DNA of 47,344 nucleotides from a virus. The number at the start of each line of letters is the position of its first letter. Positions within the stretch are counted from its first letter, which is position 1. The translations under genes were made by a program, and so were the position numbers. Shown piece after piece: positions 1 through 47,344 of the stretch. The notes beneath the pieces were generated by a model. It did not search any database, was not told the DNA's origin, and saw nothing but the letters and a program-made list of their open reading frames with translations. The DNA lies in IMG/VR virus record IMGVR_UViG_3300006923_002034, positions 1 to 47,344 of that record; one strand, given 5' to 3'.

Positions 1-9
1 AGGCTGGCG

Positions 10-612
10 ATGGCCTATAGGCGATCTAGTCGTTCTCGTGATGTGCAGAACCATGGTATGGCGAGTTACATCGGTGATACGATCGGAGAGCTCAAACCAA
101 TCTATCTTGATGTGGCTCGGTGGGCTATACGCCAAGATATTCATAATTTTGAAGGGTATGTCACGTCGCAGTTTGCATACACCAAGCAAGGCGTAGTTGG
201 TGACGATACGCTGCACGACGCCGTGAATATGGGTGGTGCTTACAAGACGAAGGCGGCATTGCAGCGGTACCATGTGTACAGCAGGCATACCCCGCGGGCT
301 ATGAAACAAGAGCTAGAATCAGGTAGTGAGCATTTCAAGGCACGTGCCCTGGCTGCGACCTACGCATTCCCCGAGTACACCGACAAGCAGAAGTGGAACT
401 TTGTTCTTATGAACAACTTTAGTGACCTAACGGCACTGTTCCGCTACTGCATAGCTGTTGGTGAGGGTTTACAGGCTCCACAGGATGAGTTTCATCTCGC
501 GGCGTTGCAGCAGTTGTTGACAGACCCAATCAACTATACCGCAGCGTGGGGTGGTGCTATTCCTGAGTCATTAAAGAAGCAGGCCGAAGACATAATTCTA
601 ATCAAGCTGTAG
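10..612 (+). CDS. Hypothetical protein, 200 aa
   Basis: I do not recognise this protein. It is a soluble, mixed-charge 200-residue protein with a basic N-terminus (YRRSSRSRD) and no membrane segment or clear nucleotide-binding motif. It lies 8 bases before the helicase gene on the same strand, so it is probably co-transcribed with the replication genes; a helicase-loader or accessory role is possible but unsupported. The start is uncertain because the window opens just upstream; an in-frame ATG at residue 17 is an alternative. Confidence 0.7.
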   Translation: MAYRRSSRSRDVQNHGMASYIGDTIGELKPIYLDVARWAIRQDIHNFEGYVTSQFAYTKQGVVGDDTLHDAVNMGGAYKTKAALQRYHVYSRHTPRAMKQELESGSEHFKARALAATYAFPEYTDKQKWNFVLMNNFSDLTALFRYCIAVGEGLQAPQDEFHLAALQQLLTDPINYTAAWGGAIPESLKKQAEDIILIKL

Positions 613-620
613 GAGCCAGG

Positions 621-2270
621 ATGAATCCTATGATCCCGGCCACCGAGGCCAACCCGATGGCGGCGAGCCCAATGGTGTCGCATATACCGCCAGAGGCAGA
701 CCAGGCTGCGATGAGGCTTGATTTCCTGTTTATGCATATCGTGCAGCATCAGGGTACGTTTGATCTTGCATATTCGCAGTTAGAGCCAGACATGCTGGCT
801 AATAATCGTGAGATGCATTACCGGCATGTCTGGCGATGCATCAAGGCACACTGGGATGAGTTCGGTCGCATACCTGCGTACGAATCCCTGTGCACAGCGG
901 CACTCCCCGCCGTTGCTGAGGATAGCATCGCTAAGATGAGCAAAGCGGTCAAAGACATGATCATCGAGCAAACGGAGACGTTGCTTGCTTTCATGTACGC
1001 CCCTGAGCATAACGCAGAGAATCTTGAGGTAGAATTTGCTACGGCCATCTTACGCGAGCTCTTGATCGACAGAGGTCCTGAGCTTGAGATTCGTCGTGCC
1101 GTGGCGAGCGCAGCTACCAGCATGATTACTAACCTGCCAGATATTGTGCAGCGAGCCCAGAAGCGTATCGAGGACATCACGTCACTGGGTACGATACAGG
1201 AAGAGACCACTACCGTACCTAAGGTATGGGAACAGGTAGCTGTTCCTCGTGTACCTTGTGGTGTTGAATGGGTCGATACAATCATGGGCGGAGGTGCGGA
1301 GCCTGGTAACTGTATGGTCATCATGGGGCCGACAGGTGGCGGTAAAACCACAACCTCTATGCAAATCGCCGTCACAGCAGCAGCACTACAACCGATCGAC
1401 CCGAACCCTGGGCTGGTTGTGTTCATTAGTTACGAAGATGACATGCGTATGATTCAGATTCGAGCCACATCGTGTGGTGCGAATGTGTTGAAGGACTCAC
1501 TTCGTGATGCTAAATCAGGCGTGAGTTTCAGTTCTGTTGGGAATTTGAAGCCATACGAACAGAGCTTGTATGGTGCAGGTATCCCGAAGCACGAGCGGCT
1601 TGGTGAGATAGAACGCATCAAGATGGCCGAGCCGTGGTTGGATAAGTACCTGCATCTGGTTGACTTTCATGATCCCGCTAAAGGTGGTCGTGGTGGTATT
1701 CCAGAGGTCAGGGCACGCCTTATGGCCCTCCAAGAGAAACATGGCCTGCCAATCAAAACAGTTGTCTTAGACTGGGCGGGTACGCTGGTAACCAACTACC
1801 TGCAAGGTATCGGTATCTCGGCGGACGGCTCCAGGATGTCGCTCGAGCTGCAAGACCTTGTACGGAAGTGTAAGCATGAGCTGGGTATCCCTTTCGGGTG
1901 TACTGTATGGATACCGCACCAGTTGACAGGTAAGTGCAATAAAGCATCACCGTCGACATTCCCGCATCACGCAGATGCTCAATGGTGTAGCACGTTCTCC
2001 GATCACGCGACGTATGCGTTTGTACTGGGGACTAAAGACAAAGAGCATAGTATCGTGCAATTCGGGGCCACTAAGACCCGACACGGTGAGACACCTGGCC
2101 CAATCATCCTTAAGGTGGACGGGGCATTCTGTCGTATGGTCGACGTTACCAAACAATTCTCTGTTGATCGTATCTCTGGACGCTTGGTGCCCCAGAAAGA
2201 CGCAGCAAAATTCCATGTTAGCGATGCGGCTATTGAGGCTGTATCGTCGGATGTAAATAGTGATAGATGA
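621..2270 (+). CDS. Replicative DNA helicase, DnaB/RecA-fold family
   Basis: Likely the ring helicase that unwinds DNA at the phage fork using NTP hydrolysis. The N-terminal ~210 residues look like the helical DnaB N-domain and linker. The RecA-like core carries a Walker A loop GPTGGGKTT at residues 236-244, a following FISYEDD segment (motif 1a-like, catalytic Glu position) and a hydrophobic Walker B strand VVLDWAG near residue 385. The 549-residue length suits phage DnaB-type helicases. AGGAG lies 5-8 bases before the ATG. The stop overlaps the start of the primase gene (ATGA), so helicase and primase are translationally coupled, as expected for partners at the fork. A RadA/KaiC-like ATPase is the main alternative, but the position beside primase and polymerase argues for the replicative helicase. 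Confidence 0.85.
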   Translation: MNPMIPATEANPMAASPMVSHIPPEADQAAMRLDFLFMHIVQHQGTFDLAYSQLEPDMLANNREMHYRHVWRCIKAHWDEFGRIPAYESLCTAALPAVAEDSIAKMSKAVKDMIIEQTETLLAFMYAPEHNAENLEVEFATAILRELLIDRGPELEIRRAVASAATSMITNLPDIVQRAQKRIEDITSLGTIQEETTTVPKVWEQVAVPRVPCGVEWVDTIMGGGAEPGNCMVIMGPTGGGKTTTSMQIAVTAAALQPIDPNPGLVVFISYEDDMRMIQIRATSCGANVLKDSLRDAKSGVSFSSVGNLKPYEQSLYGAGIPKHERLGEIERIKMAEPWLDKYLHLVDFHDPAKGGRGGIPEVRARLMALQEKHGLPIKTVVLDWAGTLVTNYLQGIGISADGSRMSLELQDLVRKCKHELGIPFGCTVWIPHQLTGKCNKASPSTFPHHADAQWCSTFSDHATYAFVLGTKDKEHSIVQFGATKTRHGETPGPIILKVDGAFCRMVDVTKQFSVDRISGRLVPQKDAAKFHVSDAAIEAVSSDVNSDR

Positions 2271-4378
2271 ATAGCTCACAACTAACTATGGCGTCTTTGG
2301 ATAATCTCGCACCGTCGCCGGTGTTGAACCCAACGCTGTACGATCGCATGGTCAAAATGTATGGCAGCGTGATCGTAGCTAAGCAGGGTGAGGCCATGTA
2401 CGGCGGTGGACTGGACTTCGATGGTATGCGTACAAGCTACAAACCGTTGACGTCTGGGGAGTACTACAGAATAAATTGTTTTGCTGGTGAAACGCTAGTA
2501 GCAACAAAGTATGGCGATAAGCCTATTTCTGCGTTAGTAGGGACGGCTGAGCTACTGGTGCCTAATGCGAAGGGGCTCGGGAGCTGGCGATCCGTAGAGG
2601 TTCGTAGTTTCGGTAAGCAGCGGCTGTTACGCTTAACTATTAAGAGACATGGTACTGTTCGAAACATTCGCGTGACTGCAGATCATCGTTGGCTGTTAAG
2701 TGGCGGTAATGGTTGTTATCAAGAAGCGACTACATCCTCACTTGTGCAGGGGGATAAGTTAGCCTCTTGTTTTGCACGCAAGCTTGTTAGTTATGGGTCA
2801 CATATGCCAGCCGTGTCGCCATTTGGCGTCGCACGTGGTTTTGTGTTTGGTGACGGGAGCACCGCTACCGATAGGCCGCAGCGCCCTGCTTGGGTGGATC
2901 TACATGGCGAGAAGGATAAAGCATTGCTACCGTTTTTCTCAATGTGTTGTGCGGTTGACGTAGGTCCGGCTGTTGTGCGTATAGGCGGGCTACCTCGACA
3001 GTGGAAATCGGTACCGTATGAAGTTGTGGATCTTACTACGCTGTGCGGCTGGCTGGCTGGTTACTTCGCTGCTGACGGGTCCGTCTCGAAGCCGGGTACG
3101 CAAGCGGTCCTCGGTTCGGCTAATCTAGAGGGATTGCAGTTTGCTCGCGGAGTGTGTTATCAGTTAGGAATTCGCATTTCTCCAGTGCGAAAGATAAAAC
3201 GATCATCTAATGGCTGTGTACCTAATGCGTGTGATTTCCCGTATTACGAGTTCTCTTTTCCGGCGTCTGATGTCCCTATTGATTTTTGGATCATCGCGGA
3301 ACATAGACGGCGAGTGCAAGCAGCCGTCGACCGCAATGTAAGTACGGTGCGGGCTTGGTGGACAGTTGAAGTCGTTGAGGACGACGGAGACGAGGATGAG
3401 GTGTTTTGTGCTATAGTGCCGGGTGATGAGAAATTTACACTGGCTAATAACTTACTAACACGTAACTGCCCATTCTGCCTTAAGCGGGGCGCGGTGGATA
3501 CTAAGCATCGTCTGTGGATCAATCACAGGTGGGGTGTCGGGCTTGACCCCGACAATGAGTTCTACGATCCGAACGATAAGTTCTGGTGGATGGCTGTGTG
3601 CTACAACGAGAACTGTCTGGATAACCCGGAGTATCGCAGGACGTTACGTACGTCGCTGTACGCAGGTGTTGGGCGTGAGAATCACGGGGAGGTTGTTAAA
3701 ATTCTTCCCGGTAAGACAGACTCAGGAGCTCTCGGGGTGGTTGACTACCCGGGGAACTGCCAACTGCTTAATACGCTGCCGCATGACCACAAGGCCTACC
3801 AGTACATGCTGGGCCGCGGGTTATCGCCGGAGATGCTTGGCGAGGAGTACGGTGTGGCGTATTGCCACGAGTCGCTTATGACACCGGTAGCCGCGGCTAA
3901 GATCATCATCCCCATCCACATGGACGGCAAGATGGTGAGCTGGCAGGCCCGACCGCCGTACGACATCGATTGGAAGGCTGCTCGTCAGCCAAAGTATTAC
4001 AACTGCCCGGGGACCAACAAGCGACTGATGCTATACGGGGCCCAGCAGTCAATGGATATGAAGTTCTGCATTGTTGTAGAGGGCGTGACAGATGTTTGGG
4101 CTATTGGCGCCGGTGCGGTGTCTGTGCTCGGTAAGGTCATGTCAATGCAACAAGCAGTCGTCATTAATAAGCTATGGCCTGTAGCCATACTAGTGCTCGA
4201 CGCCGGCACGGCTGTCGAGAGTAATAAGATGCGTGACCTACTCACGCACGGGGGTACACGTGTCGTCACGGTGGAGATGCCAGAGGGCTTAGACCCGGCA
4301 TCCATCGATCGTGACTATCTGTTTGATTTGCTCTACGGGGCAGCTTCGACGCAAGGAGTTGATTTACTTACTTTATGA
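2267..4378 (+). CDS. DNA primase (zinc ribbon + Toprim) carrying an intein
   Basis: Makes RNA primers for DNA synthesis. The precursor is 703 residues; removing the intein (residues 71-400) leaves a primase of about 373 residues. The spliced protein has a zinc ribbon made of CPFC (residues 401-404) and CYNENC about 45 residues later, then a Toprim domain with VVEGVTD (Glu605, Asp609) and VLDAG (Asp645). The second Asp of the usual DxD is Gly here. The intein sits exactly before the first zinc-ligand cysteine, so the unspliced protein should lack a complete zinc finger and primase activity should depend on splicing. The start ATG overlaps the helicase stop, and the stop overlaps the polymerase start. 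Confidence 0.85.
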   Translation: MNSSQLTMASLDNLAPSPVLNPTLYDRMVKMYGSVIVAKQGEAMYGGGLDFDGMRTSYKPLTSGEYYRINCFAGETLVATKYGDKPISALVGTAELLVPNAKGLGSWRSVEVRSFGKQRLLRLTIKRHGTVRNIRVTADHRWLLSGGNGCYQEATTSSLVQGDKLASCFARKLVSYGSHMPAVSPFGVARGFVFGDGSTATDRPQRPAWVDLHGEKDKALLPFFSMCCAVDVGPAVVRIGGLPRQWKSVPYEVVDLTTLCGWLAGYFAADGSVSKPGTQAVLGSANLEGLQFARGVCYQLGIRISPVRKIKRSSNGCVPNACDFPYYEFSFPASDVPIDFWIIAEHRRRVQAAVDRNVSTVRAWWTVEVVEDDGDEDEVFCAIVPGDEKFTLANNLLTRNCPFCLKRGAVDTKHRLWINHRWGVGLDPDNEFYDPNDKFWWMAVCYNENCLDNPEYRRTLRTSLYAGVGRENHGEVVKILPGKTDSGALGVVDYPGNCQLLNTLPHDHKAYQYMLGRGLSPEMLGEEYGVAYCHESLMTPVAAAKIIIPIHMDGKMVSWQARPPYDIDWKAARQPKYYNCPGTNKRLMLYGAQQSMDMKFCIVVEGVTDVWAIGAGAVSVLGKVMSMQQAVVINKLWPVAILVLDAGTAVESNKMRDLLTHGGTRVVTVEMPEGLDPASIDRDYLFDLLYGAASTQGVDLLTL
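2477..3466 (+). mobile_element. Intein with LAGLIDADG homing endonuclease inside the primase gene
   Basis: In-frame insertion of 330 residues. Block A starts with Cys71 (CFAGETLVATKYGD). Block B is VTADHRW, with the TxxH signature. The C-terminal blocks read VFCAIVPGDEKFTLANNLL then TRN, followed by Cys401 as the +1 nucleophile. Between them are two LAGLIDADG-type helices: ARGFVFGDG at residues 189-197 and LAGYFAADG at 263-271, so a dodecapeptide homing nuclease is present and may be active. The penultimate residue before the terminal Asn is Arg, not the usual His, which is tolerated in some inteins. The +1 Cys doubles as a zinc ligand of the host protein. Boundaries come from the splice motifs and from restoration of CPFC spacing. 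Confidence 0.9.
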
Positions 4379-7300
4379 TTACTGACCTCAACCGCGATGA
4401 CCTGGAGGCAATCTTCCGGGGCGATGAGAAGAACTCGCATACGGAAACGTATCCGATGTATCCGCTGACGGCTCCCGGTATGCCGCCAGCTGGTGTGAAC
4501 TTTATTGCACACGCTCGCCACCTTGGAGACGAGGAGCCGTATTTAATTGAAGGCAAAGGTAAAGATAAGAAGGTGCTTTCTGCGGGCTTTCATTTGCAGT
4601 GCTTATACTTGCGATGCCTGTACAGTAGTGATTTTGATCTGCCCATTAAACTAAAGGGTAAGACGGAGGTGGTACGTATCGTACCTGGTCGTTTGTGGGG
4701 TATGCCGCCTGAGGGCCCTAAACATCTAAGCGACAAGTATTGTGCAGAGTTCAACGCTAAGCGTGTTATGGTTGTGGGCAAGATACCTACGACGGAGGAG
4801 GTCGCGACAGGACGTACGTTGTCGGGCCCTGCGGGACGGCAGCTACGTGAGACGCTTGAGTCCCTCGGGATGACAGACTCTGAGTTGAATGACTGGTATG
4901 TGTGTAATCTGGTGCGATGGCAGAACCTCAACCCCAACAGCTCTGCGTTAGCGCAGGCGTGGGTTAAGGATTGTCTGCCACTGCTTCACCAAGAGATGCG
5001 GCTCTGTGCCCCTGACTTCATTCTGTGTCTGGGTGCTGAGGCTACAAAGGCTGTCTGTGGGCCTGCTAATTCGGTCAACAACATGATCGGCAGGTACATC
5101 GAGAAAGAGATACCGCTCCAGTTGAATGCCGACGAGGAGCCGGAGATACACACAGCCAAGGTTATGGCTGTCATGAATCCTAGTGCAGTCCTTCGAACTA
5201 CTGAGCTCTACCCCCAGTTTGAAGCCACACTTCGCAACTTCGTGAAGCTGGTTAATGGGGAAGAGTTTGCGACAAGCTCGGACGAGACGATTACGATTCA
5301 GTACATATACAAAGAAAGGGACTTGGCAGAGCTGGTGGATCACATCATCGCGCAGCCAGGCCTCAAGAAGATCGGCGTTGATGGTGAGTGGCATGGTCAG
5401 CATCCTGGTGAGCCAGGGTCATACTTACGGACTATCCAGATCAGCCATCACGGCGAGTTTGCTGCTGTCATTGTGTTGACGGCACAAGGGGGCGAGACAG
5501 CATTCGCACCTAACAAAGAACGAGCCATCCACCATCTCAATCGATTACTCGATCGGGATGATGTGCAGATTGGCGGTAGCTTCTTTTCCGCAGATCTCCC
5601 TTGGTTGGAGTACAACGGTTTGCATATTGCACACCGGTTCTGTGTTCCACCGAACGTGGAGGATATCCGCGGCGGTAACTACGCTGGCGGGTTTGATGTG
5701 GCTCTGGCCCATCACGCCTACAATGAGACCGGTGACTTCAAGCTGGAGGTCATGGGTACCCGCCTATGCGGTGCTGACCGCTGGGACGTTAAGCTGCAGG
5801 AGTGGAAGCGAGATTACCTGCATAAGCATAAGATGAAGGATGAAGAGCTTGAGGGCTACGGAGAGTGCCCAGAGGAAGTTCTTCTACCCTATGGCGGTAA
5901 GGATGCCGCGTATACGCGACAGCTCATGGACAAACACTGTGAGCTACTCGACGCGGATAAGCATGGTAACGATTGCTGGGTTCCGTTCCACCTGTCCATG
6001 ATGGCCTTCCCGGCTTTCAATGAGATGGGTACGACAGGGGTCAAGATCGACCTGGAACGTATCGATACGTTGACCGACTTATTCCAAGAGATACGTGAAG
6101 AACGACTCGCTGAGCTACGTCAAGCGATCAACTGGCCAGGGTTCAACCCTCGCAGTAGTCAGCAGTGCGTGGAGTTCCTATTTGGAGCCCAGTACTCGAC
6201 AAAGATCGATAAAGACGGCGAGCGAGTCAGCGTGGCACCTGAGGGAGCGACAACGCTCGACTTACAGCCAATTAAATCCACGGGTAAAGGAAAGCCCTGG
6301 GGTTGGGTACTGTCCCGCAACGAGCAGGATAAGTACTCACCGTCTACTGACAAGGAAGTTTGTGGGATCTTAGGAGCCCGCCACCCACTAGCACGTTCAT
6401 TGCGAGACGTACGGCTAATTGACCAAGTCCTTAAGTCTGTATTCCGCCCACCAGTCATGACCAAAACAGAAGGTCCTGAGCTGACAAAGGATGGTTACAG
6501 AATATACAAGGGCGGCATAGCCAAGTACTGTTGCTATGACTTCAGAGTCCGAAGTACCTTCCAGCAAGTGAAGGAGACCGGCCGTGCTTCATCAGCTCGC
6601 CCACCGTTGCAGAATATCAGCAAACGTCGCGAAGACGACTACGCTAGAATTCTGGGCAGCAGATACATGTGCCCCATCAGATCTTTTATCGTGAGTAATA
6701 CCGACACCGAATACGGCGAACCGACTGTGCTACTTGAAGCAGATTATAAAGGTGCTGAGCTACTCGGTATGGCTGTTATGTCACGTGACGAGACTATGTT
6801 GGATCACTGTACGCGAGCTAACTTATCGGATGATGATCCGAACCAATATGACATCCACTCAAACATAGCTGTACAAGCTTTTCGCCTGGACTGTGCTCCC
6901 AACAAGAAGGGGCTCAGTGCCATCGGAAAGAAAGGCATGAGAGTGGCTGCAAAGAATATTATCTTTGGTGTGGGTTACGGTCGCACAGCAGAAGCATGTG
7001 CCCGTCAATGCCAAGAAGAAGGAGCCCATATTTCAGAGGCAGAGGCGCAGGTGATTATCAATACGATTTTCGCTACGTACCCAGGGATCCCAGCGCTTCA
7101 AGAAGCGTTGAGGGCCCGGGTGCATTCGCCTGGGTGGATTCGAAATTGTTTTGGACGACTACGACGCTGTATTCGTACGGCGGATAGGGCTGCGATGGGA
7201 GAGCTGGAGCGACAGTTCCTGAACTTCCCTTTCCAGTCCATGGTGGCAGACGCGGTGAGTATCGCGTTGTTCCACCTATATAATCATCCTCGGAAAGCAG

Positions 7301-7602
7301 AACTGGGGTATCGCATAGTGTTGCAAATTCATGACGCTGTAGTCCTCGAGGTACCCTTGCGGAGCGTGGCGGAGGTAGCGGATATTGTACTTCCAAGTTG
7401 TATGGTTCAAAAAGTGTCTTTCAGGTCATGCGATTGGGACGGGGTTCCGTATAGTGACTCACCCACGTACCGATTTGGTATCGACATGGACCTAGCGACC
7501 AGGTGGGGTGTGACCCCTACCTGGGATGAATGTGACGAGATGGGTATCGACAGGAAGTTCGGGAAGCCACCTAAGGCTGCGAAGATTCTTGTAAGTAGTT
7601 AG
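4375..7602 (+). CDS. Family A DNA polymerase with fused N-terminal UDG-like domain and 3'-5' exonuclease
   Basis: The replicative polymerase, 1075 residues, in three parts. Residues ~100-300 look like a family 4-type uracil-DNA glycosylase (VMVVGKIPTTEE, GRTLSGPAGRQL, YVCNLVRW, a late FILCLGAEATKA strand). Residues ~325-515 are a DEDDy proofreading exonuclease (DGE at 336-338, Asp407, YGGKD with Tyr506 and Asp510). The polymerase domain has motif A LLEADYKGAEL (Asp790), motif B RVAAKNIIFGVGYG (Arg856, Lys860, Phe864, Tyr868) and motif C QIHDAVVLEV (His986, Asp987). Motif C has Ala988 where Pol I enzymes normally have Glu. The glycosylase part could be a catalytically dead structural domain; in the place of the usual GEAPG loop it has GKIPT. 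ATG overlaps the primase stop. Confidence 0.9.
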   Translation: MITDLNRDDLEAIFRGDEKNSHTETYPMYPLTAPGMPPAGVNFIAHARHLGDEEPYLIEGKGKDKKVLSAGFHLQCLYLRCLYSSDFDLPIKLKGKTEVVRIVPGRLWGMPPEGPKHLSDKYCAEFNAKRVMVVGKIPTTEEVATGRTLSGPAGRQLRETLESLGMTDSELNDWYVCNLVRWQNLNPNSSALAQAWVKDCLPLLHQEMRLCAPDFILCLGAEATKAVCGPANSVNNMIGRYIEKEIPLQLNADEEPEIHTAKVMAVMNPSAVLRTTELYPQFEATLRNFVKLVNGEEFATSSDETITIQYIYKERDLAELVDHIIAQPGLKKIGVDGEWHGQHPGEPGSYLRTIQISHHGEFAAVIVLTAQGGETAFAPNKERAIHHLNRLLDRDDVQIGGSFFSADLPWLEYNGLHIAHRFCVPPNVEDIRGGNYAGGFDVALAHHAYNETGDFKLEVMGTRLCGADRWDVKLQEWKRDYLHKHKMKDEELEGYGECPEEVLLPYGGKDAAYTRQLMDKHCELLDADKHGNDCWVPFHLSMMAFPAFNEMGTTGVKIDLERIDTLTDLFQEIREERLAELRQAINWPGFNPRSSQQCVEFLFGAQYSTKIDKDGERVSVAPEGATTLDLQPIKSTGKGKPWGWVLSRNEQDKYSPSTDKEVCGILGARHPLARSLRDVRLIDQVLKSVFRPPVMTKTEGPELTKDGYRIYKGGIAKYCCYDFRVRSTFQQVKETGRASSARPPLQNISKRREDDYARILGSRYMCPIRSFIVSNTDTEYGEPTVLLEADYKGAELLGMAVMSRDETMLDHCTRANLSDDDPNQYDIHSNIAVQAFRLDCAPNKKGLSAIGKKGMRVAAKNIIFGVGYGRTAEACARQCQEEGAHISEAEAQVIINTIFATYPGIPALQEALRARVHSPGWIRNCFGRLRRCIRTADRAAMGELERQFLNFPFQSMVADAVSIALFHLYNHPRKAELGYRIVLQIHDAVVLEVPLRSVAEVADIVLPSCMVQKVSFRSCDWDGVPYSDSPTYRFGIDMDLATRWGVTPTWDECDEMGIDRKFGKPPKAAKILVSS

Positions 7603-7972
7603 CAGCTGTTAGGCATAACTCTGCTGAGTCTTTTAGTCCGCCTATTGCCCGGTTGCACGGGTCGCACAGCAGGCCGCGAACGCGTCCAGTGTCGTGGTTG
7701 TGGTCTACACACAGCCTTCGCCGTAGTGGCGGGGCCTTGCATATTGCACATGCCCCGTTTTGGCGTGATAGCTGTTGATCGTATTCATCCATTGTGATGC
7801 CGTATCGTCGATGCATTCTTGTGGCAGCTCTTTGAGCTTTATTTCGACCGCGGGAGCGAGTATTACGGCAAAGAGCACATGCTACCGTTCGGCCACTTTT
7901 GCGGCTTTTATCTTTATGGAATTCAGCCAGTGGCTTGTTTTTATTGCACTTGCTACACTGTTTGGTAGTCAT
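7571..7972 (-). CDS. HNH nuclease, recombination endonuclease VII family
   Basis: A 133-residue zinc-binding HNH nuclease on the opposite strand to almost everything else. The N-terminus has CSKCNKNKPLAEFHK and a second CALC pair. The core is CAICKAPP then VDHNHDTGRVRGLLCDPCN, the classic endonuclease VII-like ββα-metal signature with the DHNH catalytic residues. The ATG at 7972 follows GGAGG by five bases; an in-frame GTG four codons upstream overlaps that site and is less likely. The gene runs tail to tail into the polymerase gene, sharing 32 bases with it. Such genes next to replication genes are often free-standing homing endonucleases, but a Holliday-junction or packaging nuclease role cannot be excluded. 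Confidence 0.85.
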   Translation of the reverse strand: MTTKQCSKCNKNKPLAEFHKDKSRKSGRTVACALCRNTRSRGRNKAQRAATRMHRRYGITMDEYDQQLSRQNGACAICKAPPLRRRLCVDHNHDTGRVRGLLCDPCNRAIGGLKDSAELCLTAANYLQESSQP

Positions 7973-8040
7973 GAGAGCCTCCACGAAGGTTTGACTGATT
8001 AGAGCTGGAGGACAGGTTACAGCCTGCCTTCAGTTCGCTT

Positions 8041-8168
8041 ATTTTAACCGACAAGATCGGCCGCTGAAAAGAGCATTATCGCAGCTTGACTTCGGTCAAG
8101 AAGCTGCGATAATTACTGAGTCGACACACGACTAACAGTAACCATTTTATTTTTTTGGAGGCATTTTC
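8041..8168 (+). promoter_or_regulatory. Leader with UUCG-capped hairpin before the candidate ssDNA-binding protein gene
   Basis: At 8075-8113 a long inverted repeat ATTATCGCAG-CTTGAC, loop TTCG, GTCAAG-(AAG)-CTGCGATAAT forms a 16-bp stem with one 3-base bulge and an extra-stable C(UUCG)G tetraloop. No T-run follows on either strand, so it is not a simple intrinsic terminator. It sits ~55 bases before the start of the next gene, with a T-rich stretch and GGAGG in between. An mRNA-stabilising or processing hairpin at the 5' end of a highly expressed transcript is my reading. Confidence 0.6.
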
Positions 8169-9569
8169 ATGCCACGACAAGGCGCGACCGGCGGTGGTCG
8201 CTATCGTATGGCCACAGAAGGCCAACCTACGCAACGAGGAAACTTTGGGATGTATGTCCTGGAGGATAATGCTGGGTGCCAAGTGTACCGGCCCTCGTGG
8301 AATGCCACGCGGACGATCTTTCGTCCGTTCCCTGGCAAGAACCCAGAGAACCACGCTGAATGGGACCCCTTCCGTCTGAGCGACGAAGAGCGGGACTATG
8401 GCGACTGGATTCGACGCTATGATATGGCGATGAGTTTTGGCGAGCCTGGGATTACCTTCATCATGAAGAATCCTGCGGACGATACGCTGAACGACCAGCA
8501 GAATCCTGTGTGGATGCTGCACCGTGCGATCACGGCAGCGGTTAAGGCAGGTCAGGGCCAGCAAAGCTGGAACCCTTTGATCTTTGGTGCTGCAGGTCGC
8601 GGCGCTCCTATCAGTGCCCCTAAGGACGGTTACGTCATGCAGGGTATCTTGATGGAGCACAAGAGTAAGCCAGAGAACCCGCCTCGCGGGTGCCTGATGG
8701 AGCATAAGCCTGTTGTGTTGCTGATGAGCCAGTCCGCTGGTGCTGCACTTCTCGAGCGATTGAACGAGAAGGACGTCGATGGTAACTGGGCACATCCAGA
8801 CATTACTGACCTAACGGCTGGTATGTTCGTGCAGTTTCATCAGGCGGGTACGCAGAACCAGGCACAGGGCGCTGGTGCTCCGCAGATGATGGGCCAATCG
8901 GCTGCCGGTGGCGGCGATATTGGTGCTAAGAATAGTTACGAGGTGGTATTTAACCCGATGTACAATGGCATCGCTCCAAGCTTCCCCGACATCCAAGAGT
9001 TGGCTGCCGCGCATACGAAGCCTTGGGATGAGATCATCCGGGTACCTACCATCGAGGACCAGGTGAAGATGCTTTGTGGGTGTATTCCTGCAAGTGCGAT
9101 CACTTACGCGTTAGGGGATGTGTATCGGGATATGATTCCGCAGCACATCTGGGACCAGTCTCGTGCACAGACACAGACTAACTCCACACCGTTTGCAAAT
9201 GCCCAGGCGTCAGCACCCGCTGCTGCTAATCCTATGGCACAGTCGCAACCGGCTAATCCAATGGCACAGTCGCAACCGGCTAATCCAATGGGACAGGCAC
9301 CGGCTAATCCGGTGGCCTATGAGCCCCCAGCAGCACCGCCGCAGGCAGCGGCTCCTGCTGCTAATCCGATGGCTGCACCACCACAGGCAGCCCCACCTGC
9401 GGAGCCTGTCCAGACGACAGTGGCACCACCGCAGGCAGCAGCTCCCGCGGCACCACCGCAGGAGTTTGATCCGCAGCCTACAACCGCAGAACCCAGTCGT
9501 GCCGCTGACACGATGGGTGCGATTGAGCGAGCCCGGCAGCGGGTGGCTAAGGCGGCTGGCGGTAGTTAG
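8169..9569 (+). CDS. Candidate ssDNA-binding protein with proline/alanine-rich tail
   Basis: The 466-residue product has a ~330-residue globular part and a low-complexity tail rich in Pro, Ala, Gln and Asn. The tail includes tandem NPMAQSQPA units around residues 356-380 (encoded by near-identical ~27-30-bp DNA repeats) and several PPQAA units. No conserved nucleotide-binding or catalytic motif is visible. I propose an ssDNA-binding or replication accessory role only from position: between polymerase and RecA-like recombinase, as its own transcription unit with a hairpin leader and a strong terminator, which suggests high expression. The tail ends in basic residues (RARQRVAKAAGGS), not the acidic tip typical of bacterial SSB, so a structural or other DNA-binding protein is an alternative. 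GGAGG lies seven bases before the ATG. Confidence 0.45.
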   Translation: MPRQGATGGGRYRMATEGQPTQRGNFGMYVLEDNAGCQVYRPSWNATRTIFRPFPGKNPENHAEWDPFRLSDEERDYGDWIRRYDMAMSFGEPGITFIMKNPADDTLNDQQNPVWMLHRAITAAVKAGQGQQSWNPLIFGAAGRGAPISAPKDGYVMQGILMEHKSKPENPPRGCLMEHKPVVLLMSQSAGAALLERLNEKDVDGNWAHPDITDLTAGMFVQFHQAGTQNQAQGAGAPQMMGQSAAGGGDIGAKNSYEVVFNPMYNGIAPSFPDIQELAAAHTKPWDEIIRVPTIEDQVKMLCGCIPASAITYALGDVYRDMIPQHIWDQSRAQTQTNSTPFANAQASAPAAANPMAQSQPANPMAQSQPANPMGQAPANPVAYEPPAAPPQAAAPAANPMAAPPQAAPPAEPVQTTVAPPQAAAPAAPPQEFDPQPTTAEPSRAADTMGAIERARQRVAKAAGGS

Positions 9570-9601
9570 TTAAAGTAGTGAGGTTGTACCTTTCTACCCA
9601 T

Positions 9602-9641
9602 CTCCCACCCAGGCACCGCACGCTTGGGTGGGAGTATTTTT
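9602..9641 (+). terminator. Intrinsic terminator after the candidate SSB gene
   Basis: Perfect 10-bp stem CTCCCACCCA / TGGGTGGGAG with a 13-base loop, followed by TATTTTTC. It ends the transcript of the preceding gene before the RecA-like gene. Confidence 0.9.
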
Positions 9642-9657
9642 CTATAAGGGTTAACTA

Positions 9658-11055
9658 ATGGCTAAAAAGCGTGCCAAGAAGAAGAAAGTCACGGACGCCA
9701 TCGGCGATCCGATCGATCGTGACGCACTGTTTGACAGTATGGTCAATGATGTGCAAGCAAAGATGCTGAAGAAAGACATGCTGGTTGGACATAATGACCA
9801 GCTGATCTGTTTACCTGTGCCCGCGTTCATCATTCGATATTTGTTTCAGAACTCGGGTTTACCCATGAGTTGCATTTATCAAGTGGTAGGTCCGCAGGGC
9901 TGTTACAAGTCTACCTTTGCTATGGAGATGCTTCGTTGGCATCGTATCTGTGGTGGTGGCGGTATGTTGGCGGAGGCGGAGACGAAGCCTACACCAGAGT
10001 TGCGTAATAGCGTGCTCAATTGGGATATCAAGGCTGTCAAAGTCGAGGACTGTGCTACGTTTGAGGACTGGCAGCGTAAGATTGTCTTCTACACCGCACA
10101 GTTCAAGAAGACTATGGAGAAGGCTGGCGGTCCTGGCCGTACGATACCGTATTGCACAGTGGTCGACTCCCTAACCGGTAAGGCTAGTGAGCAGACCCTT
10201 AAGAAGATCCAGCAGGAGGGGCATGCCAGCATGCACTTCCCCGTGGAAGCTAAGCAGATGGCTGACTTCATGCGAGCTCACCCGCAGAACCTGTTGGGCT
10301 GGCCGCTAACCTTTGTGGGCGTCAATCACTTGAAGATGGCGACTGATGCACAAACCGGGCAGGTCGATCTCAACATTCCTGGCGGCTGGGCTCTCAAGTT
10401 CCAGTGTGCTGCCATCGTTCAGATGGAGCGAATGGGTAAGGTCAAGGAGTACTCCAACTACAAGGCCGCGAACGTGCGGTTCAACACCATCAAGAACTCG
10501 TACGGTGTGGACAACATCCGCGCGATGGTACGGTTCAAGACGTGGTACCAGGAGGACGCACCGGGCGTACAGCGGCTTCACAGTCGATTCGAGTGGTGGG
10601 AGGCAGGTATTCTGTTCCTGGCCACTGGCGCTGGTCTGACGCAGGCTAACCAGAAGATCATGGTGCCTAAGATGCGTGAGGTCTGTGATATCCGTGAGAA
10701 GAGTGGTGGCAGTGCTGGTAAGCTTTACTGGTCTAAGCGACTGGGCGTGTCAGCGAATGATGCTATGCCTGCACATGATCTTGGGGTGCTATTGGAGCGT
10801 CGCCCAGATGTGCTGACAGATATCTACGCTGTGTTGAATATCACACAGCAGCCTTACTTCAAGCCGGGCGTTGACTTCCTGGCGCAGCAGGCGGGTAATG
10901 AGCACGTGCGTGCGCAGTCTGACGCTGCGGATATCGCCGTGGCTCAACTGCAGCTCCTGTTCGAGCAGCAGGAGGATCTGGGCGTGACATACGACCCAGA
11001 TGTCCAGCCGGCTACTGAGTGGCCTACAGCAATCACTGACGCCGAGGAGGACTAG
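9658..11055 (+). CDS. RecA/UvsX-like recombinase
   Basis: A strand-exchange ATPase of 465 residues. The N-terminus is lysine-rich (MAKKRAKKKK). The Walker A loop GPQGCYKST starts at residue 78, followed by AMEMLRW. The Walker B strand is YCTVVDSLT near residue 165. The WPLTFVGVNHLKMA strand and GGWALKFQ segment match the mobile L1/L2 region and core strands of RecA-like proteins. It is longer than bacterial RecA and closer in size and layout to phage UvsX proteins. It would act in recombination-dependent replication and repair with the ssDNA-binding candidate upstream and the RuvC-like nuclease downstream. The start is set by the ATG 16 bases beyond the terminator T-run. Confidence 0.8.
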   Translation: MAKKRAKKKKVTDAIGDPIDRDALFDSMVNDVQAKMLKKDMLVGHNDQLICLPVPAFIIRYLFQNSGLPMSCIYQVVGPQGCYKSTFAMEMLRWHRICGGGGMLAEAETKPTPELRNSVLNWDIKAVKVEDCATFEDWQRKIVFYTAQFKKTMEKAGGPGRTIPYCTVVDSLTGKASEQTLKKIQQEGHASMHFPVEAKQMADFMRAHPQNLLGWPLTFVGVNHLKMATDAQTGQVDLNIPGGWALKFQCAAIVQMERMGKVKEYSNYKAANVRFNTIKNSYGVDNIRAMVRFKTWYQEDAPGVQRLHSRFEWWEAGILFLATGAGLTQANQKIMVPKMREVCDIREKSGGSAGKLYWSKRLGVSANDAMPAHDLGVLLERRPDVLTDIYAVLNITQQPYFKPGVDFLAQQAGNEHVRAQSDAADIAVAQLQLLFEQQEDLGVTYDPDVQPATEWPTAITDAEED

Positions 11056-11525
11056 TGCCTAATAATCCTAACTTCTACCATAAGCCAGACGCCTCCCGTG
11101 AGGGGACCGAGGCTATGCTTGAGCAGGAGGCGGTTCGCCGTATCATAACCAAGTCTAAACTGAAGTGCTTGTCCGCACGTACATTCAGCGATCTGGTTAT
11201 GGAGGCGGGGTTCCCGTACCAATTGACAGCACAGAAGTTCTCAACACATGATTTGAGTAACCTGTTGATGGGCATGCGGAAGTGGCCGACTAAGACAGCC
11301 CCCATGATGGCGTTTGACGAAATCCAAGGGGATACGTATGAGACAGATGTGGGCATCGTTTTTCCCTGGCAGGGGTTCGGTGGCCTACACGTGTTTACTA
11401 TGGACAGTATGCTTCCATTCGAGCCAGGCACCAGCGGTATGTACTGGTGTGTGGCGGGGAAGTATTACTTACTGCAGCACATCGACAGCTTTATCGCTCG
11501 CATAGGGCCTCCAGCTGATTGGTAG
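11055..11525 (+). CDS. Hypothetical protein, 156 aa, coupled to recombinase gene
   Basis: Unrecognised soluble protein. The GTG start shares its first base with the TAG stop of the recombinase gene, and GAGGAGG lies just upstream inside that gene, so it is translationally coupled to it. Nothing in the sequence (for example the VGIVFPWQGFGGLHVF strand region) points to a known fold. A recombinase-loading (UvsY-like) role would fit the position but has no sequence support. Confidence 0.75.
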   Translation: MPNNPNFYHKPDASREGTEAMLEQEAVRRIITKSKLKCLSARTFSDLVMEAGFPYQLTAQKFSTHDLSNLLMGMRKWPTKTAPMMAFDEIQGDTYETDVGIVFPWQGFGGLHVFTMDSMLPFEPGTSGMYWCVAGKYYLLQHIDSFIARIGPPADW

Positions 11526-11537
11526 GAATTTGTTCAT

Positions 11538-12650
11538 ATGATCAAAAACATGTTAGCTGTCCCGGAGCCGCAGGAGTTCCTTGCGGCACAGTTTGATGAG
11601 ATGATCACATACCTACGTGATATCGATCAACAGACTGTACGGGTATCGATTAATAGTGCGGCTGATCTTGAGATGGGTGCTGACGGGCGGTTGTTGAGTA
11701 ATTCATTCGCACTCTCCCCGTTGGCTTTCCATCAAATTTGTAGACATGTCTCTAAAGGGTTGTGGTCACTGGCAACAGATATTGCCGGGAACAACAGTGG
11801 TGTTAGAGGCTTCGATAGTGCTGTATCCATCCCGTTGGCTGTCAAGATAGTCAATGAGTGCATCGCGCTACGCTTCCGTGCCCGTGAGGGCCTTATCGGT
11901 CGCGATATGATTCAAGACCATGACGCAGGCGTTATTGTTGGTGTCGTTGGTCCACGCTATCAGCTGCTACCTAACCACCAGTTACTGGAGGTAGCGAATG
12001 ACATGATGGCGTGTCACGAGGTTAAGATGGCCTTCCACGGGGGTACCCTGGTTGGTCGCCGTATGTCAGTGTCTTATCTGACAGCGGAGCCACTAGTAAC
12101 TACTACTGATGGTCCGATGTATGGTGGGGTTTATTTCACCAACAGCGAGGCCGGCGAGTGTGCCGTTAGCGGGGCCACTCTTTTGCAGCTTGGACATACA
12201 CGGCGGTGCATTAATAAGCCCCGCCACCTCAAACACGCCGGTAAAGACTTCTTCAAGCGGCTGAGCCATATGCTTGGCGGTGCCCTACATACGTGGGAGA
12301 AGACGGTTGCGGTTGCCCATGACTATGAGAATGTGGTGGCAGGGGAGGCTAACTTCCTCACACCCAGTAACACCATAGCCAAAGCACCCAGAGCGAAGTT
12401 AGAGGCAGCGTTTGCTGAGTACGTCGATAAGAGTGTTGCAAATGATGTTGTACGGAAGGTGATCTTCATGGGAGCTGATGGCACACATGTGCCTAAAAAC
12501 ATCAGCCACAAGGATATTGCCACACGTCGTGTTCGTGATATCGTTCTCGTAGCGATGTCGATAGCCAACGGACACTATCCCGAAGTTCGTGAAGGACTCG
12601 AGCGTGCAGCGTTCGATATCCTCGCAAGAAAGGTCAAGCTTAGGAGCTAA
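11538..12650 (+). CDS. DUF932-like protein
   Basis: 370 residues resembling the phage/plasmid DUF932 family, whose biochemical function is not established. Supporting segments are VGPRYQLLPNHQLLEVA (the family has a V..RY..v.N..l..fa pattern), then GGVYFTNSEAGECAVSGA and a LGHTRRCINKPR segment in place of the usual lR..C.Ng. Family members often lie near recombination or replication genes in phages and plasmids, as here. The match is by pattern only. Confidence 0.5.
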   Translation: MIKNMLAVPEPQEFLAAQFDEMITYLRDIDQQTVRVSINSAADLEMGADGRLLSNSFALSPLAFHQICRHVSKGLWSLATDIAGNNSGVRGFDSAVSIPLAVKIVNECIALRFRAREGLIGRDMIQDHDAGVIVGVVGPRYQLLPNHQLLEVANDMMACHEVKMAFHGGTLVGRRMSVSYLTAEPLVTTTDGPMYGGVYFTNSEAGECAVSGATLLQLGHTRRCINKPRHLKHAGKDFFKRLSHMLGGALHTWEKTVAVAHDYENVVAGEANFLTPSNTIAKAPRAKLEAAFAEYVDKSVANDVVRKVIFMGADGTHVPKNISHKDIATRRVRDIVLVAMSIANGHYPEVREGLERAAFDILARKVKLRS

Positions 12651-12651
12651 T

Positions 12652-13632
12652 ATGACCAAAAATTTACCCGCAAGGGTTGAAGAGTATACCCCTCTTCAAG
12701 CCCAGTCCACGTTTACCGATACCGAGCAGAACGCCTTTGACGTACTCTCGAAGTACATCACAGACCACGAAAAGATCACATCTATGTGGTACTGGGAGCT
12801 CGGACAGAAAGTAAAGAAAATTTACTTGGATGCTAAGTCTAAGCAGGAGTTGTACGGCAATAAGGTGTTGCTACGACTCGCTGTGGGTTTAGGCTATAAG
12901 ACTGATCGTCAGTTGCGTAATGCAATGGGTGTGTGCAAGGCTTTTGGCACTAAGAAGTCATTCACACAATTCCTCAAGTTGAAGGGTGAAGCAGGGAACA
13001 CGTTGCGTTGGTCCCATCTGGTTTACCTGTCAGCTGTTGGCGACACTGAGATGCGTATGCAGCTTGCTGCAGCGGCACTAGAGCAAACCTGGACAGCAGA
13101 CGAGCTGTGGGCCAAGGTTAAGGCACTGTGTGAACGGACACCACGCGGCACCCGTTCGCCAGCAACTAAAGTACCTACGTCTGCCCGCAACTGCCTTGTG
13201 CACTTGCAATCACAGGCGACGAAGTTCAACTTTAACTACGACCACGCCTGGACAGGCGATGCGTTTGATCTGGCAAAGACCGTCAAGGAGATGCCAGTCG
13301 ATAAACTGAATACCAAGCTGTTGGACGCTGTAAAGGCGGCGCGTAAAGAGATCACCAACATGAAGACGAAGGCCATTGAGATGTCCAACGTCTTGGCAGT
13401 CGCTCAGGCTGATATCGAGGACCGACGCGAATCGCAAGGTGCGTTGGAAGCTCAGATGGAGATCGACGGTGTAACCGACGAAGCAGAGGACGACGATAAC
13501 CTCGTCCCTATGGATCGTAATAAGAAACAGGCTGCGAAGGAAAAGCGTGATGAAGCCAAGCGGAAGAAAGCCGCGAAGGCAGCACGTGCGGGTAAGAAAG
13601 GCAAGGCCCGTGCGGGTCGTGTAGGTACATAG
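12652..13632 (+). CDS. Protein with DUF1016/YhcG N-terminal-like domain and lysine-rich tail
   Basis: 326 residues. The N-terminal ~150 residues follow the layout of the DUF1016 (YhcG) N-terminal domain: WYWELGQKVKKIY, LYGNKVLLRLAVGLG, RQLRNAMGVCKAF, then TLRWSHLVYLSAVGDTEMR and WTADELWAKV. YhcG-type proteins continue into a PD-(D/E)xK nuclease; here that part is replaced by a charged helical region (MKTKAIEMSNVLAVAQADIEDR) and a Lys/Arg/Ala-rich tail likely to bind nucleic acid. It may therefore be a DNA-binding protein derived from that family without the nuclease. The start ATG has TAGGAG seven bases upstream; the longer in-frame start lies inside the previous gene. Confidence 0.55.
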   Translation: MTKNLPARVEEYTPLQAQSTFTDTEQNAFDVLSKYITDHEKITSMWYWELGQKVKKIYLDAKSKQELYGNKVLLRLAVGLGYKTDRQLRNAMGVCKAFGTKKSFTQFLKLKGEAGNTLRWSHLVYLSAVGDTEMRMQLAAAALEQTWTADELWAKVKALCERTPRGTRSPATKVPTSARNCLVHLQSQATKFNFNYDHAWTGDAFDLAKTVKEMPVDKLNTKLLDAVKAARKEITNMKTKAIEMSNVLAVAQADIEDRRESQGALEAQMEIDGVTDEAEDDDNLVPMDRNKKQAAKEKRDEAKRKKAAKAARAGKKGKARAGRVGT

Positions 13633-14432
13633 TGGCAGCTAAATTCACAGTTTGTGCCTTGTTCTACGGTGATCATTCTGACTTGGCGCGGCGGCTCTTA
13701 TCGTCGTTGCGCCGGTCGGAGTGGCCGCAGGATATTCTATACCGGTTTGGGATCAACAACGTCTGCAGTGAGACCCTCAAGACCATCGAGGCGTTCTATG
13801 CCGCCTACCCAGGCAGGGTGGATGTACTCCGGGGCTTTGAGCCCTATTACAAGTATCCGCTCATGCGGCGGATGTACGAGAACTTGCTGACACCATACGC
13901 CATGTGGTTCGATGACGACTCGTGGATTGGCGACGGTGCTCCTAATACCTGGTTTGATGATGTGGAGGCTAAGCTGCAGACATGCGAGCTGGTTGGGGCA
14001 CCATACACGATGAAGCTGCGGGGCAACCAGCAGCAGTTCATCAAGGACCAACCCTGGTACACCGGTAAGCCGATCTCTAACCCCATGACTTTTGCGACGG
14101 GCGGGTGGCTTGCTGCCTGCTCAGAGGTCTACAACGGTAATGATTGGCCACCTGCAAGCTTTGAGCATAATGGTGGTGATGTCATGCTGGGGGCGATGTG
14201 TGAGCAACAGGGGTACCGTATAGGTAAGTTCACCCAGCATATCGGCATCAACGCCGACGACTCGATGAAGTGCTCTAGCGCTCCGCGGCGTGGTGCCAAC
14301 ACTACTCCGATAGGTGTTAACTACACTCCTTCGCAGCTGACACCTGAACAGCGTAAAGAGGTCATAAAGAATGGTTGGGGCGATCCTCCACCACCTAAGA
14401 AGTCTTTCTTTGACATATTGGATGGTAAGTAA
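13632..14432 (+). CDS. Glycosyltransferase, GT-A fold (family 2-like)
   Basis: 266 residues. The N-terminus FTVCALFYGDHSDLARRLLSSL looks like the nucleotide-sugar binding start of a GT-A enzyme, and WFDDDSWI near residue 93 is the metal-binding DxD motif. A later HNGGDVMLGAMCEQQG stretch could hold the catalytic base. Substrate is not predictable: modified phage DNA, a virion protein or a host surface glycan are all possible. The GTG start overlaps the previous stop by one base, and the next gene's ATG overlaps its stop. Confidence 0.7.
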   Translation: MAAKFTVCALFYGDHSDLARRLLSSLRRSEWPQDILYRFGINNVCSETLKTIEAFYAAYPGRVDVLRGFEPYYKYPLMRRMYENLLTPYAMWFDDDSWIGDGAPNTWFDDVEAKLQTCELVGAPYTMKLRGNQQQFIKDQPWYTGKPISNPMTFATGGWLAACSEVYNGNDWPPASFEHNGGDVMLGAMCEQQGYRIGKFTQHIGINADDSMKCSSAPRRGANTTPIGVNYTPSQLTPEQRKEVIKNGWGDPPPPKKSFFDILDGK

Positions 14433-14833
14433 TGCCGAAAGAACGTACGGCTGAGATTTTTAACATGACTCCGTTTCTTGAGGCGGAAGAGTTGCCTGTG
14501 GATCCCAATACCGGGAACCCGCTTATTCAGCGTGCGATTAAGCGACAAGGCAGTGATATTTGGCGTGTTCGCGCAGAGCCGTTAGCTGAGCAAGCTGACG
14601 GCCCACTGGCGTGGACACTCGTCAGGGAAGGGGACCTTGTTCGTATCCCCCTACTCCCGTACCGCTCGAAACAAGAGCCGGTATGGGCTATGCTTGCAGG
14701 TATGGACGTTATCCAGCGTTATCTGGAAAGCGTGCCCACTGCTAAACGTACCCACATCATCCTTGGCGACCCTATCGAGGAAGTAGACGGAGAGTTCCGT
14801 TTCTGGCTCGGGTTTGCCGCACACATTCAGTAG
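14432..14833 (+). CDS. Hypothetical protein, 133 aa
   Basis: Unrecognised soluble protein. The ATG overlaps the glycosyltransferase stop (TAATG). The C-terminal half has a regular strand/helix pattern (EPVWAMLAGMDVIQRYLE, HIILGDPIEEVDGEFRFWL). No motif seen. Confidence 0.75.
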   Translation: MPKERTAEIFNMTPFLEAEELPVDPNTGNPLIQRAIKRQGSDIWRVRAEPLAEQADGPLAWTLVREGDLVRIPLLPYRSKQEPVWAMLAGMDVIQRYLESVPTAKRTHIILGDPIEEVDGEFRFWLGFAAHIQ

Positions 14834-14839
14834 GACACT

Positions 14840-15223
14840 ATGGCTGAACAACCGACCCTTGAAGAATATGCCCTAGGCATCAACAACGTGAATACGGACC
14901 TACAGCGGCAGAGTGCCGCGTATGGTCACTTTCGCGAGGTGATGGGGCACTTACGTGCGATAGAGACGAACCCCAACGCTGATCGTCCTGCACAACTACC
15001 GTTCGTGATTGTGCGGTTCCCGCAGGAGGGCAATACGCCTGGGGAGATGAAGATCGACCTAAACACGCTGGATCCTCAGACACTCGCTGTGTTTGGTCCT
15101 GTGTTTGAGTTACTCGCTACTGGTGCTGGTGAGCAGTTGCTCCAGGCATGGGAGAACATTGGCAATGTCATGACGCAAGTGACGCCTATCCTTACCGCAG
15201 CAAAGCAGCAGCAAAGTGGCTGA
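14840..15223 (+). CDS. Hypothetical protein, 127 aa
   Basis: Unrecognised. The N-terminal half is helical (NNVNTDLQRQSAAYGHFREVMGHL) and the C-terminal half is hydrophobic-helical (TLAVFGPVFELLATGAGEQLLQAW). It overlaps the next gene by eight bases. Its size and helical character would fit a small accessory or assembly protein, but nothing decides this. Confidence 0.75.
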   Translation: MAEQPTLEEYALGINNVNTDLQRQSAAYGHFREVMGHLRAIETNPNADRPAQLPFVIVRFPQEGNTPGEMKIDLNTLDPQTLAVFGPVFELLATGAGEQLLQAWENIGNVMTQVTPILTAAKQQQSG

Positions 15224-15791
15224 TGTAATAAGGTCGGTGGATGTTCTTAGAGACGAGTTTCGACTCGCCTTAGATGGGTGGCACCTCACTGTTACGCCTC
15301 CGCGTAATGACGGTAGCTCACCTCTCGCTAACATCAACCTGGTTGCTGGTCAGCAATCGGAACGGTATGCACAGCGGTTTTTAAGTTGCGATCATTCCAC
15401 AGCGGAGATCGCGTTGCTTGAGGCCATGCTTGGTTATCTCAACAGTGGCGGCAACCCTCGCCGATTAGCCCGGTTGGCTAATTGGGTGGGTGACTTGCCT
15501 AAGATTGAGGTTACTGATTTCAAAGTACTGAATGCCCACGGATCGAGTAAGTGGGTGTCGTACTGGCAGCACAAGGATAAGCGTATATTCGAAGTGCATC
15601 ACGGGGACTTCGCCTGTGAACTGACGCAAGATGACATACAGAACCTCCTCGATATAGAAGATGACCCCGATGGCCAAGAAGAAATGCAAAGCGACAAAGC
15701 CCAAAACGCCAACTTCACCGATGCTTACAGCGTTGATGAAGATGGCGAAGGCGAAGAAGGGGAAGGTAGAAGTAACAGCTCCGGTAGCTAA
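15216..15791 (+). CDS. Hypothetical protein with acidic tail, 191 aa
   Basis: Starts at a GTG that overlaps the previous gene. The first ~145 residues look globular (RSVDVLRDEFRLALDGWHLTV, IALLEAMLGYLNSGG, KWVSYWQHKDKRIFEVHH). The last ~45 residues are Asp/Glu/Gly/Ser-rich. That acidic tail is the part overlapped by a lysine-rich reading frame in the +1 frame, so its composition may be a side effect of dual coding. Confidence 0.7.
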   Translation: MADVIRSVDVLRDEFRLALDGWHLTVTPPRNDGSSPLANINLVAGQQSERYAQRFLSCDHSTAEIALLEAMLGYLNSGGNPRRLARLANWVGDLPKIEVTDFKVLNAHGSSKWVSYWQHKDKRIFEVHHGDFACELTQDDIQNLLDIEDDPDGQEEMQSDKAQNANFTDAYSVDEDGEGEEGEGRSNSSGS

Positions 15792-15816
15792 GAAAGTGCA
15801 GGACCAGTACGTATGA
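15661..15816 (+). CDS. Nested small basic protein, ~48-51 aa, overlapping the acidic tail of the previous gene
   Basis: A reading frame offset by +1 from the preceding gene encodes a Lys-rich peptide (MAKKKCKATKPKTPTSP, then KMAKAKKGKVEV and APVAKKVQDQYV). Two in-frame starts are possible, 15661 and 15670; AGAAG at 15656-15660 is well placed for 15670. Its TGA stop forms an ATGA overlap with the start of the next gene at 15813, the same junction used by many real gene pairs here. The 191-residue gene ends 22 bases short of that junction, so this frame better accounts for the coupling. It would be a small DNA- or RNA-binding protein. Confidence 0.5.
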   Translation: MTPMAKKKCKATKPKTPTSPMLTALMKMAKAKKGKVEVTAPVAKKVQDQYV

Positions 15817-16607
15817 CAGAACGTGGCGTTGCGTTTCCTCGTTACAATCTGACCCGCATCTTTACACTGCGGAACTGGCTCACAGATGATGTTCTTTCTG
15901 ATTTTGCAGGGTTCGCCCCTGTCGGAGCAAGCTTCGATGAGTTCGTTGATATAATTTGCGGGGCCTTGGGTCGCGTGAATCGTCAGGTCGTCTTGGATAG
16001 CGTGCGTGATGTAGCTGGCACGATACAGATGGATGCTGATATCTACCGCCTAGCTTGGCGGCTGGCGGGTAATCTAACCCGCATGCGGGATGGCGTTCCT
16101 GTCCCGCCGTGGAACACTCAACGAGAGAAAGAGTGGGTACCCGTGCAGATCGTGTCCTATAAACCTGCCGAGAGCAGGCAGGGCCGATCTGGCGGGGACT
16201 TTGTCTTTAGGATATTGGCAGGCACTCCCTGCCCAATGCGAATCAACAAGTTCATGACTACGGGGTTTGCTAGGCAGAACGCACTGCGAATGGGCTACAG
16301 CCGCTTGCGAGGTAAATCCCCCTTTGGGCATATCTCTGAGCTTGTAGGCCTTCGCATGTGGATCGAGCTAGACCCTGAGCAGTGCAGCGTCGGCCGACCT
16401 GGTTTCGATCACGTGGGCTGTTCGTCTGGACTGAAGAAGTGGAACATGTCGATCATTAATAAGCGATTTCGTCGTGGTTGGGAGTGCCCACACCAGTACG
16501 ATCATTACTGCTTTGACTGTCACGTAGGGTACCAGCAGTGCCCGGCCGCGACACATCAAGTAACAATTAACGTTAACCCACCGGAGGGATCAAATGGAGC
16601 GAGATGA
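15813..16607 (+). CDS. Hypothetical protein with Cys/His-rich C-terminus, 264 aa
   Basis: Unrecognised. The last 45 residues hold a cluster of possible metal ligands: WECPHQYDHYCFDCHVGYQQC and ATH, plus an earlier HVGC. Such a cluster suggests a zinc site. The N-terminal part starts RGVAFPRYNLTRIFTLRNWLTDD. The middle is basic (MRINKFMTTGFARQNALRMGYSRLRGK), consistent with nucleic acid binding. It overlaps the next gene by 14 bases. Confidence 0.7.
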   Translation: MTERGVAFPRYNLTRIFTLRNWLTDDVLSDFAGFAPVGASFDEFVDIICGALGRVNRQVVLDSVRDVAGTIQMDADIYRLAWRLAGNLTRMRDGVPVPPWNTQREKEWVPVQIVSYKPAESRQGRSGGDFVFRILAGTPCPMRINKFMTTGFARQNALRMGYSRLRGKSPFGHISELVGLRMWIELDPEQCSVGRPGFDHVGCSSGLKKWNMSIINKRFRRGWECPHQYDHYCFDCHVGYQQCPAATHQVTINVNPPEGSNGAR

Positions 16608-17091
16608 AGAAAAACGTTTGGAAGATGTACTTCGTACCTCGCGGGAGCTTCTGGATGAGGCTGCGAGTGCAAGGCAGATGGTGCGGTTTTCGCAGTCGCT
16701 CAACCGTATTGATGATGCGTATGAGTTGACTATTCGGGTGACGGCTGACGATCATGTTGTGTTGCGAGATGTTGATGGGAATAGCTTATCTGCGCCTCGT
16801 CTAACTGATGCAACACGGGCGTTAGAGACGCGGTTAGCTGTGTCGCTCACAATAGCCATTGAGGCAGCGTTGGAGCAGTTTGCTGAGACTGTGAACGACG
16901 AGTATGCAGCTGCTTTGTATGCTGCTGCTGGTGAGGTAAAACCTAGCAGCGACATACAGACTACGCGAACGCCCAGGAAGATACGCCTACCCCCTGAGGA
17001 GCAAGTGGCCGCAATAGTTGAGGGCACAGCAGGCAATACACCCAGCGGGCCAGAAGACCCGGCACCACCAGGAAGGGAGATACCATTCTAA
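16594..17091 (+). CDS. Hypothetical protein carrying the PRKIRL motif, 165 aa
   Basis: A helical N-terminal region (RLEDVLRTSRELLDEAASARQMV), a β-rich middle (YELTIRVTADDHVVLRDVDG), a long alanine-rich helix, then a disordered tail. The tail contains RTPRKIRLPPEE near residue 127, the first of four copies of this motif in the window. GGAGGG lies six bases before the ATG. Its stop overlaps the deformylase start. Confidence 0.7.
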   Translation: MERDEEKRLEDVLRTSRELLDEAASARQMVRFSQSLNRIDDAYELTIRVTADDHVVLRDVDGNSLSAPRLTDATRALETRLAVSLTIAIEAALEQFAETVNDEYAAALYAAAGEVKPSSDIQTTRTPRKIRLPPEEQVAAIVEGTAGNTPSGPEDPAPPGREIPF

Positions 17092-17540
17092 TGGAGATTC
17101 TTAAGTACCCCCATGAGGCGTTGTGTAAGGTATGCACACCCGTGGATATCGTGACGCCGCAGCTAAAAGAACAACTCAGCGAAATGCTGGCGTTGATGTA
17201 CAAGTTCGACGGTGTCGGGCTTGCCGGTTCCCAGGTAGGCATACTTCAGCGAGTGTTGGTAATGAACAGCACCGCTGATCCTGCAAATACGAATGATGAG
17301 TATGTGCTCATCAATCCAATTATCTACCGTAACTTTGGTGGTGTATCTCGACAACGTGAAGGTTGTCTGAGCATGCCTGGTGTTGGTGCTTCAGTCACAC
17401 GCTCGAAGAAGGTTAGGTTCGAGGCGTGGACGCTGGAGGGCAAACTTATACAGAAAACGTGGTCTGGTATGAAAGCCAGAGTACTTCAACACGAGCTCGA
17501 GCATTTGAACGGAATTACGATAATTGACCATGCTAAATAA
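17091..17540 (+). CDS. def: Peptide deformylase
   Basis: Removes the formyl group from N-terminal methionine of new bacterial-type proteins. All three family motifs are present: GVGLAGSQ at 41-48 (canonical GxGLAAxQ, one Ala to Gly change), EGCLS at 90-94 with the metal-binding Cys92, and QHELEH at 133-138 with the two His ligands and catalytic Glu. At 149 residues it is shorter than host enzymes (usually 165-190) and lacks the C-terminal helix, as is common for phage-encoded deformylases. Phage copies may help translation of phage proteins late in infection. The ATG overlaps the previous stop (TAATG). Confidence 0.93.
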   Translation: MEILKYPHEALCKVCTPVDIVTPQLKEQLSEMLALMYKFDGVGLAGSQVGILQRVLVMNSTADPANTNDEYVLINPIIYRNFGGVSRQREGCLSMPGVGASVTRSKKVRFEAWTLEGKLIQKTWSGMKARVLQHELEHLNGITIIDHAK

Positions 17541-18282
17541 GGCAGCTATGGCCCGGCGTATCGGGGCTATCAAACCAGATACGGTTCTTAAGTACAACGC
17601 CTACTGGGGACCACTCACCGCCCAAACACCTGAACAATGTCGCGACAGGTGGATATTCGCGTTACTCTCTGGCCAGACTGGATGGCGGCAGAACGTAGAA
17701 TCCTACCTCAGCGTCACATCTATCCCGTGGGAGACCAAAGCACAGTTGCGTACCATACTTGAAGCAACGCGCTGCGGGCTCTACACGGCTAAGACTAAAG
17801 GTATCTGGCATGTGATGGAGTTATATCGCAAAGGCCGTGCGGACCGTATCTTGATGCACCCCGCAGAGGCAGGGTGGGTTGAGCCGCGGGAGGGCGACAC
17901 GCCCGGTAAACCCCGCTGGGTGGAGTGGCGTGACAAATTAGTCAGCCTGATCGACTTTAACGGGAAGGATATCCTACCGCATGTCGGGCATAAGATCGCG
18001 GCATTTGCCCACGAGCTTTGTTTCCCAATGGACTGCAAGGTTGCTGCTGTGGATACCCACGTGGCGAGCTGGTATGGGGTGGACGTCAACAAGACGTCGA
18101 TGACACCGACACTCTACCACGCACTCGAGGAGCATTGGGTGGCTACGTGTGATCGTCATAACTACCCCCCTGCTATGGTTCGCCACATCCTGTGGGACCA
18201 GATACAGGGGTTTGAGGATACACGGTACTGGGCTCATGTATTTGAGCAGGCACCTGTTGAAACGGGAGCCGTTGTGGGCTAG
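17530..18282 (+). CDS. HhH-GPD DNA glycosylase-like protein
   Basis: 250 residues. The signature is LPHVGHKIAAFAHELC (helix-hairpin-helix, residues 149-164, with Lys155 at the lyase position of endonuclease III) and AAVDTHVASWYG (Asp175, the catalytic Asp). Endonuclease III-type enzymes remove damaged bases and nick the strand. The usual C-terminal iron-sulfur Cys cluster is absent, and the N-terminal ~90 residues are not the usual endonuclease III start, so the substrate could differ (8-oxoguanine or a modified base). The ATG lies inside the end of the deformylase gene; a TTG two codons earlier is less likely. Confidence 0.65.
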   Translation: MLNKAAMARRIGAIKPDTVLKYNAYWGPLTAQTPEQCRDRWIFALLSGQTGWRQNVESYLSVTSIPWETKAQLRTILEATRCGLYTAKTKGIWHVMELYRKGRADRILMHPAEAGWVEPREGDTPGKPRWVEWRDKLVSLIDFNGKDILPHVGHKIAAFAHELCFPMDCKVAAVDTHVASWYGVDVNKTSMTPTLYHALEEHWVATCDRHNYPPAMVRHILWDQIQGFEDTRYWAHVFEQAPVETGAVVG

Positions 18283-18292
18283 GATTATTCGT

Positions 18293-18853
18293 ATGAATGA
18301 TCCAACCCCCAAAAAACACCGTCCGTCGTTTCAACTCCGCCGTAAAGAAGCTCGGGCAGGGCAACGCGACCCGTACTACAATCCCGAGCGGGACCTTGCC
18401 CATATTGGGCCCTTTATCGTTAAGGGTGCAATGCAGGCAATGGAGACCGAGCAGTGGGAACCCTGGCTCGCACAGTTCTGCGAAGAACAGGGAATCACGT
18501 ATGACAGCATCATCGAGAGCGACGCTCCGTTGATGCTAGCTAAGGCATTGAATCTTATCATTGGCAGCGATCACCCGCCTGCCGCGATGAAAGAGGTTGG
18601 TTTCGATCAACTACCTGGTGCCATGCAGCTTCTCTTTTATGGTCGCTTAGGTCAGGTGCTCCTGGCCGCTACATGGTCTGCGGTTAAGGACGTAAGTCGT
18701 CCAGACTCAGACCCCCCTGCGGCTATCACTGAGTTGCTTGACGATATGCAAACAATACTTGAAGAATTTTCAGCAGAGCAACCACATGGCGATAAACCCC
18801 ATGACCATCCCCTCGGTGACGGGACGGCGTGCGAGGAGCCCGGGCCAGTTTAA
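18293..18853 (+). CDS. Hypothetical protein, 186 aa
   Basis: Unrecognised. Basic N-terminus (TPKKHRPSFQLRRKEARAGQRD), helical middle, and a disordered C-terminus rich in His, Asp and Pro. The ATG has AGGATT upstream; a longer in-frame extension would run back into the glycosylase gene and is not needed. Confidence 0.7.
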   Translation: MNDPTPKKHRPSFQLRRKEARAGQRDPYYNPERDLAHIGPFIVKGAMQAMETEQWEPWLAQFCEEQGITYDSIIESDAPLMLAKALNLIIGSDHPPAAMKEVGFDQLPGAMQLLFYGRLGQVLLAATWSAVKDVSRPDSDPPAAITELLDDMQTILEEFSAEQPHGDKPHDHPLGDGTACEEPGPV

Positions 18854-18920
18854 TCTGGCCGCAACGACAGAGACTTGTCGATACATAACCCTGGATAGGC
18901 GGCTTCAGCTGCTTTCAATC

Positions 18921-19739
18921 ATGTCTGCACATTGGTTTCAACAGTTTGCTGGTCGATTCGGATTCCCGCACAATTACACGTGTATCGATCTGGAGACTAA
19001 TGGCGTTAAGCCTACATCCAGCCAGATTTGCTCAATAGGTCATACCATCGTACGTGATGGTGTGCCCATTGAGACCAAGGAGGTCTACCTCAACTGGCCT
19101 GACTTCCCAGACATCGATCATCTCGCATTTCAGCGAGACTTAAACAATGCCGAGCGGGGCATGGCCGCGCAAGGTAAGCCGTTCCACCACACATGGGACA
19201 GGTTGCAGTCGCAGGGGCGTCCACCGATGGATGTCCTCACAGAGTATCTCGAAATGTTCGAGGCCATGGAAGGTCGTCGTGAGGTCGTAGTGGCCCACAA
19301 TGGCTTCCGCTTCGATATCGAACTACTCCAGGCTCATTTCCACAACTGGCTAGATATTCCCTTTGTCTTCGATAGTGCACTGGTGTACGACACTGGTATT
19401 GCGGAGAAAGCTAGTCAGCTTGATGAGGATGATGACCCACTGCCATTGGTGGGCGAGACCATGCAGCAGTTTGCATGGCGTATTGGCGCCTTACGTCGTC
19501 GCGGGGTCTACTGGGCCCTGGATCGTCATTGTGACGAGAAGTACCGCTTGTTCGAGAAGGCCAGCACCGCTATTGACCAGGCCCACAGTGCCGGTACCGA
19601 TAGCCTTGTCTTGGCCTATCTAGTGGAGGAGCACAAGAAACTTGCTGGGGTTGCCCCGCATGTTAACTTGGATGCTGCCGGCCAAACGCTACCTGTAACA
19701 CCATTAAACATCCAACAGGATGTTGATCCCTCTGCATAG
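18921..19739 (+). CDS. DEDDh 3'-5' exonuclease (DnaQ-like)
   Basis: Exonuclease of the epsilon/RNase T fold. ExoI is TCIDLETNG (Asp23, Glu25), ExoII is VVAHNGFRFDIELL, and ExoIII is AHSAGTDSLV with the HxAxxD pattern that defines DEDDh. Acts on 3' ends of DNA or RNA with two metal ions. It could serve in repair, host DNA breakdown or RNA turnover; the polymerase has its own proofreading domain. The ATG at 18921 keeps the fold and avoids overlap with the previous gene. Upstream in-frame ATGs at 18738, 18786 and 18801 would add residues that look like out-of-frame translation of that gene. No start has a strong ribosome binding site. Confidence 0.82.
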   Translation: MSAHWFQQFAGRFGFPHNYTCIDLETNGVKPTSSQICSIGHTIVRDGVPIETKEVYLNWPDFPDIDHLAFQRDLNNAERGMAAQGKPFHHTWDRLQSQGRPPMDVLTEYLEMFEAMEGRREVVVAHNGFRFDIELLQAHFHNWLDIPFVFDSALVYDTGIAEKASQLDEDDDPLPLVGETMQQFAWRIGALRRRGVYWALDRHCDEKYRLFEKASTAIDQAHSAGTDSLVLAYLVEEHKKLAGVAPHVNLDAAGQTLPVTPLNIQQDVDPSA

Positions 19740-19758
19740 TTCTATGGAAGGAAACCCA

Positions 19759-20526
19759 ATGACAGACACTACTACGCCACCGGTACGTTCGGTGGCAAAC
19801 AACCCTACAGCTCCTGCTGGTGGCGCCCCGGCGACATTCGAGGAGCTGCGTACCGCGTTATCTACTACTTATCAGGCGGTACTGGCGGATCACCAGCGGG
19901 CAATCGCTTCTATGGAGCGGTTATCCGTGCCAGTTGCAGCGATTTTATCGTTGCCGGCTACCAGTGCAGTTGTGCAGACTGTACTACCTGGTATGGAAGA
20001 GGAAGATGAAGAAGACTGTACGCCACCAGCGTCACGGCGAGTATACTCGCGTGCGATTACCGCTTTATGGGAAGAGCATACGCAGCGTATTCCTGCTGCT
20101 TTGCGTTTTGTCCAGGCGTGCAAGCGTGCCGGTGCTGATGTGCATGGCTGCGAACGGCATACGTATCCCACTGCGGCTGCTATAAAGTGCGTCCACTTTC
20201 TTCGGCCGTTATTTAACGCAAATAGTCTTTATTTTAGTCGCGTAATGCAGGTTACTCGCGACGCGTGGGCCGATCAGGCGGACCGCCACCACGGCGGTAT
20301 ACTCAAAGCCGTGCATGCGGTGATTAATCTCCGGGGCACTGTGCAGCACACTGCTGCGATTACCCGTGTTTTGGCGACAAAAACGGCGAGTGAGTGGCTC
20401 GCAGTGGTTAAGGATTCTGACCGACAAACCGACGACGCACTGCGTGTCTTGTGGTTAACTGAGTGTCTTAGTGCCATTCCTAATTTTCAACTTGTAGCCT
20501 CGGCGGATGGCGATGCCCAAGCTTGA
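19759..20526 (+). CDS. Hypothetical protein, 255 aa
   Basis: Unrecognised. Low-complexity Thr/Pro/Ala N-terminus, then mostly helical. An acidic patch (GMEEEDEEDC) occurs near residue 88. AAGGAAA lies five bases before the chosen ATG, which excludes upstream in-frame starts inside the exonuclease gene. It overlaps the RuvC-like gene by 20 bases. Confidence 0.72.
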   Translation: MTDTTTPPVRSVANNPTAPAGGAPATFEELRTALSTTYQAVLADHQRAIASMERLSVPVAAILSLPATSAVVQTVLPGMEEEDEEDCTPPASRRVYSRAITALWEEHTQRIPAALRFVQACKRAGADVHGCERHTYPTAAAIKCVHFLRPLFNANSLYFSRVMQVTRDAWADQADRHHGGILKAVHAVINLRGTVQHTAAITRVLATKTASEWLAVVKDSDRQTDDALRVLWLTECLSAIPNFQLVASADGDAQA

Positions 20527-21130
20527 CCAATACACTTCCCCCGAAGACCTCGCTGCTGCCCTCACCGGGAAGCACCCAGATAAACGTCGTTTTCTCGGCG
20601 TGGACTTGGGCACCAACTGCGGGGTCGCCTGGGCTGACATCTCTAAGGATCAAACCTTAAAGACGTCAGTCCTGTTCGGTGGTCAGCTCGATCTAGGCGT
20701 TCTGCCATATGAGACTGGCCCCTTACGATTCATCAGGCTCAAGCAGTTCCTCAGCGTTCTGCAGCCTGATGTAATTGGCTATGAAGACGTGAAGTACACG
20801 CCTGGTGGTGAGTTTGGTAGGGCCCCTGTGGGTGTTATCATGTCTCGCGTATCTAAGTCTGCCGAGCTTCTCGGTGGGTTGAAGGTTATCATGTCCACCT
20901 GGGCCGAGGAGCACGGTATCCCCGTGCAGGCCCTAGGTATCGGGCAGATCAAGAAGTTTGCCACTGGCAAGGGTAATGCAGGTAAGGAGAAGATGATCGA
21001 GGCAGCTAACAAAGCCTACGGTCTGAAGCTCGAAACCGAGGACTACAAGTCCACTGGTGCCGACAACATCGCTGATGCGATGCATATCGTTGCCATGCTC
21101 ATCGAGGGCTATAAAGACGCGTTTAAGTAA
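20507..21130 (+). CDS. RuvC-like Holliday junction resolvase
   Basis: 207 residues with an RNase H-fold nuclease pattern: FLGVDLGTNCGVAW (first Asp, residue 33), IGYEDVKYTPG (Glu93), and ADNIADAMHI (Asp186, Asp190). The GIGQIKKFATGKGNAGKEKMIEA stretch (147-169) closely follows the RuvC block that precedes the last acidic residues. It would cut branched recombination intermediates made by the RecA-like protein or debranch DNA before packaging. Two ATGs (20507, 20513) are possible. Confidence 0.85.
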   Translation: MAMPKLDQYTSPEDLAAALTGKHPDKRRFLGVDLGTNCGVAWADISKDQTLKTSVLFGGQLDLGVLPYETGPLRFIRLKQFLSVLQPDVIGYEDVKYTPGGEFGRAPVGVIMSRVSKSAELLGGLKVIMSTWAEEHGIPVQALGIGQIKKFATGKGNAGKEKMIEAANKAYGLKLETEDYKSTGADNIADAMHIVAMLIEGYKDAFK

Positions 21131-21162
21131 TTTGATCCTGTGAACAAAATTGGAGGCCACTC

Positions 21163-21882
21163 TTGGCCAAGAAGGAAGCAATCTATATCGGTGCTACGAT
21201 CGTCGGTGCCGAGGACGCGGACAGCTATTTCGGACCTGTGAAGGTGCCGGGCAGCATGTCCAAGCAAGAGACGATCGACAGACACATCGCCAAGGTTGAG
21301 ACCGCAAGGGCGGGCCACGCTGGCGCTCAGGCACTAGGCTTCGCTGGAAGTCTGCTGCCAAATGATGATGCGTATGAGAATCACGCACACCGACCTATGG
21401 TTGGACTACTGGCGTCTGTATCAATCCTCGATAACGAGGGCGTGCAGATCTACCATCAGGCAGAGAAGGGGCAAGTGGCACGCGGTAAAGTCGCGCTGCC
21501 TTTGATCAATTACCTGCAAGAGGCACACCCTAAGCAGTTTGGGGACTCTCTACGTTTTGGCGATGCTGAGCCTAGTACTATCTTCTTCGGGTTCAACCTG
21601 AAGCAGATCTTCAGGATCGCGGCATTCGAGGTGCTTCGGCACAATATGGATAATGCCTACCCTGCTGCTGTGCCAGTGCGGCTGTGGCATAATCCTGCAG
21701 GCGTGTACGATGTCCTGGACGTCTTGCTGTCAGCTAATGACCAGCGGGACCTGGATTTGTACAGCCTGTTACGTTATTTTGATGTGAAGGAGAACGCGGA
21801 GTCCCTGTCGAAGAACTCCCTGCTGCAGGCTGAAGCAGCTATGCAGCTGGTAAAACGGGCACAACTGGTGCCTCGAGTCTGA
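21163..21882 (+). CDS. Hypothetical protein with TTG start, 239 aa
   Basis: Unrecognised soluble protein. The TTG start is preferred because TTGGAGG lies seven bases upstream and MAKKEAIYIGATIVG gives a natural N-terminus. Two helical segments near the C-terminus (DLYSLLRYFDVKENAESLSKNSLLQAEAAMQL). Monocistronic-looking: 32 bases after the resolvase and followed by a 150-base gap. Confidence 0.72.
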   Translation: MAKKEAIYIGATIVGAEDADSYFGPVKVPGSMSKQETIDRHIAKVETARAGHAGAQALGFAGSLLPNDDAYENHAHRPMVGLLASVSILDNEGVQIYHQAEKGQVARGKVALPLINYLQEAHPKQFGDSLRFGDAEPSTIFFGFNLKQIFRIAAFEVLRHNMDNAYPAAVPVRLWHNPAGVYDVLDVLLSANDQRDLDLYSLLRYFDVKENAESLSKNSLLQAEAAMQLVKRAQLVPRV

Positions 21883-21901
21883 TAGTTAATTCGCGTTCCT
21901 A

Positions 21902-21977
21902 GGCAAACCCGGTTGCCGGACACCCGACGCAACGAAGCCTGGTGGTCTCATAAGCCACCGGACCTGTGAGTTTTTTT
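21902..21977 (+). terminator. Possible weak terminator and small hairpin
   Basis: The gap 21883-22034 holds hairpin GGCAA/TTGCC (21902-21916) and a second stem CCTGGTGG / CCACCGG (21939-21961), followed ten bases later by a run of seven T (21971-21977). The spacing between stem and T-run is longer than usual, so termination is uncertain. No tRNA fold or ORF is visible in this gap. Confidence 0.35.
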
Positions 21978-22034
21978 GTGGATTTCTCACTAGGCGGGTG
22001 CAATTCCCTAAGGGTGTCTTTTAAGGAGATTACG

Positions 22035-22721
22035 ATGGATATCAAGCCACAAGGTAAGCTTTGGATTGATGGGCAAGAACATACGCCTGCCCCAATCCAG
22101 CGGTCTAAGTTCGCACTCAGCGAGATGGCTGACGACTGGCACTTCTTCAATCATGGTGCCATGTTTGCATACTGTGGTATGGCTTATCCTGAGGTTGACC
22201 CAGTCAGTGATTGGTTCGCCCAGCAAGAGAAGGGCACTGAGGTGCTCATGCAGCCATTTAAGACGCCAGTGTTCGAGGGCCTTGAGTCCCCGATACACGT
22301 GAGCGGGCTGATGTGGAACAACGTAATCTGTGCCGTACGTCATGAAGATTGGCCGTCACTCCTGGGTTTCCTGGGTGGCGTCGCTACGGTAGACAATGAC
22401 AAGGAGCTGTTCGCGCAGGTCTTCACGGGAGACATTCAGATTCAAGACCCCGTGTTGGTTGAGCGATACAGCGTTATGCGTCCCGGGATCCCACGTATCA
22501 CTGTCACAGTATTCTGTGCTGATACGAACAAGGATCGCTGGGAAGTGGTACCGCCGCACAATGATGCTGCGTTACCTTCGTTCAGACGAGTACAGCCCCG
22601 CCAGGAGCTCGTCGATATGGCGGAGGCTGTGCTGGGTGGTGACGCTTCTGCGTTACAACACAATAACCATCCTTCCATCCGGAAGGCATTAAACAAGCAT
22701 GTACAGGAAGGACCAGGATAG
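22035..22721 (+). CDS. Hypothetical protein, 228 aa
   Basis: Unrecognised. Soluble, aromatic-rich N-terminal third (WHFFNHGAMFAYCGMAYPEVDPVSDWF). AAGGAG eight bases before the ATG fixes the start. The stop overlaps the next gene's GTG. Confidence 0.75.
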   Translation: MDIKPQGKLWIDGQEHTPAPIQRSKFALSEMADDWHFFNHGAMFAYCGMAYPEVDPVSDWFAQQEKGTEVLMQPFKTPVFEGLESPIHVSGLMWNNVICAVRHEDWPSLLGFLGGVATVDNDKELFAQVFTGDIQIQDPVLVERYSVMRPGIPRITVTVFCADTNKDRWEVVPPHNDAALPSFRRVQPRQELVDMAEAVLGGDASALQHNNHPSIRKALNKHVQEGPG

Positions 22722-23101
22722 TGGATATCACAGTAAGCTTACCCACGGCTATCGAGGGTACTTGGAGTTTGGTGGCTGAGGACGGTACCGTGATGGCAAG
22801 CAGCGAGAAGCTGCATGGTGCCAAGCTGATCATCCAGCCAATTTTTTATGCTAACGCACAGGTGCAAACCATGGCTCGTGTTGCTGTTAAAGGCAACAAG
22901 GGCAGCGTTAACCGGCAAGCACTGAAAATCAGTGGTAACAAAGGCCTCGTGAAAGTCGAGAACAGTGACGCGGCACCTAAGCCGATCAGCTGCCCTTTTG
23001 ACAAGCAGGTCCCTGAAAAGAAAGACAAGGTGAAGAAAGATGAACGAACAGTCGGCATCGGAAGTAACGTCGGCACCAAGCCCGCAAACGCACAATCCTG
23101 A
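22721..23101 (+). CDS. Hypothetical protein, 126 aa
   Basis: Unrecognised. β-rich N-terminal ~50 residues (ITVSLPTAIEGTWSLVAEDG), then a Lys-rich disordered tail. GTG start shares bases with the previous TAG stop. Overlaps the next gene by 62 bases. Confidence 0.68.
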   Translation: MDITVSLPTAIEGTWSLVAEDGTVMASSEKLHGAKLIIQPIFYANAQVQTMARVAVKGNKGSVNRQALKISGNKGLVKVENSDAAPKPISCPFDKQVPEKKDKVKKDERTVGIGSNVGTKPANAQS

Positions 23102-23621
23102 TTGTACGCCTGCACAGGCTATCGCGATCACTAAGCGGATGAAGCATGTGTTTGATCTGGCCTACCAGCTCCTTAGCGGAGATCAGGTAGGGCAGATCTG
23201 GGTTGTGTATGGTGTGGCAGGTGGGCAACCACCTACCGTCGTGACACTCGAAACCAAAGATGATCTGTGTGACTTGATCAGTGAGTTGCGGGCTAAGCAT
23301 AATTCGCGAGCCCATGACGGTGATTACTACATCCACATCTTCTTCGGGCAGCGATGGCAGATCCAGAAAGGTCGTGAGTGGCAGCTCTATGATGGAGCAT
23401 CGCTTACACCTATCGTCGGTGGTCGTGTTGCTGAGCTCTTGGACGCTACTGGTGGGTTAGGCGATAACGTCGACATGGACGACATCGTCGCTACACCGAC
23501 AACACCAGCAGAGCCGGAGCCTGTAGATGAGCCGCCCGCAGCTGTCAGTCCTGCGGCGCCTATGCTTGGCGAAGAGCCAGAAGATGACGATGATCTCGAT
23601 GAAGATCCAGAGATCACGTAG
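23040..23621 (+). CDS. Hypothetical protein with acidic tail, 193 aa
   Basis: Unrecognised. A globular core of ~110 residues (MKHVFDLAYQLLSGDQVGQIW, YYIHIFFGQRWQIQKGREWQLY) is followed by a Pro/Ala/Glu/Asp-rich tail ending EEPEDDDDLDEDPEIT. Strongly acidic ends of this kind are seen in DNA mimics and in proteins that bind basic partners. AAGAAAG precedes the ATG. Followed by a terminator. Confidence 0.72.
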   Translation: MNEQSASEVTSAPSPQTHNPDCTPAQAIAITKRMKHVFDLAYQLLSGDQVGQIWVVYGVAGGQPPTVVTLETKDDLCDLISELRAKHNSRAHDGDYYIHIFFGQRWQIQKGREWQLYDGASLTPIVGGRVAELLDATGGLGDNVDMDDIVATPTTPAEPEPVDEPPAAVSPAAPMLGEEPEDDDDLDEDPEIT

Positions 23622-23653
23622 CGACTGAACACAGTACGTTAACAAGGCATTAT

Positions 23654-23686
23654 AAGGTGTTGGGCTTTTAGCTCAGCACCTTTTTT
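23654..23686 (+). terminator. Intrinsic terminator
   Basis: AAGGTGTTGGGC / GCTCAGCACC stem (with wobble pairs) and short TTTTA loop, followed by TTTTTTATT. Confidence 0.88.
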
Positions 23687-23718
23687 ATTGGCATCCCTCT
23701 AACTTAAGGAGAGGAGAT

Positions 23719-24006
23719 ATGTTGCACCTCCCGTTGGATTATCCTCGCGGTTTGGTACAGAAAACTCCACGATTCTCAGCAGATGGACAGACAGTGACAG
23801 TTACCTACGCGTATGTCTTCCCTGGGTGTCATGATTTGAGTATCCCACTCACGCCGGCACACCGTCCGCGTGAGCGGATGCCCAGGCTGATGTACCAAAG
23901 ACTTCGGGATCAGGGGGTCCTGCGATTTAAGCGGGACTACGATGTTGAGCACGGTCAAGGAAAGGCCATGACTCACAAACCTACGTTCGCTCTACAAGAG
24001 GTTTGA
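23719..24006 (+). CDS. Hypothetical protein, 95 aa
   Basis: Unrecognised small basic protein; contains RPRERMPRLMYQRLRDQG. GGAGAGGAG lies upstream of the ATG. First gene of a transcription unit after a terminator. Confidence 0.72.
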   Translation: MLHLPLDYPRGLVQKTPRFSADGQTVTVTYAYVFPGCHDLSIPLTPAHRPRERMPRLMYQRLRDQGVLRFKRDYDVEHGQGKAMTHKPTFALQEV

Positions 24007-24011
24007 AACTT

Positions 24012-25565
24012 ATGACGGAAGAAATCAGGACGCTCGTAATTGGTGGTCAGGAGGCCGCCGTACAGGTACGCGAAGCAGCCGTAGCCCCGGAAGAAACTTC
24101 CGTGGCAACATCGGTAGCTCAGTTCGCTGAGCAACTCTTCGTGACCTATAATCAAGGGATCGCATGGCCGAAGGACACGTTCTTCGGTAAAAGTGGTTCT
24201 GAAATTTTACAAGCCATAAGGCTGTTCGCCGAGAAGGTGAACTACGCGAGAGCACAGGCCAAAGAGCCAAGCCTCAACGCACTCGAACTCGAGACGGTTG
24301 TGGAGCAACAAAGTGCATCACTCGCGTTATCGCTGCAGAACCTATGCCGCTGGACTGTATTAGTCAGACTCGGCGTACGTAAGGTGCAGCGAGACCTACT
24401 AGGACTTGTATCAATGCTACCTATGCCCTCCCGGGGCTCGGTCAAGCTCAATCGTCCCGCCGACAGTGTTGGCCGGACACATTATGTTGTATCGCACTTA
24501 TTTGGCGCAAAGTTTCTCTGCCGCGGATATGCGTTACAGTTTAATGATGAGGGTGACTGGACCTTAGGTGGTGCTACCAACAACCGCTGGTTCAAAGACC
24601 TGTGGCTCACACCGGGCCTGCAGACTATCGACGCACTCACAGCGTCGAAGCGCAAGAAGCTTAGGCCGTCACATCGTAGTGACCTATCTAAGCGGGAACA
24701 GAAAGCTTTGGCACAGACGGTCACCAATTTCAAAGGTAAGGTCGAAGCCACACGTGCCGCTGCCGGGATCTCAGCAGAGAATTTCAGTGCAGCACACGGG
24801 GCTCGCCTTGACCTTGAGAATAAAGCGATCATGGTCGCTGCGTTGCAATCTGTACGGTCATTATTGGCCCAAGCTATCGTGTATCAGGAAGACAAGATAC
24901 TCGACGGCATTGCAGGCCGCTGTGGTGGAACTAAAGCTGACCTGCTGGACGACCCTAGCATTGCTGGGCGTGAGCAGGACTCAGTACAGCACCACCTCGC
25001 AAGACGCTACGAGGCTTATAAGCACTTCCGTCCTGTTGGGAATCTTGAGATGCCCAAGGGATATATGGTGTTTGCGGAGCATGGGGTTCCCGACCGAATC
25101 CCCGCGGAAAACAGGACTGAGCTGACCGGTGTGTCCGGTGTATGTGTCGGTGCTGATTATCTCGCAACCAGGTATGACGTGGGCTCGCTTAAACGCAACC
25201 CCTCGGCCCTACCTGAGGTCGAAGACCTAACCCCCTTAATCAATGTCTGCGGCGTAACTACGCTTAATGGCAAGCTCATTGATGATATGGACCTGGTCGT
25301 ACGTGGTGAGAGTGAAGAGACACCTGAGGGTGTCGATTACATGCGGTATGACGTAGCCGGGCAACCGTCTGCTGAGATGCCTCTAGCAGAGTTTCTTCGG
25401 AAGACATCGGTACGTTTCATACCGATGGTGGTTAACTTTCAACGACGAAGGCTCAACGCCGAAGACCTACAAGGCACCCGTGATGGGTTGTCTTGGGCGG
25501 TCTCATTTGACGACGTTAACGAAAGGTTTCGACCATGTCCGAAGAAGAAGAGGCAACCAAAGTAA
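24012..25565 (+). CDS. Hypothetical protein, 517 aa
   Basis: A large unknown protein. The N-terminal third is helical and rich in Ala/Glu; the middle has a basic stretch (SKRKKLRPSHRSDLSKREQK) and a predicted helix; the C-terminus is basic, ending CPKKKRQPK. No ATPase, nuclease or membrane motif found. The position before the structural genes would allow a virion or assembly role but does not prove it. ATG at 24012 has AGAGG upstream with good spacing; TTG at 24003 overlaps the previous stop. Confidence 0.72.
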   Translation: MTEEIRTLVIGGQEAAVQVREAAVAPEETSVATSVAQFAEQLFVTYNQGIAWPKDTFFGKSGSEILQAIRLFAEKVNYARAQAKEPSLNALELETVVEQQSASLALSLQNLCRWTVLVRLGVRKVQRDLLGLVSMLPMPSRGSVKLNRPADSVGRTHYVVSHLFGAKFLCRGYALQFNDEGDWTLGGATNNRWFKDLWLTPGLQTIDALTASKRKKLRPSHRSDLSKREQKALAQTVTNFKGKVEATRAAAGISAENFSAAHGARLDLENKAIMVAALQSVRSLLAQAIVYQEDKILDGIAGRCGGTKADLLDDPSIAGREQDSVQHHLARRYEAYKHFRPVGNLEMPKGYMVFAEHGVPDRIPAENRTELTGVSGVCVGADYLATRYDVGSLKRNPSALPEVEDLTPLINVCGVTTLNGKLIDDMDLVVRGESEETPEGVDYMRYDVAGQPSAEMPLAEFLRKTSVRFIPMVVNFQRRRLNAEDLQGTRDGLSWAVSFDDVNERFRPCPKKKRQPK

Positions 25566-25831
25566 TCGAGTACTTCGGTGACGAGGATGTCACTGTATGG
25601 CTGGAGGAGGCGAATGACGCTGCCCCGGTCATCTTCCCTTTATGGCCTGCTGACTTCCCTAAGTTTGTGCCCGTAGGCATGGACTTCGATGGGAATATGC
25701 AGGTGGCTTTAACCCGGCGAGCATTACTTGATGCCCGCCACCCCCACGTTCTGTGGTTTTGTCGTATTGACATTGCCGAGTTACTCGGTAACACGGACGC
25801 CCAGGCGTCTTGGTTTTCACAAGGAGGTTAG
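25535..25831 (+). CDS. Hypothetical protein, 98 aa
   Basis: Unrecognised acidic small protein starting MSEEEEATKVIEYFGDED. Overlaps the preceding gene by 31 bases. AAAGG precedes the ATG. The stop is four bases before the next ATG. Confidence 0.72.
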   Translation: MSEEEEATKVIEYFGDEDVTVWLEEANDAAPVIFPLWPADFPKFVPVGMDFDGNMQVALTRRALLDARHPHVLWFCRIDIAELLGNTDAQASWFSQGG

Positions 25832-25835
25832 CTTA

Positions 25836-26018
25836 ATGGAGTCGGACAACGATATAGCTCTCTTAGAGCTTCGCAATCAGCTTGCTAGTATTATGGATAC
25901 TAGCCATCCGAACTTCCTGCAGGAAGCACAGCTCGAACACGATATCCTCAAATTCGGGTTAACCGAAGAAGAGGTAGCAGCGATCGATCTGTCTAATACC
26001 GTCGCGGTTATGGGCTAG
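25836..26018 (+). CDS. Hypothetical protein, 60 aa
   Basis: Small acidic helical protein (IALLELRNQLASIMD, QLEHDILKFGLTEEE). AAGGAGG nine bases before the ATG at 25836 marks the start; the longer in-frame ORF reads through the previous gene. Followed by a terminator. Confidence 0.7.
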   Translation: MESDNDIALLELRNQLASIMDTSHPNFLQEAQLEHDILKFGLTEEEVAAIDLSNTVAVMG

Positions 26019-26048
26019 AATTTAGAAGCCCACCTAGTTAAACTCAAT

Positions 26049-26087
26049 CCCTGGGGCAGCATCTGCTGCCCTGGGGTTATTTTTTTA
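26049..26087 (+). terminator. Intrinsic terminator
   Basis: CCCTGGGGCAGC / GCTGCCCTGGGG stem with ATCT loop, then TTATTTTTTTA. Confidence 0.9.
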
Positions 26088-26130
26088 GCTCTTGTTGGCG
26101 GCAGTGCTGTCACGATAGACTGGGAGCCTA

Positions 26131-27177
26131 ATGGCTGAGTTCAATCAAACACATCTGGGTGGAGCGCCGACACCTGATGCTTATTCTGCATTGGCGCGTG
26201 AGCAGCACATAGGCAAAGGGTCTACGAGGGCTGTCGCTCTGCCATCAAATATGCCAGGCTTCGTGGTAGGCCGCTCCACATTACAAGGGGCACCACCAGA
26301 CTGGGATTCAAAGCATGTGGCAAATATCATCAATATCGATCCAGACGTAGCTGGCGAAGGCTTCACGCTCGACATGTCAACAATCTCAGCAGATGCGTTC
26401 AATATGGCCGCACACGATGCTGAGCTTGGACGAGCACTGTCGATCGACGACCTTCGCGATAAGGCGTCTTCTGTTTACAGACAATTGGCACAGGTAGATC
26501 CGCCACCGGCGGCACCGCAAGGAGTAGCGATTATGCAAGAAGGTACAATACCAGGGCTCAGTATGCCGTCCACACCCCCAGGAGCGTCCCCACTCGTACC
26601 TGCTGCCGTGGCTCCAATGCCGACGGTAGCTAACCCTGTCGGGGCGGTGAAGGCAGCGTCGTTCGCACAGCCGGCTGTCACACAGCCAGTTGCCCCACAA
26701 CCTATGGCCCAAACGGGCGTCCCTGTCCAACCGACAGTTACAGCCCCTATGACGCCACAGCAGCCCGCACCGTCGTTATTTGAGCAGTTAACCCCGCAGC
26801 CAGCGAGGCCAGCCCCGCGTATACCTACGCATGACACCACAGCAGCAGCTGGAGGTCCGCCAACATACCGACTGACCTTCGAGATCCAGGACTTCCCGGT
26901 GAGCATCGAAGCGTGGTATCACGACGTTATTCGTAACGATCAAGTGTTGGTGCTGATCTATGACACACGCTGCGTCGGGTATCCGCGTACGCAATTGCAA
27001 CCAACAGACAAAGACATCGCTGTCCACATCGATGGCAGCGATCAGATTTACGTTGTGCAGGACCCTTCGATCAACTTCACGGTGGATAGTCAGGAGTTCC
27101 AGGTTCTGCTTATCAAGAGTACAGCACCGTTCGGCGGTGCACCTGAATTACCTGCTGGCGACGCTACCACATTGTAA
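26131..27177 (+). CDS. Hypothetical protein with Pro/Ala/Gln-rich linker, 348 aa
   Basis: Three parts: an N-terminal ~120 residues; a long low-complexity linker rich in Pro, Ala, Val and Gln (about residues 120-245); and a β-rich C-terminal domain (YRLTFEIQDFPVSIEAWYHDV, DQVLVLIYDTRC, DIAVHIDGSDQIYVV). The layout resembles a virion or scaffold-like protein with a flexible connector. It starts the transcription unit that leads into the portal gene, which supports a morphogenesis role. Confidence 0.65.
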   Translation: MAEFNQTHLGGAPTPDAYSALAREQHIGKGSTRAVALPSNMPGFVVGRSTLQGAPPDWDSKHVANIINIDPDVAGEGFTLDMSTISADAFNMAAHDAELGRALSIDDLRDKASSVYRQLAQVDPPPAAPQGVAIMQEGTIPGLSMPSTPPGASPLVPAAVAPMPTVANPVGAVKAASFAQPAVTQPVAPQPMAQTGVPVQPTVTAPMTPQQPAPSLFEQLTPQPARPAPRIPTHDTTAAAGGPPTYRLTFEIQDFPVSIEAWYHDVIRNDQVLVLIYDTRCVGYPRTQLQPTDKDIAVHIDGSDQIYVVQDPSINFTVDSQEFQVLLIKSTAPFGGAPELPAGDATTL

Positions 27178-27211
27178 TCACAGCTGTGGTAGCTAGGAGA
27201 TCCCTGGTATC

Positions 27212-27445
27212 ATGGACATCTACTTAAACGATCAACAATTAGAAGACGTAAGGAGATTTGCAATGGAAAAGCAAGCCGTTGTTCGCCCAGGTGTAACGCC
27301 TGACCTCGAACCCAAACCGCCCTGCTGCGGTAAATGTGGCTGTGATGCAGACGAGAAGCAAGCGTCTATTGCAGACCAACAAGCAGAAACCAAGCGATTG
27401 GTTTCGCAGGATGCCGTTAGTCGCCTCGCCGAAGACGCTGAATAA
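27212..27445 (+). CDS. Small Cys-rich protein, 77 aa (or 60 aa)
   Basis: Contains PPCCGKCGCD, a compact CC-x2-C-x-C cluster likely to bind metal, flanked by charged helices. Two starts are plausible: ATG at 27212 with AGGAG 12 bases upstream, or ATG at 27263 with AAGGAG eight bases upstream, which gives a 60-residue product. Sits directly before the portal gene. Confidence 0.65.
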   Translation: MDIYLNDQQLEDVRRFAMEKQAVVRPGVTPDLEPKPPCCGKCGCDADEKQASIADQQAETKRLVSQDAVSRLAEDAE

Positions 27446-27464
27446 AGACTAAGGACGGGTATCC

Positions 27465-29480
27465 ATGTCGTACTTAATGCCTGATTTTACTGGCGGTAAT
27501 CGCGGTGCACAGAATGTTGAGCCCTTTCCGGACCCATTCTGCGACTACGCGTCGACCGCCATGCCTTCGTCACTGCAGAATGCTCACCGGTGGTGTGAAT
27601 ACATCATGCTGGCAAACGGGGTCTATCGCTCAGCGATCGATCGCGTCATTGCCTACTTCATCACCGAGATTGAGATAGAGGGTACCGATCGTGAGGGGAA
27701 AGAGAAGTATCTCGACTACCTGAATAACACGCTGGGTATCTTCCACATTCTGCAGCAGGTGGCCCTGGACTACGTCACGTATGGCAACTTCTTTGCCTCA
27801 GTGGTCCTGCCCTTCCGTCGTAACCTCTCATGCCCTAAGTGTGGCTTTGAGGCACCGCTGCGGCGTATCCACGACAATCCCAAGTTCAGCTACTCGTGGA
27901 ACAACTCGGAGTTTCATGCTTCGTGCCCGTTCTGTAAGTACAGCGGGAAGTGGACGCACATCGATCGACGGTCGCATGAAGAAGACGATATCGTGGTCAA
28001 GCGATGGAGCCCCCACGAGATGGAGCTGATCTGGGATCCTTACACGGATCAGGTCGGGCACATCTGGCGTATCCCTCAGCATTACAAGACATACATCAAC
28101 AAGGGTACGCTCTTTCACCTGGAGCGGGCACCTTGGGAAATCATCCAAGCTGTTAAGAATGGTACACACATCGAGTTCAACAGCGATGTGATCTACCACG
28201 GCAAGGAAGATACGCTTGCTGGCGTGTTGAACAAAGGGTGGGGTGTTAGTCGGATCCTGACGAACTTCCGTCAGGCTTGGTATCTCCAAGTGTTGCATCG
28301 CTACAACGAGGCAATTGGTCTTGATTACATCATCCCGTTTCGTGTGATAACTCCCGAGCCGCGACCGGGCGGGGCTGGCGGTGGCGGAGAGGCGACAGAT
28401 CCTCTCTTCACCGCCGACCTCGGCGGCTTCTCTGGTCAAGTCAACTCAATGCTACGTAAGCGTCGACAAGACCCAACCATGTGGTTCACACTGCCGTTTC
28501 CCCTCAGATACCAGTCGTTGGGCGCTGAAGCCAGTCAGATGGCTCCCCACGAACTCATGACCAACGCACTCGATACACTATTGTCAGCTGTTGGTATCCC
28601 CGTACAGTTCTACAAAGGTGATTTGACTGTACAGGCCGCGCCTGCCGCTCTGCGGCTCATGGAGAGCCACTGGAGTCACCTCACGCATGTCTTGAACAAC
28701 TTCCTGCAATGGCTCTGTAACAAGATCAGCATCGCCCTATCCTGGGATGATGTGATTGTTAAGCTCGCCAAGCCGAGCCACGCAGATGACCTCAACCGTC
28801 AGCTGGCTAAGCTCCAATTGATGATGGGTCAGCAGATCTCGCAGACAACAGGGCTCAAGAGTGTTGGGCTCAAGTTCGAAGACGAACAGACCAAGATGCT
28901 CGACGAGCAGAAGTATGTCGCAGAGGAAAGCCAAAAAGCCCAGGAGGAGGTCGAGGCCTCCGGTTTGGGCGACCAAATGGCCGGCGGTGCCGCGGGTGGT
29001 ATGCCACCTGGCGGAGACCCAGCGGCGATGGGAGGGATGCCTGGACCCGGAGCTGGAGGTCAGGTGCCACCCGCGCAGCCAGGCGCTGCAGGTGCGGCTG
29101 CTGCACCACCCGCGGGTGGTGGAGATCCACTGGCAGGTGCTATGCAGCCTATGGACCCTGTCCAAGCTGTATTGGCTCAAATCCCAATGGGTTCAGAGAT
29201 GGGGATGACCCCGCAAGACCTCGAGACTATCGCGCAGACTGTAGCTCAATCGATCTACGGTATGCAAGGTGGCCAAAGAGCGTCAGCACTCCGGCAGCTT
29301 AAACAGAAGAACCCTACCGTACACTCGCTGGTTAAAAGCCTGCTGGAGGATATGGATTCACAGTCCGAGGCCCGGGGTCGCGAGATGGGACAACAAGAGG
29401 CTGGGATGGCCCAGCAGCAGTCAATGGCCCAACCACCGGCACCGCCAATGGGCGGCGGCGGTATGGGCGCACCAATGTAA
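27465..29480 (+). CDS. Portal protein
   Basis: Forms the dodecameric ring at the capsid vertex through which DNA is packaged. Features matching phage portals are the N-terminal LANGVYRSAIDRVIAYF helix, a VALDYVTYGNFFASVV segment, WSPHEMELIWDPYTDQ, the VIYHGKEDTLAGVLNKGWGVSRIL region, and a long clip/stem helix region near LMTNALDTLLSAVGIPVQFYKG. A zinc ribbon (CPKC at 123-126, CPFC at 154-157) is inserted in the N-terminal wing. The last ~190 residues are Gly/Pro/Met/Gln-rich and probably disordered. Length (671) is at the upper end for portals. Confidence 0.85.
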   Translation: MSYLMPDFTGGNRGAQNVEPFPDPFCDYASTAMPSSLQNAHRWCEYIMLANGVYRSAIDRVIAYFITEIEIEGTDREGKEKYLDYLNNTLGIFHILQQVALDYVTYGNFFASVVLPFRRNLSCPKCGFEAPLRRIHDNPKFSYSWNNSEFHASCPFCKYSGKWTHIDRRSHEEDDIVVKRWSPHEMELIWDPYTDQVGHIWRIPQHYKTYINKGTLFHLERAPWEIIQAVKNGTHIEFNSDVIYHGKEDTLAGVLNKGWGVSRILTNFRQAWYLQVLHRYNEAIGLDYIIPFRVITPEPRPGGAGGGGEATDPLFTADLGGFSGQVNSMLRKRRQDPTMWFTLPFPLRYQSLGAEASQMAPHELMTNALDTLLSAVGIPVQFYKGDLTVQAAPAALRLMESHWSHLTHVLNNFLQWLCNKISIALSWDDVIVKLAKPSHADDLNRQLAKLQLMMGQQISQTTGLKSVGLKFEDEQTKMLDEQKYVAEESQKAQEEVEASGLGDQMAGGAAGGMPPGGDPAAMGGMPGPGAGGQVPPAQPGAAGAAAAPPAGGGDPLAGAMQPMDPVQAVLAQIPMGSEMGMTPQDLETIAQTVAQSIYGMQGGQRASALRQLKQKNPTVHSLVKSLLEDMDSQSEARGREMGQQEAGMAQQQSMAQPPAPPMGGGGMGAPM

Positions 29481-29523
29481 TCGAGGCCAAGGATGCGCAC
29501 CGACGACGCAGGGAACAGGCCTA

Positions 29524-30573
29524 ATGGCAGACAGAATCGGTATTGTCACTCGGTGGCAACAACACGAAGTCTCGTACGCAGCTGTGCATCTCGCAGAGAT
29601 GGCCAAGGTTCGCGGTACGTCTGCTGAAATCTTCGGGGCAGGGCCTGTGCGACGTGAGGTCGCCAAAGCCTGGGATTCCCGAGTCTTCACATCAAAACAA
29701 CGAAGCTTTAGTATGTGGTCCCACCGCTGCAAGCGGATCATCTGGACACACGTACCCCCAATACGTGACATCGTGCACTTCAATGACGCGGGTATCGACA
29801 CGGCTCTACTGATTAGCTGGGAAGAGCTCACAGAAGAGGACCAAGCGGCGGTATTGACCTTCAATAAGATTATCCTTCCATACCGGTGTGTAGGGCATTC
29901 CCTGCAGCAGGCGTGGAACTTAAAGGTCACGAACCCCGTAATGATGCCCTGGGATGTGCCGGTCCCCATCACGCGGAAGGAAAACCGTGGACCGCATGAT
30001 GAACTCACAGTGTATTTTCCAATGTATGATTCGCAACCGCAGCGGATCGATCAAGCTATCTTCGGTATGATGGCCAAGGTGCTTACAGCAACGGAGAATA
30101 CAAATATCGTAGTGGCAGTAGGCCGTAGTTGGTCGCTGTCCTCTCGGCGGATACTCAAGACGCTCTTCAAAGAGTTCGGGTCTAGGATCACAGTGATCAA
30201 GCAGCCTGATATCTTGAAGCGTCTCTTGCTATTCGCGAAGGCAGATCTGACTGTCTGGGCTCCCAAGTTTGAGAGCCTTGCTTTGGTTGGACTGTCGTCC
30301 CTATGCATGGGCACCCCAGTAATTTCCTGGGATGTCCGCCCACAGAATGAATTCTTAGTGGCTTGGAAGAATGCCATATTGGTACCAGCTGAGACCACAG
30401 AGAACTGGCTTGGTGTGCCAGCAGTGACGAGTGGGTATAGCGAATTTGCTGACGTCCTTGTGGCGACCTTGCGGGATAAGGGTCTGATAGCAAAGATGAA
30501 GGAACACACCAGAAATGGATTGGATTGCCGGCGGAAGCAGTTTGAAGCCGGCTGGAAAGAACTTAACCGATAG
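29524..30573 (+). CDS. Glycosyltransferase, GT-B fold
   Basis: 349 residues with the C-terminal donor-binding pattern of GT-B enzymes: DLTVWAPKFESLALVGLSSLC, then MGTPVISWDVRPQNEFL and NAILVP, matching the usual E..gl..lEAma.G.PVI layout with a conserved glutamate (FES). The DELTVYFPMY and NTNIVVAVGRSW strands fit the Rossmann core. The acceptor is unknown; with the GT-A enzyme at 13632 it may decorate virion or DNA. The start at the ATG after CCTA is chosen because the longer frame overlaps the portal's tail. Confidence 0.72.
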   Translation: MADRIGIVTRWQQHEVSYAAVHLAEMAKVRGTSAEIFGAGPVRREVAKAWDSRVFTSKQRSFSMWSHRCKRIIWTHVPPIRDIVHFNDAGIDTALLISWEELTEEDQAAVLTFNKIILPYRCVGHSLQQAWNLKVTNPVMMPWDVPVPITRKENRGPHDELTVYFPMYDSQPQRIDQAIFGMMAKVLTATENTNIVVAVGRSWSLSSRRILKTLFKEFGSRITVIKQPDILKRLLLFAKADLTVWAPKFESLALVGLSSLCMGTPVISWDVRPQNEFLVAWKNAILVPAETTENWLGVPAVTSGYSEFADVLVATLRDKGLIAKMKEHTRNGLDCRRKQFEAGWKELNR

Positions 30574-30583
30574 GAGACACACA

Positions 30584-30877
30584 ATGTTGAAGAGACCCCT
30601 ACTTGTTGTTATTGCGCTGCTGTATATGACAGCAGTCTGTGTAGCAGCATCCCCCGATCAGGCTAAGCCAGACCAGGCAAAGCCCGATCAAGCAGCACCA
30701 GATCAGGCAAAGCCAGACCAGGCAAAGCCCGATCAAGCAGTACCAGATCAGGTCGCAGCACCGCTTGTGCGTGTGGTCGGCCCTGTTGTACGCGTGGTTG
30801 GGCTACACCGTCGAGCTACGTATCGACACGCGCACCCTCCGCGGCGACACGCTCGGGTATCTTATAGAGTGAGGTGA
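30584..30877 (+). CDS. Secreted PDQA-repeat protein, 97 aa
   Basis: Signal peptide: basic MLKRP, hydrophobic LLVVIALLYMTAVCVAA, likely cleaved after VAA. Then about nine PDQ[AV][KAV] pentapeptide units. The tail is basic and His/Arg-rich (RRATYRHAHPPRRHARVSYRVR). The cysteine in TAVC is not a good lipobox because Val precedes it. The DNA repeat is tandem with a ~45-base period. Likely acts outside the cytoplasmic membrane; it could be a lysis or envelope factor. GGAGACACACA precedes the ATG, and the gene follows the GT-B gene by ten bases. Confidence 0.65.
   Translation: MLKRPLLVVIALLYMTAVCVAASPDQAKPDQAKPDQAAPDQAKPDQAKPDQAVPDQVAAPLVRVVGPVVRVVGLHRRATYRHAHPPRRHARVSYRVR
30663..30765 (+). repeat. 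Tandem repeat coding for PDQA units
   Basis: Fifteen-base coding units grouped into a higher-order repeat of about 45 bases inside the secreted-protein gene. Copy number is likely to vary between relatives by slippage. Confidence 0.7.
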
Positions 30878-30915
30878 ATCACGCTGGTAGCAATGGCAGT
30901 GACTTGATATCTTAG

Positions 30916-30954
30916 ATGCAGGCGGCTCGGTTGTCGGGCTGCCTGCATTTTTTT
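30916..30954 (+). terminator. Intrinsic terminator
   Basis: ATGCAGGC / GCCTGCAT stem with a 17-base loop, followed by TTTTTTTCG. Confidence 0.9.
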
Positions 30955-30975
30955 CGTAAACCCCTGAGGAATCCA

Positions 30976-31437
30976 ATGGTCGATAACCAAATCAACCACC
31001 GTGAAGAGTTCCGGAAGCAAGTTGCTGCCGGAAATACAGACCTATCTAATCCGAAGAGGCACCAAGGTGCGTCTAACGTGGTCCCACCAAAACGCAAGCA
31101 ACCCGCAAAAGGTGAAAACTTGACGGTTGCCGAGCTCATCGGTATGGAGAAGCCAGCAGACGCTCCTGTGGCAGCCCCGCTGTCCAGCACGTTGCCACCA
31201 CCTACGGCTAACGTGGATACAGAGCTCCCTGCGATCAACGTCGATCCGAAGGAGGCTGAAGGCGAGGCACCCCCTGCTTTCGGTATCACGGCGTCTAATG
31301 ATGACCGCTTCGCCGCCAACACTGGCGACGCTACAGAGGCCGCTGATGAGGCTGCCGACGAGGTGGCTGATCAGGATCAAAACGACACCCCGTCTTACGA
31401 AGATGAAGACCAAGACGACGATGAGGACCTTGTTTAA
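30976..31437 (+). CDS. Hypothetical protein with acidic C-terminus, 153 aa
   Basis: Basic N-terminal half (PKRHQGASNVVPPKRKQPAK), Ala/Pro linker, and an acidic tail ending YEDEDQDDDEDLV. Probably largely disordered. The ATG at 30976 follows TGAGGA; a longer frame would start inside the terminator. Stop and next ATG overlap (TAATG). Confidence 0.68.
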   Translation: MVDNQINHREEFRKQVAAGNTDLSNPKRHQGASNVVPPKRKQPAKGENLTVAELIGMEKPADAPVAAPLSSTLPPPTANVDTELPAINVDPKEAEGEAPPAFGITASNDDRFAANTGDATEAADEAADEVADQDQNDTPSYEDEDQDDDEDLV

Positions 31438-31943
31438 TGGGACCTCGAAGGACACCACTTGAGAAAGCTGTGGGGGACGGGGAGCAACCTAAGTCGAAGA
31501 AGCCAAAGGGTAAAACCATGCGGCATAAGGCGGCTAAGCCTAAGCGTAATGCTCCCTGTCCCTGCGGGTCTAAGACCAAATACAAAAACTGCTGCGGCAA
31601 GCCTGTCAGCCAGCATGTAACGGTAAATCCTTACCAATCTATCGCATCGCAGTACACACCCGAGCAACAAGCAGCATCGCTTGAGTTCGTTGAACGATGG
31701 GGCTTCACCCCTAACCCAACACAACTCATGATGTTCATGGAGGCAGAGACGAATGAGTTATCCGACTCAATCCTCCGCGGCTTGCGGGAGATCGATGCTC
31801 CGGATAACTACGTCTATGCTGTCAAGAAGCTCGGGCGACTGATAACCCCGAAGAACCAGCGGATGCAATCGCCTAAGACGATTGAAAGCTGGAACGCAGC
31901 AATGGCGGAGTACGAAGCATGTCAACAACCCACTTCAGAGTAA
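31437..31943 (+). CDS. SEC-C zinc-motif protein, 168 aa
   Basis: A Lys-rich N-terminus leads into KRNAPCPCGSKTKYKNCCGK (residues 37-56), an intact SEC-C motif: the zinc-binding element at the C-terminus of SecA (CxCxSGx6-Cx[CH] type) that in SecA binds SecB and ribosomes. The remaining ~110 residues are helical and unrecognised. No translocase domain is present. The protein could dock on a host partner or nucleic acid. The next gene starts within its last 25 bases. Confidence 0.75.
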   Translation: MGPRRTPLEKAVGDGEQPKSKKPKGKTMRHKAAKPKRNAPCPCGSKTKYKNCCGKPVSQHVTVNPYQSIASQYTPEQQAASLEFVERWGFTPNPTQLMMFMEAETNELSDSILRGLREIDAPDNYVYAVKKLGRLITPKNQRMQSPKTIESWNAAMAEYEACQQPTSE

Positions 31944-33490
31944 CGAATGTAGATATACAGAGCAGACACGCTGGCGTTCATGTCGCTGTGTCTGGGTATG
32001 CGGCTCCTGCTGCTGATGGTATTTCAATACCGCTAGCTGGGGATATGGTGCAGTTGGATCATACGCAGCTGCCGTTTCGTGTGAATATGACGCCTGTTAC
32101 ACCGCAGGAGGCTATTCGCGTAGCGATCTTCACATCGCTCACCAGGTTGCTCGCTATGGATACTATTGCGGATAGTGATCTGCAAGAGTGTCAAAACATA
32201 CTAAGCCAGCTGTGTACGGACACACCGACACCGCGGCACCCTGACGGTACGCCAATAGTAACCGGACATCCGGTTGATGATAGCCTGCTCGCCTCTTCGG
32301 TGGGCCAGGAAGTAGAGCCCACGGAGACCGCAGCGTCACGGTATCGCGCAGAGGTCGCTGCACTATGTTACGCGCAGCCGAGCATAAGTTGGGAGGCTCT
32401 CGTAAGAGCAATGCGACACCTGAACTTTGGGCTTACGGCTGTGGAGCGTCGCGACATCCTACAGGAGACGCATCAGGCCATACAGTCATCTGCCTCAGAT
32501 CCACCTCCTCCACCCGCGACAGTCTCCGCGTTGCCCCGTTTGCAATCGTTTCGGCAACGTGTCCGGGACCTGTGTGAATATGAGCCCGGTCTATCTCTTG
32601 ACCAGTTACGTACAGCGCTGGGCTCGTATGGTTTGCACATTCCGCGGACTATACGTGAGTCTATCATATGCGAGGAGCACCGCCAGTCGCTCGCTGATAA
32701 CACAGCGACGACTGCTACAGGTTCGCCTGAATACACGCCACGACCAGTACGCACTGGGGCTAACGCTATTCCTCTTCCTGAGTTCCGTAACCGCGCAGCT
32801 AATATTGTGCAGCAGTATCGCGGTATAGACCTGCAAGGTTTAACATCCAGGCTAAACCATATAGGTATCACGGTGGATAACGCCACACGAGTAGCTGTAT
32901 GTGAAGCTGTGATACGTAGGCATGGAAGGGCTGCTGTACCCCCTAACGCTCAAAACATATCGCAAGCCTCGGGGTTGCTTGGGACCCAACAATCGCTAGA
33001 TGACGCAGTAGAACCTATTAGGTTGGAGCGTTTTCGCGGGGTTGTCCACGAGTATTTGGAGGGAGCACCTCGCGGGCAGGCGCTGTCTGCTATTCGTAGT
33101 AACCTGAGTATCCGCGGTTATCCCGCGCATTCTCGAGAGCGTGTTGCTATCATTGAAGAGTTCTTAGAGCGACCCGATCGCCCTACGTTTGCAGAGGCTG
33201 TGCAGTCTGTGCTTGACGGGTTAGAGGATGTGACCAATGCTGATCCCGTCGCAGTTGAGACTGCTATGCGGTATGCTGGGCGGCGGGGGTTCACTAGTGC
33301 CCAGCGATTTGTTATTGAAACCTTGCTGAGCGAACGCCAAGAGGGCATAGATACTGTCGCTCAGCAAGCACCTGAACCGGTAGGGGCGCCTACGACCGAG
33401 AGGCAACCACGCCATATTCGTTTACGAGAACGTTCATCGACGAACGGCTCACCTACTCCTGAAACAATAGAGGATGAATCTGATGCCTGA
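31919..33490 (+). CDS. Helical-repeat protein with PRHIRL motif, 523 aa
   Basis: Contains five degenerate ~48-residue helical units, at about residues 141-188, 210-257, 288-336, 371-417 and 424-472. Each has a start like F+..V..L, a central L...L...G, and an end like R..I..E. Examples are SFRQRVRDLCEYEPGLSLDQL and RFRGVVHEYLEGAP. Units are joined by Pro/Thr/Ser linkers. The C-terminal disordered tail carries ERQPRHIRLRE (residues 493-503). This looks like beads on a string; function unknown, possibly a scaffold. I do not recognise the repeat family. Confidence 0.7.
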   Translation: MSTTHFRVTNVDIQSRHAGVHVAVSGYAAPAADGISIPLAGDMVQLDHTQLPFRVNMTPVTPQEAIRVAIFTSLTRLLAMDTIADSDLQECQNILSQLCTDTPTPRHPDGTPIVTGHPVDDSLLASSVGQEVEPTETAASRYRAEVAALCYAQPSISWEALVRAMRHLNFGLTAVERRDILQETHQAIQSSASDPPPPPATVSALPRLQSFRQRVRDLCEYEPGLSLDQLRTALGSYGLHIPRTIRESIICEEHRQSLADNTATTATGSPEYTPRPVRTGANAIPLPEFRNRAANIVQQYRGIDLQGLTSRLNHIGITVDNATRVAVCEAVIRRHGRAAVPPNAQNISQASGLLGTQQSLDDAVEPIRLERFRGVVHEYLEGAPRGQALSAIRSNLSIRGYPAHSRERVAIIEEFLERPDRPTFAEAVQSVLDGLEDVTNADPVAVETAMRYAGRRGFTSAQRFVIETLLSERQEGIDTVAQQAPEPVGAPTTERQPRHIRLRERSSTNGSPTPETIEDESDA

Positions 33491-33914
33491 GATTAAAGAG
33501 TTACTTGAACACCTCATGGACTGCTACCAGCAACAAGATCTTGGAGAGGTCGGTGAAGAAGCCGTACCTTCTCCCCTGGATGAACTGTACGCGCAGTTCG
33601 AAACCCAGGCAGAGAAACTTGCAGCGTGCAAGGGTATCGAAGACTTCGTGCGGGTCGGTCGCCAGCATTTTGTTGATCACCCGCCACAGACACATATCAT
33701 GCTCGCTGAGGGCTTTGGTGTGCAGTTGGCTGGTGGTGTGGAGATATCGTTAACACCGAGTGTTATCGAGGATCTTGCTGGTACTATGGAGCCACAGCCT
33801 TCCTTTCCTGTGACAGAGGGTCGCAGTATTCGTGGGCAGAATGGTATTAAGCCTTCGGAGCAGTACGGCGTTACTGGCAATAAGCCATCCGCCTCACTGC
33901 GTGAACCGAGTTGA
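33483..33914 (+). CDS. Hypothetical protein, 143 aa
   Basis: Unrecognised. Helical N-terminal half (IKELLEHLMDCYQQQDLGE, LYAQFETQAEKLAACKGIEDF), disordered C-terminus. ATG at 33483 is preferred over 33474 because AGAGG is correctly spaced for it. Its TGA overlaps the next ATG. Confidence 0.7.
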   Translation: MPEIKELLEHLMDCYQQQDLGEVGEEAVPSPLDELYAQFETQAEKLAACKGIEDFVRVGRQHFVDHPPQTHIMLAEGFGVQLAGGVEISLTPSVIEDLAGTMEPQPSFPVTEGRSIRGQNGIKPSEQYGVTGNKPSASLREPS

Positions 33915-34627
33915 TGGAGACAATCGCAAACATAGTCGGTCTGATCGGCATAGTCGTGGTCGTGGTGCTCAGCCTGTACATGCTGTACGGGCTGTACGGG
34001 CTGGCGTGGCCCAGGAGTCCCGCAGACCAAGCCGTGCACATGGATATGGATACATGGGCGCCCACATCATACGCGGCGCCTGGCTTATCTGCTGCTGCAG
34101 CTGCCAACCGAGACCAGGCAACTGCGTATTTGCGTGGTGTGGCTGACGGTGCGGAGTCAGGGAGGCAAGCAGCGGCTGCAACACCGATAGCCCCGGTCGG
34201 TCGGTATCCCCACGTGTACGATGCGGTGATGGCGCTAATAAACACAGGGCGACTTGATCTTGATCCTACGTCTACGACGTTTGGTGAAGAACTAGGGGAC
34301 CGGCTCGATGCAGGTGCGTACTCCGCCCATACCACTACAAGCTACATAGGGGAGGTACCGCCTAACGCCCACTCACTCCAGAGCGAGTTCGATGAAAACT
34401 ACGAGCAGTATTGCGAACGGCAACGTACGCAGCTTGCTCATCACCTTGAGCTCATAGCCCAAGGTGCCGATGATCCGCTTGTCCATGATGTGATTAACAA
34501 CACCTGTCCACCAGAGTTGCGTCAATCAGAGGAAGGACGACGGGCTTTACAGCAACGTGTCGACGAGACACGACGTAACGCGGCCATATTGAAGGGCCGA
34601 CAACCAAGGAAGATAAGACTTAAATGA
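33914..34627 (+). CDS. Membrane-anchored protein ending in PRKIRLK, 237 aa
   Basis: One N-terminal transmembrane helix (IANIVGLIGIVVVVVLSLYMLYGLYGLAW, residues 5-33), then a soluble domain. The C-terminus is exactly GRQPRKIRLK, the cleanest of the four motif copies. The anchor would place the rest on one side of the cytoplasmic membrane. ATG overlaps the previous TGA; the stop overlaps the next ATG (ATGA). Confidence 0.7.
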   Translation: METIANIVGLIGIVVVVVLSLYMLYGLYGLAWPRSPADQAVHMDMDTWAPTSYAAPGLSAAAAANRDQATAYLRGVADGAESGRQAAAATPIAPVGRYPHVYDAVMALINTGRLDLDPTSTTFGEELGDRLDAGAYSAHTTTSYIGEVPPNAHSLQSEFDENYEQYCERQRTQLAHHLELIAQGADDPLVHDVINNTCPPELRQSEEGRRALQQRVDETRRNAAILKGRQPRKIRLK

Positions 34628-34884
34628 CACGTTTTCCGAAGAGTCCGGGTGACGGACGCTATCGTGTAGAGATGGGGCGACCGGGAGACCGGACTGACGT
34701 CATCCTCGATTACACGGATGAGTTGACTGAAGCACGTGCCGCTATGGCGGGTGCTGCTCGGCGGAAGGATGGGTGCCGCGGCATCATCACTGACGTTCGT
34801 GAGCATAAAGAGTTGGAGTACAAAGCGAACGCCTCTTGTAAGGATTGTGGCAAATGCCCGGGCCTGGTCGTCGCTTTAACATAG
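34624..34884 (+). CDS. Hypothetical protein, 86 aa
   Basis: Small basic protein with a C-terminal CKDCGKC cluster that may bind metal. ATGA-coupled to the previous gene; it overlaps the next gene by 31 bases. Confidence 0.65.
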   Translation: MTRFPKSPGDGRYRVEMGRPGDRTDVILDYTDELTEARAAMAGAARRKDGCRGIITDVREHKELEYKANASCKDCGKCPGLVVALT

Positions 34885-35870
34885 GTGACATTCACCTACA
34901 CCCACACGAAGACATAATTACACATATGTCTGTAGATCGCATGCTGTCCCTCAAACACGTGGACATTGGCAGTGATCTATTTAATACAGGGTACCGGCAG
35001 GCAGCGAAGCTTGCTGAGGCCCTCCGTGAGGCTCGCCAGTCGCGTGCTCCACGAATCCTCTTCATGGGCGGACACCCTATTAAGCTGGGCCTGAGCCGCT
35101 ATCTGGTTGATCTGATACGACGTGGGTGGATCACTCACGTGGCTACCACTGGTGCCGGTCTGATTCATGACTATCAACTGACTGTTCATGGCGTGACAGA
35201 CGAAGATGTACCAGCAACGCTAGCACAAGGTAAGTTCGGGTTCTGGGACAAACTTGATCACCTGAACAAAATAGTGAATTACAGTTGTCATGGAACGATG
35301 GCAGGCCTGGGGCACCGATACGGTACTTACGTCTCACAGAATAAGTATGTCGACAACGGCCCTATTCTGGGTAACAACCGGCGGTGGCGCGACGTGAGGC
35401 CGTGGTCTGTGCTAGGCAACGCATCAGTGAACGGTAACGGAGCCACAGTACACGTATCGATCGGTACGGATATCTTGGGTATGTATCCGAACTACCGGGG
35501 AGGCAGCTGGGGGACGGCTAGTCATATGGATTTCCTGGAATTTGCAGAGCTTATCTGTAACATGGGCAATGGTGTGTTTATCAACATGGGCTCTGCAGTG
35601 CAGGGGCCAGAGGTATTCCTCAAAGCTATCTCAATGGCGATCCACACAGAGCGATTGCCTACGAATATTACAACGGCTGTGATGGATATGTATCCGTTAC
35701 CAGACGACTGGGAGTCGCAGAACTACACTCGCGACGACCCCCACTACTATTGGCGACCCTGGAAAACAATACTCAAGCGAGCACTGGTATCAAAAGACTC
35801 CTCGTCACTCTATGTGCGTGGTGATTTCAGGGATACTGTGCCAGCTCTTTGGTCGTGTTTAGTGGACTAA
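34854..35870 (+). CDS. Deoxyhypusine-synthase-like NAD-binding-fold protein
   Basis: 338 residues. It follows, block by block, the bacterial family related to deoxyhypusine synthase: LFMGGHPIKLGLSRYLVDLIRRG, then ITHVATTGAGLIHDYQL and a TDEDV turn, a VHVSIGTDI strand, and GNGVFINMGSAVQGPEVFLKAISMA. These are the Rossmann-like core segments. Bacterial relatives are of unknown function; true deoxyhypusine synthases modify eIF5A, which bacteria lack. A phage copy is unexpected. ATG at 34854 is chosen because AAGGA is nine bases upstream; ATG 34926 would still leave the core intact. Confidence 0.75.
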   Translation: MPGPGRRFNIGDIHLHPHEDIITHMSVDRMLSLKHVDIGSDLFNTGYRQAAKLAEALREARQSRAPRILFMGGHPIKLGLSRYLVDLIRRGWITHVATTGAGLIHDYQLTVHGVTDEDVPATLAQGKFGFWDKLDHLNKIVNYSCHGTMAGLGHRYGTYVSQNKYVDNGPILGNNRRWRDVRPWSVLGNASVNGNGATVHVSIGTDILGMYPNYRGGSWGTASHMDFLEFAELICNMGNGVFINMGSAVQGPEVFLKAISMAIHTERLPTNITTAVMDMYPLPDDWESQNYTRDDPHYYWRPWKTILKRALVSKDSSSLYVRGDFRDTVPALWSCLVD

Positions 35871-35912
35871 AAACAAGCCCTTTTAGGGCATTGTAAGATG
35901 TACAGGTTATCT
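35867..35912 (+). promoter_or_regulatory. Promoter-like element, copy B
   Basis: CTAAAAAC, then GCCCTTTTAGGGC (a small inverted repeat), then GGCATTGTAAGATG and TTATCT. It aligns with the elements at 44607 and 47067. It begins at the stop codon of the DHS-like gene and precedes the gene at 36032. The rest of the gap to 36031 has no ORF; GAGGAGG at its end is the ribosome binding site. Confidence 0.45.
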
Positions 35913-36031
35913 CTTGGCGATAGTCGAGACCTGTTTGTGGCTAACATTGCAGTCCCGGCTCCCCATAGAGTCGCGATGCTCTCACGTTAGCTCAACCAAT
36001 CTGGTACCATAGGTCGAGGAGGATCCAATCT

Positions 36032-36505
36032 ATGAAGACACTAGGACCTGATGATTTTGATATCGGGCGACTCGTAACTATACTAGCTGGACCATTTCAT
36101 ACACCCAAAATTCAGGGTGGTGGGGTGGCTAGTTTCTTAGGCGGCGGGCAGGAAATGCCAGCAATAGAGGATACGCGATACCACGGTAAGGTGTTGCGTA
36201 TCCTGGCGTATGATCCGCCTTACCTCATCCTGGAGCCCCTTGCTGGTGTTATCGTGACACCAGAGATTCGTCGCATGGGCCCTTTCACCGCGATCATGCC
36301 CACCAGCGAGTGGGTACCTGATGTGCTCGAAATAAGTGCCAAGACTATCACGGTTGGTTCCGTGAGTCCTGAGTACGCTAAGGTAGTGCAAGAGCGGTGT
36401 GTCCCCCCCGAAAAGCGGACGGCTGCTGTAGTCGGGCCTGTTAGGCGGATGCTTGCGGATGAGGCAAAGAAACCGTGCTCGCGGTGTGGCGAGTCGCACA
36501 AGTAA
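36032..36505 (+). CDS. Hypothetical protein, 157 aa
   Basis: Unrecognised. β-rich, with a C-terminal CSRCGESHK that could be half of a metal site. GAGGAGGATC precedes the ATG. Starts a new transcription unit after promoter-like element B. Confidence 0.7.
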   Translation: MKTLGPDDFDIGRLVTILAGPFHTPKIQGGGVASFLGGGQEMPAIEDTRYHGKVLRILAYDPPYLILEPLAGVIVTPEIRRMGPFTAIMPTSEWVPDVLEISAKTITVGSVSPEYAKVVQERCVPPEKRTAAVVGPVRRMLADEAKKPCSRCGESHK

Positions 36506-36517
36506 GAAAGGAAGAAG

Positions 36518-37135
36518 ATGCCCGAACGACAACCCCGGCGTATTCGGTTGAAGGACTCGGTTAAACCCGAAGCCCTGGAAGGCACATACCTGATCGATGG
36601 GTATTGCTTTAACTGTGAGTGGAGCGGCGAGATTGATATTCCTAAAGGTACGCCAATGGCGTTCGGGAATAAGCTTGGCGATCTATCCCGGTGTCCTGAT
36701 TGTGCGTGTCACACGTTGCAGCGATGGACAGCGATGGAGCTCGAGGAGCTTAAAGCACTCGATGACGTCGATGACGCCATTGGGGAGGCGGGTGGCGAAC
36801 TACCGCGAGAAAGGCAAGATGAGGTTCGTGGGTGGCCAAATCCTTTTCAACCATTCCGGGGGTACACACCGTACGGGTACAGCAATGAGCCACGACTGCG
36901 TGACCAGGTACCACCTAGCGCACCAGCCGATAGCATATCGGCTACAGAGTATGCTAACGCTGCGATGGAGTTCATTGCAGCGTCAGCGGCTGACCCAACT
37001 GATGGCATGACAACCGTCGATGCTGTTAGTGCTGTAAATGACGCAATTGCTCGCCAAGCAGCTTCGGATGCAGCACATGATGCGAGTGCGGCGGCAATAC
37101 GCCAACATCAACACGACTCTTGGCGATCAAGGTAA
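36518..37135 (+). CDS. Zinc-ribbon protein beginning with the PRRIRL motif, 205 aa
   Basis: N-terminus is MPERQPRRIRLKDS, the motif placed at the very start here. It is followed by a zinc ribbon (CFNC near residue 30, CPDCAC near 65) and an Ala/Asp-rich disordered C-terminus ending HQHDSWRSR. AAGGAAG precedes the ATG. Followed by a terminator. Confidence 0.7.
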   Translation: MPERQPRRIRLKDSVKPEALEGTYLIDGYCFNCEWSGEIDIPKGTPMAFGNKLGDLSRCPDCACHTLQRWTAMELEELKALDDVDDAIGEAGGELPRERQDEVRGWPNPFQPFRGYTPYGYSNEPRLRDQVPPSAPADSISATEYANAAMEFIAASAADPTDGMTTVDAVSAVNDAIARQAASDAAHDASAAAIRQHQHDSWRSR

Positions 37136-37155
37136 CTAGTTTTTATTACTCAGTG

Positions 37156-37192
37156 AGGCCGTACCCTAATCCCCGGGGGTACGGCCTTTTTT
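37156..37192 (+). terminator. Intrinsic terminator
   Basis: GGCCGTACCC / GGGTACGGCC perfect 10-bp stem followed by TTTTTT. Confidence 0.93.
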
Positions 37193-37214
37193 CATTATGG
37201 GGAATGGAGCTATT

Positions 37215-38318
37215 ATGTTTTCAGAAACCGATATCCGTGCTATTTGCAGCTACCCTAAAATGGTACAGCTGCAATGCAACACTGTAGCAAGCCTGGCGTT
37301 GCTACGCAGTGACAAACCACTGGCAGAAGCCCGTGCTGAGTTTGTCGAGACGATCGTAGCGCCGCTGGATGAAGAGGACAAGCAGGGTGGTCGCGACCAG
37401 GTTGCAAAAGAACTGACAGAGACGCGTCGTAGTTTCTGGGAGTTCGCGTGCCGTTGCACAGGGCCAGCTGGCGACACAGTGATGCACGACGCATACACTG
37501 GCTGGATCGCTCATCGTGCTAAGACGGGTGAGTGGGAAGGCAATACCGTAGCAGAGATGATTACTGCTACGGCTGGTCGTGCTGAAGTGGAAGATAAGCC
37601 TGGTGCGGTGTACGAGATTCTTCGTACTGCCACGCTTGGCGGTATGTGCCCAGAAGCAGGGCACGACGCTGAGGCTGCTGAAGAAGCGCTGCTGGACGTG
37701 TTGTACACGATCGCCGGCAAGGCGTTGGCGAAGCAAGCGTTGAAGCTGCCTGAGGTCATCAAGGACACTAAGGAGCTGGTCGCCAATGCTGCCAAGTTCC
37801 CAGCGATGCTCCTTGGTAATATCTTGCCGCCAGACGCTATGGCGATTGTGCAGGAGTATCGAGAAGCAAACGGTGGCGAGGCTGAAGACGGCGACGCCGG
37901 TGAAACCTCGATACTTGGTGGCGACTTGGGCGAGATGGTGGAGCGTTTTAAGCAAATGCTTGAGAGTGCTACTGACGAGGCAGACTCCGCACCGCGTGCG
38001 GAGCCACAGCAGCCCCCGGCTGTTCGCATCATTCAGGATGCATTGCTTGCTGTATTTCCACGGCATGCAGGCGACGACATCGAAGACGCCACACCAGAGC
38101 AGGTGGCTGAGCGTGCCAAGCAGTTTGGTGCTGCGGGGCAGCGTGCCTACGCATGGGGTATGTCCCCTGACACCCTCCAGGTGGAGACACCAGAAGGTAA
38201 GTTCAACCTGATCGACCAAGTGGTTGATGAAGGGCTGGGCGTCGAAGAAGTGGTTGCGATGCTCAAGGCTGACAAGATCAGCCAAGTTAAGCAGCCTGTC
38301 ACGGCGGTCAACGAGTAA
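37215..38318 (+). CDS. Hypothetical protein, 367 aa
   Basis: Unrecognised, mostly helical, acidic protein. The C-terminal segment (FPRHAGDDIEDATPEQVAERAKQFG, FNLIDQVVDEGLGVEEVVAML) is helical and regular. It is the only gene of its unit, between two strong terminators, which suggests an abundant product. GGAG lies five bases before the ATG at 37215. Confidence 0.72.
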   Translation: MFSETDIRAICSYPKMVQLQCNTVASLALLRSDKPLAEARAEFVETIVAPLDEEDKQGGRDQVAKELTETRRSFWEFACRCTGPAGDTVMHDAYTGWIAHRAKTGEWEGNTVAEMITATAGRAEVEDKPGAVYEILRTATLGGMCPEAGHDAEAAEEALLDVLYTIAGKALAKQALKLPEVIKDTKELVANAAKFPAMLLGNILPPDAMAIVQEYREANGGEAEDGDAGETSILGGDLGEMVERFKQMLESATDEADSAPRAEPQQPPAVRIIQDALLAVFPRHAGDDIEDATPEQVAERAKQFGAAGQRAYAWGMSPDTLQVETPEGKFNLIDQVVDEGLGVEEVVAMLKADKISQVKQPVTAVNE

Positions 38319-38344
38319 TTCAGAGTGCGCTTGGAAGCGCAGAC

Positions 38345-38387
38345 GGGCCGACCAGTTTTTGCACTCCTGGTCGGTCCCATTTTTATT
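38345..38387 (+). terminator. Intrinsic terminator
   Basis: GGGCCGACCAG / CTGGTCGGTCCC stem, loop TTTTTGCACTC, then ATTTTTATT. Confidence 0.9.
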
Positions 38388-38412
38388 ATCGTGCTATTTA
38401 AAAGGAGATACT

Positions 38413-39276
38413 ATGGTTATGCATACTGCAGCGTTGGAGGCTCACCTCCAAGAGATGATGGATTTGTACTGCTTTCTTGATATGTCACATGATCGCAGTC
38501 ATGTCGAAACAGTCCGCGATAACGTGGTGAAGCTGTGTAACCAGGAGCTGCGACAGGACCTGCAGCTTCTTGCTGAAATTGCGGCTGTATACCACGACGT
38601 GTGTCTTGGTGACGGTCGTGATGGGCATGAGTTACGAGCACAGCATCGAGTGCTTCATGACTCGGTGCTTATAAAGCACCTCACGCTAGATGAGCGTGTA
38701 GCGGTGGCTTACGCTGTACGTCATCACCGTGCATCTACAGGCCGTCCAACGACGATGTTGGAGAAGATCGTGGCGGATGCTGATCGTATCCCTACGGATG
38801 CGTCACACGCATTTATGCGTGCGTTTGAGTATGGGTTGGCAAATTACCCGGAGTTGAGCCATGAAGACCAACTCCGTCGATCTGCTGCCCACCTTTACGC
38901 TAAGTACGGAAAGCCAGGAGGGTATACTGCCCAGCTGGACGGAACCCGTACACTTGTCGATCAGATCATGTTGCCTATCTTCTTAGCTCATCGCAGTGAT
39001 GATGTTGAGGTGATGCAGCGTATCCTCGACGGAGAAGAGGCTGCTCCACCCGCTGCGTGGTGGAAGACGCCAGTATTACTGACGAGTGTATGGGGGCTAG
39101 CGTTACTGTCCTGCTACGCTGCGTTCAGCCTACTTATGGTGTCATTTACGGTGGAGGCCTATGTGGGCGCAAACTTTGCGACCCTGGCCACGTTCATGTT
39201 GGTGTTGAGTTTCTTTGCAATATGCAAAGCGGTTGACATTACCAAGATGACACTAACAACGCAGCTACAAGTGTAA
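38413..39276 (+). CDS. HD-domain phosphohydrolase with two C-terminal membrane helices
   Basis: 287 residues. HD-domain ligands: DMSHDRSHVETV (His26, His30 region), AAVYHDVC (His61-Asp62), YAVRHHRAS, and KIVADADRI (last Asp). The family hydrolyses phosphates from nucleotides or signalling nucleotides using two metals. After residue ~215 come two hydrophobic segments (TPVLLTSVWGLALLSCYAAF and NFATLATFMLVLSFFAIC), so the catalytic domain is tethered to the inner membrane. This combination suggests a signalling-nucleotide or membrane-linked role. AAAGGAG fixes the ATG at 38413. Confidence 0.8.
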   Translation: MVMHTAALEAHLQEMMDLYCFLDMSHDRSHVETVRDNVVKLCNQELRQDLQLLAEIAAVYHDVCLGDGRDGHELRAQHRVLHDSVLIKHLTLDERVAVAYAVRHHRASTGRPTTMLEKIVADADRIPTDASHAFMRAFEYGLANYPELSHEDQLRRSAAHLYAKYGKPGGYTAQLDGTRTLVDQIMLPIFLAHRSDDVEVMQRILDGEEAAPPAAWWKTPVLLTSVWGLALLSCYAAFSLLMVSFTVEAYVGANFATLATFMLVLSFFAICKAVDITKMTLTTQLQV

Positions 39277-39301
39277 GTGAGTGGTAAAGGAGACAAGGAA
39301 G

Positions 39302-39328
39302 AGGGCCCCTAGTGGGTCCTTTTTCTTA
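39302..39328 (+). terminator. Intrinsic terminator after HD gene
   Basis: AGGGCCC / GGGTCCT stem with CTAGT loop (one G·U), then TTTTTC. The T-run touches the stop codon of the convergent gene. Confidence 0.8.
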
Positions 39329-39625
39329 GCTATCAGGGCGTGGGGCGTGTAGTGCCATCAAGCGTATCTTGGCACTCTCATACTCTTCACCTAGCCCAAT
39401 GTCCCGCAGTCGCCGTGCTACGTCTCTAGCGTAGTTTGCGAGCCACCCGTTGCAGAACTCTACTGGCGTATCCTCTGCCTGCACGTGTGTCATGATGGCT
39501 TCTACGGTACCTACAGGTACGTGGTCACGCATGAGCTCGTAGAGGAAGCTGACCAGAGGGTCTGCATCAGTAACAGAGCCACTGCGTTTACGGATGGCAG
39601 CCATGTGCGGGGGCATAGTAGGCAT
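39326..39625 (-). CDS. Hypothetical protein on minus strand, 99 aa
   Basis: One of only two supported minus-strand genes. Helical protein (PLVSFLYELMRDHVPVGTVEAIM, WLANYARDVARRLRDIG). GGAG lies nine bases upstream of the ATG at 39625; a TTG 16 codons earlier would lengthen it. It converges on the HD gene. It may be a regulator; no DNA-binding motif is clear. Confidence 0.6.
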   Translation of the reverse strand: MPTMPPHMAAIRKRSGSVTDADPLVSFLYELMRDHVPVGTVEAIMTHVQAEDTPVEFCNGWLANYARDVARRLRDIGLGEEYESAKIRLMALHAPRPDS

Positions 39626-39673
39626 GTGTCTCGACTCCAAGGGTGAAATGGGGATATTTGCAGGGTAACACAA

Positions 39674-39795
39674 GTGCTTAATAAGAGCCAGTAATAGGGC
39701 ATTTCAATTTGAAGGATACGCTAGTATCCAGTGCTTTATGTAAAATCGCGTATTGTTACGCGGTGCCCGCCGGGGTGACACTCGGCGGGCTTTTC
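39674..39795 (+). ncRNA. Candidate small structured RNA or attenuator leader with three hairpins
   Basis: Between the minus-strand gene and the gene at 39854 three perfect hairpins lie in a row: GGATAC-GCTA-GTATCC (39714-39729), CGCGTA-TTGT-TACGCG (39747-39762) and GCCCGCCG / CGGCGGGC (39765-39790), the last followed by TTTTC. The final one is a terminator with no protein gene upstream of it on this strand, so the terminated product must be a short RNA or an attenuated leader. A promoter around 39680-39710 (GTAATAGGGCATTTC) is likely but unproven. Confidence 0.5.
39765..39795 (+). terminator. Terminator/attenuator before gene at 39854
   Basis: 8-bp GC stem GCCCGCCG / CGGCGGGC followed by TTTTC. 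It sits 60 bases before the next start codon, directly before the shared leader sequence. Confidence 0.8.
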
Positions 39796-39847
39796 ATTGA
39801 TCCGATCCTCGGGTCTCTCATGTCACGTTTCTATTTTTTGAAGGAGT
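39796..39847 (+). promoter_or_regulatory. Shared leader sequence, copy 1
   Basis: About 50 bases nearly identical to 43232-43282. It includes hairpin GATCCGA-TCC-TCGGGTC (39799-39815, one U·G wobble), a conserved ATGTCACGTTTCTATTTTT stretch and the GAAGGAGT ribosome binding site. In the other copy the wobble is a Watson-Crick pair, which supports a conserved RNA hairpin. Confidence 0.75.
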
Positions 39848-39853
39848 TGAGTT

Positions 39854-40840
39854 ATGTCTATTGGTGAATCACCAAAGAAGAAACCAGCGAAACCCGCCAA
39901 GGCCGTCGGTAAGGCCAAGGCACCTGCGGGTAAAACCACCCCTGGTGTAGAGGCGAAGAACAAAGACAAGAAAATCCTGATCGACCGTGTCGATCTTGAG
40001 TGGATTGCTCCATCTTGTCACTGCCCTCAAATCCTGATGAACGCTGCTGGACCTTTCACCCAGGCGGTCATCCAGCACCGCGAGAACGCAGGGGAGAACA
40101 AGGCGAAGAAGAAGAAACAACCACGTGATACTATGGCGTCGTATATCGACGCCATGCATGTGGCTGTCGGGAAGTACCATCCCGACTGGCTCCCGTACAA
40201 CATCTACGGGTTCCCCAGTGTTGCATGGGCTAAGGCCATGGCGACACTGTCGCATCGCCTGGGCAAGACCCAGTACGCGATCGACATTCTACAGTTCATC
40301 TTTGTGCATGGTTGCTACCGCGGGCTTATCCCGCTGTTCAACCAACCAGTGGATCTTACACATCCGCTGATCACGCCTGCTGACGTACTCAAGGAAGTAC
40401 CAGCAGCTAAACGCAAGGGCGTGATCGAGAACAACGCTGACTGGGACAAGGCACTCCTGAAGGTGCTCAAGGCTCAGCCAGATATCTATGCTCGCCCCAC
40501 CATGCAGCAAGATATTACTTACGTTGGTGGTGGCTCGTCACGCAAAGCTATGATGGCGTACCGAGCTCGCTTTGATGATGTTTATTTCTGCTTGCCCATC
40601 CAGCACTGGGTGGAGCGACTGGATCGCAGTGCTGTCGTCAACCTTGTCCACGCTGTGGGCCAGATGATGGGCGTTGGTGCGTGGCGCTTGGAGCGTCACG
40701 GGATCCATGGTGGTTTTCATATCGTTGGTGATATCAAGACGATCGATATCGCGTCTGATCCGCTGGAAACTATGCAGGCCCGCTTTACCCCGGATACGAA
40801 GTATCTTCTCGATGCCGCTAAGAAGTCCGTGGGTGGATAA
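39854..40840 (+). CDS. Hypothetical protein with Lys/Pro/Ala-rich N-terminus, 328 aa
   Basis: The first ~40 residues are Lys/Ala/Pro-rich and disordered (KKKPAKPAKAVGKAKAPAGK), likely to bind nucleic acid. The rest is globular (SYIDAMHVAVGKYHPDWLPYN, YAIDILQFIFVHGCYRGLIPL) with an unrecognised fold. Its 5' leader is shared with the gene at 43289, so the two are probably regulated together. The GAAGGAG site precedes the ATG. Confidence 0.72.
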   Translation: MSIGESPKKKPAKPAKAVGKAKAPAGKTTPGVEAKNKDKKILIDRVDLEWIAPSCHCPQILMNAAGPFTQAVIQHRENAGENKAKKKKQPRDTMASYIDAMHVAVGKYHPDWLPYNIYGFPSVAWAKAMATLSHRLGKTQYAIDILQFIFVHGCYRGLIPLFNQPVDLTHPLITPADVLKEVPAAKRKGVIENNADWDKALLKVLKAQPDIYARPTMQQDITYVGGGSSRKAMMAYRARFDDVYFCLPIQHWVERLDRSAVVNLVHAVGQMMGVGAWRLERHGIHGGFHIVGDIKTIDIASDPLETMQARFTPDTKYLLDAAKKSVGG

Positions 40841-40859
40841 CTTTTAGAAAGGAGTCACT

Positions 40860-41480
40860 ATGGCGACGACAACCTCGACGCCACGTCAGCGTCTGGATCC
40901 GCGATACTGTCCGGTGGATGGTTCGCGGATGTCAGATGAACAAGTTCAACGATGGGGACCGTTCCTTGCAGAGCATGCGGGCGAGACCTACGACGAACTA
41001 TTAGCAGCAGCAAAACGGCGAGGATCTTCAGTTCGACGTGACCTGGAGACCAACGCTGACGCTGCTTTACTGCGGGTCCAGATGGATCAACTGCAGTATT
41101 TCACACGTAGTGTGGATATCGTGTATACGATTCGCGAGCCTGATGGCGAGGAACGTAATATGCGACATCGGGCATTCGTGCCTATCACGTATACGATCGT
41201 GGAAGCTGAAGATGAAGACAGCGAACCGACTGAGCATGTGTCGCCACCCGGTCAACGGGCGTGCCGTGCAGAAGGTCGAGTCTCGCGTGTCGTTAATGCG
41301 TATGACGCTATTTCGAGTCCCGAGTCAAAGGCGCAGCTTTTGGATCGTGTGTCACGTGATCATGCGGCGTGTTTGGCGAAGATTCAGCGTACAACTGACA
41401 TGTACGGCGATATAACGGATGCTGTGCTATCTGCACGATTACGGCGTTCGTTGCGTGAGCATTTCGCTACCGATGATTAA
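40860..41480 (+). CDS. Hypothetical protein upstream of the hairpin array, 206 aa
   Basis: Unrecognised; α/β with a charged, helical C-terminus (LLDRVSRDHAACLAKIQRTTD, LSARLRRSLREHF). GAAAGGAG precedes the ATG. The pentamer/hairpin array begins directly at its stop codon, so the array is probably transcribed as its 3' UTR. Confidence 0.7.
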   Translation: MATTTSTPRQRLDPRYCPVDGSRMSDEQVQRWGPFLAEHAGETYDELLAAAKRRGSSVRRDLETNADAALLRVQMDQLQYFTRSVDIVYTIREPDGEERNMRHRAFVPITYTIVEAEDEDSEPTEHVSPPGQRACRAEGRVSRVVNAYDAISSPESKAQLLDRVSRDHAACLAKIQRTTDMYGDITDAVLSARLRRSLREHFATDD

Positions 41481-42632
41481 TGGAATGTGCCGTGGTGTGA
41501 CGTTTTGTTACCTACTGCCCTGTCCTGCCCCATCCAGGTCTAACGGTCTGGATGGGGATTGCTTCGTGTGATGTGGTGATGTGTGCTGTTTTATCGTGTC
41601 CTGTGTTGCTCTGTTTTGCCCCTTCCAAGTTTCACCGCTTGGCTGGGGATTGCTTGGTGAATTGTGACGTCATGTGGTGATCTGTGCTGCTTGATAGTCT
41701 CCTGTCCTGCCCCATCCAGGTTTAACGGTCTGGCTGGGGATTGCTTTGTGTTGCGTAATGCTCTGCGGTGTGTTGCAGTTCTGTGTTCTGTTCTGTAGTT
41801 GCCCCATCCAGGTCTAACGGTCTGGCTGGGGATTGCTTACTGCTCTGGCGGGTATTGTTTTGCAGTGTTTGGCCTCGTCCTGCACTGGCGACACTTGTCC
41901 TGTTCTGCCATTGCCCCGTCCAGGTCTAGCGGTCTGGACGGGGATTGCTTTCTGCGGCGTGATGTTTTGTGGAGGGATGTCCGGGGATGTTGTGCCCTGT
42001 GATTTGATTGCCCCATCCAGGTCTAGCGGTCTGGCTGGGGATTGCTTAATGTGATGTTTTGTACTGTCCTGGCGTGTCCTATCCTGTAATGTACTGCCCC
42101 ATCCAAGTTTCACCGCTTGGCTGGGGATTGCTTAATGACCTGTGATGTAATGTTTTGGCTTGTGTTGCCTTGTGCTGCGATTGCCCCGTCCAAGTTTCAC
42201 CGCTTGGCTGGGGATTGCTTTCTGTGATGTATTGTGATGCCGGGTAACGCCCTGTATTGCCCTGTCATTGCCCCTTCCAGGTCTAACGGTCTGGCTGGGG
42301 ATTGCTTTTTGTTTTGCGTCAAAGTGACATGTGCTGTAGTGTGACGTTTTGTATTGTGATTGCCCCATCCAGGTCTAACGGTCTGGCTGGGGATTGCTTA
42401 TCGTAGTGTACGGTTCGGTCGTGCCGTGTCTGTTGTTCCCGTGTGATGTCCGACGATTGCCCCATCCAAGTTTCACCGCTTGGCTGGGGATTGCTTGCTG
42501 TCTTGTTCTGTAGGATTTTGTAGTCTTAACAGGGCATGTGTACTGCCCCATCCAAGTTTCACCACTTGGCTGGGGATTGTTTAATGCACTGCTCTGTTTT
42601 GCGGAGTATTATATTGGTGTGTGTAGTCGTAG
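41481..42632 (+). repeat. Hairpin-repeat array, part 1: twelve 39-bp hairpin units in pentamer-phased spacers
   Basis: Units start at 41526, 41617, 41708, 41800, 41912, 42009, 42095, 42182, 42269, 42361, 42458 and 42544. Each is TGCCCC, a stem-loop, then GGGGATTGCTT (the last has GTTT). Two loop classes alternate irregularly: CCAG-GTCTAACGGT-CTGG and CCAAG-TTTCACCG-CTTGG. The stems co-vary (CCAG/CTGG versus CCAAG/CTTGG; CCCCATCC/GGATGGGG versus CCCCGTCC/GGACGGGG). Spacers of 47-73 bases consist of pentamers with TG at positions 3-4. No ORF on either strand is credible here. The phasing starts right after the stop of the 206-residue gene and runs to the terminator at 42633. Confidence 0.92.
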
Positions 42633-42666
42633 CCCTGACTGGTTCGCTGGTCAGGGTTTTTCTTTT
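42633..42666 (+). terminator. Terminator ending array part 1
   Basis: CCCTGAC / GTCAGGG stem with a ten-base loop, followed by TTTTTCTTTT. Closely similar to the hairpin at 43202 that ends part 2. Both directly follow TAG at the end of the pentamer tract. Confidence 0.88.
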
Positions 42667-42682
42667 ACTCAGGAGGTGTGGT

Positions 42683-42904
42683 ATGCCACCACTTAAAGAA
42701 CCTAAAGTCCGTACAACGATCTGCTTGTCGGCGGATCTGAAGCGACGTATGGACGCGGCAGCGTTAAGGGTTAACTGGTCGGCGACAGCCGCCGAGGCTT
42801 TCGAAGCCACATTAGCTGCGCTTGTTACAGAAAAGGAAGATAAAGCAACAGCTATGCAGTTAATATCAACCCCCGCAGGCACGGTCTGCTGGGCATCGAT
42901 GTAG
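42683..42904 (+). CDS. Ribbon-helix-helix (CopG-like) protein inside the array
   Basis: 73 residues. VRTTICLSADLKRRMDAAAL followed by a second helix with the NWSATAAEAFEATLAAL segment fits the β-strand, helix, helix layout of RHH DNA-binding proteins, which act as dimers on short palindromes or direct repeats. CAGGAGGTG is five bases before the ATG. It lies between the array terminator and hairpin unit 13, so its mRNA carries array part 2 as a 3' UTR. It may regulate nearby promoters or bind the array itself, which is inference. Confidence 0.75.
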   Translation: MPPLKEPKVRTTICLSADLKRRMDAAALRVNWSATAAEAFEATLAALVTEKEDKATAMQLISTPAGTVCWASM

Positions 42905-43201
42905 TTTGCCCCATCCAAGTCTCACCGCTTGGTTGGGGATTGCTTTAAGTTTTGTGCTGTCTTGTATTGAACTGAAATGTTCTGCCCTGTTTTGTTATGC
43001 CCCTTCCAAGTTTCACCGCTTGGCTGGGGATTGCTTAATGCATTGATCTGCGCTGTGCGGTACTGTTTTGCTATGCCCTGCTATGTGGATTGTTGTGTTG
43101 CTATTGCCCCATCCAGGTCTGACGGTCTGGATGGGGATTGCTTTGTGTAATGGCCTGCTCGGGCGTGTTATGTCTACAGTTGTTCTGTTCTGTTGTGTTA
43201 T
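42905..43201 (+). repeat. Hairpin-repeat array, part 2: three more units in pentamer-phased spacers
   Basis: Units start at 42907 (stem end changed to CTTGGTTGGGG), 42998 and 43105 (loop GTCTGACGGT, perfect CCCCATCC/GGATGGGG pairing). Spacers of 52 and 68 bases show the same NNTGN phase. The tract begins at the stop codon of the RHH gene and continues as pentamers after the last unit up to the terminator-like hairpin at 43202. Confidence 0.9.
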
Positions 43202-43234
43202 AGCCCTGGCCGGGTTTCTGGTCAGGGCTTTATT
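43202..43234 (+). terminator. Terminator-like hairpin ending array part 2
   Basis: AGCCCTGGCC / GGTCAGGGCT stem, loop GGGTTTCT, then TTATT. Related in sequence to the terminator at 42633. The T-run is weak. Confidence 0.65.
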
Positions 43235-43282
43235 GATCCGATCCTCGGATCTCTTATGTCACGTTTCTATTTTTGAAGGAGT
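43232..43282 (+). promoter_or_regulatory. Shared leader sequence, copy 2
   Basis: Near-identical to 39796-39847. Perfect hairpin GATCCGA-TCC-TCGGATC at 43235-43251, then the ATGTCACGTTTCTATTTTT stretch and GAAGGAGT. Like copy 1 it lies directly downstream of a terminator-like hairpin. Confidence 0.75.
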
Positions 43283-43288
43283 GATGGT

Positions 43289-44191
43289 ATGGACTTCTCA
43301 AATTACAAGTCACACGCTTGGACGCGTAATGTGACTAAGACTGCTGACGCTATTGCAATGTATACAGATGAGTTACTTGCAATGACACCAAAGACATCCC
43401 ACGATCGCACGATGCTCGCGAGGATGTCTTTGGAACAATCATGGTACGTGCATCGTCGCCCTTATTACCGTGTCTGGCCTAGCGCGATTGACATGCTGCA
43501 GAAACTCGATCTATCGAAGATCATGTGCAATATGGTTACGCCATTGCGTATGCCTGTTGTTATTACGCTGCCAGAATCACATCCGTTGCTTGCTGGTGGC
43601 TGCGAAATACGTTCTTTTATTGTAGCTGGCGTGGCGATTGGTGCTACCTATGGATCCAAAGTTGATGGTGAGCCAATGCCACAATTGATGCTCTTCGCGC
43701 AGCACACGGCACAGGATGATGATCGTTTATTTCTGGCAGCGGCACAGATCAAGCTCCTCGGGGAAAATTCTTCAATTGAGGAATGCTTGGAGGCTGTGTA
43801 TACCCGCACTAAAGCCGCCAAGAACGAGGTAGCATCGTCTGTAGACGCGATGAAGGAAATAGCAAATGTGTGCGCTCGTTTGTACATCACGCTTTGCTTG
43901 ATGGGCACTGATGACTGCGATTTGGTTGACAGGCTTGTGATGAATAAGCACAAGGACAAGTACGCCAAGACAGGTGACGAGAAGTACATTGAGGCTGCCA
44001 TTCGTAATGGTATCAATGGCTTCGACATTGGTCGTGATATGCACATGATGCCACACTTCCGTCGACCGCACTATGGTTTTCGTTGGTGTGGTCCAGGGAA
44101 GACGGAGCTCAAGCTTCGTAAGATCAAAGGTGCAATCATTCACCGTGATAAGATTGATGCAATACCCTCTGGATATGTGGACGCTAAATGA
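43289..44191 (+). CDS. Hypothetical protein with C-terminal HxRRxHYxxRWxGxGK motif, 300 aa
   Basis: Unrecognised fold. The C-terminus HFRRPHYGFRWCGPGKTELKLRK, ending IPSGYVDAK, resembles the RRGHWR..GxG+...WI tail seen in a group of phage and plasmid proteins, some of which are labelled AcrVA2-like; this link is weak. The centre has a GGCEIRSFIVAGVAIGATYG strand region and a DDDRLFLAAAQIKLL helix. Its leader is shared with the gene at 39854. Confidence 0.7.
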   Translation: MDFSNYKSHAWTRNVTKTADAIAMYTDELLAMTPKTSHDRTMLARMSLEQSWYVHRRPYYRVWPSAIDMLQKLDLSKIMCNMVTPLRMPVVITLPESHPLLAGGCEIRSFIVAGVAIGATYGSKVDGEPMPQLMLFAQHTAQDDDRLFLAAAQIKLLGENSSIEECLEAVYTRTKAAKNEVASSVDAMKEIANVCARLYITLCLMGTDDCDLVDRLVMNKHKDKYAKTGDEKYIEAAIRNGINGFDIGRDMHMMPHFRRPHYGFRWCGPGKTELKLRKIKGAIIHRDKIDAIPSGYVDAK

Positions 44192-44255
44192 CCAGTGCGG
44201 TATGCGGGCTAATCTACCAAAAAGTTAACGACACTACCTAACAAAGGAGACACAA

Positions 44256-44558
44256 ATGGATTTGGAAGTAGCGACTGTTGAGGACATGGTCGAGGAGCTG
44301 AAGGTACGCAACCTGGTGTTTATGGTTGTTGCAGTGGAGCACCTTGAGGACGCTGAGCGAGCGACCCGCACTATGGGCGGCTTTGCTGGCCGTGAGGTGG
44401 AGGACGTTGAGCGACTCCTGATTACAGCCCATGAGCTCTTTGGCAGTATCGTGGATGGTACTGCTGACGGGAAGGATGGGTTTAAGTATCGTGTGGAAGA
44501 TATCCCGAACCCTCACGTGCAGGATGACGACGATCCACCTAAACAGAAGCCCAAATAA
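44256..44558 (+). CDS. Hypothetical protein, 100 aa
   Basis: Small acidic helical protein (TVEDMVEELKVRNLVFMVVAVEHLEDAERATRTM) with a disordered acidic/Lys tail. AAAGGAG precedes the ATG. Followed by an inverted repeat GGTGCA-TATG-TGCACC at 44559-44574. Confidence 0.7.
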   Translation: MDLEVATVEDMVEELKVRNLVFMVVAVEHLEDAERATRTMGGFAGREVEDVERLLITAHELFGSIVDGTADGKDGFKYRVEDIPNPHVQDDDDPPKQKPK

Positions 44559-44606
44559 GGTGCATATGTGCACCCATCTATAGTCGTTAAATCATGCCCT
44601 ATTTTG

Positions 44607-44653
44607 CTTAAAAACAGGCATTTATCTGGCATGTAAAGATGGTGCCTTACCAT
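44607..44653 (+). promoter_or_regulatory. Promoter-like element, copy A
   Basis: CTTAAAAAC, TTTATC, GGCATGTAAAGATGGTGC, TTACCAT in order. Matches copy C (47067-47114) at most positions. It begins about 30 bases after an inverted repeat and precedes the multi-hairpin region. Confidence 0.5.
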
Positions 44654-44674
44654 AGGTATTGCACTAAAGTAACC

Positions 44675-44870
44675 GCAGCAGCTCTCCGTGCGTGAGAGTG
44701 ATGCTACACCTGGGTGGTGCCCAGGCGGTGGATGGTGTGCGGCCGTATTAAATGCACACCCTCTTTTGCCGTCGCAGTGGTCTGCGAATGCAGGATCAGT
44801 CAATCACCTGTAACTCTCTCAGTGCGTTCCAAGGGCCTGGCCGTTAGTGGTCCGCCCTTGGAACGTGAGT
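44675..44870 (+). ncRNA. Candidate structured RNA leader with five hairpins
   Basis: The 440-base gap before the gene at 45000 is non-coding and highly structured. Hairpins in order: CTCTC/GAGAG (44682-44698), CCTGGG-TGGTG-CCCAGG (44709-44725), GGTGTGC/GCACACC (44734-44760, followed by CTCTTTTG), CGCAG-TGGT-CTGCG (44773-44786), and the 12-bp CGTTCCAAGGGC / GCCCTTGGAACG (44825-44864). It lies just after promoter-like element A. A stand-alone RNA, a riboswitch-like leader or an attenuator are all possible. Downstream to 44999 only CCCCGGGG and the AAAGGAG site are notable. Confidence 0.5.
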
Positions 44871-44999
44871 AGAGCGGGGCTGATACTTATCTTCGCACTA
44901 CCTGGGCTCGATCCCCGGGGACGGCTTTTACTTCCCGACGTTGTGTTGGGATTTTCTAGGCAGTACCACGCGGTGCTGTTGATCTTAAAGGAGATCGTT

Positions 45000-45806
45000 A
45001 TGTCGAAGAGTACGAAAGCTACTGTACTGTGTGTTATCGCGACGCTGCTGGGTCTTGTCGCGTCGGCGGCATGGGCGCAAGAGGCTGCGGTACCGCACGA
45101 CCTGTCGGCGGACACAATCCGCCAAGCGCAACGGATGGTCCTTAACAGGATTATCCGGGACGCTGACAAGGGGGACCCTGCTGAGCTGTTGAAGCTCAGT
45201 CAGACGCTCAGCACGCTGCAGGCTGCCGAAGGGCAGCAAGACGTGCTGATGGTGGCTCGAGCGATCGAGCCGCAGTTGGACCACCTGCCGGAGCTGGTCC
45301 AACATCTTCAGCGAGAGATCGTTGGACAACAGGTGGGCCAGATGCTCGCTGAGTTTCGTCGTCACGACGAAGAGGTCCTACCCCTGATGAAGGGGTTCAT
45401 TCAGATCTGGGGTAACTCCCTGGACATGGGTGACAAGGTTCGGCAGGACATCGCAGCGGCTGATGCAGCTGCTGACGAAGATCTTGCTGAGGCGCACAAG
45501 GAGGAATATACGCAGAAGCGTATGATCGTATCCACGTACTCCTGGAAGTACGCGGGGTCTAACGACTCCGACCAGGTGTACCAATTTGTGCGAAGAGACG
45601 GCGCCAAAATGGATGCCAAGGCCGACAAAGTGTTGGTCGATTACTTCGATGATACCTGGACATCATGCGATGACCAGTACATCCTCGAAGGCGATGAGGC
45701 CAAGGCGTTGAACCCTAAGGGGGTTCTTATGAGCTTCAGTCCCTGGTCATGGGACAATGAGGCTAAGGCCAAATTGGAGGCGTTACGAGGTTACACTTTC
45801 GAGTAA
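45000..45806 (+). CDS. Secreted or periplasmic helical protein, 268 aa
   Basis: Signal peptide: MSKSTKATV, hydrophobic LCVIATLLGLVASAAWA, with cleavage after AWA. The mature part is helical and charged (RMVLNRIIRDADKGDPAELLKL, VQHLQREIVGQQVGQMLAEF) with coiled-coil character, then a C-terminal domain with several Trp residues. Function unknown; possibly acts at the host envelope (lysis or superinfection exclusion). AAAGGAG precedes the ATG. Confidence 0.7.
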   Translation: MSKSTKATVLCVIATLLGLVASAAWAQEAAVPHDLSADTIRQAQRMVLNRIIRDADKGDPAELLKLSQTLSTLQAAEGQQDVLMVARAIEPQLDHLPELVQHLQREIVGQQVGQMLAEFRRHDEEVLPLMKGFIQIWGNSLDMGDKVRQDIAAADAAADEDLAEAHKEEYTQKRMIVSTYSWKYAGSNDSDQVYQFVRRDGAKMDAKADKVLVDYFDDTWTSCDDQYILEGDEAKALNPKGVLMSFSPWSWDNEAKAKLEALRGYTFE

Positions 45807-45976
45807 CTTCGTTGGCAGGGTGGTCTGCCTTAACAACCACGCTACTAGCACAGCAGCCGCAATGGTGCGGTTCCCGCCTGTTAACAGCGGGGGGACGAAT
45901 GACCAGAGTGCTGTGAGGGGTCCTTAGGAGGTGGCCCCACTATGCTGTTTCTTTTCTCTTACCAACGGAGGTGACC
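45807..45976 (+). promoter_or_regulatory. Structured leader with short coupled leader ORF
   Basis: Hairpins GGCAG/CTGCC (about 45814-45829), CCGCA-ATGG-TGCGG, and a GGGGTCC...GGCCCC pairing that would cover TTAGGAGG. Next comes a mini-ORF at 45942-45974. Hiding of the first ribosome binding site in a stem suggests translational control. Confidence 0.4.
45942..45974 (+). CDS. Possible leader peptide, 10 aa
   Basis: ATG with TTAGGAGG upstream encodes MLFLFSYQRR and stops inside the ribosome binding site of the next gene, three bases before its ATG. Translation of the mini-ORF would couple to, or gate, the downstream gene. The spacing from AGGAGG to ATG is long (11 bases), so it is only a candidate. 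Confidence 0.3.
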   Translation: MLFLFSYQRR

Positions 45977-46456
45977 ATGAGTTACCGATGTGAAGGCTGC
46001 GGGTGGGTATGGCCCGCAGTTATCGAGTGCTGCCCAAAGCGGCCTCGGGCTCTGGAGTCCCCAGAGTCGATCTTCGGGAGGGTGTTGCATCGCCTTCCTA
46101 AAGGTGCCCAGCTTGCATCTGGCGGGTTGCTGGATGCAAGAGGGGTGTCGGACGTTGACGTCATTGTCATCGACGCGGCACAGGATGAGCGTTGTTTCAC
46201 GATTGGCGGTTACGATCGGCCGATCAACGTGATGGTCTCATCCAACCCCGATGCCTTGCGTTCTGTGAGGCATCGGGAGATTGAGCTCAAGCTAGAGAGG
46301 ACATATCCCTCGCTGGCTGAGCGTGCTCGCATAGCGAAAGCTGGCGGGCTAAGCACCGAAGCCGCATGGTCAGCGGTGCTAGGTCTCCAGGGTTGCCCCT
46401 ACGAGGCCATGTTGGACACCGATGTCGTGATGTACGCGGCGTCGGTATTACCCTAA
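45977..46456 (+). CDS. Possible nucleotidyltransferase-like protein with N-terminal zinc motif, 159 aa
   Basis: N-terminus CEGCGWVWP...CCPKRP looks like a small zinc ribbon. LASGGLLDARGVSDVDVIVID (about residues 47-67) resembles the nucleotidyltransferase motif (G[GS]...DxD) with Asp-Val-Asp. The C-terminus contains LQGCPYEAML, related to the gene at 46789. GGAGG precedes the ATG. The enzymatic assignment is tentative. Confidence 0.5.
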   Translation: MSYRCEGCGWVWPAVIECCPKRPRALESPESIFGRVLHRLPKGAQLASGGLLDARGVSDVDVIVIDAAQDERCFTIGGYDRPINVMVSSNPDALRSVRHREIELKLERTYPSLAERARIAKAGGLSTEAAWSAVLGLQGCPYEAMLDTDVVMYAASVLP

Positions 46457-46509
46457 TACGTGCCTGGGGCACGGCTCGTAAGGGTTCCTCTAGACGAAGG
46501 AGGTGCATC

Positions 46510-46656
46510 ATCGCACATCCGAACGACCCTCGTAACATCGAGGGACAGGTCACGGACTTCCAAAGGGAAGTCGGCGGCTTTGGTGTCTGTGAATCGCAGG
46601 CTGCCAATGAAGCCGCTACGCAGACCTTTGATTTCGAAGATTACCAGGACCAATAG
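46510..46656 (+). CDS. Possible small gene with ATC start, 48 aa
   Basis: A strong AAGGAGGTG at 46497-46505 is followed not by ATG but by ATC-ATC in a frame that encodes AHPNDPRNIEGQVTDF...FDFEDYQDQ and stops at 46656. No ATG, GTG or TTG start is suitably placed. If real it uses a rare ATC (or ATC-proximal) initiation codon. A hairpin CGTGCC-TGG-GGCACG lies just upstream at 46460-46474. It may instead be a decayed gene or a sequencing variant of ATG. Confidence 0.35.
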   Translation: MAHPNDPRNIEGQVTDFQREVGGFGVCESQAANEAATQTFDFEDYQDQ

Positions 46657-46720
46657 TCCTGGGCTCCGGCGTGAGGGTAAACACGTAAATAATTCAACGG
46701 TCGCCATGGTGCGATCGCCT

Positions 46721-46757
46721 AAGCCCCGGTGTGTTGCAGCGCCGGGGCTTTTGTATT
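46721..46757 (+). terminator. Intrinsic terminator
   Basis: AAGCCCCGG / CCGGGGCTT stem with a 12-base loop, then TTGTATTT. Confidence 0.8.
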
Positions 46758-46788
46758 TCTGCAACAACCTGCAACAAGGAGGATTCAA

Positions 46789-46998
46789 ATGTTGGATCGC
46801 ACAATCAACTTCGGTACGGTCGCTCTGCGATCGGACCTGGTATTCGGGTGTTTAGTCCACTCGGAGAACGGCTGGGTGCCATTCTCGAGTGGCAGTCCTG
46901 AGGAACAAGCATGGGTTCGTCAACAGGTGCAAGGGCACCCGTTCGAACAAATGCTCTCCGATACCATGCGAGAGCATGTGTTCGGAGCTACGGCTTAA
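46789..46998 (+). CDS. Hypothetical protein, 69 aa
   Basis: Small soluble protein. The second half, EEQAWVRQQVQGHPFEQML, shares the pattern AW...QG.P[YF]E.ML with the end of the protein at 45977. AAGGAGG precedes the ATG. Followed by a strong terminator. Confidence 0.7.
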   Translation: MLDRTINFGTVALRSDLVFGCLVHSENGWVPFSSGSPEEQAWVRQQVQGHPFEQMLSDTMREHVFGATA

Positions 46999-47001
46999 AC
47001 T

Positions 47002-47030
47002 AAAAGACTCCCACGTGGGGGTCTTTTTTT
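47002..47030 (+). terminator. Intrinsic terminator
   Basis: AAAAGACTCCC / GGGGGTCTTTT stem with ACGT loop and a seven-T run. Confidence 0.92.
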
Positions 47031-47042
47031 AGCCATCAGACT

Positions 47043-47058
47043 TTGTTCAGCTGAACAA
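47043..47058. promoter_or_regulatory. Perfect 16-bp palindrome, operator-like
   Basis: TTGTTCAGCTGAACAA, a perfect palindrome placed between a terminator and promoter-like element C. It is a plausible operator for a dimeric repressor. Confidence 0.5.
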
Positions 47059-47066
47059 GATTGCCC

Positions 47067-47114
47067 CTTAAAAACCACTGTTTACCCGGCATGTTAATAT
47101 GGTGCTGTTATCAT
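47067..47114 (+). promoter_or_regulatory. Promoter-like element, copy C
   Basis: CTTAAAAACC, TTTACC, GGCATGTTAATATGGTGC, TTATCAT. Matches copy A over its length. It lies 36 bases before the start of the last gene and downstream of a perfect palindrome. Confidence 0.55.
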
Positions 47115-47149
47115 TCTGGTAGCAGGCTGTTACTCGAAAGGAGTTCGTT

Positions 47150-47344
47150 ATGAGTGCAATCACACCAAGACAGTCGATCGCTCTTGTTCTTATTGTGGAG
47201 CTTGCTGTAGCTCCGCGCGAAGAGCAGGAAGATTTTATGCAGTGTGCAGGCATGCCACTGGTCGAGCGAGCTGAGCTCGCTACATGTGCCTTACCGGCTG
47301 TTCGCCGGTATTTCACAGAGAGGCCAGACATGGCCCCTCTAGCG
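47150..47344 (+). CDS. Hypothetical protein, truncated by the window end
   Basis: Starts at an ATG with AAAGGAG eight bases upstream and stays open for 65 codons to the end of the window. Begins MSAITPRQSIALVLIVELAV and continues with charged segments (PREEQEDFMQCAG). The hydrophobic start might be a weak membrane or signal segment. Controlled by promoter-like element C. Confidence 0.65.
   Translation, partial: MSAITPRQSIALVLIVELAVAPREEQEDFMQCAGMPLVERAELATCALPAVRRYFTERPDMAPLA

Follow-up and report, generated by a model that had tools for sequence, protein, structure and literature searches.

The 47,344-nucleotide stretch of viral DNA analysed here (the window; positions 1 to 47,344 of IMG/VR record IMGVR_UViG_3300006923_002034) very probably includes the VIPR locus of a large phage of marine type, in which 16 guide RNAs (vrRNAs) form an array. 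The VIPR system (Viral Interference Programmable Repeat), described in April 2026 in phage SUSP1 and a Pseudomonas fulva prophage (PMC13142463, preprint), is RNA-guided, uses a noncontiguous code and may predate CRISPR. According to this preprint, Vipr is a RAMP ancestor of CRISPR backbones and has an RRM core together with a G-rich loop, a vrRNA consists of 9-16 YNNGG repeats and a structured 3' tail, the NN pairs recognise double-stranded DNA with one base skipped, and the system is used against competing phages (PMC13142463). The same text gives seven VIPR types with "GGY/NN motifs, or a related consensus" (fig. S17 cited there), and places one tract upstream and three tracts downstream of the Vipr gene in SUSP1. 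The locus in the window is a strongly diverged UGY variant of this already known kind, and it extends the range of VIPR to a marine-type phage that is very diverged, has 16 guides and departs in its fixed triplet. The locus differs from published VIPR in its UGY triplet, its large diverged Vipr and its 16-tract array, although the triplet may already be among the related consensus of fig. S17.

The features of the locus are listed below, all on the + strand. The tracts are putative vrRNA tracts, assigned by TG phase and pentamer information unless another basis is given, and the hairpins are assigned by stem pairing.

39854 to 40840 (+): vipr-like gene, 328 aa, predicted RAMP fold, G-rich motif close to the C terminus (VNLVHAVGQMMGVGAWRLERHGIHGG); phrog_4652, AlphaFold/Foldseek
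40860 to 41480 (+): ORF separating vipr from the array, candidate for the accessory (vap) gene; by position only
41479 to 41526 (+): tract 1, 9 pentamers NNTGY
41527 to 41564 (+): hairpin tail 1
41565 to 41617 (+): tract 2
41618 to 41655 (+): hairpin tail 2
41656 to 41708 (+): tract 3
41709 to 41746 (+): hairpin tail 3
41747 to 41800 (+): tract 4
41801 to 41838 (+): hairpin tail 4
41839 to 41912 (+): tract 5, the longest, 15 pentamers
41913 to 41950 (+): hairpin tail 5
41951 to 42009 (+): tract 6
42010 to 42047 (+): hairpin tail 6
42048 to 42095 (+): tract 7
42096 to 42133 (+): hairpin tail 7
42134 to 42182 (+): tract 8, query of the target search
42183 to 42220 (+): hairpin tail 8
42221 to 42269 (+): tract 9
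42270 to 42307 (+): hairpin tail 9
42308 to 42361 (+): tract 10
42362 to 42399 (+): hairpin tail 10
42400 to 42458 (+): tract 11
42459 to 42496 (+): hairpin tail 11
42497 to 42544 (+): tract 12
42545 to 42582 (+): hairpin tail 12
42583 to 42629 (+): tract 13, terminator in place of tail; TG phase
42631 to 42658 (+): intrinsic terminator, 12-pair stem then TTTCTTTT; terminator inspection
42683 to 42904 (+): 73-aa ORF inside the array, possible ribbon-helix-helix DNA-binding protein, second accessory candidate; sequence pattern, uncertain
42908 to 42945 (+): hairpin 13, right after the ORF stop, without its own tract
42946 to 42998 (+): tract 14
42999 to 43036 (+): hairpin tail 14
43037 to 43105 (+): tract 15, 14 pentamers
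43106 to 43143 (+): hairpin tail 15
43144 to 43201 (+): tract 16, terminator at end; TG phase
43202 to 43229 (+): intrinsic terminator of the second half; terminator inspection

The array consists of 16 NNTGY tracts of 9-15 pentamers and 15 near-identical hairpins, and is divided into two terminator-bounded halves by the 73-aa ORF. TG lies at one phase modulo 5 in all 16 tracts (41479-43201), and 121 of the 168 TGs are located at index 2 when the phase is counted from where the preceding hairpin ends; for tract 1, the common phase is seen after it is set on the AATGG at 41479. TG pairs at lag 5 number 88, as compared with 29.8 expected from 1000 dinucleotide shuffles (z = 12.4). The z values are 11.6, 10.1 and 10.2 at lags 10, 15 and 20 respectively, and TG pairs are depleted at lag 4 (z = -5.4) and lag 6 (z = -6.0). 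A five-base TG phase between the hairpins had been proposed in a first-pass annotation of this DNA, together with a comparison against shuffled sequence, and the excess at lag 5 bears it out. Both of its in-phase tallies are correct (nine of nine pentamers in the spacer at 42134 and nine of ten in that at 41565), and its 13 spacer lengths are exact and all fall in two adjacent classes modulo 5; the hairpin boundaries used here make each spacer one base longer. The full number is, however, 16 tracts rather than 13, because the phasing sets in at the stop codon of ORF 40860-41480, where tract 1 starts (41479), and ends at the terminators at 42631 and 43202. No run of six in-phase TGs is found outside the array in the 153-kb sister contig.

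The pentamer unit is N-N-T-G-Y, with 0.01, 0.01, 1.02, 1.13 and 0.59 bits at the five positions (n = 172 pentamers). The T and G are retained at 81-84%, and the NN positions are at saturation, because each of them holds only 0.01 bits. The strand had also been said to avoid A. A is indeed scarce in the strand, but this scarcity is a property of the fixed triplet alone, since the A content at the two free positions (23%) equals the window average (23.4%).

The hairpins form an invariable structured element 3' of the tracts; 14 of the 16 tracts end with a covarying hairpin tail and the other two with a terminator. Each hairpin has an 11-pair stem, in which one pair is exchanged on both sides from G-C to A-U in seven of the 15 copies. 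The stem cells are paired at 98.2%, as compared with at most 56% for slid versions. The earlier suggestion that hairpins are interspersed in the RNA is right. An Rfam search of the array gives no CRISPR or other RNA family up to E 1, and no hammerhead ribozyme between the tracts. A BLASTN search of the array against phage records gives no match. A DNA-pattern search with the hairpin finds only two contigs with identical arrays; these are other IMG/VR contigs, 153 kb and 30 kb in length, that carry the same locus unchanged. Diversification of the NN positions by DGR-type adenine mutagenesis was also considered, and is rejected because the tail adenines are conserved.

The mechanism proposed for the locus is modelled on the SUSP1 work in its oligomerisation, the guide function of NN, the one-base skip, the targets and the biological role. 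Vipr (39854-40840), a small RAMP protein, would oligomerise along each tract with one subunit per pentamer, coating the RNA and gripping the fixed UGY triplet in such a way that the NN pair of each pentamer is left exposed. The target would be double-stranded DNA, spelled out by the NN pairs of a tract in their order with one base skipped after each pair, and silencing of the target gene would repress a rival phage or satellite. The vrRNA 3' tail corresponds to the hairpin that follows a tract. The first-pass annotation had assumed that each protein subunit contacts a single triplet within every five nucleotides, which we judge to be right by analogy, with a RAMP/Cas7-type Vipr as the probable partner. 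It had regarded the two preceding bases as a free linker, whereas the analogy with published VIPR suggests that they are guide bases.

When the guide of tract 8 is searched with a one-base skip, two matches are obtained, both in related contigs, as compared with about 1.3 expected by chance according to our own estimate. The match site looks intergenic, and the other guides give no match in the two contigs matched by tract 8 or elsewhere among the sequences compared. These matches are not evidence of a target. The log-likelihood per pair of NN usage is -2.762 for codon positions 1-2, -2.822 for positions 2-3 and -2.883 for positions 3-1 (both strands mixed), and a plain composition model fits as well as codon positions 1-2 (-2.764). 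The fit to codon positions 1-2 is weakly consistent with the published wobble-skip and a guide role. A Vipr-vrRNA complex that does not use NN for guiding in the UGY lineage, but in which the RNA acts as a scaffold or as a decoy that counters, for instance, a RAMP/CRISPR complex of the host or of a rival, is improbable. It would accord with guides for which no target is found and with the strong divergence of the Vipr in the window, but the NN pairs are fully randomised among the 16 copies while the tails are nearly identical, as is expected for guides, and the preference of NN usage for codon positions 1-2 over 2-3 or 3-1 points weakly in the same direction.

The protein encoded by 39854-40840 matches phrog_4652 with an E value of 0.0028 alone and of 1.6e-4 in the 153-kb sister contig. 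Its AlphaFold model, built on an alignment that took in relatives, is of moderate confidence (pLDDT 72), and the 50 matches listed in a Foldseek search of the PDB with this model are all CRISPR RAMP (Csm3/Cas7) or CRISPR-complex chains, with a best E value of 1.2e-4. A typical family member is modelled with a pLDDT of 94 and likewise gives CRISPR RAMPs or complexes throughout the 50 matches listed. The family profile of phrog_4652, which is annotated as of function unknown, matches PDB 36pp 'SUSP1 Vipr protein' with an E value of 4.7e-51. The protein of the window is at most 22% identical to the other Viprs compared; phmmer with this protein alone does not find 36pp, and its single-sequence hhalign match is weak. 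We regard it as a distant, diverged Vipr and a phrog_4652 member, because a weak phrog_4652 match and a predicted RAMP-type model are combined with an array directly downstream in the same orientation.

The ORFs 40860-41480 and 42683-42904 are the candidates for the vap position, and both are without a family match. The former gives no Pfam, PHROG or NCBIfam match and no homology to the HWR family of locus L107. Weak TALE-repeat matches to this ORF sum to a best total E value of 7e-12, a sum probably raised by the repetitive nature of the targets, and no single stretch passes the threshold. The latter matches CcdA with an E value of 0.081, which is below the cut-off.

The array had first been compared to the binding register of TRAP (MtrB), a ring protein. 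An 11-mer ring that binds the UGY triplets in an mRNA leader or tail and controls transcription or translation, with the NN pairs as linkers, would explain the five-nucleotide register, the presence of about 10 triplets per tract and the nearby terminators. This reading is very unlikely, and the TRAP-like assignment is wrong: the TRAP family PF02081 is found in none of six phages (the window phage and five relatives), although the B. subtilis control is positive, the protein linked to the arrays is a RAMP in 95+ loci, and a single switch needs no 16 tandem tracts with their own tails. TRAP shares with the array one triplet per five nucleotides, but it belongs to another protein family and reads (G/U)AG. 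The RNA polymerase pausing signal G-10 Y-1 G+1 is also compatible with a period-5 TG. Pausing was considered, and was set aside once the arrays proved to be linked to vipr.

The association between the arrays and the Vipr family was obtained in both directions. When viral contigs are scanned for eight TGs at period 5, simple satellites are found, together with non-satellite arrays with their own hairpins in many unrelated phages; among the loci from a similar scan of bacterial and archaeal genomes there is no multi-run array. The genes beside the arrays have in common a protein with a G-rich C-terminal motif, which is PHROG 4652. This family occurs in 17 of the 21 contigs with arrays, as compared with one of the 29 satellite-only contigs (Fisher p = 1e-8), and one of the four negative array contigs (that of L090) does encode a homolog, later found as L443. 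When loci are fetched by protein homology alone and scanned for any dinucleotide at any period, a period-5 array is found in 65 of 80 loci in one set and 31 of 54 in the other, mostly at a distance of at most a few hundred bases from the gene, while periods 4, 7, 8 and 11 are found in at most four loci per set. The register is kept in relatives; spacing without regard to multiples of five was looked for among them and was not seen. On SUSP1, the array finder locates a single tract upstream of the gene and three more downstream, which is the published layout, indicating that the method reproduces the published RNAs.

Pentamer tracts adjoin a phrog_4652-type 'hypothetical protein' in Felixounavirus wV8 (gp95, triplet GGT), Vibrio phage 1.266.O (GCA), Listonella phage phiHSIC (GCA) and Mycobacterium phage LittleE (GGC), and tracts are also found in Pseudomonas and Gordonia phages. 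A plain period-5 scan combined with phrog_4652 thus recovers VIPR loci whose genes are entered as hypothetical and whose arrays are left as blank intergenic DNA. The triplet on the gene's own strand is constant per protein clade (GCA, GGY, or ACA with some AUA), and 30 changes of triplet are required on the Vipr tree, as compared with 70 when the labels are shuffled. The UGY triplet is found in the window and in L048; the window protein, L100 and L048 have branches whose length prevents their placement on this tree. The dependence of the triplet on the protein clade opens two testable questions: which triplet is read by which RAMP residues, and whether sequence can predict orthogonal VIPR systems. 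The chances are even that recognition relies on an evolvable triplet code, changing together with Vipr (GGY, GCA, ACA/AUA, UGY), the window representing a separate deep UGY lineage with one of the larger arrays seen and possibly a different skip rule.

Some relatives depart from this pattern in detail. The triplet appears to be AUA in L406, L407, L447 and L449, which are ACA-clade Vipr relatives, and AGC in L373 and GGA in L372, which are possible further triplet codes. The contig IMGVR_UViG_3300047175_000261 (L060/L128), in which phrog_4652 is present, has TGA-type pentamers between terminator-like hairpins in three places and on different strands, their orientation relative to the vipr gene being mixed. 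L101 and L107 have another tail architecture, with the pentamer tract placed in the loop of a long stem whose arms are, for example, GCATAAGCACGGG / CCCGTGCTTATGC. In LittleE (L462, 2486-3648), vipr and a partner gene are opposite in strand to the tail genes and adjoin the tape measure gene, in the manner of an inserted cassette. The vipr gene of GU169904.1 (Staphylococcus phage SA1) is 99.5% identical to the Felixounavirus one, and this record may be mislabelled or chimeric.

An element acting at the DNA level was first suggested by the finding that TG is often antisense to the flanking genes. Such an element would be an iteron-bearing origin or partition site, recognised by a ribbon-helix-helix-like protein encoded within the array, for which the possible RHH ORF 42683-42904 (CcdA, below the cut-off) would be a candidate. 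It was dropped and is very improbable: once the triplet is read on the vipr strand, the orientation relative to the vipr gene is constant within clades, the triplet changes with the Vipr clade, the tails covary as RNA stems, and the RHH ORF is not seen as a common gene in the flanks examined, so that an RHH partition site is not supported. A functionless, degenerate pentanucleotide satellite produced by slippage is hardly credible, because, although many period-5 satellites turn up in scans, NN is saturated while TG is retained, the arrays follow one protein family through unrelated phages, and multi-run arrays occur in the viral but not in the bacterial-genome scan loci.

The assignment as a VIPR locus is consistent with the comparison to the published system. 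In both cases, a phage encodes a Vipr of the RAMP family, tandem pentamer RNAs with free NN flank its gene, the tracts are of similar size (9-15 units here and 9-16 published), several vrRNAs with a structured 3' tail are present per array, a short gene is adjacent, and the sense orientation and the order of tract and then tail agree. The differences are that the fixed triplet is UGY instead of GGY, that the Vipr has 328 aa instead of about 200, that the 16 tracts fall into two halves, each closed by a terminator and separated by a small ORF, that the tail is a plain 11-pair hairpin instead of the pseudoknot of SUSP1, and that the candidate accessory genes have no family match. The array also differs from a hammerhead-interspersed VIPR array.

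Csm3/Cas7 proteins oligomerise on the guide RNA in a fixed register. The type III CRISPR backbone formed by them has the same fold as the Vipr models, but it uses a six-nucleotide register and contiguous guides, whereas the register here is of five bases, without Cas genes or CRISPR repeats. A CRISPR array is composed of identical repeats and contiguous, unique spacers and is accompanied by cas genes, whereas the spacers here contain a fixed triplet every five bases.

Several other genes of the window were noted, the first three by eye. The region 2267-4378 encodes a DnaG/primase-like protein with a seeming intein that has a homing-endonuclease part (CFAGETLVATKYG...LLTRNC). An ORF at 7571-7984 on the - strand resembles a recombination endonuclease VII or HNH protein and overlaps the end of the DNA polymerase gene on the opposite strand. 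The region 17091-17540 likely encodes a phage peptide deformylase (GVGLAGSQVG, EGCLSMPG, QHELEHLNG), and 45971-46456 encodes a Pfam DUF4269 protein (E 4e-7).
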